This document shows positions 1-40,027 of a stretch of DNA of 40,027 nucleotides, in pieces; the stretch's first letter is position 1, and every line of letters starts with the position of its first letter. The notes beneath the pieces were generated by a model. The model worked only from the letters and a program-made list of their open reading frames with translations. It made no database searches and was not told where the DNA came from. The stretch comes from Bacteroidales bacterium (lineage in GTDB: Bacteria > Bacteroidota > Bacteroidia > Bacteroidales > UBA932). The position numbers were made by a program, and so were the translations under genes. The stretch lies in NCBI GenBank assembly GCA_017464245.1, contig JAFUDV010000027.1:1-40027 (forward strand), written 5' to 3'.

Positions 1-2
1 AG

Positions 3-449
3 GAAGGCCCGCTCACCGGTTCCTACGCCCGTGACATCCGCGTGTATGTCTATGACGGTAAGATGCACCCGGTGGACTCCAAGGAAATCGCCTTCATCAT
101 CGCCGGCCGCAACGCCTTCAAGGAGGCCTTCCGCAACGCCGGTCCGAAGATCCTCGAGCCCATCTACAACGTGGACATCATCACCCCGAACGAGTATGTC
201 GGTCCTTGCATGAGCGACCTGAACACCCGTCGCGGCATGATCATGAACCAGGACATGGACAAGGGCATGACCATCCTCCACGCCCGCGTTCCGCTCGCCG
301 AGCTGTACCGCTACTCCACCATCCTGAGCTCCCTCACGGGCGGCTCCGCGACCTTCCAGATGAAGTTCGCCGAGTACCAGCAGGTCCCTGCCGACGTGCA
401 GACCAAGCTCATCGCCGAGTACGCTGCCCAGGAGACGGAAGAGGATTAA
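3..449 (+). CDS. Elongation factor G-like protein, C-terminal part (partial)
   Basis: The frame is open from the window edge and ends at TAA 447-449. It encodes the end of domain IV and domain V of a translation factor GTPase of the EF-G family: the stretch GKMHPVDSKEIAF and the domain V signature DLNTRRG are typical. Bacteroidota usually carry two EF-G-type proteins. The end of this one (LTGGSATFQMKFAEYQQVP and an acidic tail EETEED-like) resembles the second paralogue rather than the str-operon fusA, whose end normally reads close to TSGRAT. The GTPase domain lies outside the window, so the exact role (translocation, ribosome recycling or a divergent role) cannot be assigned. It ends in a strong hairpin terminator. 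Confidence 0.85.
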   Translation, partial: EGPLTGSYARDIRVYVYDGKMHPVDSKEIAFIIAGRNAFKEAFRNAGPKILEPIYNVDIITPNEYVGPCMSDLNTRRGMIMNQDMDKGMTILHARVPLAELYRYSTILSSLTGGSATFQMKFAEYQQVPADVQTKLIAEYAAQETEED

Positions 450-470
450 TTCTCCCCTGTACGCTTTTCA

Positions 471-500
471 GCCAGGTCTTGAAAAAGGCCTGGCTTTTTC
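471..500 (+). terminator. Rho-independent terminator of the EF-G-like gene
   Basis: Ten-base-pair stem 471-480 / 485-494 with one G.U pair and a GAAA loop, followed directly by a T-rich run 495-499. It sits 21 bases after the stop codon. Confidence 0.85.
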
Positions 501-509
501 GTACATTTG
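479..509 (+). promoter_or_regulatory. Bacteroidota-type promoter for the lipoprotein gene
   Basis: TTG at 479-481 is followed after 20 bases by TACATTTG at 502-509, a full match to TAnnTTTG. The -33 element overlaps the terminator stem. The ATG at 528 lies 18 bases after the -7 box. Confidence 0.7.
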
Positions 510-527
510 TCCATCAAATCATCCGCT

Positions 528-1613
528 ATGAAAAGAATACTGATTATCCTGGCGGCGCTGCTCACGCTGGCGTCCTGCGCCGAAAAGAAGCCGTCCATCC
601 CGTTGTACGGATGGGAGGGCATCGGCAAAAACCCGAACCTGGAAGAGGTGCGGGCCAAGTTCCAGAACTATAAGTCCCACGGTTTCACGGGCGTCTGCAT
701 CCAGGCGGACCTCGCCGACATTCCGGCCGTGGCGAAAATCGCCCACGAGGTAGGGCTGGAGTACCATGCCTGGAAGCCTGTCATGCTCCAGGGCGGGAAA
801 CCGCACGAGTGGTACGCCGTGAACCGGCTCGGGGAGCGCGCGGACGAGCATCCCGCCTACGTGGAATACTACAAGGCTCTGGACCCGGCCAACCCCGAGG
901 TGCAGGATTTCGTCGTGTCCATGATCACCGAGATCGCCGCCATTCCCGAGGTGGACTATGTCCAGCTGGATTACATCCGCTATGTCGATGCCATCCTGGC
1001 CCGCGGCCTGTGGAACAAGTACGGGCTGGACTTCTCGGACGGTTCCTATGCGGGGGCCGACTGCTGCTACTGCGACCGCTGCATGGCTGAGTTCCAGGCG
1101 GAAACCGGTATCGACATCCGTGCCGTGGAGAATCCGGACAATGTCCCCGAGTGGACCGCCTTCCGCTGCCGGAAGGTGACGGAACTCGTGACGAAGGTGT
1201 GCGACGCCGTCCATGCCATGGGCAAGAAGGTGAGCGCCGACGTGTTCCCGGGTCCCGACTCCTATGCGGTGAAGATGGTCCGCCAGCAGTGGAACGAGTG
1301 GCCGATCGACATGGTGTTCCCGATGAACTACAATGACTTCTACCTGGAGCCGGCCGAGTGGCTGGCGACCGTTACCGCCGAGGAAGTGAAGGCCGTGGAC
1401 GGCCGCTTCCCCGTCATGTCCGGTCTTTTCATCTGCCATGACTGGCAGCGCAAGGCAGAGATCGCGGACCCGGAAGGCCATGGCCTCCTCCCGTCGGAAA
1501 TAGCGACGGCCGTGAAGGGCTCCCTGGATGCCGGAGCCGCGGGAATCTGCCTGTTCACCCCGGGGTCGATGACGCCGGAGCACTGGGCGGAGCTGGACAA
1601 GCTGGTCCTATAG
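528..1613 (+). CDS. Lipoprotein with glycosyl hydrolase-like TIM barrel (GHL10-type)
   Basis: A 361-residue exported lipoprotein: residues 1-17 form a lipoprotein signal peptide ending in the lipobox LASC. The mature part looks like a (beta/alpha)8 barrel of the GHL10/YngK-like group. Support comes from YVQLDYIRYVDA (DYIRY motif, near residue 145), a Cys-rich insertion (ADCCYCDRCM) and MVFPMNYNDF near the C-terminal strands, where such barrels carry active-site acids. The substrate cannot be read from sequence; a glycan is likely. A TTG in the same frame at 507 lies inside the promoter, so ATG 528 is the start. It stands next to other exported carbohydrate-related genes. Its stop overlaps the stop of the opposite gene by 6 bases. 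Confidence 0.7.
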   Translation: MKRILIILAALLTLASCAEKKPSIPLYGWEGIGKNPNLEEVRAKFQNYKSHGFTGVCIQADLADIPAVAKIAHEVGLEYHAWKPVMLQGGKPHEWYAVNRLGERADEHPAYVEYYKALDPANPEVQDFVVSMITEIAAIPEVDYVQLDYIRYVDAILARGLWNKYGLDFSDGSYAGADCCYCDRCMAEFQAETGIDIRAVENPDNVPEWTAFRCRKVTELVTKVCDAVHAMGKKVSADVFPGPDSYAVKMVRQQWNEWPIDMVFPMNYNDFYLEPAEWLATVTAEEVKAVDGRFPVMSGLFICHDWQRKAEIADPEGHGLLPSEIATAVKGSLDAGAAGICLFTPGSMTPEHWAELDKLVL

Positions 1614-2135
1614 GTTGAAGAGGACCCCGATCAGGATATCGCGAGCTTCCAGGCGGGCCTGCCACCGGGAGCTCGCGTTTCCGTTGCCATAGTCCGTGCG
1701 CGACCAGCCGAAGAAGCCGATCTGCGTGGACAGGGTGACATTGCCGATGGGGAAGTAGATGCCCGGCCGGAAGCCCAGCGTCTGGGAGGCGATCAGGGGT
1801 TCATACCCCCTCCGGCGCGTCCACCGGGCGGAGAAATAGGTGTCACCGGTAAGGCCGAAACGCTGATAGATGGGAAGATAACCCCTCACGTGCGGGATGA
1901 GGCCCATCGTGAAGTCCGACTCGCTGGAGATGTTGTTCCAGTCGAAACCGGCGGCGAGGCCCACCATCAGCCAGTCGTTCACCCGCTTGCCCACTTCCGG
2001 ATAGAACACCACGCTGGTGCCGTAGTTGCTGGCGCCCAAAGAAATGTTGCCGCCCACGTAGTAGCGGTTGTTGACCTGTGCCTGTGCCAGGAGGCAGCCC
2101 AGGAGGGCCGCAGCGAGGAGAATCATCTTTTTCAT
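1608..2135 (-). CDS. Small outer-membrane beta-barrel-like exported protein
   Basis: A 175-residue protein with a clear signal peptide (MKKMILLAAALLGCLLAQAQ) and a mature part of short amphipathic strands rich in Gly, Tyr, Trp and Arg (RYYVGGNISLGASNYG, WLMVGLAAGFDW, TYFSARW), ending in an aliphatic/aromatic strand with a C-terminal Phe-Asn-Leu. This is the look of a small eight-strand barrel of the OmpW/OprF-like porin family common in Bacteroidota. No specific function can be assigned. The start at 2135 is chosen because of the signal peptide and because a -7 box ends 5 bases upstream. It is divergent from the GH127 gene and convergent with the lipoprotein gene. Confidence 0.6.
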   Translation of the reverse strand: MKKMILLAAALLGCLLAQAQVNNRYYVGGNISLGASNYGTSVVFYPEVGKRVNDWLMVGLAAGFDWNNISSESDFTMGLIPHVRGYLPIYQRFGLTGDTYFSARWTRRRGYEPLIASQTLGFRPGIYFPIGNVTLSTQIGFFGWSRTDYGNGNASSRWQARLEARDILIGVLFNL

Positions 2136-2140
2136 CGTCA

Positions 2141-2148
2141 CAAAGATA
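2141..2148 (-). promoter_or_regulatory. -7 box for the barrel gene, almost touching the ATG
   Basis: TATCTTTG on the minus strand (2148 to 2141) matches TAnnTTTG. Only 5 bases separate it from the ATG at 2135, so the transcript would be leaderless or nearly so. Confidence 0.55.
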
Positions 2149-2193
2149 GGCCATCCGCCCGATTTTGCAAAAAGTTTCGTAAATTCGTCGGAT

Positions 2194-4200
2194 ATGAAAA
2201 AAGCGATTTCCCTCCTCGTTTTCTGCTCCCTGGCCCTCACGGCCCTGGCGCAGCCCTACCTTTTCAACCGGGCCCCACTGGAGCCTTCTCCCTATGCGGA
2301 ACTCCCGCTCGGCGCCATCCGGCCGGAAGGCTGGCTGAAAGAGCAGCTACAGCGTCAGGCGTCCGGCCTGACCGGCCATCTCGACGAGGTCTATCCCGAG
2401 GTGATGGGCCCGGACAACGCCTGGTTGGGCGGGGACGGCGACGCCTGGGAACGGGGACCGTACTGGATCGACGGCCTGCTTCCGCTCGCCTATATCCTGG
2501 ATGACGGCGCGCTGAAGGAGAAAGCGCAGAAGTGGGTGGAGGCGATGCTTGCCTCGCAGCAGGAGGACGGCTACTTCGGCCCGGCCGAGGACCATCCCTT
2601 CGTCTATGGGCTCCAGCGGGGTTCCTCTCATGACTGGTGGCCCAAGATGGTCGCCCTCAAGATCCTCCGGCAATATTACATGGCGACGCAGGACCGGCGG
2701 ATCATCGACCTGATGCGGCGCTACTTCCTGTATCAGCGGTCCACCCTGCCGGAGAAGCCCCTGGACCATTGGACCGACTGGGGGAAGTGGCGCGGCGCGG
2801 ACAATCTGGAAATCGTTTACTGGCTGTACAATATCACGGGCGACCGTTTCCTGCTGGATCTGGGGGAGACCCTCCACGGGCAGACGGCGCCCTGGACCGG
2901 ATACTTCCTGGACGGGAGCATCTTCACGGAACCCTTCAGCCTGCACTGCGTGAACCTGGCACAGGGATTCAAGGCGCCGATGGTCCATTGGCAGTTCTCC
3001 CGCGACGAGGGCGAATACATGGCGCCGAAAACGGCCGTGGAGCGGATCCGGACGACCATCTGCCTGCCCACCGGACTCTGGGCGGGGGACGAACTGATCA
3101 ACCGGGGCAACCCCACGCGCGGTTCCGAACTCTGCACGGCCGTGGAAATGATGTTCTCCCTGGAGGAGATGCTGCGGATCAGCGGCGACACCTTCTGGGC
3201 CGATTATCTGGAGCGCGTGGCCTTCAACGCCCTGCCGACGCAGGCGACAGATGACTATATGGGCAAGCAGTACTACCAGCAGGTGAACCAGGTCGCCTGT
3301 ACCCGCGACTGGCGGCTGTTCTCCACCCCGCATGAGGATACGGACCTGGTATTCGGCACGTTGAACGGCTATCCCTGCTGCCTGTCCAACATGCACCAGG
3401 GCTGGCCCAAGTTTACGCAGAACCTCTGGTACGCCACGGCGGACGACGGTCTGGCGGCGCTGGTATATGCCCCCTGCACCGTCACGGCGAAGGCGGGCGG
3501 CGTCACCGTGCGGGTGACCGAGACCACCGCCTATCCGTTCCGGAACCGGATTGTGTTCAAGGTTGATTTCCCGGACAAGGGCGTGAAATCGGCCCGTTTC
3601 CCGCTGATGCTGCGGATTCCGGCATGGGCCGAGGGTGCGACCGTGACCGTCAATGGGAAGCCTTCCTCCGGCGTGGCGGAAGCCGGCCGTGTGCTGCGGC
3701 TGGAAACCGAGTGGCGCAAAGGGGCGGAAATCGTCCTGACCCTGCCGATGGAAGTGCGCACCGAGGAATGGTACGATCGCGCCTGGACCCTTTCCCGGGG
3801 ACCGCTCCTGTATGCGCTCCGGATGAACGAGACCTGGACGGAAAAGCGGTTCGAGGGGGCGGACCATTGGTTCGGAAAGACCTACCGGGAAGTGACTTCC
3901 GACACGCCCTGGAACTATTGCCTGATGCGGGACAGCTTCCGGCCGGAGGACTGCCGGGTGACGGAGACGCCGATGGCGGCGTATCCCTGGACCCTGGCCG
4001 ATGCGCCGGTCCATATCACCGTCCCGGCGCGGACCCTTCCGCACTGGACCGTGCCGGAGAACATTGCCTATTTTACCGAGGACGGGCTTGATTACGGGGA
4101 GGAAACGCGGATCGAACTGATTCCGTACGGCTGCACGACGCTCCGGATCGCCGCGTTCCCGACACGGGCCGTTCCGTGGGATTTGGACTATAAAAAATGA
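2194..4200 (+). CDS. GH127 family protein (beta-L-arabinofuranosidase-like)
   Basis: A 668-residue periplasmic or exported enzyme with a signal peptide (MKKAISLLVFCSLALTALAQ). It belongs to the former DUF1680 family: an (alpha/alpha)6 barrel from about residue 30 to 430 and C-terminal beta-sandwich domains. The zinc-thiolate centre known from Bifidobacterium HypBA1 is recognisable: Glu-x-Cys in RGSELCTAVEMM, and the Cys-Cys pair in GYPCCLSNMHQ, the second motif supplying the nucleophilic cysteine in that family. The substrate may be beta-L-arabinofuranoside or another plant glycan; related families have broader specificities. Its stop codon overlaps the start of the next gene (ATGA), so the two are co-translated. 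The weak box TAAATTCG lies just upstream of the ATG. Confidence 0.8.
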   Translation: MKKAISLLVFCSLALTALAQPYLFNRAPLEPSPYAELPLGAIRPEGWLKEQLQRQASGLTGHLDEVYPEVMGPDNAWLGGDGDAWERGPYWIDGLLPLAYILDDGALKEKAQKWVEAMLASQQEDGYFGPAEDHPFVYGLQRGSSHDWWPKMVALKILRQYYMATQDRRIIDLMRRYFLYQRSTLPEKPLDHWTDWGKWRGADNLEIVYWLYNITGDRFLLDLGETLHGQTAPWTGYFLDGSIFTEPFSLHCVNLAQGFKAPMVHWQFSRDEGEYMAPKTAVERIRTTICLPTGLWAGDELINRGNPTRGSELCTAVEMMFSLEEMLRISGDTFWADYLERVAFNALPTQATDDYMGKQYYQQVNQVACTRDWRLFSTPHEDTDLVFGTLNGYPCCLSNMHQGWPKFTQNLWYATADDGLAALVYAPCTVTAKAGGVTVRVTETTAYPFRNRIVFKVDFPDKGVKSARFPLMLRIPAWAEGATVTVNGKPSSGVAEAGRVLRLETEWRKGAEIVLTLPMEVRTEEWYDRAWTLSRGPLLYALRMNETWTEKRFEGADHWFGKTYREVTSDTPWNYCLMRDSFRPEDCRVTETPMAAYPWTLADAPVHITVPARTLPHWTVPENIAYFTEDGLDYGEETRIELIPYGCTTLRIAAFPTRAVPWDLDYKK

Positions 4201-6902
4201 TGGATATGAATCACTCGAGATGGATGATCCTGGCGGGCGTCGCCCTCCTCGCCCTGGCCGCCTGCAGCGGCCGGGAGACGCATTTCATGACGGACAGGGC
4301 GTACCGCGAAACGGTGCTCCGGGACTTCGAGGCCCGGATGGCCGCGGACGGCGGCGCCCTGGCGCCGTTCGCGGATTTTTCGGCCTTGTCCGAGAATTCT
4401 TCCTCCGAACGGGAGGCGCTGGAGTTCCTGTATGCGTACATGCCGCTGGCGGACGTGACGGACTATCCGGTTCAGTACTACCTGGACCAGGTACACGCCT
4501 CGTTCCGGACGCGGGAGGAGATGGGCTGGCCGGTGCCGGAGCGTGAATTCCGCCACTTCGTGCTGCCGCTCCGCGTGAACAACGAGAACCTGGACACCTC
4601 CCGGGTGGCGTTCTACCGGGAGCTCAAGCCGCGTGTCCAGGGCCTGTCCATGAAGGACGCCATCCTGGAAGTGAACCACTGGTGCCACGAGAAGATGACC
4701 TACCAGCCGTCCGACGCGCGGACAAGCAGCCCGCTGGCCTCGGTGCAGAATGCCCTGGGCCGGTGCGGCGAGGAATCCACCTTCTGCGTGGCCGCGCTGC
4801 GGTCCGTGGGCATTCCCGCCCGGCAGGTCTATACCCCGAGATGGGCCCATACGGATGACAACCACGCCTGGGTGGAGGCCTGGGCCGACGGCGAGTGGCA
4901 CTTCATCGGCGCCTGCGAGCCGGAGCCGGTGCTGGACCTCGGCTGGTTCAACGCCCCCGCCTCCCGTGCGATGCTCATGCACACCAAGGTCTTCGGCCGC
5001 TATGACGGTCCGGAGGAGGTCGTGCTCGAAAGCCCGAACTATACGGAAGTCAACCTCATCGACAATTACGCCACCACCGCCCGGGCGGATTTCCGGGTGG
5101 TCGATGCCGACGGGAAGCCCGTGGAGGGCGCTCGCGTGGACTTCTGCATCTACAATTACGCGGAGTTCTATCCGGCCGTTTCCAAGTACACGGACGCGGA
5201 CGGCCGCACCTTCCTTTCCTCCGGCCTGGGCGACCTGCTCATCTGGGCCTCCAAGGACGGCGCCTACGGCTATGCGAAATGCTCCTTCGGCAAAGATACC
5301 GAAGTCACCATTACGCTGGGCGCTGCGCCGGAGCGCGAGTCCCTGGACATCGTCCCGCCGCCGGAGAATGTCCGCATGCCGGCCGTGACGCCGGAGCAGC
5401 GGGCGGAGAACGACCGCCGCTTCGCCCGCGAGGATTCCCTGCGCCACGCCTATGAGGCCACCTTCCCGACGCACGAGGAAGCCCTGGCTTTCACGCAGGA
5501 GCACGGCTACGGCCATCACATGGTTTTCCCCATCGAGTGGTCCCGCGGCAACTGGCGCACCATCGAGGCCTTCATGGCACAGGCGGAGGACCACGCGCGG
5601 GTGGAGGCCCTGTTCGGTACTTTGAGCCGGAAGGACTTCCATGACATCACGCTGGAGAACCTCCTGGACAGCTACAAGGACCGGGAAGCCGTCATCGGCC
5701 CCCGGGTGGAAAATGAGTTCCTGAGCCCCTACAAGGCCTGTTTCCGGAAGGCGCTCTCCGCCGAGGAGCAGCAGCGGCTCTCCGATCCGCAGGTCCTCGT
5801 CCAGTGGGTCCGGGAGCAGGTGACCGTCCTGGACGACCCCAAGGCCTGGGACATCCCGATGTCCCCCATCGGCGTGATGGAAAGCCGGGTCGCCAGTCCG
5901 CGCTCCCGCGGCATCTTCTTCGTCGCCCTGGCCCGGACGCTGGGCATCGACGCGCAGAAGAACCCCGTGAACGGAAAGATTCAGTACCGTCTGGACGGCG
6001 GTGACTGGCTGGATGTGGACTTTGACGGCGCCGGTCCGGCCGTGGCTGCTCCGAAAGGCGTCCTGAAGCTCGCCTACACCCCGGATAAAATCGTGGACAA
6101 TCCCAAGTATTACAGCCACTTCTCCCTTTCCAGGATCGAGAACGGGCGTCCGCGCCTGATGGAGTTCGACGAAGGTGAAGTGGACATGGGCGGCGGGGTG
6201 GACTGGGCCCATGTGTTCCGCCAGGGCTTCCCGATGGAAGCGGGCCGCTACCTCCTCGTTTCCGGCAACCGCCTCTCCAGCGGTGCCGTCCCCGTGTCGA
6301 TGGTCTTCTTCGACATCGTCGCCGGCCAGGAAACGGTCCAGCCGCTCGTGCTCCGCGCCGGAGAGGGTGAAGTGCCCGTCCTGGGTTCGTTCGATGCGGA
6401 AACGAAGTTCCTCCCGGTCCGGCCGGCCCAGACCGAGGACGGCGATGTGCCGGCCGCCTCTTCGGGCGGAGCGAAGGAATCCCTCCTTTCCGTCACTGGC
6501 CGCGGCCACTACGCCCTCGCCCTCCTGGAGCCGGGCAAGGAGCCCACGAACCACGTCCTGCGCGACCTTGCGGCCGCCCGGACCCAGCTCGAGGCCTGGG
6601 GCCGCCCGATCGTCCTCGTGTGCTCCACCGAGACGGCCCTGCACCGCCTCCAGGTGGAGATGTCCGAGGGCCGTTACGGCATCCTGCCCGACACCATCGT
6701 CCTGGGCCTGGATGTGGACGGCGCCGTCCAGAAGGGAATCGAGAAAGGCATGAAAGTAGGCCCGGAGAGCGCTGCGGGACAGCCCTCCCGTCTTCCGCTC
6801 GTGATCCTGGCAGATTCCTTCAACCGCGTGTTCTTCCTCTCCGAAGGCTACACCATCGGCCTTGGAGAACAGCTCGCCGGCACGGTCGCGAAGCTTAAAT
6901 AA
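4197..6902 (+). CDS. Transglutaminase-like lipoprotein
   Basis: A 901-residue exported lipoprotein; the lipobox is LAAC near residue 22. The transglutaminase/protease core is seen around residues 160-250: Cys in GRCGEESTFC and His in DDNHAWVEAW, followed by GEWHFIGACEPEP. The usual catalytic Asp after the W-x-F strand is not at its usual place; an Asp occurs a few residues later in VLDLGWF. After the core come an Ig-like/carboxypeptidase-regulatory-like segment (FRVVDADGKPVEGARVDF) and a second enzyme-like half (residues about 420-640) without a recognised catalytic set. Such lipoproteins are common in Bacteroidales and may act on peptides or glycoproteins. It is translationally coupled to the GH127 gene. 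Several ATGs (4197, 4200, 4206) are possible. Confidence 0.7.
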   Translation: MMDMNHSRWMILAGVALLALAACSGRETHFMTDRAYRETVLRDFEARMAADGGALAPFADFSALSENSSSEREALEFLYAYMPLADVTDYPVQYYLDQVHASFRTREEMGWPVPEREFRHFVLPLRVNNENLDTSRVAFYRELKPRVQGLSMKDAILEVNHWCHEKMTYQPSDARTSSPLASVQNALGRCGEESTFCVAALRSVGIPARQVYTPRWAHTDDNHAWVEAWADGEWHFIGACEPEPVLDLGWFNAPASRAMLMHTKVFGRYDGPEEVVLESPNYTEVNLIDNYATTARADFRVVDADGKPVEGARVDFCIYNYAEFYPAVSKYTDADGRTFLSSGLGDLLIWASKDGAYGYAKCSFGKDTEVTITLGAAPERESLDIVPPPENVRMPAVTPEQRAENDRRFAREDSLRHAYEATFPTHEEALAFTQEHGYGHHMVFPIEWSRGNWRTIEAFMAQAEDHARVEALFGTLSRKDFHDITLENLLDSYKDREAVIGPRVENEFLSPYKACFRKALSAEEQQRLSDPQVLVQWVREQVTVLDDPKAWDIPMSPIGVMESRVASPRSRGIFFVALARTLGIDAQKNPVNGKIQYRLDGGDWLDVDFDGAGPAVAAPKGVLKLAYTPDKIVDNPKYYSHFSLSRIENGRPRLMEFDEGEVDMGGGVDWAHVFRQGFPMEAGRYLLVSGNRLSSGAVPVSMVFFDIVAGQETVQPLVLRAGEGEVPVLGSFDAETKFLPVRPAQTEDGDVPAASSGGAKESLLSVTGRGHYALALLEPGKEPTNHVLRDLAAARTQLEAWGRPIVLVCSTETALHRLQVEMSEGRYGILPDTIVLGLDVDGAVQKGIEKGMKVGPESAAGQPSRLPLVILADSFNRVFFLSEGYTIGLGEQLAGTVAKLK

Positions 6903-7530
6903 GCAAAGTCCCGAGCGTCAGTTTGGGCACGAAGTGAACCCCGTCCTTGCGGTAGTACCGGAGGTCGGGGTTTTCGCCTTCCACCGGGAGAAGGTAGATG
7001 GATTCGGCGGGCTTGCCGATGGCGATGATGGCGATCGGGTCCAGGTGAAGGCCCAGGCTTTCCCGCACGGCCGCCTTCCGGAAATTGAGGATGAAAATGC
7101 CGCCGAGGCCCATCTCCGTGGCTTTCAGGAGGATGCTCTGCCCGGCGAAGCCCAGGTCGATGTCCGCGGCCCGGTCTTCCGCGACGACGCTGCACACGAC
7201 GATGAAGGCGCGGGGCTCCGTGCCCGGCTTGGGCAGGTGCTCTTCCGGCAGGGCGGCGCCCAGGGTGATGTGCGGGAGGATGCGGTCCGCATCGGCCTCC
7301 GTAACCAGGCGGTAGCGCAGCGGCTGACGGTTCATGCCCGAGGCGGCGAGCGTCGTCGCGGCGACCAGTTCACGGAGTTCCTCCTCCGTCACTTTCCGGG
7401 ACGGGTCGTAACCTCGGTAGCTGCGGTTGCGGTGCAGGAGCGTATCCAGCGAGGGGTTGTTCCGGCGGACGACCTTCCGGCCGCCCTCCGCGATCTCCGC
7501 CTGTCGCTTCTCTAAATAATTGTCGGCCAT
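6895..7530 (-). CDS. Nitroreductase family FMN-dependent oxidoreductase
   Basis: A 211-residue flavoprotein of the nitroreductase fold. Family marks are the N-terminal HRNRSYRGYDPSR (FMN phosphate-binding Arg/Ser), AASGMNRQPLRYRLV (the conserved S-x-x-N-x-Q-P flavin site) and GLGGIFILNF in the middle helix, followed by IAIIAIGKPAE. The physiological substrate cannot be told. The C-terminal DGVHFVPK resembles Bacteroidota members annotated as putative nitroreductase or NADPH-flavin oxidoreductase. It follows dtd on the same strand with a 3-base gap, so the two form an operon. Its stop overlaps the stop of the convergent transglutaminase gene by 8 bases. Confidence 0.85.
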   Translation of the reverse strand: MADNYLEKRQAEIAEGGRKVVRRNNPSLDTLLHRNRSYRGYDPSRKVTEEELRELVAATTLAASGMNRQPLRYRLVTEADADRILPHITLGAALPEEHLPKPGTEPRAFIVVCSVVAEDRAADIDLGFAGQSILLKATEMGLGGIFILNFRKAAVRESLGLHLDPIAIIAIGKPAESIYLLPVEGENPDLRYYRKDGVHFVPKLTLGTLLI

Positions 7531-7533
7531 GGC

Positions 7534-7983
7534 TCAGCGGTTTTTGGAATCGATGCAGATGGTGACGGGCCCGTCGTTGACCAGGGCCACTTGCATGTCG
7601 GCCCCGAAAACGCCGGTGCCGACGGGTTTGCCGATGGCTTCGGAGAGTCTCCGGCAGTAATCTTCATAGAGGGGAACGGCTACTTCGGGCGGGGCGGCGG
7701 CGATATAGGCGGGGCGGTTTCCTTTCCGGGTGGAGGCCATGAGCGTGAACTGGCTCACGACGATGACGTCCCCGCCGGCCTCGATGACGCTGCGGTTCAT
7801 GACTCCCGCTTCGTCGTCGAAGATCCGGAGGGCGGCGGTCTTCTTTACGAGGTACTCCACGTCGTCCGCGCCGTCTTCGTGCCCGACGCCCACGAGAACC
7901 AGCAGCCCGGGGCCGATGGCGCAACGAAGCGCGCCGCCGATGGTGACGGAAGCGGAGGAAACCCTTTGGATGACGATTTTCAT
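7534..7983 (-). CDS. dtd: D-aminoacyl-tRNA deacylase
   Basis: A 149-residue cytoplasmic enzyme that hydrolyses D-amino acids (and glycine from tRNA-Ala) off mischarged tRNAs. The two diagnostic motifs of the Dtd family are present: SQFTL near residue 79 and the N-x-G-P-V-T motif (NDGPVTI) near the C-terminus with its cis Gly-Pro. Length is normal for the family (about 145-150 residues). It is the first gene of a two-gene operon with the nitroreductase. The start at 7983 is fixed by conservation ([13 protein letters not shown]) and by the close upstream -7 box. Confidence 0.95.
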
Positions 7984-7989
7984 GTCCTG

Positions 7990-7997
7990 CGAAGATA
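7990..7997 (-). promoter_or_regulatory. -7-like box for dtd, 6 bases from the ATG
   Basis: TATCTTCG on the minus strand (7997 to 7990) matches TAnnTTTG with one change. It ends 6 bases before the dtd ATG, implying a leaderless or near-leaderless mRNA. Confidence 0.45.
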
Positions 7998-8039
7998 CGC
8001 ATTTTTGGCCGGGATGAAAAAAAATGCAAAAAAATCAAA

Positions 8040-8090
8040 ATATCGCTTGCGATATAAAAATAAATCCTTACCTTTGTATCGCAAACGATA
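8040..8090 (+). promoter_or_regulatory. Two palindromic operators, probably for OhrR
   Basis: Site 1, ATATCGCTTGCGATAT (8040-8055), is a perfect 16-base palindrome over the -33 element. Site 2, TATCGCAAACGATA (8077-8090), covers the transcription start. Read on the minus strand, site 2 is TATCGTTTGCGATA, which differs from the core of site 1 at one of 14 positions. The centres are 36 bases apart. Both sites would block RNA polymerase. The MarR/OhrR-type gene at the end of the operon is the obvious candidate ligand; that link is inferred. Confidence 0.75.
8047..8076 (+). promoter_or_regulatory. Promoter of the peroxide-stress operon
   Basis: TTG at 8047-8049 and TACCTTTG at 8069-8076, separated by 19 bases, form a full Bacteroidota promoter. 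The -33 element lies within a 16-base palindrome and a second palindrome starts one base after the -7 box. Confidence 0.8.
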
Positions 8091-8114
8091 TAAACAAACA
8101 AAATCATACACATC

Positions 8115-8570
8115 ATGAACACCGAACTTTCCATCCAGATCCTGCAGGCCTACGCTACCGGCCTCGCCGCCCAGTCCATGCAGCACAAAGTCCAGGGCAA
8201 GGTTTTCGCCTCCATGGGCCTTTCCAAGCTCGCCTCCAAGTATGCCGACCACGCCACCGAAGAAATGGAGTGGGTTGACAAGTTCATCGACCGCATCATC
8301 GACCTCGGCGGCGAAGCCAAAGTCGAAGCCGCTCCCGCCCAGAAGATTTATACCGACCCGGTGGAATTCCTGAAGGCCGACCTCGAAGTCTCCGTCCGCG
8401 AAGTTCCGAACCTGGGCAAGGCCACCCTCGCCCTCGCCGAGGACATGACTACCTACGACCTCATGAAGGGCTACTACCAGGACGAAGAGGAAGACATGGC
8501 CTGGAGCGACCAGCAGCTCAAGCTCATCGAGCTCATCGGCCTCCAGAACTGGCTCGCCCGTCAGCTTTAA
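8115..8570 (+). CDS. Bacterioferritin-like protein with reduced ferroxidase site
   Basis: A 151-residue four-helix-bundle protein. Segments DHATEEMEWVDKFIDRI and EEEDMAWSDQQLKLIELIG align with bacterioferritin helices B and D. By my hand alignment to E. coli Bfr the heme-ligand Met52 is kept (Met51), as are Glu51 and Glu127. His54 is replaced by Trp, His130 by Asp, Glu94 by Ser, and Glu18 is not present. This would be a heme-binding subunit without a normal di-iron centre, or a separate ferritin-like branch. It is the first gene of the operon with the thiol peroxidase and ohrR, so a role in iron sequestration or peroxide protection is likely. The leader is about 35 bases and holds operator site 2. 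Confidence 0.7.
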   Translation: MNTELSIQILQAYATGLAAQSMQHKVQGKVFASMGLSKLASKYADHATEEMEWVDKFIDRIIDLGGEAKVEAAPAQKIYTDPVEFLKADLEVSVREVPNLGKATLALAEDMTTYDLMKGYYQDEEEDMAWSDQQLKLIELIGLQNWLARQL

Positions 8571-8600
8571 TCCCGTAAAACGAACTTAACACTTTTTTTC

Positions 8601-9077
8601 ATGCCCACGATCTATGACTTCAAGGCCCTGAACAACAAGGGCGCCGAGGTGGATTTCAGCCAGTACCAAGGCAAGGTCCTCCTGATTGTCAACACCGCCT
8701 CCAAGTGCGGTTTCACTCCCCAGTACGACGGCCTCGAGGCCCTGTACCAGAAGTACAAGGACCAGGGTCTCGTGGTGATCGGCTTCCCGTGCGACCAGTT
8801 CGCCCACCAGGAGCCCGGCTCCAACGAGGAGATCGCCGAGTTCTGCCGCATCAACCATGGCGTCACCTTCCCGCTGATGTCCAAGATCGAGGTCAACGGC
8901 GACGGGGCGCACCCGATCTACCAGTACCTCAAGACGGCGGCCCGCGGCACCTTCGGCAACGCCATCAAGTGGAACTTCACGAAATTCCTGATCTCCCGCG
9001 ACGGGACGAAGGTGGAGCGCTTCGGCTCCACCACGACCCCCGCCGCCCTGGAAGACAAGGTCAAAGCCCTCCTGTAA
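8601..9077 (+). CDS. Glutathione peroxidase-family thiol peroxidase
   Basis: A 158-residue peroxidase of the GPx family with Cys in place of selenocysteine. The peroxidatic Cys is in NTASKCGFTPQY (residue 37), the second Cys in GFPCDQFAHQEPG, and the Trp/Asn of the catalytic tetrad in KWNFTKFLI. Such bacterial enzymes (BsaA/BtuE type) mostly use thioredoxin rather than glutathione and reduce organic hydroperoxides. It lies 30 bases after the bacterioferritin-like gene, and its stop codon overlaps the start of ohrR by one base (TAATG). Regulation by OhrR through the upstream operators is inferred. Confidence 0.93.
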   Translation: MPTIYDFKALNNKGAEVDFSQYQGKVLLIVNTASKCGFTPQYDGLEALYQKYKDQGLVVIGFPCDQFAHQEPGSNEEIAEFCRINHGVTFPLMSKIEVNGDGAHPIYQYLKTAARGTFGNAIKWNFTKFLISRDGTKVERFGSTTTPAALEDKVKALL

Positions 9078-9523
9078 TGCGTCCCGCGCTCCGTCTTGAC
9101 AATCAGCTCTGTTTCAGGCTGTACACCGCCTCGCGGCTCATCACGCAGGTCTATCATCCCTTCCTGTCGGACATCGGTCTCACCTATCCGCAGTACCTGG
9201 TGATGATGGTCCTCTGGGAGCAGGACGCCCAGCCCGTGAACGACATCGCGAAGCGGCTGTATCTGGAGACGAACACCGTCACTCCGCTCCTGAAGCGGAT
9301 GGAGGCGGAAGGGTATGTGAAGCGGAGCAGGGGGACGGCCGACGGCCGGCAGGTCATCGTCTCGCTCACGGACAAGGGCCGTGCGCAGGAGCAGCAGGCC
9401 GCCTCGGTGCCCGAGTGCGTCGGCGCCGCCGTCGCCTGCGATTCCCTCACGCCCGAAACCGTTCCGGCCTTGTTTGCCACGCTGGACGACGTAATCGCTA
9501 CGCTGGCCGGTTCCGGCCGCTGA
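9077..9523 (+). CDS. ohrR: OhrR-type MarR family organic-peroxide sensor
   Basis: A 148-residue winged-helix repressor. The N-terminus LDNQLCFRLYTASR and the following LTYPQYLVMMVLWEQ are characteristic of OhrR: the Cys in QLCF is the peroxide-sensing residue, and the Tyr residues that stabilise its thiolate are present in LYTASR and TYPQY. The DNA-recognition helix follows (ETNTVTPLLKRMEAEG) and the wing is RGTADGRQVIVSLT. On oxidation such proteins release DNA. It is translationally coupled to the peroxidase gene. An ohr gene itself is not in this window, so here the sensor seems dedicated to a GPx/ferritin operon. Confidence 0.9.
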   Translation: MRPALRLDNQLCFRLYTASRLITQVYHPFLSDIGLTYPQYLVMMVLWEQDAQPVNDIAKRLYLETNTVTPLLKRMEAEGYVKRSRGTADGRQVIVSLTDKGRAQEQQAASVPECVGAAVACDSLTPETVPALFATLDDVIATLAGSGR

Positions 9524-9540
9524 AGGGTTGCGCCGGGGCG

Positions 9541-10437
9541 CTAGGAGAGGAAATTCGTCAGCGCGATGAAATCCTCCACCGAGAGGGTTTCGGGACGGCG
9601 TTCAAAGACAGGGCTGGCCGTAAAGGCGGCCCTTTCTTCGTCGCTCCAGCCTTCGCGGGCGGCCTTGGCGGCGATGAGGGGCTTGAGCGGATTCCGCATC
9701 ATCTTCCGGCGCTGGCCGAAGGCCGTCTTCACGATGGCCTTGAACAGGCTTTCGTCGCAGCCGAGGTCCGTGCGGCCGTTCCGCGTGAGGCGGATGACGG
9801 CCGATTCCACCTTGGGCGGCGGGGCGAAGCAGCCAGACCCAACGCTGAACAGGTATTCGATGTCATACCAGGCCTGGAGCAGGACCGACAGGATGCCGTA
9901 GGTCTTGGACCCCGGCCCCTCGGCGATGCGCTCGGCCACTTCCTTCTGGATCATGCACACGACCTCGGGAATCCGTTCCCGGTAGTCGAGGATCTTGAAG
10001 AAGATCTGCGAGGAGATGTTGTAGGGGAAATTGCCGATGACTGCGAACCGCTCCGGGAAGATCTTCTCCAGCCGGAGGTTCAGGAAGTCGGCCTGCAGAA
10101 GCCGCCCCTGCATGCCCGCGAAATGCGTGAGCAGATAGTCCACCGACTCCCCGTCGATTTCCACGAGTTTCAGGTCGATGTCCTCCCGCTGCAGCAGGTA
10201 CTGGGTCAATACCCCCATGCCGGGGCCCACTTCCAATACGGGGGAATAGGATTCCCCCGGACCCCCTGCGGCCATAAACCCCTTTCCGACTTTCTCCGAA
10301 AGTCCCGGGGCCGGCCGGCCGGCTGATGCCGGCATTGTTTCGCTCCAATCCAGCGAGAGTGCGTTGACAATCGCCTGCGCAATGCGCTGGTCGGTGAGGA
10401 AATGCTGGCCGAGGGCCTTCTTCGCGCGTACTTCCAT
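9541..10437 (-). CDS. rsmA: 16S rRNA dimethyladenosine transferase, with in-frame repeat insert
   Basis: RsmA/KsgA dimethylates the two adjacent adenosines in the loop of 16S rRNA helix 45. Motifs: KKALGQHFLTD at the N-terminus, the SAM-binding VLEVGPGMGVLT (about residues 67-78) and the catalytic GNFPYNISS. Between the first helix (LSLDWS) and the SAM loop there is an extra segment of about 34 residues (33-66), rich in Gly and Pro, that the family does not normally have; it is encoded by the hairpin-rich repeat at 10239-10333. An upstream in-frame ATG at 10470 is rejected because it overlaps the promoter; 10437 gives the usual MEVRAKKALGQ. Without the insert the length (about 264) is normal. 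Confidence 0.93.
   Translation of the reverse strand: MEVRAKKALGQHFLTDQRIAQAIVNALSLDWSETMPASAGRPAPGLSEKVGKGFMAAGGPGESYSPVLEVGPGMGVLTQYLLQREDIDLKLVEIDGESVDYLLTHFAGMQGRLLQADFLNLRLEKIFPERFAVIGNFPYNISSQIFFKILDYRERIPEVVCMIQKEVAERIAEGPGSKTYGILSVLLQAWYDIEYLFSVGSGCFAPPPKVESAVIRLTRNGRTDLGCDESLFKAIVKTAFGQRRKMMRNPLKPLIAAKAAREGWSDEERAAFTASPVFERRPETLSVEDFIALTNFLS
10239..10333 (+). repeat. Structured repeat, family C copy 1 (inside rsmA)
   Basis: Three perfect hairpins in order: 10239-10259 (9-bp stem, loop AGG), 10288-10304 (7-bp stem GACTTTC, loop TCC) and 10318-10333 (6-bp stem GCCGGC, loop TGAT), joined by linkers with GACCCCCTGCGGCC, ATAA and GGGGCC. The copy inside dapF (16759-16857) has the same order, similar linkers and the same TGAT loop, but different stem sequences. 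It is read antisense by rsmA and stays open in frame. Confidence 0.7.
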
Positions 10438-10457
10438 GGTGAATTCGGTTATCCCTG

Positions 10458-10465
10458 CAAAGATA
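10458..10465 (-). promoter_or_regulatory. -7 box for rsmA
   Basis: TATCTTTG on the minus strand, 20 bases upstream of ATG 10437. No clear -33 element was found. Confidence 0.55.
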
Positions 10466-10480
10466 CTCATATTTTTTTGC

Positions 10481-10488
10481 TATTTTTG
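10481..10488 (+). promoter_or_regulatory. -7 box for aspS operon
   Basis: TATTTTTG matches TAnnTTTG. If used, the aspS transcript begins near 10493 and carries the whole 27-bp inverted repeat 10504-10585 in its leader. No convincing -33 element was found at the usual distance. Confidence 0.5.
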
Positions 10489-10503
10489 TAAGTTATTAGG
10501 CGG

Positions 10504-10585
10504 AAATGGAAGGGTGTTCCCTCCGGGGGCATATACCCGTCAGGGCTGCGAAGCAGCAGCCCCCGGAGGGAACACCCTTCCATTT
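10504..10585 (+). repeat. Structured repeat, family D copy 1 (aspS leader)
   Basis: Arms 10504-10530 and 10559-10585 are perfectly complementary over 27 bp. The 28-base centre contains CCCGTCAGGG and an inner hairpin GCTGC-GAA-GCAGC. The same centre pattern (GCATATnCCCGT, GGG, then a hairpin with GCGAAGC at its tip) occurs on the minus strand of 30938-31021 with entirely different arms. It is too long and lacks a T-run, so it is not an ordinary terminator. Confidence 0.8.
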
Positions 10586-10617
10586 ACTGAGCGACGAAAC
10601 AAAAACAACATCGGAAT

Positions 10618-12390
10618 ATGTATCGTACACACACTTGCGGAGAACTCCGCATCGGGAACAAGGGAGAGCAGGTGACGCTCGCCGGATGGGTCCAGAAAGC
10701 CCGCAAGCTGGGCGGAATGACCTTCATCGACCTCAGGGACCGTTATGGCATCACCCAGCTGGTGGTGGAGGCCGACGCACCGGCTGAGCTGGTGGAGACC
10801 GCCACCTCCCTGGGCCGCGAATACGTGATCCAGGCCACGGGCGAAGTCGTGGAGCGTCAGGCGAAGAACGCCAAGATGCCCACCGGCGACATCGAGATCA
10901 AGCTGTCCGCCATCAACGTGCTGAACAAGTCGGTCACCCCGCCCTTCACCATCGAGGATGAATCCGACGGCGGCGACGACATCCGGATGAAATACCGCTA
11001 CCTGGACCTCCGCCGCGGACCGCTCCGCCGGGCCCTGACCCTCCGTCACCGCGTGGCGCACGAGGTTCGCAACTACCTGGACGCGAAGGGCTTCATGGAG
11101 ATCGAGACCCCGTACCTGATCAAGTCCACGCCGGAAGGCGCCCGTGACTTCGTGGTTCCCTCCCGCATGAATCCGGGCCAGTTCTACGCCCTGCCGCAGA
11201 GCCCCCAGACCTTCAAGCAGCTCCTGATGGTGGCCGGCTATGACCGCTACTTCCAGATTGTCCGCTGCTTCCGCGACGAGGACCTCCGTGCCGACCGCCA
11301 GCCGGAATTCACCCAGATCGACTGCGAAATGTCCTTCGTGGAGCAGGAGGATGTCCTGAACAACTTTGAGGGCATGATGCGCACCCTGTTCAAGAACGTC
11401 CTGGACGTGGATATCCCCAACCCGCTGCCGCGGATGACCTGGTACGATGCCATGGACCACTACGGCTCCGACAAGCCGGACGTGCGTTTCGGGATGACCA
11501 TCCACGAACTCACCGACGTTGCCAAGGGCAAAGGCTTCGGCGTGCTGGACGGGGCCGCCTATATCGGCGCCATCGCCGTCCCGGGTGCCGCCGAGTACAC
11601 CCGCAAGCAGGTCGATGAGCTCACCGAGTGGGTCAAGCGCCCGCAGGTGGGTGCCAAGGGCCTCATCTACATCCGGGTCAATGCCGACGGCACCTACAAG
11701 TCCTCCATCGACAAGTTCTACGGTCCCGAGGATCTCGCGAAGATCGCCGCCGCTGCGGAGGCGAAGCCCGGCGACCTCCTCCTCGTGATGTCCGGCGATG
11801 CCAAGCGCAAGGTCCAGACCATGCTCGGCGTCCTCCGTCTGGAGATGGGGAACCGCCTGGGCTACCGCGACCCGAAGGTCTTCGCCCCGCTGTGGATCGT
11901 GGACTTCCCGCTCCTGGAGTGGGACGACGAGACCCAGCGCTTCTACGCGATGCACCACCCCTTCACGGCCCCGAAACCGGAGCACGAGAAGTGGTTCTAT
12001 TCCGACAGGAAGGAGGACTTGGAGCGCGTCTGTGCCAATGCCTATGACTTCGTCCTGAACGGCAACGAACTCGGCGGCGGCTCCATCCGGATCCACAACG
12101 CCGACATGCAGAAGCGCATGTTCGAGGTGCTGGGCATCGGCCCCGAAGAGGCGGAACTCAAGTTCGGCTTCATCATCAACGCCTTCCAGTTCGGCGCTCC
12201 GCCGCACGGTGGCCTCGCCTTCGGCTTCGACCGCGTGTGCGCCCTCATGGGCGGCTCCGACTCCATCCGTGACTACATCGCGTTCCCGAAGAACAACCAG
12301 GGCCGCGACGTCATGATCGACTCCCCGTCCGAAATCGACCAGGCGCAGCTGGACGAGCTCCAGATCGCCCTGAACGTGAAACCTGAATAA
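10618..12390 (+). CDS. aspS: Aspartyl-tRNA synthetase
   Basis: A 590-residue class II synthetase that charges tRNA-Asp (or tRNA-Asp and tRNA-Asn in non-discriminating forms). Domains: N-terminal OB-fold anticodon-binding domain (residues 1-105, [20 protein letters not shown]), catalytic domain with motif 1, motif 2 ([18 protein letters not shown]) and motif 3 (GLAFGFDRV), and the bacterial GAD insertion in the middle (residues about 280-420). Length is typical for bacterial AspRS. It begins a tightly packed block with murB, murA, an aminotransferase gene and dapF. Its leader contains the long inverted repeat at 10504-10585. Confidence 0.97.
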
Positions 12391-13536
12391 GTGATAATCA
12401 GGCGCGAAGCATATGACCTCTCCCGGCGCAATACCTTCGGCATGAAGGTGTCCTGCCGCCTGTATGTGGAGGTCACGGAGGCGGAGGACTTGCTCGCGCT
12501 GGACTTCGACGCTCTCCCGCAGCCTCTCTTCGTGATGGGCGGCGGCTCGAACCTCCTTTTCACCGGCGACTTTCCGGGAACCGTGTTGCATCTGGGTAAT
12601 GTTTCCTGTCATTCTGAGCGTAGCGAAGAATCTGTCCGGATCACGCTCGGTTCCGGCGTTGTCTTCGACGATTTCTGCGCCTGGGCGGCCGCCGAGGGCC
12701 TCTGGGGCCCGGAAAACCTGTCGCTGATTCCCGGCGAGGTGGGCGCGAGCGCCGTGCAGAACATCGGCGCGTACGGCGTGGAGGCGAAGGATATCATCGA
12801 CACGGTACATGCCTTCGACCGGCAGGAGCGCCGCTTTGTAGACATTCCGGGTGCGGACTGCGGCTACGGTTACCGCACCTCGAATTTCAAGACCATCTGG
12901 AAAGGCCGCTACATCGTCACCGCCGTCACCTTCCGCCTCTGCGTCATCCCCCGCCCCGTCCTGGACTACGGAGGCGTGCGTAAGGCGCTGATTGATAGGG
13001 GGGAGGGTGTTTCTTTGCCGATCTCTGGCCACCCTCGGCCAGATAAGAGGGAGGGGCCCGCCGGTGTTACCGGTGGGAGGGGCCGGAGCGAAGCGGAGGC
13101 GATCGGCGAAGGAATACCCTTCCCCCTGACCCCGCAGCTCATCCGCGAAACCATCATCGGCGTCCGGGAGCAGAAGCTGCCGGACCCGGAGGAGATCGGG
13201 AGCGCGGGGAGTTTCTTCTGCAACCCGGTCATCGACAGGGAGCATTTCGGACGGATCGTGGCCATCGCGAAGGCGGAGAACGGACCGGAGTACAACGTGC
13301 CTCATTATGAGGTGGGTGAGCGCATCAAGGTGCCGGCCGCGTGGATGATCGACCAGTGCGGGTTCAAGGGCATGCGGCTGGGCGGGGCGCAGGTGTATCC
13401 GAAGCAGCCGCTCGTCATCGTGAATGCCACAGGCAGCGCCACCCCGGAGGAAATCATCGCCCTGGAACGGCGCGTCATCGGCACGATCAAGGAAAAATAT
13501 GGCATAGAACTCCACCCCGAAGTGGAGCACGTATAA
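12391..13536 (+). CDS. murB: UDP-N-acetylenolpyruvoylglucosamine reductase with two repeat inserts
   Basis: FAD enzyme that reduces the MurA product to UDP-MurNAc. Motifs: NTFGMKV at the start, the FAD loop VMGGGSNLLF (residues 48-57), IPGEVGASAVQNIGAYG (113-129), YGYRTSNFK, and AGSFFCNP with the catalytic Ser (residue 274). At 381 residues it is longer than usual. The excess is two foreign in-frame segments: residues 73-82 (repeat family A, CHSERSEESV) and about residues 203-246 (repeat family B, GHPRPDKREGP and GRGRSEAEA), the second just before the conserved LTPQLIRETI helix. The start is GTG 12391, directly after the aspS stop. Whether the inserts reduce activity is unknown, but the frame is intact and the gene is probably essential. 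Confidence 0.95.
   Translation: MIIRREAYDLSRRNTFGMKVSCRLYVEVTEAEDLLALDFDALPQPLFVMGGGSNLLFTGDFPGTVLHLGNVSCHSERSEESVRITLGSGVVFDDFCAWAAAEGLWGPENLSLIPGEVGASAVQNIGAYGVEAKDIIDTVHAFDRQERRFVDIPGADCGYGYRTSNFKTIWKGRYIVTAVTFRLCVIPRPVLDYGGVRKALIDRGEGVSLPISGHPRPDKREGPAGVTGGRGRSEAEAIGEGIPFPLTPQLIRETIIGVREQKLPDPEEIGSAGSFFCNPVIDREHFGRIVAIAKAENGPEYNVPHYEVGERIKVPAAWMIDQCGFKGMRLGGAQVYPKQPLVIVNATGSATPEEIIALERRVIGTIKEKYGIELHPEVEHV
12607..12639 (+). repeat. Short repeat, family A copy 1 (inside murB)
   Basis: TGTCATTCTGAGCGTAGCG followed by AAGAATCTGTCCGG. The same unit, slightly changed, occurs at 31608-31640 and, inverted, at 31534-31571. In the murB frame it encodes CHSERSEESVR. Confidence 0.75.
12997..13127 (+). 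repeat. Structured repeat, family B copy 1 (inside murB)
   Basis: Outer arms 12997-13023 and 13101-13127 pair over 27 positions: 23 Watson-Crick pairs and 4 G.U wobbles, no true mismatch. The core is segment 13027-13059, an inner hairpin 13057-13077 (9 pairs, one G.U) and segment 13075-13100. Both segments recur in the aminotransferase gene (32 of 33 and 26 of 26 identical), while arms and inner stem differ. Confidence 0.9.
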
Positions 13537-13540
13537 GCTT

Positions 13541-14848
13541 ATGGGCAAATTCATCATCGAAGGCGGGCACAGGCTGTCCGGCGAAATCACCCCGCAGGGC
13601 GCGAAGAACGAGGCCCTGGAGGTCATCAGCGCGGTGCTGCTGACCGCTGACCCGGTCGTCATCTCCAATGTCCCGGAAATCCTGGACGTGAAGAACCTCA
13701 TCGGCCTCCTCCAGGGAATGGGCGTGAAAGTGCAGCGTCTGGAAAAAGGGACCTACCGGTTCCAGGCCGACGAGGTGGACACGGCCTACATCGAGACGGA
13801 GGAGTTCGTGAAAAAATGCGCGGCGCTCCGTGGCTCGGTGATGGTCGTGGGACCGCTGCTGAGCCGCTTCGGACATGCTTGGTTCGCGAAGCCGGGCGGC
13901 GACAAGATCGGCCGCCGGAGGGTGGATACGCACCTGGACGGCATGGTCAAGCTGGGCGCCGCCATGGACTATGACGCGGACCGCCGTGCCTTCCATCTGA
14001 CGTCCGACGGACGCCTGACCGGCCGTTACATGCTGTTGGACGAAGCCTCCGTGACCGGTACGGCCAATATCGTCATGGCCGCCGTCCTCGCACGGGGCAC
14101 GACCACCATCTACAACGCCGCCTGCGAGCCGTACCTGCAGCAGCTGTGCAAGATGCTCAACCGGATGGGCGCGTTCATCGACGGCGTCGGATCGAACCTG
14201 TTAAGGATTCACGGCGTGGAGAAGCTCTACGGGACGAACCACCGGATCCTTCCGGACATGATCGAGGTGGGCTCCTTCATCGGCATGGCCGCCATCAACC
14301 AGAGCGAAATCACCATCAAGGACGTGTCCTGGTACGACCTGGGCATCATTCCGGACGCGTTCCGCCGCCTGGGCGTGAACCTGGAGCAGCGGGGCGACGA
14401 CATCTACGTGCCGGCACAGGAGAGCTATGAGATCGACTCCTTCCTGGACGGGTCCATCATGACCCTCGCCGACGCTCCCTGGCCGGGCCTTACCCCGGAC
14501 CTTCTTTCCGTGATGCTCGTGGTCGCAACCCAGTGCAAGGGCAGCGTCCTCATCCACCAGAAGATGTTCGAGTCCAGGCTGTTCTTTGTCGATAAGCTCA
14601 TCGACATGGGTGCGCAGATCATCCTGTGCGACCCGCACCGGGCCGTGGTCATCGGCCATGACCACCGGATCACGCTGAAGGCCGCCCGCCTGGTCTCCCC
14701 GGACATCCGCGCCGGCATCGCGATGCTCCTCGCTGCGATGAGCGCCAAGGGCACTTCCACCATCGACAACATCGAGCAGATCGACCGTGGCTACGAAGAC
14801 ATCGAAGGCCGCCTGAACGCCCTCGGGGCGCAAATTACGCGCGAATAA
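13541..14848 (+). CDS. murA: UDP-GlcNAc 1-carboxyvinyltransferase with Asp at the Cys115 site
   Basis: A 435-residue enzyme for the first committed step of peptidoglycan synthesis (enolpyruvyl transfer from PEP to UDP-GlcNAc). Conserved residues include Lys22-Asn23 in PQGAKNEAL and the loop PGGDKIGRRRVDTHLDG (residues 118-134). In most MurA proteins this loop has a Cys (E. coli Cys115), the target of fosfomycin; here residue 121 is Asp. The same exchange is known to give natural fosfomycin resistance in mycobacteria and Chlamydia with the enzyme still active. It starts 4 bases after the murB stop and overlaps the next gene by one base (TAATG). Confidence 0.96.
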   Translation: MGKFIIEGGHRLSGEITPQGAKNEALEVISAVLLTADPVVISNVPEILDVKNLIGLLQGMGVKVQRLEKGTYRFQADEVDTAYIETEEFVKKCAALRGSVMVVGPLLSRFGHAWFAKPGGDKIGRRRVDTHLDGMVKLGAAMDYDADRRAFHLTSDGRLTGRYMLLDEASVTGTANIVMAAVLARGTTTIYNAACEPYLQQLCKMLNRMGAFIDGVGSNLLRIHGVEKLYGTNHRILPDMIEVGSFIGMAAINQSEITIKDVSWYDLGIIPDAFRRLGVNLEQRGDDIYVPAQESYEIDSFLDGSIMTLADAPWPGLTPDLLSVMLVVATQCKGSVLIHQKMFESRLFFVDKLIDMGAQIILCDPHRAVVIGHDHRITLKAARLVSPDIRAGIAMLLAAMSAKGTSTIDNIEQIDRGYEDIEGRLNALGAQITRE

Positions 14849-16110
14849 TGGACTACCGGCATTTGTTTTCCTCCGACGTCCCTTCCTTCATGCGGAGCCC
14901 CGTCCGGGAAATCTTCCGGAAGGTGGACCTCAGCGCCATCTGCTCGTTCGCGGGCGGGTATCCGGCGGCCGTGACTTTTCCGGTGGAGGATTTGAAGACT
15001 CTGCCCGGCCGCGTGCTGGAGAAGTATGGGACCAAGGCGCTGCAATACGGTGCTACCCAGGGAGTTCCGGAGCTTCGGGAGGCTATTGCCGCCCGTTACG
15101 GCGTGCCGGTTTCCCGGGTGCAGATTACCACGTCGTCCCAGCAGGGCATCGACGTATGCACCCGCATCCTCTGCGACCCGGGCGAGGTCATCCTTACCAC
15201 CGAACCGACCTACCTGGGCGCCCTGCAGTCGTTCAAGGCGTATCGGGCCTTTGTAAGGCCGATCAGTGCTTTTACCCTTGATTCAGGGGAAGGCACACGT
15301 CCCCAAACCTATGGCCACCCTCGGCCATATAAGAGGGAGGGGCCCATCGCTAGCGATGGGAGGGGCCGGAGCGAAGCGGAGGCGGTTTGGGGATGTGTGC
15401 CTTCCCCGAATCCTGCCCGAGTAAAGTTCATCTATGTGATTCCCGATTTCAATAACCCTTCCGGGGAGACGATGACACTGGAGGAAAGGCAGGAGATTGT
15501 GGCGTTGGCAAGGGAGCTGGACATCGTGATTGTGGAGGACAGCCCGTACCGCGAGCTGCGGTACAGCGGGGAAGAGGTTCCTACGATCTATTCGCTGGCG
15601 CCGGAACGGACGCTGCATCTGGGGAGTTTCTCGAAGATCTTTGCGCCGGGCTTCCGCCTGGGCTGTATCATCGGCCCGGAGGAGCTGCTGGAGCAGATCT
15701 ACATCTGCAAGCAGGCGCTGGACCTGTGCCCGCCGGTATTCGACCAGTACATGGCCACGGAATTCCTGACGAGCGGGGCGCTGGATGCGAACCTTGTGAA
15801 GACGAAGGCCGAGTACCGCCGTCGCAGGGACCTGATGGTGAGCCTGTTGGAGAAGTATATGCCGGAGGGGGTTACATGGACCTACCCCGAAGGCGGGCTG
15901 TTCCTGTTCCTGACGCTGCCGGAAGGCATCGACACGATCGAAATGTACGACGAGGCCCTTGGGCGCGGCGTAGCCTATGTGGCCGGCTCGTTCTTCTTCC
16001 TGGACGGCAGCCACCGCAACACCATGCGGCTCAACTTCTCCTTCATCGCGGAGGAAAAGATGGAGCCGGGCCTGAAACTCCTGGGCGAAATCATCAAGGG
16101 ACGTTTATGA
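14848..16110 (+). CDS. PLP-dependent class I/II aminotransferase; DapC candidate
   Basis: A 420-residue fold-type I aminotransferase of the 2-aminoadipate/MocR-like branch without an N-terminal HTH. Motifs: FAGGYPAAVTFP near the N-terminus, YGATQGVPELREAIAARYG, YVIPDFNNPSG (PLP-ring contact), and LGSFSKIFAPGFRLG with the PLP-binding Lys (near residue 263). About 45 residues before YVIPDF are a foreign in-frame segment (repeat family B). The gene sits between murA and dapF, overlapping both, so a role in diaminopimelate synthesis (N-succinyl-LL-DAP aminotransferase, DapC) is attractive; this is inference from context. It could instead be a general aromatic or branched-chain aminotransferase. 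Confidence 0.8.
   Translation: MDYRHLFSSDVPSFMRSPVREIFRKVDLSAICSFAGGYPAAVTFPVEDLKTLPGRVLEKYGTKALQYGATQGVPELREAIAARYGVPVSRVQITTSSQQGIDVCTRILCDPGEVILTTEPTYLGALQSFKAYRAFVRPISAFTLDSGEGTRPQTYGHPRPYKREGPIASDGRGRSEAEAVWGCVPSPNPARVKFIYVIPDFNNPSGETMTLEERQEIVALARELDIVIVEDSPYRELRYSGEEVPTIYSLAPERTLHLGSFSKIFAPGFRLGCIIGPEELLEQIYICKQALDLCPPVFDQYMATEFLTSGALDANLVKTKAEYRRRRDLMVSLLEKYMPEGVTWTYPEGGLFLFLTLPEGIDTIEMYDEALGRGVAYVAGSFFFLDGSHRNTMRLNFSFIAEEKMEPGLKLLGEIIKGRL
15280..15412 (+). repeat. Structured repeat, family B copy 2 (inside the aminotransferase)
   Basis: Outer arms 15280-15309 and 15384-15412 pair along their whole length, with one bulged A and one G.U wobble. The inner hairpin is 15343-15360 (CCCATCGC-TA-GCGATGGG). 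The core segments 15313-15345 and 15358-15383 match the murB copy at 32/33 and 26/26 positions, and the core-arm boundaries are at the same places. The arm sequences are unrelated to those in murB. Confidence 0.9.
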
Positions 16111-16994
16111 AGACGATTTATCATTTCTCCGGAGCGGGCAACGACTTCGTGGTCATTGACGGCCGCGAAGGCGATGTGTCGGGATATCGCGAGGTGCCGC
16201 GCATCGAGGCACTGTGCCGTGCGTTCAAGACCGACGGGTTGATGATCCTGGGTTCAGGAGATGCCCGGGTCGATTTCACCATGGAATTCTACAACCCCGA
16301 CGGTTCCGGCGGGATGATGTGCGGGAACGGCGGGCGCTGCATCGTCGCGTTTGCCGATTACCTGGGCATCCGTCCGGCTTCCGGCGGGGTTTTCCTTTTC
16401 ATGGCCCCGGACGGACTGCATACGGGCAAGATTCTCGAGCGCCCCGCGGAAGGCCTCTGGACCGTGCGCATCAAGATGATTGACGTCGAGGGAATTACGC
16501 CCATGCTGGGCGGGTATTTCCTGAACACCGGCACGCGGCATTTCGTGAAGTTCGTGGAGGATGTGGAGCAGGTCGATGTCGAGACGGAAGGCAAAGCCCT
16601 CCGCTGGGATCCGGCCTTCGCGCCCATCGGCACGAACGTGAACTTCGTCCATGTGGCTCCGGACGGGCTCCATGTCCGCACCTTCGAGAAGGGCGTCGAA
16701 GGCGAGACCCTTGCCTGCGGCACGGGCCTCACGGCGGCAGCCGTTGCTGCCGCATTTGCGGGGGCTCTGCCCCCGAATGACCCCCGCAGCTCCCAACCTA
16801 TAAGTCCTTGGGACAAGCCCTCGGACCCGGTTTCCGCGGGGCCGTCTGATGACGGCCTGGAACCTTCGAAACAGAGGCATTTCCGTCTCCGCGCCCGCCA
16901 AGACTGGCTGTCGGTGGACTTCACGCCCGGCGCGGGCGAAAAGTTCACCGACGTGTATCTGACCGGGCCTGCCCGGCTGGTGGAAATCCGTTAG
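16107..16994 (+). CDS. dapF: Diaminopimelate epimerase with repeat insert
   Basis: PLP-independent racemase-type enzyme that converts LL- to meso-diaminopimelate for peptidoglycan and lysine. The two catalytic Cys are in MMCGNGGRC (Cys72) and LACGTGLTAAA (Cys204), and the start SGAGNDFVVID is typical. About 40 residues (217-257, rich in Pro and Ser) after the second Cys motif are not part of the family and correspond to the hairpin repeat at 16759-16857. The start overlaps the aminotransferase stop (ATGA). The stop overlaps the stop of the opposite DUF4252 gene. Without the insert the length, about 255, is normal. Confidence 0.95.
   Translation: MKTIYHFSGAGNDFVVIDGREGDVSGYREVPRIEALCRAFKTDGLMILGSGDARVDFTMEFYNPDGSGGMMCGNGGRCIVAFADYLGIRPASGGVFLFMAPDGLHTGKILERPAEGLWTVRIKMIDVEGITPMLGGYFLNTGTRHFVKFVEDVEQVDVETEGKALRWDPAFAPIGTNVNFVHVAPDGLHVRTFEKGVEGETLACGTGLTAAAVAAAFAGALPPNDPRSSQPISPWDKPSDPVSAGPSDDGLEPSKQRHFRLRARQDWLSVDFTPGAGEKFTDVYLTGPARLVEIR
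16759..16857 (+). repeat. Structured repeat, family C copy 2 (inside dapF)
   Basis: Hairpins 16759-16775 (7 bp, loop TCT), 16804-16814 (4 bp, loop TTG) and 16840-16857 (7 bp GGCCGTC, loop TGAT), with linkers GACCCCCGCAGC, ATAAG and GCGGGGCC. The order, linkers and TGAT loop agree with the copy in rsmA; the stems differ and are each self-complementary. Confidence 0.7.
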
Positions 16995-17476
16995 TCCTTC
17001 GCCGCATCGGCGATGAGGGCCTCCAACTGTTCGCGGGGCATGGAGCCGTCCAGGCAGATGAAGCTGGTCTCGGAGCCGTCGCGGGTGAGCATCACGAGGC
17101 TGTTCACGACCTTGTCGTCGCCCACGGTGTACATCCGCGTCACTTCGCCGTTGTCCTTGGCTTCCATCAGGAGCTCGTAGTTGCCCTTCTTGACGAAGCG
17201 GTTTACCTCGTCGGCCAGATTGGCGGCGGCGTCGGACTGTGGGATGTTCAGGATGTAAAGGCCGCTGAGGCTCTTGATGAGGGGACCGAAGTTCACGGAG
17301 CCGTCCTGGAGTTCCACGTCGGGAATCCGGCCGATGAGACGGAACATCGCGGGGGAGATGTACACGGCCTCGACGTCCGGGAGGTCGGAATACTTTTCAT
17401 AGAGGGCGCGCCCGTTCTGGGCAAGAGCGGAGACGCTCACGAGGAGCATCACCAGGAGGATATAGAACTTTTTCAT
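16991..17476 (-). CDS. DUF4252 exported protein (distal gene of ECF cassette)
   Basis: A 161-residue protein with a signal peptide (MKKFYILLVMLLVSVSALAQ) and a DUF4252-type body: ALYEKYSDLPDVEAVYISPAMFRLIG near the N-terminus and NYELLMEAKDNGE in the middle. The family is largely confined to Bacteroidota, lies beside ECF sigma factors and has no known biochemical role; a periplasmic or surface role in sensing or output of the sigma system is possible. Its start overlaps the upstream gene by 4 bases. Confidence 0.8.
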   Translation of the reverse strand: MKKFYILLVMLLVSVSALAQNGRALYEKYSDLPDVEAVYISPAMFRLIGRIPDVELQDGSVNFGPLIKSLSGLYILNIPQSDAAANLADEVNRFVKKGNYELLMEAKDNGEVTRMYTVGDDKVVNSLVMLTRDGSETSFICLDGSMPREQLEALIADAAKD

Positions 17477-17826
17477 TTCCAGTAACTTATTTTGTCAATT
17501 CGGGATTCTGTGTCGGAGACTTTATCGGCCCCGTAGGCGACGGTGCCGGAGATCTTGGAGAAGACTTTCTCCACTTCCGCGTAGGCAAGGTAAGGGTCGT
17601 CGAAGGTGTCTTCCAGGGCGGGTTTCCGTGTCAGGCCGATGCCTACGGCGACGAGGGCGGCAAGGGCTGCGGCGGCCGGGATGGACCACAGGATGCGTCG
17701 GGTACGGGGCTTGGTGACGCTGCCGATGCGGGTGGCCAGTTCCTCCGGAACGGGGATGCTTTCGTCGAGCGAGATCCGGTCGAGGTCGTCGGCGCCGAGC
17801 CGGGTTATTTCGTCAAGGTTTTTCAT
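17473..17826 (-). CDS. Probable anti-sigma factor, single-pass membrane protein
   Basis: A 117-residue protein: soluble N-terminal part (residues 1-44), one membrane helix around residues 46-65 (LWSIPAAAALAALVAVGIGL) and an exported C-terminal part of about 50 residues. There is no zinc-binding H-x3-C-x2-C motif. Position directly after the ECF gene (14-base overlap) and topology suggest an anti-sigma or regulator function comparable to Reo of the B. fragilis EcfO system, to which no clear sequence match can be claimed. The C-terminal part is Asp/Glu/Lys-rich. Confidence 0.6.
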   Translation of the reverse strand: MKNLDEITRLGADDLDRISLDESIPVPEELATRIGSVTKPRTRRILWSIPAAAALAALVAVGIGLTRKPALEDTFDDPYLAYAEVEKVFSKISGTVAYGADKVSDTESRIDKISYWK

Positions 17827-18292
17827 GTCGTTTCAGCTTTTTGCGGGCCAGGCTTACCTGGACGCGGATGTTGAGGGGTGTGAGGCCGGTTTCGGCTGCG
17901 ATTTCGTCATAGGACTTGCCCTGGAGGACGTGGAGGCGGAGGAGGTTCTGCTGGCTGTCGGGGAGGGTGTCCATCGCCCGGAGGAGGCTTCCCAGCGCTT
18001 CCTTTCGGATGAGTTCCTCGTCAGGCGGGGGTTTCCCGGGAAGGTCATCCTCCAGCGGTTCCGCGGGCCTCAGGCGCCGGATCCTGTCGATGCACAGGTT
18101 CTTCAGCAGCATCGACCCGTAGGCGGCCGGGTTCTGCACGAGGTCCAGGGAGTCCCGCATCTTCCAGAGCTTCAGGTACAGGTCCTGGACGGCGTCCAGG
18201 GCATCGGCCCGGTCTTCCAGGATGTAGTAGGCGACCCGGTAGAAGCGGTCCTGCAGGGGGATCCAGACGGTATGGAACCGTGCGTCGGTCAT
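17813..18292 (-). CDS. ECF-family RNA polymerase sigma factor
   Basis: A 159-residue sigma-70 family protein with region 2 (DRFYRVAYYILEDRADALDAVQDLYLKLW, divided here by the typical A-x-D-x-x-Q-D motif) and region 4 (LPDSQQNLLRLHVLQGKSYDEIA followed by the HTH). No region 3 and no extra domains. It overlaps the upstream DUF4252 gene by 4 bases and the downstream anti-sigma-like gene by 14, so all four genes of the cassette are co-translated. An ECF-like promoter in front of the cassette (18807-18835) suggests autoregulation. Confidence 0.92.
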   Translation of the reverse strand: MTDARFHTVWIPLQDRFYRVAYYILEDRADALDAVQDLYLKLWKMRDSLDLVQNPAAYGSMLLKNLCIDRIRRLRPAEPLEDDLPGKPPPDEELIRKEALGSLLRAMDTLPDSQQNLLRLHVLQGKSYDEIAAETGLTPLNIRVQVSLARKKLKRHEKP

Positions 18293-18783
18293 TTCGAGGC
18301 CTGTTTCATGAGCGCGCCCACCTGGTCGGCCCGGATGGACCCCTTGATGCTGATGAGGGCGTCGTCGGCCAGGAGGATGATGTCCTGGTAGCGGCTTCCG
18401 TCCTTGGAGGAAGTGCCGTAGATGCTCAGCTTTTCGCCGGCGTCCTTGACTTCCATGAGGATTTCTTCGCCTTCCAGGATCCGCAGGGCCTTGCGCAGGA
18501 ACTTTTCCCGCTTTTCCGGGGCGGCTTCGGAGAAGTCCACGACAGTGAGGCGCTTGAGGCTTTTGAACAGGTCCATGGCGGCGCAGTCTTCAGGGTCATC
18601 GGCTTTGGCGCGGGCGGCGGCTTTCAGCAGCAGCATCGCCGGACCGCCCAGGTCCACGACGTCGAACCCTTCCGTCCCTTTGTAGGACGATACCAGCGAG
18701 CGGAGTTTCCCGCCGGGGTTTCCGGCCCATGCCAACGAGGTGAGGCTCAGGGCCATCAGGAGTGTGAGGAGTATCTTTTTCAT
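18289..18783 (-). CDS. DUF4252 exported protein (first gene of ECF cassette)
   Basis: A 164-residue protein with a signal peptide (MKKILLTLLMALSLTSLAWA) and a DUF4252-like body (LRSLVSSYKGTEGFDVVDLGGPAMLLLK; EEILMEVKDAGEKLSIYGT). It is a distant paralogue of the last gene of the cassette, sharing the pattern start-strand, long helix, then a meta-stable strand region ending in a Gly-Ser segment. The start 18783 is preferred over an ATG 12 bases upstream because of the signal peptide. Function unknown. Confidence 0.75.
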   Translation of the reverse strand: MKKILLTLLMALSLTSLAWAGNPGGKLRSLVSSYKGTEGFDVVDLGGPAMLLLKAAARAKADDPEDCAAMDLFKSLKRLTVVDFSEAAPEKREKFLRKALRILEGEEILMEVKDAGEKLSIYGTSSKDGSRYQDIILLADDALISIKGSIRADQVGALMKQASK

Positions 18784-18806
18784 ATCAAAAATCAACCGGT
18801 TGCACT

Positions 18807-18835
18807 CATTAGACGAGAGAATGCCACCGGTTGTT
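18807..18835 (-). promoter_or_regulatory. Probable ECF sigma-dependent promoter
   Basis: On the minus strand AACAACC (18835-18829) and CGTCTAAT (18815-18808) are 13 bases apart, which equals ACAACC-N15-TCTAAT, close to the AAC / CGTC-TCTAA pattern of ECF promoters. It lies 24 bases before the ATG of the cassette and has no TAnnTTTG box. ACCGGTTG is repeated at 18794-18801 and 18826-18833. Confidence 0.6.
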
Positions 18836-18852
18836 AAAAAATATTTTGAAAA

Positions 18853-19629
18853 CTATCGCAGCAGGTCCTCGAGCTGGACGCTGCCGGAGGTCTTGTCGTC
18901 GCGGTACTTGACGATGACGGGGCAGTAGAGGTGCACGCCGCTCGCGAGGGGCTTGCCGTCGCGGATGATGGGCTTGGAGCCGGAGACGACGACGGCGCCG
19001 CGGGGAACGACGATGCGGCCGTCGGCATTGCGGCGGATGAATTCGCCGGTCGTGGCGTCGAAGATGGCGGTGGAGGAGGTGATGATGACGCCGGAGGCGA
19101 CGACGGCGCCCTCCTGAACGATGGTGCCCTCATAAATGCCGCAGTTGCCGCCGATGAAGGCGCCGTCCTCAATGATCGTGGGCATCGCGCCGGCGGGCTC
19201 AAGCACGCCGCCGATCTGGGTCGATGCGCTGATATGGATGTGCTTCCCCACCTGCGCGCAGGAGCCGATGGTCACGTGGGAATCGACCATCGTGCCTTCG
19301 CCCACGTACGCGCCTACATTGACATAGGCCGGGGGCATGACGATGGAGCCGGGGGCGAGGTAGGCGCCGCGGCGGATGCTGGACCCGCCGGGGACGATGC
19401 GCACGCCGTCATCGGCCTTGAACTTCCGCACCGGGAAGGTGGCCTTGTCATAGAAGGAGAACTGTCCTTCGGACATGTCCGTGATGGCGCCCAGCTTGAA
19501 CCCGGCGAGGATCACTTCCTTCACCCATTTGTTGACGACCCACTGGCCGTCAATCTTTTCCGCTACGCGGATCTCGCCTTTTTCCAGGCCTTCGATGACT
19601 TCGTTGAAACGTTCGAGGGTTATTTCCAT
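18853..19629 (-). CDS. dapD: Tetrahydrodipicolinate N-succinyltransferase
   Basis: A 258-residue left-handed beta-helix acyltransferase. After an N-terminal helical domain comes the hexapeptide region (PGSIVMPPAYVNVGAYVGEGTMVDSHVTIGSC is typical but split here by its repeat turns) and the DapD signature QIGGVLEPAGAMPTIIEDG followed by GNCGIYEG. It transfers a succinyl (in some bacteria acetyl) group to tetrahydrodipicolinate. The start ATG 19629 overlaps the end of dapA by 10 bases, so dapA-dapD are co-translated. Succinyl specificity is taken from the family, not shown by sequence alone. Confidence 0.92.
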   Translation of the reverse strand: MEITLERFNEVIEGLEKGEIRVAEKIDGQWVVNKWVKEVILAGFKLGAITDMSEGQFSFYDKATFPVRKFKADDGVRIVPGGSSIRRGAYLAPGSIVMPPAYVNVGAYVGEGTMVDSHVTIGSCAQVGKHIHISASTQIGGVLEPAGAMPTIIEDGAFIGGNCGIYEGTIVQEGAVVASGVIITSSTAIFDATTGEFIRRNADGRIVVPRGAVVVSGSKPIIRDGKPLASGVHLYCPVIVKYRDDKTSGSVQLEDLLR

Positions 19630-20495
19630 AATTCGCCAAGTGTCTTGTTGATCAGTTCTTCCGTCCGGGCCGATGCCGTGACGAGCGGGAGGCGGAGTTC
19701 GTTCGCCATGAGGCCCAGGCGGGCCATGGCGGCCTTGCCGGGGATGGGGTTGGGCTCCACGAAGCAGGCCTTGAAGAGGGGCATCAGACGGTAGTGAAGC
19801 TCCCGGGCCTTGACCATGTCGTCCCGCTGCAGGGCCTCCACCAGCGCCACCATTTCCTTCGGGGCGACGTTGGAGGCGACGGAGATGACACCATCGGCCC
19901 CCGTGGCCATCAGCGAAAGCGTCTCGTCGTCGTTGCCGGAGAGTACGCTGAAGCCTTCCGGTTTGCAGCGGATGATCTCGCTGATCTGCGCATAGTTGCC
20001 GGAAGCTTCCTTGATGGCGACGATGTTGGGAATCTCTTCCGCGAGGCGGAGGGTGGTTTCCGCTGTGATGTTGTCGCCGGTCCGGCCAGGGACATTGTAG
20101 ATGACGATGGGCTTGTCGGTACTGCCGGCCACGGCCTTGTAGTACTCGTACAGGCCCGTCTGGTTGGGCTTGTTGTAGTAGGGGACGACGATCAGGTAGG
20201 CATCGGCATCCAGGAGTTGCGCCATGCTCTCCAGCGTGGCCATGAGTGAGTTCGTGCCGCCGCCCACGAGGAGCGTCTTGCCCGGCGCGTTCTCGCGCGA
20301 GAGGGCGAGCACCCGCTGGCGCTCGGCCACGGACAGGCACGGCGTCTCGCCCGTCGTCCCGAGCGGCACGAGGAAATGGATCCCGGCCTCGACCTGCCGC
20401 CGGACCGTCGCCGCAAATGCGGCCTCATCCACCTTTCCGTCCCTGAACGGCGTGAACAGCGCCGTCCCGCATCCCTTGAGTATCAATGGTTTCAT
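19620..20495 (-). CDS. dapA: 4-hydroxy-tetrahydrodipicolinate synthase
   Basis: A 291-residue TIM-barrel aldolase that condenses pyruvate with aspartate semialdehyde. Motifs: GTALFTPF, the pyruvate-carboxylate loop PLGTTGETPCLS, the catalytic Tyr in IVIYNVPGRTGDN, and the Schiff-base Lys in NIVAIKEASGN. Length and start are typical. It is followed by dapD with a 10-base overlap. A good promoter and a 9-bp inverted repeat lie in front of it; no lysine riboswitch was seen. Confidence 0.97.
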   Translation of the reverse strand: MKPLILKGCGTALFTPFRDGKVDEAAFAATVRRQVEAGIHFLVPLGTTGETPCLSVAERQRVLALSRENAPGKTLLVGGGTNSLMATLESMAQLLDADAYLIVVPYYNKPNQTGLYEYYKAVAGSTDKPIVIYNVPGRTGDNITAETTLRLAEEIPNIVAIKEASGNYAQISEIIRCKPEGFSVLSGNDDETLSLMATGADGVISVASNVAPKEMVALVEALQRDDMVKARELHYRLMPLFKACFVEPNPIPGKAAMARLGLMANELRLPLVTASARTEELINKTLGELWK

Positions 20496-20497
20496 GT

Positions 20498-20521
20498 CTT
20501 GTACACTTTTGCGTGTGCAAG
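20498..20521 (-). repeat. Inverted repeat in the dapA leader
   Basis: Arms 20498-20506 and 20513-20521 pair at 8 of 9 positions, the ninth being a G.U/T.G pair, with a 6-base loop. It spans the predicted transcription start and the leader between the -7 box and ATG 20495, so it may be an operator or an mRNA hairpin. Confidence 0.5.
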
Positions 20522-20547
20522 TTACGAATTATTTGGGCGAATGGCAA
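20517..20547 (-). promoter_or_regulatory. Promoter of dapA-dapD
   Basis: On the minus strand TTG (20547-20545), a 20-base spacer and TAACTTGC (20524-20517), a near match to TAnnTTTG. The leader to ATG 20495 is short, about 15 bases. Confidence 0.6.
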
Positions 20548-20564
20548 GGGGGCGAGACCGGATA

Positions 20565-21131
20565 CTATCTGAGCCGCTCCAGCTCGCAGAGGCCGTCCTT
20601 GTTTCCCACGACGAAGGCGACAGGCGGGTTCTTGCCCTGGACGAGATTATTCAGGTAAAGGGGCTCTCCCAGGATGAAGAGGCTGGCGCTGAAGGTGTTC
20701 CCTTCCCTCAACTTCGAATTCTCGGCCTTTTCCACGACGAATCGCGTGTTGCCCAGACAGCGGAACGTACAGCGGCGGTCGGGTTTCCAGGAGACGTAGA
20801 TCCGGTCGCCGGGAGCGAGGTCGCCGGCGTTGATGTGCGGCGCCTGGACCGGGTTGGAATTGCCGTGGGTGTCCAGATGGGCCAGGAATTCCTCCCAGTC
20901 GCCGTAGCCGAGCGCGCGGGAGAGGATGTCCAGCGTGCTGCTGCGCGTTTCATCGGCCCCGTCGATATAGCCCCAGAGGCGTTTCAGCGTGGTGGGGCTC
21001 ATCGTCTCATGGGTCCGGTCCCAGATGACTCCGGACAGGAAAATGAAGTCGTTGGGCGTTTTCATCTTCCGGTTCAGCTGGCCTTCCAGCTGCCTCTTGA
21101 GTTCGTGGATTTCGGGACTGGTCTTCTTCAT
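20565..21131 (-). CDS. Bacteroidales-type putative DNA-binding regulator
   Basis: A 188-residue protein of a conserved but unnamed Bacteroidales family. The N-terminal part (residues 1-90) is helical with a putative HTH: MSPTTLKRLWGYIDG followed by STLDILSRALGYGDWEEFLAHL, where TLKRLWGY would be the recognition helix. The C-terminal part (residues 100-188) is a small beta domain (DLAPGDRIYVSWKPDRRC). It stands divergent from the receptor kinase gene, and a tandem TTGGTCCTT element lies between them. The start 21131 is preferred over 21152. I infer that it regulates the kinase gene, itself and perhaps the lipoprotein locus at 24.7 kb, where the same element recurs. Confidence 0.6.
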   Translation of the reverse strand: MKKTSPEIHELKRQLEGQLNRKMKTPNDFIFLSGVIWDRTHETMSPTTLKRLWGYIDGADETRSSTLDILSRALGYGDWEEFLAHLDTHGNSNPVQAPHINAGDLAPGDRIYVSWKPDRRCTFRCLGNTRFVVEKAENSKLREGNTFSASLFILGEPLYLNNLVQGKNPPVAFVVGNKDGLCELERLR

Positions 21132-21149
21132 GGGCCGTGTACTTTTCTG

Positions 21150-21157
21150 CAAAGATG
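21150..21157 (-). promoter_or_regulatory. -7-like box for the regulator gene
   Basis: CATCTTTG on the minus strand, one change from TAnnTTTG, 18 bases before ATG 21131. The GGACC tandem element lies 20 bases further upstream. Confidence 0.4.
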
Positions 21158-21177
21158 GGGATTTCCGGGGGAATAAT

Positions 21178-21197
21178 TTGGTCCTTATTGGTCCTTT
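21178..21197. repeat. Tandem TTGGTCCTT element, copy 1
   Basis: Two 10-base units, TTGGTCCTTA and TTGGTCCTTT, side by side, so the half-sites fall on the same face of the helix. The element lies between the divergent regulator and kinase genes. It recurs on the other strand at 24686-24704. Confidence 0.7.
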
Positions 21198-21199
21198 CT

Positions 21200-21211
21200 C
21201 CGGATATCCGG
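21200..21211. promoter_or_regulatory. 12-base palindrome in the kinase promoter region
   Basis: CCGGATATCCGG is a perfect palindrome two bases after the TTGGTCCTT tandem and 11 bases before the kinase -7-like box TATCTTTA (21223-21230). It may be a second operator; a chance palindrome in GC-rich DNA cannot be excluded. Confidence 0.35.
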
Positions 21212-21249
21212 AAGAAAAGTCGTATCTTTATACTCCCAAACCGCATACC

Positions 21250-23532
21250 ATGGACGACGTCAGCACATCCGGACCCATCGAAGAAGCCTTTATCTCCGAG
21301 GCCGACATCCGCACGGCCTATGAGGATGTGCCCAGCCGTGGTTTCAACCGGCTGATGAAGGTCCGCCGGCAGGGGCGTTGGTTCATGCTCAAGGGCCTGA
21401 AAGCCGAATATCGGGACCAGGCAGTATATCTGGAACTGCTCCGGAAGGAGTATGCCTTGATGGTGGAACTGGACCATCCGGGCATCGTGAAGGCCTATGC
21501 CAAGGAGGTCAACGAAGAGCTTGGCCCCTGCATCGTGATGGAATACATCGACGGCGTCCGCCTGGACGAGTTCCTGGCGGGCAAACCCACGGCCGCCGCC
21601 CGCCGGAAAGTGCTGGACCAGTTGGTCGATGCGCTGGCCTATGTCCATAGCAAGCAGGTTTCCCATCGCGACCTGAAGCCAGCGAACATCCTCATTACCA
21701 GGAATGGGAACAACGTGAAGATCATCGACTTCGGTCTTTCCGATGCGGACGACTACGCCATCCTGAAGCAGTCCGCCGGAACGAAGGGGTACATGGCCCC
21801 GGAGCAGATTTCGGGCGGAGCGGCCGACTGCCGGACGGACATCTACGCTTTCGGCTTGATTCTCCGGCAGGTCTTTCCGCGCCGGTATCGTTCCATCGCT
21901 GCCAAGTGCACCCGTCCGGATCCGGCAATGCGTTTCCCTGACATGGAGGCCGTCCGGAAGGCCTTCGACCGAAGCGTCCGTCGGCGTCGTGCGGTTCCTT
22001 TGCTGGGCATGGCGCTGGTGACGGTCGTGGCGCTGGCGCTGCCTTTGGGGCGGCCGGTGCAGACCCGGTCGGCAGAAAGCGTCGATGTCGGTGAAAACAT
22101 CACGGAAGACCAGAAAGCTTACTTGAAGAAAACGCTTTGGAACACCACGGTCCCCACGCAGGAATTGATCCGGGAGGCGGAAGAAGGAAAGACCTACAGG
22201 GAAGTCCTGGTCGCGAGACTCTCCAACCTGGGAGTCTCTCTGAACGATGATCTCGTGGAAGCGAGCCGAGTTTACCGTGCAGGTTCTCCGGAACAGATGT
22301 ATCTCATTTCCGCGTACAATCTTGAAAAGAAAAAGGATTTCCACCGGGTTCTCAAGTCCATCGACCAGAACTGCCGATCCTTTGAGGAGGACTTTGGCAA
22401 AGGGCGGATCGGACGGCGGGAATATGACAGCTTAAAATGGACCGTCTCGTCCGGCGTGTCCACCCTTTCCGTTACCGAGGTCGGAGCCACCTCTGCGCTA
22501 GGCGGCCTGGAATTGCTGGACGCGTCCTTTGCCGGGGATGCCCGGACAGGACTCTGCTGGGGTCCCTGCCACCAGCCGACCATAACAGGGGCCCATGCCG
22601 AAGGCCGCGGTCGCATGGCCATGCGTGGTCTTGTCCCAGGCACTACCTATTTTGCCCGGGCCTATGTCGAGACTGGCACGGGAACGTTTTATGGGGATGA
22701 GACCGTTTTTTCGACGGTGGACAGCACCCTGACGGTCCCCTCGGGTGCGGTGCCCGGCCTTTTCTCGGTCGGGGATGGACGGCAGGTCTTTTTTTCATGT
22801 GGGAATCTTCAATATCGGGCTTCAACGGATACCTGGCGTTTCGCGGAGCGGCCTTATGATTTTGTCGGTGTCGGCAATATGAAGATGTCGGCGACCTATG
22901 ACGGCTGGATCGACCTGTTCGCCTGGGCCACCAGCGGTTATGACCATGGGGCCGTGAACTACCAGCCGTGGAGCCGCATCAAGGATACCCGGAGCGACAA
23001 TCTGTCATACGCCTATGGAAAGCCGGACTACCCTCTTTATGCGCAGGACGGCCGGGCCGACTGGGGCTATAACCGGATCGTGAACGGAGGCGATGAAGAA
23101 GGACTGTGGCGAACCCCGAGCGTGTCGGAATGGACCTATCTCCTTTTTGTCCGCGAAACGGCTTCCGGTGTCCGTTTCGCCAAGGCCTCAGTTGCCGGTG
23201 TGAGCGGAATCATCCTGCTTCCTGACCGTTGGCGAATCTCTTTCTATCCCCTCAATCAGGTGAACCGGGAAGATGCGTCCTATGCGTCCAACACCGTTCC
23301 ACTCTCCGATTGGAACCAGCACCTGGCGCCCGCCGGTGCAGCCTTCCTGCCTCAGGCTGGAGACCTTACCCTTGCGGGAGTTCTCTCCCTGATGGGTGGT
23401 TATTACACGTCCGATGCCGCCACCACTGATGCCTGGCACCTTCTTCTTGCCGACGACGGCCTCCATTTCGACACCCGCGGCCACCGGGGCGACGGGTTGT
23501 CGGTGCGGCTGGTAAGGGATGCGGGGGAATGA
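21250..23532 (+). CDS. Receptor-like Ser/Thr kinase with Fn3-like and surface domains
   Basis: A 760-residue single-pass membrane kinase. Residues 1-245 form a Hanks-type kinase with all catalytic residues visible: Lys48 (FMLKGLK), Glu67, HRDLKPAN (139-146), DFG (160-162) and APE (183-185); the glycine-rich loop is poor (SRGFNRL). A basic stretch RRRR precedes the membrane helix (about 248-268). Outside follow a helical region (270-400), one Fn3-like domain (about 400-490: LVPGTTYFARAYVETGTG) and a C-terminal domain (497-760: VFFSCGNLQYRASTDTWRFAE) known from Bacteroidales surface proteins of the FISUMP/SUMF-like kind. There are no PASTA repeats. Likely a periplasmic sensor; ligand and substrates unknown. 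ATG 21250 follows a TATCTTTA box by 19 bases. Confidence 0.85.
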   Translation: MDDVSTSGPIEEAFISEADIRTAYEDVPSRGFNRLMKVRRQGRWFMLKGLKAEYRDQAVYLELLRKEYALMVELDHPGIVKAYAKEVNEELGPCIVMEYIDGVRLDEFLAGKPTAAARRKVLDQLVDALAYVHSKQVSHRDLKPANILITRNGNNVKIIDFGLSDADDYAILKQSAGTKGYMAPEQISGGAADCRTDIYAFGLILRQVFPRRYRSIAAKCTRPDPAMRFPDMEAVRKAFDRSVRRRRAVPLLGMALVTVVALALPLGRPVQTRSAESVDVGENITEDQKAYLKKTLWNTTVPTQELIREAEEGKTYREVLVARLSNLGVSLNDDLVEASRVYRAGSPEQMYLISAYNLEKKKDFHRVLKSIDQNCRSFEEDFGKGRIGRREYDSLKWTVSSGVSTLSVTEVGATSALGGLELLDASFAGDARTGLCWGPCHQPTITGAHAEGRGRMAMRGLVPGTTYFARAYVETGTGTFYGDETVFSTVDSTLTVPSGAVPGLFSVGDGRQVFFSCGNLQYRASTDTWRFAERPYDFVGVGNMKMSATYDGWIDLFAWATSGYDHGAVNYQPWSRIKDTRSDNLSYAYGKPDYPLYAQDGRADWGYNRIVNGGDEEGLWRTPSVSEWTYLLFVRETASGVRFAKASVAGVSGIILLPDRWRISFYPLNQVNREDASYASNTVPLSDWNQHLAPAGAAFLPQAGDLTLAGVLSLMGGYYTSDAATTDAWHLLLADDGLHFDTRGHRGDGLSVRLVRDAGE

Positions 23533-23547
23533 CGTGCCTTCCGCAGA

Positions 23548-24453
23548 CTATTCTTCCGCAAACCCATCCGGCGCCAGTCCGGTTGCTTCGGCGGCCTGCG
23601 CCACCGTATAGCCCAGATTCCGCACCATCTTTCTTGCCGTGCGCACAAGTGCCAGGCGTTCACCTTCCTCTCTACCTTCCTCTCTGCCCCTTTCCATGCC
23701 CTTTTGCTCCGCGAAGGCAATCTGGTTGCGTATGTCCCGTTCGGTGGTCATGTCTTCCTGGTATTTGACTTTTTCTTCGGGGGTAAAGGTAGCGATTTCC
23801 GCCGAATCGAACAAGAGCCTGAAGATTTCGGCCTTGAGCTCGGCCGGCCTGTCGGTCAGGTGCTCCATGTTGTGAAGCGCGTAGCAGAAGTTGTCCAGGA
23901 CGGTCGCTTCCGGAGTGAGCGCCTTTCGGCAGTTTGGTAGTTCCAAGAAGATGTATTGCAGGTGCGGAGTCATCAGTTCATTGGACTCCCGCTCACGGAT
24001 CGTATATCGATACAGTACTTTGTCGGACCCTTCGTGGAAGGAGAAATCCATCAGGCCGATGAAATAGACCGTCGGGAAGGAGTAAGAATCCGGCCCCCTC
24101 TTCGGTTTATTACCGTCATCCTTTCCTGCCGCCAGTTGCTGCTGCACGGCAAAGGACGAGTAATACACGGCCCTGTCATAGAAGCTTTCCTGCGCCGAAA
24201 CCTGCATTTCGACGACGAACCGGGAGCCGTCCCGGTCGGTACATTCCACGTCGATGCGGACGCTCTTCTTCCCGGGGAACGGGTTGACGTGCTCCTGTGA
24301 AACATAAGTGAGTTGGACGATGTCATGCTCGGGGATAAGTTCCCGGAGGAAAAGCTCCAGGAGCCGTTTCCGGCTTTCAGTTCCGAAGGAGCGCTTAAAC
24401 CAGTCGTCCATGATGATGCGGGCGTATCGCCCGACGGGCGCAATGTCATTCAT
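23548..24453 (-). CDS. Rpn family PD-(D/E)XK nuclease / transposase-like protein
   Basis: A 301-residue member of the PD-(D/E)XK family often named Rpn or putative transposase (PDDEXK_2). The start MNDIAPVGRYARIIMDDWFKRSFG is typical for Bacteroidales members. Catalytic candidates are Asp68 (VRIDVEC) and Glu82-x-Gln84 (VVEMQV). The tail has a charged GREEGREEG segment and ends in a helical motif (TVAQAAEATGL). Such proteins are recombination-promoting nucleases in E. coli and occur in many copies in Bacteroidota. The ATG at 24453 is chosen over an upstream one at 24567 because the extra residues do not look coding. It is convergent with the kinase gene (15-base gap). Confidence 0.85.
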   Translation of the reverse strand: MNDIAPVGRYARIIMDDWFKRSFGTESRKRLLELFLRELIPEHDIVQLTYVSQEHVNPFPGKKSVRIDVECTDRDGSRFVVEMQVSAQESFYDRAVYYSSFAVQQQLAAGKDDGNKPKRGPDSYSFPTVYFIGLMDFSFHEGSDKVLYRYTIRERESNELMTPHLQYIFLELPNCRKALTPEATVLDNFCYALHNMEHLTDRPAELKAEIFRLLFDSAEIATFTPEEKVKYQEDMTTERDIRNQIAFAEQKGMERGREEGREEGERLALVRTARKMVRNLGYTVAQAAEATGLAPDGFAEE

Positions 24454-24685
24454 AAGGGATACAGTGACGGACCTTCCGGGAAAAAGCCGGTCCGGAAATC
24501 TTCCCTTCGGGCCCATTGCACGAGGACCGGCCGGGACAAAGCTACGGATGCAAAAGACATCGTACAAGGCTGCCGGAGCATCTTTTTATGATTCTTATCC
24601 GGATTATGTTTTTCTTGCCCAAAGTTTTTATGTTTTCAACGGATCGTAAGATTTCTTTTTATCAACGGCGTTTTTTATTGAGTGT

Positions 24686-24704
24686 AAAAGGACCAAAAAG
24701 GACC
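24686..24704. repeat. Tandem GGTCCTT element, copy 2
   Basis: AAAAGGACC and AAAAAGGACC side by side (10-base period); on the minus strand it reads GGTCCTTTTTGGTCCTTT. It matches the kinase/regulator intergenic element at 16 of 18 positions. Relative to the gene it faces, its orientation and distance to the -7 box (23 bases) resemble those at the regulator gene (20 bases). Confidence 0.7.
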
Positions 24705-24727
24705 GGCGAGAAGCGGGAAAAAGAGTT

Positions 24728-24735
24728 TATTTTTG
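24728..24735 (+). promoter_or_regulatory. -7 box of the lipoprotein locus
   Basis: TATTTTTG matches TAnnTTTG. No -33 TTG stands at 20 bases; the region there is next to the GGACC tandem, as expected for an activated promoter. Confidence 0.55.
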
Positions 24736-24761
24736 TATAAATGCAACTCAGTTTTACGACA

Positions 24762-24890
24762 ATGAGCCTAAAACCGTACACACCCCCTTCGATGAGAATG
24801 ATTCTGGTTCAAACCGAGGTAAATTTTGCCGGATCCTACACGGCGACAGCGACAGGAAGCGAAGGCTTTCAAGAAGAGGATTGGGACTAA
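24762..24890 (+). CDS. Small Bacteroidales peptide before a lipoprotein gene
   Basis: A 42-residue reading frame (MSLKPYTPPSMRM, ending in GFQEEDWD). Short peptides with a K-x-Y-x-x-P start and an acidic Trp-containing end are often found just upstream of fimbrillin- or BspA-like genes in Bacteroidales; their role is not known to me. It lies directly after a -7 box and 19 bases before the lipoprotein gene, so both share one transcript. An upstream ATG at 24741 (49 residues) is possible but would be leaderless. Confidence 0.5.
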   Translation: MSLKPYTPPSMRMILVQTEVNFAGSYTATATGSEGFQEEDWD

Positions 24891-24909
24891 TGATCGGAGG
24901 AATACAACG

Positions 24910-26670
24910 ATGAAACGATTCTTGATTGAAATGTTGAGCCTTACGGCTATGCTCATGACAGCCTGCGTCGCTGAAGAGCCCGCTGTTCTTGATGATGACA
25001 TGGAAGAAACTCCCTTGATTGCGAAAGCGGGGGCCACGATCACAATTTCTGCCGTCCAGGCCGACAACCCCTCTACCAAGACATCCCTGTCCGAGGATGG
25101 CCTGTCGGTCCTTTGGAACCCCGGCGATGAAATCAACCTGTTCTACGGGGAGTCCGGAAGCCTCAAACTCACTGCCGACACCAAAACGCCCTCTGCCAAG
25201 ACTACTTTTACCGGAACCCTTGGCGAAGGGGATGAGCCCATCTCCGGAGATGAGCCTGTCTGGGCCGTGTATCCCTACAATGAGTCCAATACCAGCGACG
25301 GACAGTCGGTGACCATCACCGTTCCCAACGAGCAGACTGCCGTAGAAGGTTCCTTCGACAAGGACGCCCTCATAACCGTGGCACATTCCTCCGGCTCCAA
25401 CCTCGATTTCTACAATGTTTGCGGAGGTATCAAGTTTCGGGTTGAGCATGAGGGCATTGACAGGATCTCAGTTTTCGGTCCCTGGAAGGAAGATATTGCC
25501 GGAACGGTGAAAGTGACGATGGGATCCGACGGGAAACCGGCCTACAGTGTTGTGGACGGCAAAGCCATTATCACGGTCCATGCGCCGGACGAAGACGGTT
25601 TCAAGGTGGGGGTCTGGTACTATGTGGTCAGTCTTCCCATGGAGTTCGAAGACGGGATGACCATTCAGCTTCGGCACGACAATTTTTGGGATGACGAACA
25701 AATCGTGACACGGACAATAAACCGTACACTTGAGATTAAACGTTCCGTATGGGGAAGGTTAACCATTTCAGAAAAAATTGATCTGGAATCGGATAGAATA
25801 CCGAGCAATCAAATTTGGTATAAAGCTCCTTCGCAAATCAGTGTTGGCACTACGACGGAGGTGGCCTCCCATAGTTTTTCAAATGGGCGTGGGATTATAA
25901 CATTTAGTAAAGAATTGACGTCAGTTTCGAGCCCCTATTTTAAAGGAAATACAGTCGTTACTAAAGTAGGCCTTCCTGACAGCGTGACGAGCATCGGGTC
26001 CTCTGCCTTCAGTAATTGCAGCAGCCTGACCAGCATAACTATCCCGGTCAGTGTGACGAGTATCGGGGATGATGCCTTCCGGTACTGCAGCAGCCTGACC
26101 AGCATAACCATCCCATCCAGTGTGACGAGCATCGGGGATCATGTCTTCCAGGAATGCATCAGCCTGACCAGCATAACTATCCCTGACGGGGTTATGAGCA
26201 TCGGGTCCTATGCCTTCAGTAATTGCCGCAGCCTGACCAGCATAACCATCCCATCCAGTATGACGAGCATCGGGTCCGGTGCCTTCAGTAATTGCAGCAG
26301 CCTGACCAGCATAACCATCCCATCCAGTGTGACGAGCATCGGGTCCTCTGCCTTTCAGGAATGCAGCAGCCTGAAATCCATCAGAATACCGAACAATGTG
26401 ACGAGCATCGGGGCATATGCCTTTTGGGGTTGCAGCGGAGTGACCCGATTGTCCATAGGTAGTGGAGTGACTTCAATCGATAGCTTCGCCTTTGATAACT
26501 GCCAATCTTTGCAGACAATTCTCGTTTATCCTATAGTTCCCCCGAGCCTTCGTAGTGATGCTTTCTCCGATACAGGCAATTGCAACATATACGTACCGTC
26601 GGAATCTCTTGAAGCCTACAAGAATGCGTTTGGTTGGAAGGATTATGCCAACAGGCTCGTCGGAATGTAA
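24910..26670 (+). CDS. BspA-like leucine-rich-repeat surface lipoprotein
   Basis: A 586-residue lipoprotein: signal with lipobox LMTAC (Cys19) followed by Glu/Asp residues, the pattern of surface-exported lipoproteins in Bacteroidota. Residues about 35-300 resemble a fimbrillin-like beta-sandwich region (KTSLSEDGLSVLWNPGDEINLFYG). Residues 356-539 are eight BspA-type LRR_5 repeats of 23 residues with the consensus VTSIGxxAFxxCxSLTSITIP. BspA-like proteins bind host matrix proteins or other bacteria. The N- and C-terminal parts differ in base composition from the GC-rich neighbours; codons such as ATA, AAT and TTT are more frequent. It probably follows the small peptide gene in one operon. Confidence 0.85.
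   Translation: MKRFLIEMLSLTAMLMTACVAEEPAVLDDDMEETPLIAKAGATITISAVQADNPSTKTSLSEDGLSVLWNPGDEINLFYGESGSLKLTADTKTPSAKTTFTGTLGEGDEPISGDEPVWAVYPYNESNTSDGQSVTITVPNEQTAVEGSFDKDALITVAHSSGSNLDFYNVCGGIKFRVEHEGIDRISVFGPWKEDIAGTVKVTMGSDGKPAYSVVDGKAIITVHAPDEDGFKVGVWYYVVSLPMEFEDGMTIQLRHDNFWDDEQIVTRTINRTLEIKRSVWGRLTISEKIDLESDRIPSNQIWYKAPSQISVGTTTEVASHSFSNGRGIITFSKELTSVSSPYFKGNTVVTKVGLPDSVTSIGSSAFSNCSSLTSITIPVSVTSIGDDAFRYCSSLTSITIPSSVTSIGDHVFQECISLTSITIPDGVMSIGSYAFSNCRSLTSITIPSSMTSIGSGAFSNCSSLTSITIPSSVTSIGSSAFQECSSLKSIRIPNNVTSIGAYAFWGCSGVTRLSIGSGVTSIDSFAFDNCQSLQTILVYPIVPPSLRSDAFSDTGNCNIYVPSESLEAYKNAFGWKDYANRLVGM
25975..26526 (+). repeat. 69-base coding repeats of the BspA-like gene
   Basis: Eight 69-base units; units 1 to 6 are very similar at DNA level (AGTGTGACGAGCATCGGG and CAGCCTGACCAGCATAAC recur), while units 7 and 8 diverge. 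The likeness suggests recent duplication or gene conversion and possible length change by slippage or recombination. Confidence 0.85.
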
Positions 26671-26695
26671 AATATTAGCAACTTATACAAATCCC

Positions 26696-27673
26696 ATGGA
26701 CATTCAAAAACACAGTATTTTCGGTGAATACAAAAACCCGGAGGACCGGGTGACTGCCGCGTTGCTGCATCTGTTGTATTATGGCGGGATGGACCTTGTC
26801 CATTCTCTTTGGGGAGATTTGATGGATATCCCTTCATCTGACTTGACAATCCGTTCACAAGTGAAAAAAGGGAACACCCGTCCTGACGGGGAAATCTTCC
26901 TGGATTGCCACTTTCATCTGTTGATTGAGTCCAAGATTGACAAGGACGCCTTGCGCAGACCCCATGATCAAAACCAATTGAGCGGGCATTTGCAGGCGGC
27001 CAGTTTTGAAAATGCATCGCTGATTTACTTGACTCCGGATGATTCTTGTCCTTCCGAACTGATTGGAAAACAGGTCGTCTGGATGAACTGGAAAGACTTG
27101 GTCCAGAAACTGAACAATTATGCCACGGAAGACCGGTTGTTGCAGTATCTGATTTCCCAGTTCTGGCTGCTGGTGGAGAATCTGGTGTACAAGAATCGAT
27201 CCGCTTCGGCTGATCGTTGCGGGATGGAAGAACAGAGTGATGATACGGAGCAGGACGCGATGGACAAGCGGGTCATCCTTGTCGGAGGGAGATGGGGAGA
27301 AGATGTTGCGCTGAACTATGGTTTTTATGCTTGCCAGCCGAATCGGTATTTCAAGGACGCGCGGTATATGGCCTTCTGTTTCGACCATCGGATTAAATAT
27401 TTGTTCCGTATTGAGGGGACACCGGTCGAGGCTATCCTCCTGAATGACTCTTCGCTCGGGATTGATCCGGACTATTTTGTCAAGAAAGAACCTGCTTATT
27501 CGCTATGTCCCAGTCTCAGGAAGTTCTTCCGCTTGACACTAGTCCAGCAATTCGATCCGGAGATTGTGAATGACAAGACAGACGCTCATGGCAAACCGAC
27601 TGCTTTTGTCCAGCGTCAGACCTATACCACCTATGACCGGATTCTCCGGGCGACCAGGACATCTGAACTCTAA
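26696..27673 (+). CDS. PD-(D/E)XK nuclease-like protein
   Basis: A 325-residue protein. The N-terminal part carries a PD-(D/E)XK-like active site: Asp/Glu in NTRPDGEIFLD (about residues 61-68), then HLLIESKID with E-x-K (about residues 77-79) and a following Gln (DQNQLSGHL). The N-terminus FGEYKNPEDRVTAALLHLL is typical for stand-alone nuclease-like proteins found near defence or mobile genes. The C-terminal half (VILVGGRWGEDVALNYGFYACQP) is unrecognised. It follows the BspA-like gene by 25 bases and may share its transcript. Function not known; restriction- or repair-like activity is inference. Confidence 0.65.
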   Translation: MDIQKHSIFGEYKNPEDRVTAALLHLLYYGGMDLVHSLWGDLMDIPSSDLTIRSQVKKGNTRPDGEIFLDCHFHLLIESKIDKDALRRPHDQNQLSGHLQAASFENASLIYLTPDDSCPSELIGKQVVWMNWKDLVQKLNNYATEDRLLQYLISQFWLLVENLVYKNRSASADRCGMEEQSDDTEQDAMDKRVILVGGRWGEDVALNYGFYACQPNRYFKDARYMAFCFDHRIKYLFRIEGTPVEAILLNDSSLGIDPDYFVKKEPAYSLCPSLRKFFRLTLVQQFDPEIVNDKTDAHGKPTAFVQRQTYTTYDRILRATRTSEL

Positions 27674-27721
27674 CGGAGTAAAAGTATTCAGTCTCCCATC
27701 CGGCTTATTATTGTAACATTA

Positions 27722-27753
27722 TTTGGAATTATGCAACAAAAACATTATGTTTG
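27722..27753 (+). promoter_or_regulatory. Promoter of the DUF234 ATPase gene
   Basis: TTTG (27722-27725), a spacer of 20 bases, then TATGTTTG (27746-27753). ATG 27771 follows by 17 bases; this promoter rules out the upstream in-frame starts at 27723 and 27747. Confidence 0.75.
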
Positions 27754-27765
27754 CGTTGCATAATT
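27727..27765 (+). repeat. 11-bp inverted repeat spanning the ATPase promoter
   Basis: AATTATGCAAC (27727-27737) and GTTGCATAATT (27755-27765) are perfect inverted copies. They flank the -7 box. They could be two half-sites for a regulator or a hairpin at the 5' end of the mRNA. Confidence 0.7.
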
Positions 27766-27770
27766 TTTAT

Positions 27771-29150
27771 ATGGAATTTGTAGACAGACAAAAGGAACAG
27801 AGGCGGCTGAAGGAACTCCTTCACCGTGTTTCGCCTCAGTTTATCATTGTCCGGGGGCGCCGCAGGATAGGCAAGTCGGCACTGATAGGAAAAGTCCTGG
27901 ACGATAAGGACATCTATTACGAGGGTGACAGGACTGCAGCGCCCAACCAGATGAGCGTGTTTTCTCAGGTGGTCAGTGCCCGATTCCCCGGTTTTGCCGA
28001 TGCCGTTTACGCCGATTGGAAGGCCTTGCTTAAGGCCATCAATTACAGGGCGACAGAGCCGTTGACCGTATGCCTGGATGAATTTCCATACCTCGTAGAG
28101 AGTACGCCGGCCCTACCTTCTATCATACAGGGATTGCTTGACGATGATAAAGATCCTCTGCGATATAATCTGATACTCTGTGGTTCGTCACAGCAGATGA
28201 TGTACAACCTGACGCACGACGAGTCTTCACCCCTTTTCGGAAGAAATGATTCCGATTTCAATATGAGGCCCATATCGGCTCGATTCCTTTCGGAAGCGCT
28301 GAATCTGGATCCTCTGGAGACGGTGGAAAACTACGCGTTATGGGGCGGCGTTCCCCGGTATTGGAAATTGAGGGAAGACTGTTCAAGCCTCAGGGATGCC
28401 ATTGATACGCACATCTTTTCCAATCTGGGAGCACTGTACGAAGAGCCCCATCATCTTTTTCGGGATGACATCAAGGATCCGGTGAAGACATCGACCATCA
28501 TGTCCATTGTAGGAAATGGCATTCATCGGCTTTCCGAGATAGCATCCCGGTGCAATGAGCCGGCTACCAATCTGTCAAGGCCGTTGGCCAAGCTCTTGGA
28601 TTTAGGGTACCTGGAGAAGGACATTCCGTTTGGAGAGCCAGCCAGATCAAGCAAGAGAAGCCTGTACCAGATTGCCGATCCTTTCTTAAGTTTCTATTTT
28701 AAGTTTGTTCCGGCAAACCGTTCTTTTATCGAGATGGACCGCCGTCTTCCGCTCGAGGCCGCATTGGACAGCCAACTGTCATCGCATATCGGCTATTGGT
28801 GGGAGCATTTGTGTCGTGATGCCGTATCCGGCAATCGTATCGATGGGATTGTCTTCGGTAAAGCATCAAGGTGGTGGGGTAAAGTACTTATGGAAGGAGA
28901 GAATAAGCCGCGGGATGTTGAATTGGATCTTGTCGCAGAGTCTATGGATGGCAAGAGTATCCTGATTGGAGAATGCAAATGGACGAGCGGAGAGAATGGA
29001 CGGCTTCTGACCAATCAGCTGGAAAAGATAGCAGGAATTCTTCCCTTTACACGGGGTAAACAATTGATTTTAAAACTGTTTACCAAGATTGCGCCGGAAG
29101 AGGACCAAGATAATTCCCTCCTTCCCGCCGATGTGCTGGGCCTGCTTTGA
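27771..29150 (+). CDS. AAA+ ATPase with C-terminal DUF234 nuclease-like domain
   Basis: A 459-residue protein of the archaeal-type ATPase_2/DUF234 group. Walker A is GRRRIGKSAL (near residue 30), Walker B is LTVCLDEFPYL (near residue 103), and the sensor strand is LILCGSSQQMM. The middle has a winged-helix-like region (HRLSEIASRCNEPATNLSRPLAKLLDLGYLEK split by its turn). The C-terminal part has a PD-(D/E)XK-like pattern, VELDLVA then ILIGECKW. These ATPases are common in Bacteroidota, often in many copies; their role is not established, and mobility or defence is suspected. A strong inverted repeat covers its promoter. Confidence 0.85.
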   Translation: MEFVDRQKEQRRLKELLHRVSPQFIIVRGRRRIGKSALIGKVLDDKDIYYEGDRTAAPNQMSVFSQVVSARFPGFADAVYADWKALLKAINYRATEPLTVCLDEFPYLVESTPALPSIIQGLLDDDKDPLRYNLILCGSSQQMMYNLTHDESSPLFGRNDSDFNMRPISARFLSEALNLDPLETVENYALWGGVPRYWKLREDCSSLRDAIDTHIFSNLGALYEEPHHLFRDDIKDPVKTSTIMSIVGNGIHRLSEIASRCNEPATNLSRPLAKLLDLGYLEKDIPFGEPARSSKRSLYQIADPFLSFYFKFVPANRSFIEMDRRLPLEAALDSQLSSHIGYWWEHLCRDAVSGNRIDGIVFGKASRWWGKVLMEGENKPRDVELDLVAESMDGKSILIGECKWTSGENGRLLTNQLEKIAGILPFTRGKQLILKLFTKIAPEEDQDNSLLPADVLGLL

Positions 29151-29171
29151 AGTGACGCTTTCTGAGGCACG

Positions 29172-29375
29172 ATGATCCCCTCCCTCTCTCCCGCTGAATG
29201 CGCCGACCTCGCATCGGCCTACGACCTCAGCGGCGGCCAGATGGAGAATGCTTCCAGGAAGTTCACGATCAACTCCATCCTGCATGGCCGTGAGGAATCT
29301 TCCATGGATATCCTCCACGCCTATTGCAAGGCCGAAAGGATGGACCGTCAACCCCATCAGCGCATCGGTTTTTGA
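29172..29375 (+). pseudogene. C-terminal remnant of an AAA family ATPase
   Basis: A 67-codon frame whose product (LSPAECADLASAYDLSGGQ, AERMDRQ, IGF at the end) looks like the very C-terminus of a larger AAA ATPase of the kind common in Bacteroidales, where the phrase D-L-S-G-G-Q closes the lid domain. The ATPase core is missing upstream, and the 21 bases before it belong to the end of the preceding gene. It is best read as a relic left by recombination or deletion. Expression is not expected. Confidence 0.6.
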
Positions 29376-29431
29376 CGAATTGCCTGATGGGGAAATGTCG
29401 TCGCGCTCATCCGGTAAAGGGGCGAAACCGC

Positions 29432-29866
29432 TCAGGACAGCATGGCCTCGCAGGCTTCCAGCAGATCCTGGAAAGTGGTCTCGAAATCGCCTGTGTACCA
29501 GGGGTCGGCGACGTCGCGGCCCACACCAGTATAGGACATCATGAGGTGGACCTTGCCCTCCGGGTCGTCGGGGATGATGCGCCGGAGGAGCCGGAGGTTG
29601 GAGGCGTCCATGCAGATGATCCGGTCGAAGCGGTCATAGTCCCGCCGCGTTATCTGCCGCGCGCGCTTGCCCGGGTCGAAGGGAATGCCGTGCTGCCGCA
29701 GGCTCCGCTGTGCCGGCGGATAGATGGGATTGCCGATCTCCTCGGTGGATACGGCTGCCGATTCGGCGTACACCGGAACCCCTTTCACGTCCGCCAAAGC
29801 CTTGAAAATGAACTCCGCCATGGGGGAGCGGCAAATGTTCCCATGGCACACGAACAGGACCTTCAT
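29432..29866 (-). CDS. Low-molecular-weight protein-tyrosine phosphatase
   Basis: A 144-residue cytoplasmic phosphatase. The P-loop C-x4-C-R-S is at the N-terminus (VCHGNICRSPMAE), and the general-acid Asp is in the DPWYTGDF motif. In bacteria such enzymes act on tyrosine kinases of capsule export or on host targets; here no Wzc-like kinase is nearby, but a Ser/Thr kinase gene lies 6 kb away. The ATG 29866 overlaps the stop of dapB (TGATG), so it is co-translated with dapB; a GTG one codon upstream is possible. Confidence 0.92.
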   Translation of the reverse strand: MKVLFVCHGNICRSPMAEFIFKALADVKGVPVYAESAAVSTEEIGNPIYPPAQRSLRQHGIPFDPGKRARQITRRDYDRFDRIICMDASNLRLLRRIIPDDPEGKVHLMMSYTGVGRDVADPWYTGDFETTFQDLLEACEAMLS

Positions 29867-30525
29867 CACAGCAGGTCGCGGAATTCGTGGACACCTTTCA
29901 GCCCCTCGGTGAGGAGGGCGGCGGCAACGGCGCCGGCGGCGAGACCTTCACGGCCGAAGGCTTCGTGGGTGAAGGTCAGTTTATCCACGTCAGAGGTGTA
30001 TGTAACCGTATGGATACCAGGAACTTCTCCAATGCGATGGGCTGTGATTTCAGGTTCGGTGCCCAGGCCCGCCTCCACCATCTTGCCGAGGCTTTTGGCC
30101 GTTCCGGAGGGGGCATCCAGCTTGTGGATGTGGTGCGTCTCCTCCACGGCGGGGGTGTAGCCGTTGCCCTTGAGCATCTTGCTCACCCGCTCCACGGCGG
30201 CGAAAAGGGCATTGACCCCGAGGGAGAAGTTGGAGGCGTAGATGAGCGGCGTACCGGCCTCCTCGAAGGCCTTGAAGACATCGGCCTCGATATCGTTCCA
30301 ACCCGTCGTGCCCACCACGGCCGCTTTGAAGTGCCGGGCGATGAACGGGTAATTGGCCCGGAAGGCATCCGGCCAGGTAAAGTCGATGACGACGCATTCC
30401 TTCGCCACTGCCGGGTCCACGCTGCAAATGTCCTCGCTGGCCGCGACAAGCTCGATGCCCCGCCGCTCCAGTTCCTTTTCCACCATATGGCCCATCCGGC
30501 CGTATCCGCTGATGATGACTTTCAT
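29866..30525 (-). CDS. dapB: 4-hydroxy-tetrahydrodipicolinate reductase
   Basis: A 219-residue NAD(P)H-dependent reductase. The N-terminal nucleotide fold begins MKVIISGYGRMGH, shorter than the usual GxxGxMG. The substrate-binding/catalytic motif is THHIHKLDAPSGTA. The protein is about 45 residues shorter than the E. coli enzyme, as in other Bacteroidota. It is followed by the phosphatase gene with an overlap. Upstream lie 160 bases with a degenerate 52-base tandem duplication and no clear -7 box. Confidence 0.94.
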   Translation of the reverse strand: MKVIISGYGRMGHMVEKELERRGIELVAASEDICSVDPAVAKECVVIDFTWPDAFRANYPFIARHFKAAVVGTTGWNDIEADVFKAFEEAGTPLIYASNFSLGVNALFAAVERVSKMLKGNGYTPAVEETHHIHKLDAPSGTAKSLGKMVEAGLGTEPEITAHRIGEVPGIHTVTYTSDVDKLTFTHEAFGREGLAAGAVAAALLTEGLKGVHEFRDLL

Positions 30526-30569
30526 ATCGTTTTTAGTTAATTATTCTTTGCGTTGTGTACGGAGCTGGC

Positions 30570-30673
30570 GCATCGTGCAACCGTCAATTTAAGCTCTTCT
30601 TGTAGGTTGTCAAGTGCTCGAGCATCGCTCATCCGTCATTTTGGGCTCTTTTTGCCGGTTGCCTCATGCTTCG
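30570..30673. repeat. Degenerate 52-base tandem duplication
   Basis: Units 30570-30621 and 30622-30673 agree at about 36 of 52 positions (shared pieces GCATCG, CCGTCA, GCTCTT, GGTTG). They fill the gap between dapB and the M20 gene. No gene, terminator or known RNA was recognised here. Confidence 0.5.
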
Positions 30674-30689
30674 GGTTGCGCCCGGAGGG

Positions 30690-31901
30690 CTATTCCGTCC
30701 TTTGAGCCTTGCGGTAAAGCATGAGGTATTGTTCCACGGCTTGTTCCAGGTCACGGACGAGGACGTGCTCGTCATCCCGGTGCGCGACGGTGATGCTGCC
30801 CGGGCCGCAGATGGCTTTGTGCGTGAAGTTCTTCAGGTGCGGGGCGTCGCTGCCGAAGGCCACGCTCTTGGACGGCAGGCCTTCGGCGGTCCAGTACCGG
30901 GCCGGTGTGTCGCCCCCGCGGGCCGTGACACGAATTCGTCCGGAAGCGGGGACGGATTCCTCCGCGTCGCTTCGCGACCCAATACGGGCATATGCTCCGG
31001 AATCCGTCCCTGCTTCCGGACCAAGGCTCGCCATCCACTTGCAGACGGCTTCGTCGGAGACGAAGGTCGTCCGGAAATAGAGCCGGCAGGTCAGCTCCGG
31101 GGAGAGGATGTTCTGCGGGTTGTCGCTGTGCACGAGGCCGATGTTCCAGGTGGTCGCCCCCAGGACCGGGTCCATGCCGAAGTCCTTCGCTTTCAAGGTG
31201 TTCACGAACTCCACAAACAGGTCTACGGCGCTGACGCCATGCTCGGGATACCCCGAGTGGAACGCTTCGCCGATGAACCGGAGGTCGAACGACTTCGTCC
31301 CCTTGGAGGCCGATACCATGCAGTTGTCCGTGGGCTCGCCTACGACCAGGTACGGGCCCCGGAAGTCCGTCTTCGCGAACGCCTTCGCGCCCCACGATCC
31401 GGTCTCCTCACCGGCCAGCAGCAACAGCCCGAAGTCCGTGCAGCCCTGCTCCGCGAGCTGCTGGCAGGCCGTCACCATCGCGAACACCTGCCCTTTCGCG
31501 TCGCAGGAACCCCGGCCCTTGATGACGTCCTTGAGATTCTTTCGTCGGCCTTCGGCCTCCTCAGAATGACAATCACTTTCACCTTCTTCTGAAGGGCAAA
31601 GGCCTTCTGTCATTCCGAGCGGAGCGAAGGAATCTGTCGACGGTAGGGCGAGCCCCTCCGGGAAGGTGGGTGGGATATATGGCGGTACCGTGTCCATGTG
31701 CGAGCAGAAGACGATGCGGGGGGCGCCCCAGGTGAGGAGGAGGTTGAGGGTTCCGTCGCCGACTTCCTCGGTGCGCAGCACGGGCCGGTTCGCCGCGGGG
31801 AACATCCCCGGCAGGCGCCCAGCGAGCCACTCCGCCACTTTCCGCTCCTTTCCTGAAGTGGAATCGAGGTCCAGAAAACCCTTAAAAAAAGACCAATCCA
31901 T
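30690..31901 (-). CDS. M20 family metallohydrolase (ArgE/DapE-like) with repeat inserts
   Basis: A 403-residue zinc amidohydrolase. Metal-binding and catalytic residues: His68 and Asp70 (SHMDTVPP), Asp134 (GRGSCDAKGQ), Glu165-Glu166 (LAGEETGS), Glu189-Asp192 (VGEPTD), and a C-terminal His (ITVAHRDDE). It belongs with ArgE/DapE; DapE (succinyl-DAP desuccinylase) is favoured by the many dap genes here, ArgE is the alternative. Two foreign stretches are in frame: residues about 85-125 (family A pair, 31534-31640) and about 28 residues in the lid domain (family D copy, 30938-31021). ATG 31901 is preferred; a start at 31964 would run through the terminator-like hairpin. Confidence 0.85.
   Translation of the reverse strand: MDWSFFKGFLDLDSTSGKERKVAEWLAGRLPGMFPAANRPVLRTEEVGDGTLNLLLTWGAPRIVFCSHMDTVPPYIPPTFPEGLALPSTDSFAPLGMTEGLCPSEEGESDCHSEEAEGRRKNLKDVIKGRGSCDAKGQVFAMVTACQQLAEQGCTDFGLLLLAGEETGSWGAKAFAKTDFRGPYLVVGEPTDNCMVSASKGTKSFDLRFIGEAFHSGYPEHGVSAVDLFVEFVNTLKAKDFGMDPVLGATTWNIGLVHSDNPQNILSPELTCRLYFRTTFVSDEAVCKWMASLGPEAGTDSGAYARIGSRSDAEESVPASGRIRVTARGGDTPARYWTAEGLPSKSVAFGSDAPHLKNFTHKAICGPGSITVAHRDDEHVLVRDLEQAVEQYLMLYRKAQRTE
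30938..31021 (-). repeat. Structured repeat, family D copy 2 (inside the M20 gene)
   Basis: Arms 30938-30960 and 30999-31021 pair over 23 positions with one G.U wobble and no mismatch. The minus-strand centre reads GCATATGCCCGTATTGGG then GTCGC-GAA-GCGAC, parallel to GCATATACCCGTCAGGG then GCTGC-GAA-GCAGC in the aspS leader. The arms are unrelated in sequence to those of copy 1. Confidence 0.8.
31534..31571 (-). repeat. Short repeat, family A copy 2 (inside the M20 gene)
   Basis: On the minus strand TGTCATTCTGAGGAGGCCG leads into AAAGAATCT; the middle holds GGCCTTCGGCC as a small hairpin. It faces copy 3 in inverted orientation. Confidence 0.65.
31608..31640 (+). repeat. Short repeat, family A copy 3 (inside the M20 gene)
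   Basis: TGTCATTCCGAGCGGAGCG followed by AAGGAATCTGTCGA, matching the murB copy closely. Together with copy 2 and a 36-base spacer it forms an in-frame insert in the M20 gene. Confidence 0.7.
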
Positions 31902-31918
31902 AATCTGTGTTGAAAAAT

Positions 31919-31942
31919 GGGCAAAACAGCCTGTTTTTGCCC
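31919..31942. terminator. Hairpin with T-runs on both sides, downstream of asd
   Basis: GGGCAAAACAG pairs with CTGTTTTTGCCC apart from one bulge. On the minus strand the stem is followed by ATTTTT, on the plus strand by GATTTTTC. It probably ends the asd transcript (minus strand). Confidence 0.6.
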
Positions 31943-31998
31943 GATTTTTCTTGTTTTTTACCAATATCCGGGCAGAATCACCTGTTTTTGCCCGATTT
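31930..31998. repeat. Two direct 18-base repeats
   Basis: CCTGTTTTTGCCCGATTT stands at 31930-31947 and again at 31981-31998, 51 bases from start to start. The first copy is half of the hairpin; GGGCAG (31970-31975) gives the second copy a weaker partner. It looks like a duplicated terminator. Confidence 0.6.
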
Positions 31999-32026
31999 CG
32001 CCGACGGAAGGGTGCCGATCAGCCTT

Positions 32027-33019
32027 TCAGCCCTCAATCAGGCCCTTCTCCAGGAGGAGCTGGGCGATCTGGACGGCGTTGGTGGCGGCACCCTTCCTCA
32101 GGTTGTCGGCCACGCACCAGAAGTTGAGGCCGTTCTCCACGGAGAAGTCGCGGCGGATGCGGCCGACGAAGACTTCGTCCTTGCCCTCGGCAAAGCGGGG
32201 CATGGGATAGACCTTGTTCGCGGGGTCGTCCTGGACGACGACCCCGGGCATCGACGCCATCAGCGCCCGGGCCTCATCGACCTCGAAAGGTTTCAGGAAC
32301 TCCACGTTGACACTTTCGCTGTGACCGCCCCAGACCGGCACGCGGACGGTGGTGGCGGTGACGGCGATGCTGTCGTCGCGGAGGATCTTGCGGGTTTCGT
32401 TGACCATCTTCATCTCCTCCTTCGTGTAGCCGTTCTCGAGGAAGGTGTCGATATGCGGAAGCGTGTTCAGATCAATAGGATAGGGGTAGAAATCCCCCTC
32501 GCCGCCGGCGCGTTCGGCCTTGAGCTGGTTCACGCCCTTCTGGCCGCTGCCGGAGACGCTTTGGTAGGTGCTCACGACGATGCGTTTGATGCCATAGGCC
32601 TTGTGGAGCGGAGCCAGGGCCATCACCATCTGGATGGTGGAACAGTTCGGATTGGCGATGATATAGTCGTCCGGTCCCAGGACGTCGCCGTTGATTTCGG
32701 GGACGACGAGTTTCTTCCCCGGGTCCATGCGCCAGTAGGACGAATTGTCCACCACGCGGCAGCCCGCGGCCGCAAACTTCGGCGCGAGTTCGCCCGACGC
32801 GGCACCGCCGGCGCTGAAGATGGCGACGACCGGTTTCCGGGCGATGGCCTCGTCGGCACTCATCACCGTCCATTCACGGCCCTGGAACACAACTTTCTTC
32901 CCCCAGGAGCGGGAAGAGGCCACGGGAAGAAGCTCGGTCACGGGGAAATGACGCTCCTCCAACACCCTTAACATTTTGGAGCCCACCAGGCCGGTGGCCC
33001 CCACTACTGCTACTTTCAT
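32027..33019 (-). CDS. asd: Aspartate-semialdehyde dehydrogenase
   Basis: A 330-residue NADP-dependent enzyme that reduces aspartyl phosphate to the semialdehyde, the branch point for lysine/DAP and threonine/methionine. Motifs: VVGATGLVGSKMLRVLEER at the start, the catalytic Cys in ANPNCSTIQMV, STYQSVSGSGQKG, and VPVWGGHSESVNVEF with the catalytic His. Length is typical. A TATCTTTG box (33045-33052, minus) lies 25 bases upstream. The aspartokinase gene precedes it on the same strand with an 80-base gap. Confidence 0.97.
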   Translation of the reverse strand: MKVAVVGATGLVGSKMLRVLEERHFPVTELLPVASSRSWGKKVVFQGREWTVMSADEAIARKPVVAIFSAGGAASGELAPKFAAAGCRVVDNSSYWRMDPGKKLVVPEINGDVLGPDDYIIANPNCSTIQMVMALAPLHKAYGIKRIVVSTYQSVSGSGQKGVNQLKAERAGGEGDFYPYPIDLNTLPHIDTFLENGYTKEEMKMVNETRKILRDDSIAVTATTVRVPVWGGHSESVNVEFLKPFEVDEARALMASMPGVVVQDDPANKVYPMPRFAEGKDEVFVGRIRRDFSVENGLNFWCVADNLRKGAATNAVQIAQLLLEKGLIEG

Positions 33020-33044
33020 GATTCGTCTTACAATTAACCAGGGG

Positions 33045-33052
33045 CAAAGATA
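33045..33052 (-). promoter_or_regulatory. -7 box for asd
   Basis: TATCTTTG on the minus strand, 25 bases before ATG 33019. No good -33 element. It lies between thrA-type gene and asd, so asd has its own promoter. Confidence 0.55.
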
Positions 33053-33099
33053 AGCATTCCATCCGGAAAGTGAAAGAGGTTCCGGGACGGGCCGGCGGT

Positions 33100-35178
33100 T
33101 TAGCGCAGGATGTCGTTCAGGAGGCTCGCGGCGGCCTGGCGGGCACCTTCGCCGGGGCCCTGGATGACGATGGGCGTGGGGTGGAACGCACTGCGGATGA
33201 GGATGGCGTTCTCCGTGCCTTTCAGATGGTAGGCTGGATGGTCCTCGGGGACCTGCTGCACGCGGATGCCGGCCCGGTAGCCGTCGGCCTTCTTCTCCAG
33301 GAAGGCGACGAAACGGCGGCGGCAGCCGGCGCGGAGCGCCTGGCGGTGCGCCTCGGCGAAGACCGGCTCCATTTCCTCCAGCCCCCGGTAGAAGTCCTCC
33401 AGGGAAACGCCGAACAGGGAGGCGGGGATCATCGGCCGGATGTCCACGTCGCCCTCCTCCAGCTGCACGCCGGCCTCACGGGCGAGGATGAGGAGCTTGC
33501 GCAGCGCATCCCGGCCGCCAAGGTCCAGGCGCGGGTCCGGCTCGGTGAGCCCGGCTTCCTGCGCCGCCCGCACGAGTGAAGCGAACGTGGGCCCCTGCCC
33601 GTAGGCGCTGAGAATCTGGTTCAGGGTGCAGGAGACCACGGCCTCGATCCGCTCCACCTCGTCGCTGCTGTTCGCGCCGATGGCAAGGGATTCGAGCATG
33701 GGCAGGGCCGCGCCCACGGTGGTTTCGTAGCGGAAGAAGCAGCCGTTCTCGCGGGCGGCCGCATGCATGGCGGCATATTCCACGTAGGGGACGGCAAAGG
33801 ACCGCCGGTTGGAGGAGACGATGTTCAGCCCGGCCCGGAACAGGTCCGGATAGCGCCGGTACAGGGTTTCGCTGTCGGTGCAGTCCACGAAGACGGACCC
33901 CTTGGGCGCCAGGTCGATGACCGCATCCACGAAATCGCCCGCGACGCCTCCCTCCAGCGCGGACACGCCGCCCAGGTCGATGCGGTGGCGCCGGCTGTCG
34001 GCGATGCCCGCCACCCGGAGCGCCTTTCCGGTGCGCTCCGTCACGGTGGCGCCGGTGCGTTCCACCATGTCCACGAGCGCCTTTCCCACGGCGCCGAACC
34101 CGGCGATGAACAGGTTCACCTCCCGGACCGGACGCGTCTCGAAGAAGGCGCGGTGCAGCGCCTGCAGGGCGGGGAGTTCCACGGCCCCGCGGACGCCCAC
34201 GAGCAGGACGGAGCCTTCCGTCCGGACCTCGAGGGGCGCGATGCCGGCGGTACGGAGCGTCTCGCGGACTTCCTTCTCCGCCAGGGAGAAATCACCCTCC
34301 GGCGTGCCTACAAGGCAGATTCTTCCACTGACCGACGTGACGCCCACCCAGGGGGAGGCATCCGGCGTGGAAGAGATGCGGGTATATCGGCCCGAAGGGG
34401 CGAACGTATTGCGGATCTCGATGTCGATGCCCGCCTCCATCGCGGGTGCGACGGTGGGGGCGTACAGGACCTTCGCCCCATGCTCCGCCATGTCCAGCGC
34501 GGCGCGGTAGGACATCTCGGGGACGGTGCGGGCGGAGGGGACCTGCCTGGGGTTCGCCGTCATGATGCCCGGGACGTCGGTCCAGATCTGGAGGGACTCC
34601 GCCCCGAGGGCGGCGGCGTAGAGGGCGGCGCTGTAGTCGGAGCCGCCGCGGCCGAGGGTGCACACCTTTCCGGTGGAATCGCCGCAGATGAAGCCCGGGG
34701 CCACGATGACGCCGGCGTCGGTGTCCGCCAGGGCCGATGCGATCCTCCGGTACGTCTCCGGGAGGTCGTCCCGGACGATGAGCTTCCGGGAATCCGCCCA
34801 ATGCACGGCAAAGCCGTCGCAGGCGAGTTTCCGCGCGAGGATGCGGGTGGAGAGGAGTTCGCCGAAGGTGACTTTCTCATCGGCGGGGGCGGCGGCCATT
34901 TCGTCGAACAGCGCTGTCACCTCGGCGGTGGCATCGGCCCGCTCGGCGCCGGTGAAGAGCCGCCGGACGATGGCGAGGTGCCGCTCTTTCAGGGCGGGAA
35001 GGCCGGATGCGTCCCCGGCCGTGCAGGCGAGCAGCCCGTCCGTGCATCCGCTGATCGCGGAACTCACGACGACGACACGCCCCTTGGCCGTTTCTCCGGC
35101 CACGATGTCCAGCACGCGGGACATCGCCGTGGCATCCGCCACGGACGACCCTCCGAATTTCAGAACCCGAAAACCCAT
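33100..35178 (-). CDS. thrA: Bifunctional aspartokinase / homoserine dehydrogenase, short form
   Basis: A 692-residue fusion. Residues 1-268 are aspartokinase (KFGGSSVAD; GRGGSDYSAALYAAALGAE; WTDVPGIMTANPR). Residues 352-692 are homoserine dehydrogenase (NAD fold LFIAGFGAVGKALVD; VDCTDSET; catalytic region DLGGRDALRKLLILA). The regulatory part between them (about 277-350) is only about 75-80 residues, while E. coli ThrA (820 residues) has about twice that with two ACT domains. One ACT domain appears lost, which may change feedback by threonine. It supplies aspartyl phosphate and homoserine. A TACCTTTG box (35198-35205, minus) lies 19 bases upstream and overlaps the divergent cdaA promoter. 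Confidence 0.92.
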   Translation of the reverse strand: MGFRVLKFGGSSVADATAMSRVLDIVAGETAKGRVVVVSSAISGCTDGLLACTAGDASGLPALKERHLAIVRRLFTGAERADATAEVTALFDEMAAAPADEKVTFGELLSTRILARKLACDGFAVHWADSRKLIVRDDLPETYRRIASALADTDAGVIVAPGFICGDSTGKVCTLGRGGSDYSAALYAAALGAESLQIWTDVPGIMTANPRQVPSARTVPEMSYRAALDMAEHGAKVLYAPTVAPAMEAGIDIEIRNTFAPSGRYTRISSTPDASPWVGVTSVSGRICLVGTPEGDFSLAEKEVRETLRTAGIAPLEVRTEGSVLLVGVRGAVELPALQALHRAFFETRPVREVNLFIAGFGAVGKALVDMVERTGATVTERTGKALRVAGIADSRRHRIDLGGVSALEGGVAGDFVDAVIDLAPKGSVFVDCTDSETLYRRYPDLFRAGLNIVSSNRRSFAVPYVEYAAMHAAARENGCFFRYETTVGAALPMLESLAIGANSSDEVERIEAVVSCTLNQILSAYGQGPTFASLVRAAQEAGLTEPDPRLDLGGRDALRKLLILAREAGVQLEEGDVDIRPMIPASLFGVSLEDFYRGLEEMEPVFAEAHRQALRAGCRRRFVAFLEKKADGYRAGIRVQQVPEDHPAYHLKGTENAILIRSAFHPTPIVIQGPGEGARQAAASLLNDILR

Positions 35179-35197
35179 CTCATTTCCTTAAAGTTGC

Positions 35198-35205
35198 CAA
35201 AGGTA
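35198..35205 (-). promoter_or_regulatory. -7 box for the aspartokinase gene
   Basis: TACCTTTG on the minus strand, full match, 19 bases before ATG 35178. Only 13 bases separate it from the -7 box of cdaA on the other strand. Confidence 0.6.
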
Positions 35206-35218
35206 CGAAATCTTTTCT

Positions 35219-35226
35219 TAACTTTG
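35219..35226 (+). promoter_or_regulatory. -7 box for cdaA, 6 bases from the ATG
   Basis: TAACTTTG, full match to TAnnTTTG; TTG at 35194-35196 is 22 bases upstream. ATG 35233 begins 6 bases after the box, so a leaderless mRNA is expected. Confidence 0.6.
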
Positions 35227-35232
35227 CATGTT

Positions 35233-36051
35233 ATGACGAAAGTGCTGGGCATATTCGGTTTCCTGCAGTTCGGGATCGCGGACATCCTGGACATCGCGAT
35301 GGTGGCCCTGCTGGTGTTCTTCCTGCTGCGCAGCATCCGGGGGGACTCCACGGTGGTGAACATCGTCCTGGTGCTCGCCCTGCTCCTGGTGGCGCAGGTC
35401 GTGGCGTCGGCCCTGAACATGCGGATGATGACGGTCCTGCTGAATGCCCTGCTGGACGTGGGCGTGCTGGCGATCATCATCATCTTCCAGCCGGAAATCC
35501 GCCACCTGCTGAACCGATTCGCCATGCAGACGGGCATTTCCCGCCGCACCGGCGACCTGTTCAACCGGCTCCTCGGCATCAAGGAGGAGCGGCTGGGCAG
35601 CCGGAGCGTGGAGGAACTCGCGCAGGCCGTGCGGGCCATGTCGGCGGAGAAGACCGGCGCCCTCATCGTCATCCAGCACAAGAGCTCGATGGACGAGTTC
35701 ATCGACAGCGGAGACCGCTTCGACGCGGAGATCAACCGCCGGCTGATCATGAACATCTTCTTCAAGAATTCCCCGCTGCACGACGGGGCGATGGTCATCG
35801 TGGGCAACCACATCGCGGCGGCCCGCTGCCAGCTCCCCATGACCAACCGGACGGACATCCCGGCCCATTTCGGCATGCGCCACCGGGCGGCCATCGGCCT
35901 CACCGAGGACACGGACGCCGACGTCATCGTGGTCTCCGAGGAGACGGGCGGGGTGCGGTTCGTCCGCAACGGCGAGGCCCGCGAGGTGGAATCCATGCAG
36001 GAACTCCGCCAGCTGCTGGAAGGAGCCATGGACCCGGGAAAGGAGGAATAG
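35233..36051 (+). CDS. cdaA: Membrane diadenylate cyclase
   Basis: A 272-residue c-di-AMP synthase of the CdaA type. Three membrane helices lie in residues 1-90 (IADILDIAMVALLVFFLL; VVNIVLVLALLLVAQVV; VGVLAIIIIFQPE). The DAC domain follows with DGA in SPLHDGAMVIVG and RHR in GMRHRAAIGLTEDT, the two catalytic motifs, both intact. c-di-AMP controls potassium, turgor and cell-wall homeostasis, which fits the neighbouring wall and DAP genes. No CdaR partner gene follows; instead mutS2 starts 3 bases after the stop, so the two form an operon. Confidence 0.95.
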   Translation: MTKVLGIFGFLQFGIADILDIAMVALLVFFLLRSIRGDSTVVNIVLVLALLLVAQVVASALNMRMMTVLLNALLDVGVLAIIIIFQPEIRHLLNRFAMQTGISRRTGDLFNRLLGIKEERLGSRSVEELAQAVRAMSAEKTGALIVIQHKSSMDEFIDSGDRFDAEINRRLIMNIFFKNSPLHDGAMVIVGNHIAAARCQLPMTNRTDIPAHFGMRHRAAIGLTEDTDADVIVVSEETGGVRFVRNGEAREVESMQELRQLLEGAMDPGKEE

Positions 36052-36054
36052 GAG

Positions 36055-38586
36055 ATGGAACTGTCAATGGAAAGGCTGGAAGGAAAGCTCGGTTTCGACC
36101 GGGTGCGGACACTTATCGCGGACCGCTGCTCCACGGATTATGCCGCGGAACGGGTCGCGGAGGAGGCTTTCAGCACGGACCCTTCGGAGATCCGGCGCCG
36201 CCTCCAGCTCACCGACGAGATGCGCCTCATCCTCATGTTCGAGGAGAACTTCCCCACGAGCGGCTACATCGACTGCCTGCATTTCCTCGAACCCATCGGC
36301 AAGAACGCCTCCATCGACCAGCTGTCCCTGGGACGCCTGAGGACCATGCTGGACACGCTCCGGAAAGTCACCGGCTTCTTCCGCGGCATCAAGGACGGCA
36401 TCTACCCGGGGCTCAAGCACATCGCCGCGGCCATCCCGTCCTTCCCCGAGGTGCAGCACCGCATCGACGGTATCCTGGACCGCTACGGCGAGATCAAGGA
36501 CACGGCCTCGGACAAGCTCTACGAGATCCGCACCACCATCCGCGAACGGGAGATCAACGTTTCCAAGCGGATGAACGCCATTCTCCGGAAGGCGCAGCAG
36601 GACGGGCTCGTGGACGCCGACGCCAGCGTCGCCATCCGGGACGGCAAGATGCTCATCCCCGTGGCGTCGGCCAAGAAACGCCAGTTCCCCGGCTTCGTCT
36701 ATGACGAGTCCGCCACCGGCAAGACCACCTTCATCGAACCGGCCGAGATCGTGGCCCTCTCGAACGAGATATCCGAGCTCCGTTTCGCGGAGACCCGCGA
36801 GATCGCGCGCATCCTGCACGAGTTCGCCGAATTCCTGCGGCCGTACGTTCCCGACCTGATGGGCGCGGCGGCCTTCCTCGGGGAGATCGACTTCCTGATG
36901 GCGAAGGCGGGCGTGGCACTGGACTTCATCGCCGGGATGCCCGTCCTGTCCGAAAGCGGCGAGCTGTCGCTCCGGAAGGCGCGCCATCCCCTCCTGGAAC
37001 GCGCCCTGAAGAAAGAGGGGAGGCCCATCGTCCCGCTCACGGCCACCCTCACCCCCGCGAAGCACATCCTCCTGATCTCCGGCCCCAACGCGGGCGGCAA
37101 GTCGGTGTGCCTCAAGACCGTGGGCCTGCTGCAGTACATGTTCCAGTGGGGCATGCTCATCCCCACGTCCGAGACCTCGGAGCTTCCGGTGTTCGACCGG
37201 ATCATGGTCTCCATCGGCGACGACCAGTCCATCGACAACGACCTTTCCACCTACAGCTCCTTCCTGTCCGACATGCGGTCGTTCCTGGAGGAGGCCGACG
37301 CCCGGACGCTCGTCCTTATCGACGAGTTCGGCTCCGGGACGGAACCGGCCGCCGGCGGGGCGATCGCGGAGGCCATCCTCGCGGAACTGGACCGCCGGGG
37401 TGTCTATGGGGTCATCACCACGCACTATACGAACCTGAAGCTCTTCGCCGCGGCCGGGGAGAACGGCGTCGTGAACGGCGCCATGCAGTTCGACGCGAAG
37501 AACATCGCGCCGCTGTTCCAGCTGGAGATGGGCCTGCCCGGCAACTCCTTCGCTTTCGAGCTGGCCCGCAAGATGGGCCTGCCGGAAGCCATCGTGAAGG
37601 ATGCCGAGGACCGGGCCGGCGAGGAATATGTGGGCATCGAGCGGAACCTCCGCAAGATCGCCCGGAACCGTCGTGCCCTGGACGAGAAGCTCACCAAGAT
37701 CCGGGCGACGGACAAGACCCTCGAGGCTGTCACGGACAAGTACCAGAAGGAGCTCCAGGACATCAAGCAGCTTCGGAAGAACATCCTGGACGAGGCCCGG
37801 AAGGAGGCGGAGGAGATCGTGAAGGGGGCCAACCGGCAGGTGGAGAACACCATCCGCACCATCAAGGAGTCCCAGGCCGAGAAGGAGGCCACGCGGGACG
37901 CCCGCGGGCAGCTGCAGGGCTTCCTGGGGGCCCTGGCGGAGAAGAAGCGGGACGACCGGCGCAACCGGGAGGAGTACCTGGACAAGAAGCTCAAGGCGCT
38001 GGAGGAAAGGAAGGAGCGCGAGAAGGCCTGCCGGGCGCGGCGCGCCGGCAAGGAAGACCGGGACGGATCCGCCGGCGAGGAGTCCGAGGCCGAGAAGATG
38101 GCCGCTTTCCGCAGCGCGCCCCTGAAAGTGGGTGAGAAGGTCCGGGTCAAGGACGGCGGCATGGTGGGCGAAGTGTCCAAGGTGTCCACCAAGGCCGTGA
38201 CCGTGATCATCGGCAACCTGTCCACGAAACTGCCCCTGGACCGCGTGGAGCGGGTGACTTCCAATGAATACCGCGCGGCCGTGCGCGAGGCGCCGAAGGC
38301 CCGGCAGGTCTATGACGCCGGCATCGCGGAACGCAAGGCGAACTTCCGCCTGGAGCTGGATGTCCGCGGACAGCGGGTGAACGAGGCCATCGAGAACGTG
38401 ATGCGTTACATCGACGATGCCATCATGCTGGATGTCAGTTCTGTCCGCATCCTGCACGGAAAGGGCACCGGCGCCCTGCGCGAGGAGATCCAGAAATATG
38501 CCCGGACGGTTCCGGGCGTGGTGTCCGCTGCGGACGAACACATCCAGTTCGGCGGCTCGGGCGTGACGGTCATCAAATTCGGCTAG
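36055..38586 (+). CDS. mutS2: MutS2 family ATPase with Smr domain
   Basis: An 843-residue MutS2: clamp/core region (residues 1-330), ATPase with Walker A GPNAGGKS (343-350) and Walker B DEFGSGTEP (about 423-431), then GVITTHYTNLKLFAA, a long charged coiled coil (about 540-670) with a Lys/Glu/Arg linker, a KOW-like segment (GEKVRVKDGGMVGEV), and a C-terminal Smr nuclease domain (ELDVRGQRVNEAIENV; ILHGKGTGALR). In other bacteria MutS2 suppresses recombination or rescues collided ribosomes by splitting them. ATG 36055 is used; 36067 is also possible. Confidence 0.96.
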   Translation: MELSMERLEGKLGFDRVRTLIADRCSTDYAAERVAEEAFSTDPSEIRRRLQLTDEMRLILMFEENFPTSGYIDCLHFLEPIGKNASIDQLSLGRLRTMLDTLRKVTGFFRGIKDGIYPGLKHIAAAIPSFPEVQHRIDGILDRYGEIKDTASDKLYEIRTTIREREINVSKRMNAILRKAQQDGLVDADASVAIRDGKMLIPVASAKKRQFPGFVYDESATGKTTFIEPAEIVALSNEISELRFAETREIARILHEFAEFLRPYVPDLMGAAAFLGEIDFLMAKAGVALDFIAGMPVLSESGELSLRKARHPLLERALKKEGRPIVPLTATLTPAKHILLISGPNAGGKSVCLKTVGLLQYMFQWGMLIPTSETSELPVFDRIMVSIGDDQSIDNDLSTYSSFLSDMRSFLEEADARTLVLIDEFGSGTEPAAGGAIAEAILAELDRRGVYGVITTHYTNLKLFAAAGENGVVNGAMQFDAKNIAPLFQLEMGLPGNSFAFELARKMGLPEAIVKDAEDRAGEEYVGIERNLRKIARNRRALDEKLTKIRATDKTLEAVTDKYQKELQDIKQLRKNILDEARKEAEEIVKGANRQVENTIRTIKESQAEKEATRDARGQLQGFLGALAEKKRDDRRNREEYLDKKLKALEERKEREKACRARRAGKEDRDGSAGEESEAEKMAAFRSAPLKVGEKVRVKDGGMVGEVSKVSTKAVTVIIGNLSTKLPLDRVERVTSNEYRAAVREAPKARQVYDAGIAERKANFRLELDVRGQRVNEAIENVMRYIDDAIMLDVSSVRILHGKGTGALREEIQKYARTVPGVVSAADEHIQFGGSGVTVIKFG

Positions 38587-38590
38587 GCCC

Positions 38591-38962
38591 ATGGAGACGA
38601 GAGGGAAACGGGAGCTGGGAAGGCTGGGGGAGGAGATGGCCTGCGGTTTCCTCGAAGCGGAAGGTCACCGGATCCTGGAGCGGAACTGGCGCGGAAGCCA
38701 CCTGGAGGTGGACATCATCTCCGAGGCTCCGGACGGCCTGCATTTTGTAGAGGTGAAGACGCGGCTCGCCCCCGAGGGGACGGCTCCCGAGGAGAAGGTG
38801 GACGGCCGCAAACGGCAGCGCATCGGCGCCGCCGCGCTGAAATATTTGAACGGATCCGGTTCCGACCGGGAAGTCTTCTTCGACGTGGTGTCGGTCCTTT
38901 TCGACGGGCCGCGGACGGAGGTGAAGTATTTCCCCCAGGCCTGGATTCCCATGTACGTGTAA
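38591..38962 (+). CDS. yraN: YraN family (UPF0102) PD-(D/E)XK-fold protein
   Basis: A 123-residue protein. The family pattern is visible: GRLGEEMACGFLEAEGHRILERNWR, then LEVDIIS and LHFVEVKTR, which carry the Asp and E-x-K of a PD-(D/E)XK-like nuclease fold, and the end with QAWIPMY. Function is unproven; a Holliday-junction-resolvase-like fold suggests a DNA role. It starts 4 bases after mutS2, in the same operon as cdaA and mutS2. Confidence 0.92.
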   Translation: METRGKRELGRLGEEMACGFLEAEGHRILERNWRGSHLEVDIISEAPDGLHFVEVKTRLAPEGTAPEEKVDGRKRQRIGAAALKYLNGSGSDREVFFDVVSVLFDGPRTEVKYFPQAWIPMYV

Positions 38963-38977
38963 CCACATAATTGCCTT

Positions 38978-39748
38978 ATGAGCAACCATCGATACTGCGT
39001 CATCATGGCGGGCGGCTCCGAGCCCTCCGCCTATCTCCGGATGACCTATGACCGCTTCGCGAGTTTCCTGCCCAAGGAGAACATCCTCGTCGTCACCCTG
39101 GAGAAGTATGCCGGAACCGCGCGCATCCTCCTGCCGGAACTGCCGGAGGAGAACCTGCTGCGGGAGCCGCATCCCCGGAAAACCGCCCCCTGCATGGCCT
39201 ATGCCGTGTACACCCTGCTCGCCCGGGATCCGGAGGCGCTCATCGTCGCCACCCCGTGCGACCTGGTGATCCGCGACGAGAACCTGTTCGCGAAGACCGT
39301 CGGGGAGATGTTCGGGTTCGTGGAACGGCACGACGTGCTGATGACCCTCGGGATCGTCCCCAAGAACGCCGACGTGAACTTCGGCTACATCCAGGTCAAG
39401 GAGGGGAAGAACGCCTGGGAGCTGGGCCGCCCTCTGCAGGTGAAGACCTTCACGGAGAAACCCCCGCTGGAGCTGGCCGAGGTCTTCGTCCGCACCGGCG
39501 AGTTCTTCTGGAACTCCGGTATCTTCCTGTGGAAGGCCTCCGTCATCCGCGAGGAGATGGAGCGCTATCTCCCCGACGTCACCGAGCAGTTCAAGGGCTG
39601 GGAGACCGGCCTGGGGGACCCTGCCTTCATCGAGCGCGCCTATGGCGAGTGCCCCAAGATCTCCCTGGACTACGGCGTGATGGAGCGCACCGACCGCGCC
39701 TGGCTCTATCCGGCCCGCTTCGGCTGGGCCGACGTGGAAAGGCTTTGA
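38978..39748 (+). CDS. Degenerate mannose-1-phosphate guanylyltransferase-like protein
   Basis: A 256-residue relative of ManC-type nucleotidyltransferases (normally about 350 residues). Matching parts: YCVIMAGGSE at the start, MTYDRFASFLPKENILVVT, TAPCMAYAVYTLL, VKTFTEKPPLELAEVFV, FFWNSGIFLWKA and ISLDYGVME. Missing are (1) the nucleotide-binding loop G-x-G-x-R-x-x-P-L-S-R-x-x-x-P-K-Q-F, deleted in frame between MAGGSE and YLRMTYDRF (about 20-25 residues), and (2) everything after FGWADV, where the family has a metal-binding D-x-G-T-W. Both losses remove catalytic parts, so it cannot be a normal GDP-mannose enzyme. The long intact frame with normal codon use suggests it is kept for another role or decayed very recently. 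Confidence 0.75.
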   Translation: MSNHRYCVIMAGGSEPSAYLRMTYDRFASFLPKENILVVTLEKYAGTARILLPELPEENLLREPHPRKTAPCMAYAVYTLLARDPEALIVATPCDLVIRDENLFAKTVGEMFGFVERHDVLMTLGIVPKNADVNFGYIQVKEGKNAWELGRPLQVKTFTEKPPLELAEVFVRTGEFFWNSGIFLWKASVIREEMERYLPDVTEQFKGWETGLGDPAFIERAYGECPKISLDYGVMERTDRAWLYPARFGWADVERL

Positions 39749-39789
39749 GGGGGCGCTGCCTTCGAAAGAAGGTTGTGCATAAAATTGTT

Positions 39790-39826
39790 GAAAACCGCTG
39801 AAGTCGTTTGGAAATCAGCGGTTTTC
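39790..39826. terminator. 12-bp hairpin between the ManC-like gene and rplC
   Basis: Perfect arms GAAAACCGCTGA (39790-39801) and TCAGCGGTTTTC (39815-39826). The stem ends in TTTTC, as in a terminator. Its loop holds the -33 TTTG of the rplC promoter. Confidence 0.55.
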
Positions 39827-39838
39827 TTCGTACCTTTG
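39807..39838 (+). promoter_or_regulatory. Promoter of the ribosomal protein operon
   Basis: TTTG (39807-39810), a 20-base spacer and TACCTTTG (39831-39838), a perfect Bacteroidota promoter. The leader to the rplC ATG is about 70 bases. Confidence 0.85.
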
Positions 39839-39839
39839 C

Positions 39840-39861
39840 GGTCCGCAAAAGTGTGCGGGCC
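39840..39861 (+). promoter_or_regulatory. Leader hairpin before rplC
   Basis: GGTCCGCA and TGCGGGCC pair over 8 positions (one G.U) with a 6-base loop; GTGATTTTT follows. It lies at the 5' end of the leader, where autogenous ribosomal protein control or attenuation may act. No known leader family was recognised. Confidence 0.4.
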
Positions 39862-39911
39862 GTGATTTTTCGCGGTTAAAACGTTTATAAACAATTAATT
39901 AACAAACACCA

Positions 39912-40027
39912 ATGCCTGGTTTAATTGGAAAGAAAGTCGGAATGATTTCCGTCTTCGGTGCTGATGGAAAGAATGTTCCATGCACCGTCGTTGAAGCTGG
40001 TCCTTGTGTTGTCACGCAGGTTCGCAC
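39912..40027 (+). CDS. rplC: 50S ribosomal protein L3, N-terminal part (partial)
   Basis: The first 38 codons of L3: start [20 protein letters not shown] and the strand [13 protein letters not shown] are typical. The gene runs out of the window. In most bacteria rpsJ precedes rplC in the S10 operon; here the 163 bases upstream hold no rpsJ but a full promoter and a leader, so the operon begins with rplC. The upstream neighbour is the degenerate ManC-like gene. Confidence 0.95.

Follow-up and report, generated by a model that had tools for sequence, protein, structure and literature searches.

The window, the whole stretch of 40,027 nucleotides that was analyzed from a Bacteroidales contig, carries two copies of a structured repeat, each in the plus orientation within an open reading frame. 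One copy (12997-13127) lies in a gene which we take from its sequence to be murB-like and the other (15280-15412) in a gene presumed, likewise from its sequence, to be aminotransferase-like; both frames stay open through the insert. These are the places at which an earlier note on this DNA had put the two copies. Each copy consists, in order, of a left arm, the hairpin P2, GAGGGAGGGGCCC, a variable hairpin P3, GGGAGGGGC, a hairpin P4 and a right arm (Table 1). The outer arms of the murB copy form 23 Watson-Crick and 4 G.U pairs with zero other mismatches, and those of the aminotransferase copy 28 Watson-Crick pairs and one G.U pair with one bulged A, in agreement with the irregular positions counted in the earlier note. 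The core segments of the two copies are identical at 33/35 and 27/27 positions over the stretches cut here, the identities given before (32/33 and 26/26) being slightly shorter cuts of the same segments. Against 200 dinucleotide shuffles, the plus strand folded with z scores of -6.4 (murB) and -6.6 (aminotransferase), with 0/200 shuffles as good, and the minus strand with z scores of -3.0 (1/200 as good) and -4.9 (0/200), respectively.

Table 1. Parts of the two element copies and their host genes in the window.
Feature	Position	Strand	Basis
Host ORF, murB-like	12391..13536	+	Open across element; orthologues aligned
murB copy, left arm, P1 5' strand, 27 nt	12997..13023	+	Arm pairing
murB copy, hairpin P2, TCTGGCC/GGCCAGA, loop ACCCTC	13024..13043	+	P2/covariation analysis
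murB copy, pseudoknot strand in P2 loop, CCCTC	13032..13036	+	Partner 13047-13051
murB copy, GAGGGAGGGGCCC: pseudoknot 3' strand and conserved GGGAGGGGCCC	13047..13059	+	Core pattern, alignment
murB copy, variable inner hairpin P3 (CCC...GGG)	13057..13077	+	Fold, alignment
murB copy, second conserved segment GGGAGGGGC and variable hairpin P4	13075..13100	+	Core comparison
murB copy, right arm, P1 3' strand, 27 nt	13101..13127	+	Arm pairing
Host ORF, aminotransferase-like	14848..16110	+	Open across element
Aminotransferase copy, left arm, 30 nt, one bulged A	15280..15309	+	Arm pairing
Aminotransferase copy, hairpin P2, loop ACCCTC	15310..15329	+	Fold, P2 survey
Aminotransferase copy, GAGGGAGGGGCCC: pseudoknot 3' strand and conserved segment	15333..15345	+	Core comparison
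Aminotransferase copy, variable inner hairpin P3	15343..15360	+	Fold
Aminotransferase copy, second conserved segment and P4	15358..15383	+	Core comparison
Aminotransferase copy, right arm, 29 nt	15384..15412	+	Arm pairing

The window copies belong to a family that is common in this Bacteroidales genus. A loose core pattern, GGGAGGGGCCC-N(5,35)-GGGAGGGRY, found matches in 288/400 genomes of the genus and its reversed form, used as a control, in none; a version for longer P3 hairpins matched in 160/400 genomes, with one reversed match (genome G061). The genome of the window itself holds seven matches to the loose pattern, and 7/7 lie within self-paired arms of their own that differ between copies. 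Given this recurrence and the empty control, the window copies are not a product of chance. At the level of the order, 5/247 genomes match the core pattern, the window's own among them, and four loci from outside the genus were read, two of which (L295 and L297) have clear arms. The relatives found via protein were mostly rumen and gut Bacteroidales. Among 146 copies, a frame stays open for at least 60 codons on both sides in the sense orientation in 37, in antisense in 36, on both strands in 11 and on neither in 62. Rfam 15 gave no match in the window at gathering score and nothing over either copy in 12900-15500 at E up to 10, and a limited literature search, from which nothing wider is claimed, found no report of this element. 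Viral contigs contained 62 stretches fitting the loose core pattern; 43 of these were one identical phage hairpin and a few near variants, the printed examples of which have neither P2 nor the pseudoknot, and several others were low-complexity repeats. As a rough estimate also predicts a few chance matches in a collection of this size, no conclusion was based on the viral contigs.

The core carries a covarying hairpin and a pseudoknot. P2 was recognized in 133/138 copies (orthologues included; the other five were left out of this survey), and the last two bases of its loop pair with the two bases preceding GGGAGGGGCCC in 128/133, using six pair combinations. Covariation was scored on 29 copies of 108-122 nt, taken from a non-redundant set of 119. 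Both sides vary in 12/12 P1 pairs and 4/7 P2 pairs, the figures for the arms leaning towards structure because the copies were cut by arm pairing; the pseudoknot is unaffected by this, and there all five positions pair in 29/29 copies and 2/5 pairs vary on both sides. The proportion of paired cells was 90.8%, vs 72.8% after shuffling, and the covariation score was 0.50, compared with 0.17 in shuffles and 0.07-0.14 in slid versions; the observed score was reached in 0/500 shuffles and the observed number of both-side pairs in 5/500. The third P2 pair is broken in 15/29 copies, and the three scored P3 pairs are invariant. Some genomes hold several identical P3 sequences. Any structured RNA family, too, would show stems that vary freely around a conserved core.

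The mismatches within the arms bear on the strand that folds. In 118 non-redundant arms, the 22 columns on the inner side contained 2396 Watson-Crick pairs, 71 G.U, 17 A.C, 55 other mismatches and 28 gaps, copies with an arm score below 26 being left out of this count as well as of the comparison of orthologous pairs described below. G.U exceeds A.C (71 vs 17; p 5e-9), with G.U:A.C ratios of 18:8 in copies sense to a gene, 24:3 in antisense copies, 21:3 where there is no gene and 8:3 where both strands are open. Since the excess is also present in gene-antisense copies, it is apparently the plus strand of the element itself that folds, and the constraint, or a strand-asymmetric mutation, tracks the element and not the host transcript. 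Strand-asymmetric C-to-T mutation could mimic part of the bias. The contention of the earlier note that the fold matters is thus backed by both covariation and the G.U bias.

The outer arms are private to each copy. For the set of 119, 9 copies without a recognizable P2, 5 with fewer than 12/16 pairs and 23 near-duplicates were removed from 156. Pairing inside a copy is 0.87-0.99 at arm positions 1-16 and falls to background near position 30, compared with 0.26-0.35 when the left arm of one copy is set against the right arm of another with unoptimized boundaries. Because the boundaries had been picked for best within-copy pairing, the crossing was repeated with equal optimization, which gave 15.12/16 pairs within copies vs 9.74/16 in crossed arms over the first 16 positions; 6/116 crossed arms reached 12 of 16. 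The median arm length is 25 (5-95% range 14-35). The arms of the other copies are accordingly self-complementary, as in the window, and are not shared by most copies; both results are the reverse of what, according to the earlier note, would have made this a plain inverted-repeat element. By eye, they have a loose common composition, G-rich on the left and C-rich on the right.

To see whether arms follow the locus or the core, copies with cores at least 95% identical were compared in both orientations, either as orthologous pairs or as pairs at other sites; such pairs are few, overlapping and not independent. Arm identity was 0.97 (positions 1-12) and 0.94 (positions 13-24) in 12 orthologous pairs and 0.78 and 0.55 in 16 pairs at other sites, over a background of 0.31 and 0.32. 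One genome, G082, contributes 7 of the 16, and without it the values for other sites are 0.72 and 0.50 (9 pairs). Its copies L169-L172 have 14-22/24 arm bases in common, and the outer half of their arms forms only 4-9/12 pairs. The outer arms look locus-made in this comparison. The earlier note had called the arms unrelated between copies; they are not entirely so, since same-core copies at other sites have much of the inner ~12 bases in common, and the copies of G082 most of the arm. L129 and L183, counted among the 16 pairs, are probably one site.

Occupied sites were also compared with orthologous sites lacking the element, as proposed in the earlier note; of the query, the comparison took in the sites other than L388 and L395, the relatives are 10-30% divergent from the occupied genomes, and copying is deduced from its outcome at the occupied sites. 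At L384, the element directly follows an opposite-strand gene ending in ...QVSHD-stop. The outermost part of the right arm consists of the S-H-D-stop codons, and these recur inverted, with a single change, in the left arm. Of the relatives without the element, 13/13 have V-S-H-D/E-stop here, 5/13 have the exact string CAGTCGTG and 0/13 have the left-arm copy (120 bases searched). Some of these relatives bear other small inserts nearby. At L386, the outer right arm TCTTATAATC provides the codons I-I-R of ...DVIKIIR close to the end of the gene; L404 and L405, without the element, read DVIRIIRTRK-stop, and with the element in place the reading is DVIKIIRGRGQR-stop (L386 and L452). The ten TCTTATAATC bases are exact in L406 and conserved at 8-9/10 in L403-L405 (L403 and L406 by eye), all without the element. 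The left arm holds TCTTATAATC inverted as GATT-TAGGA, which lacks one base and differs at another; L452 has the same inverted-flank pattern. This copy is absent upstream in L404 and L405 (0/2) and, by eye, in L403 and L406. Two further relatives, L412 and L451, have other hairpins at the site. The combination expected of a template switch, one native arm and an inverted copy absent from relatives, is clear at L384 and present with an imperfect copy at L386.

A flank-derived arm is suggested at three further gene sites. The left arm of the MurE copy L234 encodes E-L-P-E-D-I, where the empty L236 has H-I-P-E-D-I and other relatives are similar; the right arm of a murB copy in another genome (L166) ends in the codons L-T-P of L-T-P-Q; and the arms of the aminotransferase copies L046, L049, L050, L051 and L076 extend into conserved V-x-x-I/M codons. 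At seven other sites (TrmH L168, ArgE, L383, L387, L391, L394 and L396), neither arm is recognizable as native, although the divergence of the relatives may hide such an origin. The suggestion of the earlier note that flanking arms were picked up by hairpin copying or template switching finds support at L384 and, with an imperfect copy, at L386, and the three gene sites hint at it.

After insertion, the arms appear to change little, and mostly in pairs. Orthologous pairs were compared using each copy once, keeping those with 78-99.5% flank identity and at least 40% unchanged positions. In the 20 pairs, 99 double changes from one Watson-Crick pair to another (50 transitions, 49 transversions) were found vs 23 single changes, together with 8 other doubles and 7 gap columns. 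Same-orientation orthologues with flank identity of at least 89% differ at 0-2 arm positions (8/8 pairs kept), and the arms of murB orthologues are recognizably related. The core lies in opposite orientations at the same site in 105/234 orthologous copy pairs. The arms differ in the 7 inverted pairs compared, and likewise in 2 of the same-core comparison, and a core that merely turned round between unchanged arms was therefore rejected; those inverted examples that were read also differ in core subtype or in P3, making repeated insertion at hot loops likelier than flipping. L062/L063, L060 and L024 were rejected as pre-insertion sites, as element-type or outer arm pieces remain in them. Such remnants fit hairpin deletions, which is what the losses at L024, L060, L062 and L063 look like.

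The combined results suggest a model, to which we would give about an even chance, in which a structured element is mobile and has its short stem extended, at or soon after insertion, through copying of the flank. The element would be non-autonomous and interspersed, a structure of roughly 60-140 nt comprising the core and a short inner stem. Its core, in which the P2 loop forms a pseudoknot with a GAGGG-type segment, followed by GGGAGGGGCCC, a variable P3, GGGAGGG and usually a variable P4, seems to fold as a single strand, the plus strand, and the ~10-12 nt of outer stem nearest to the core would move with it. During insertion or shortly afterwards, a strand carrying fresh copies of one flank and of the element could fold back on the inner stem, copy ~10-20 nt of the flank in inverted form and return to the original template, leaving flank-inverse, element and flank. 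This single fold-back step would account for private arms that differ in length and can arise from either flank, as observed, and the copy would later be altered by paired substitutions, with G.U tolerated on the plus strand, and by hairpin deletions. The data show the family, its fold, the private paired arms, the dependence of the outer arms on the locus and an inverted copy of native flank at one clear and one imperfect site; from these we infer the fold-back step, its timing, its intermediate (RNA or single-stranded DNA) and a mobilizing enzyme. P3 and P4 count against the flank-copying reading, as they are private too and are left unexplained by it. A broader proposal, which we put forward tentatively and somewhat short of an even chance, is a class of elements that use target DNA to rebuild the terminal stem each time they insert, so that every copy is closed off within a hairpin of its own, and that inherit a fold instead of an end sequence. 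That only the pseudoknotted core and a short stem travel, with self-primed fold-back on a host strand duplicating the flank in inverted form, is held with the same reserve. To our knowledge, known small palindromic elements bring their inverted ends along. An outer stem apparently made on site would be an unusual finish to an insertion, the target duplication being inverted where a direct one is usual, and the family would offer a natural multi-copy system for watching hairpin creation by template switching at many loci. Core genes of a large gut genus, such as murB, murE, argE and trmH, also receive in-frame peptide segments from the element.

The chemistry of fold-back copying could also act separately from insertion, on an element that arrives with short ordinary arms and is later extended stepwise, with mismatches mended, by template switching of the quasi-palindrome correction type. 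Template switching is known to create and mend hairpins (PMC8794818), and the 99 to 23 excess of double over single changes, with transitions equal to transversions, is what would be expected from copying of changes between the arms. However, the near-static arms of close same-orientation orthologues mean that lengthening would need to be fast after insertion and slow later, and we consider this course rather unlikely. It is less probable still that the family is an ordinary structured RNA or repeat with one ancestral arm, diversified by compensatory point mutations under selection for pairing. Covariation, the G.U-rich mismatches, the loosely alike arm composition and the related arms of murB orthologues would all fit, but same-core copies at different sites differ in their outer arms while orthologues keep theirs, and some arm bases are host codons.

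Two further explanations take the hairpins to be older than their present cores. Arm-mediated recombination or gene conversion might swap cores between old hairpins, so that cores are alike and arms old; the frequency of opposite orientations at one site and the identical P3 sequences within some genomes speak for such exchange, which is nevertheless very improbable, as the arms differ in the inverted pairs (7 + 2), unlike in a plain flip, and native codons within one arm are left unexplained. Insertion into pre-existing hairpins, for example terminators, would make the arms the target itself. Every copy kept does sit within a hairpin, and in L024, a murB gene without the element, the position occupied in L074 still shows an inverted repeat of 7 bases. 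But the second arm is absent from the relatives at L384 (0/13) and at L386 (0/2, with L403 and L406 by eye), and L024 is more simply explained by deletion, because the insertion is common to several relatives (judged without a species tree); we see scarcely any chance that this explanation is right.

Compared with known systems, the preferred model of an element that copies its flank has partial counterparts. We know of no report of a pseudoknot or a private flank-derived stem in Rickettsia palindromic elements. These elements, palindromic by name, measure ~150 bp and lie in frame in unrelated genes (PMC10969869), and the present element resembles them in size and in-frame habit. It differs in that sense and antisense copies are about equally frequent (37 and 36 of 146), and in having a covarying pseudoknot in the core and a private outer stem that is partly flank-derived. 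Template-switch hairpins are similar in that a single step creates or repairs a stem through inverted copying of the neighboring DNA, loop inversions being a rare product; there (PMC8794818) this is a mutation process in RNA genes, whereas here it would accompany a dispersed element at different loci.

The element is like MITEs in being short, non-autonomous and dispersed, with inverted repeats. The ends of MITEs are common to their copies, whereas the terminal arms are not shared here, as seen from the crossed pairing. REP/REPIN repeats, associated with Y1 transposases (RAYT), likewise act as folded single strands, and Y1_Tnp-like genes, which we presume to be RAYTs, are common in the genus. 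Among 151 genomes, 95 have both these genes and the element, 18 the element only, 14 Y1_Tnp only and 24 neither (p 8.6e-8, uncorrected for relatedness), and the window's own genome has elements and zero Y1 hits. Despite this co-occurrence, the element adjoins none of 22 Y1_Tnp loci, in contrast to REP/RAYT systems, and Y1/RAYT was rejected as its mobilizer. A resident reverse transcriptase was also rejected, as its genes show no association with the element over the 151 genomes (31, 82, 10 and 28 in the same order; odds 1.06, p 1.0). Unshared ends thus set the element apart from MITEs, and the lack of an adjacent transposase gene sets it apart from REP/RAYT systems. The flanks of 19 Y1_Tnp genes were read, and by eye some have other palindromes at their ends.

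All aligned copies of the element carry two conserved GGGAGGG tracts (GGGAGGGG ... GGGAGGG), separated by the variable hairpin P3, and the two tracts could in principle form a G-quadruplex in competition with the pseudoknot. Some elements occur as pairs in opposite orientation, with a core spacing of ~150-210 bp, and other copies carry an extra hairpin-rich stretch of ~50 nt between P2 and GGGAGGGG (see the table). A recurring phage hairpin, GGGAGGGGCCCGC-TTT-GCGGGAGGGAC, with 43 identical matches in L322 and other viral contigs, resembles the P3 region of the element, but has no P2 in the example inspected.

Sites of the element also host other repeats. At element sites in trmH, murB and murE there are also private hairpins that lack the core, their stems long and almost perfectly paired and their loops short; the murB and murE examples have the loop GCGTCGCTTCGCGACCCTGTACGGG in common and perhaps represent a second family having private arms. 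The aminotransferase loop used by the element also holds TGGACCAGGTCCA-type palindromic repeats, which may be the REPs of one Y1_Tnp-like gene (L308), because a somewhat similar palindrome flanks that gene. Besides its element copy, the murB of the window encodes the peptide CHSERSEES, the translated form of another dispersed repeat. In relatives, this repeat occurs in murB, argE and the aminotransferase at the loops that the element also uses.

Repeats and element copies mentioned above, with their loci
Feature	Gene	Locus	Coordinates
CHSERSEES-encoding repeat	murB	window	12607-12633 (murB residues 73-81)
Core-less hairpins	trmH	L207, L208, L209	
Core-less hairpins, loop GCGTCGCTTCGCGACCCTGTACGGG	murB	L045	
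Core-less hairpins, loop GCGTCGCTTCGCGACCCTGTACGGG	murE	L243, L253	
TGGACCAGGTCCA-type palindromic repeats	aminotransferase	L038, L041, L056, L071, L073	
Opposite-orientation element pairs		L180, L181, L182 (genome G398); L183 (genome G323)	
Extra hairpin-rich stretch		L029, L036, L074, L120
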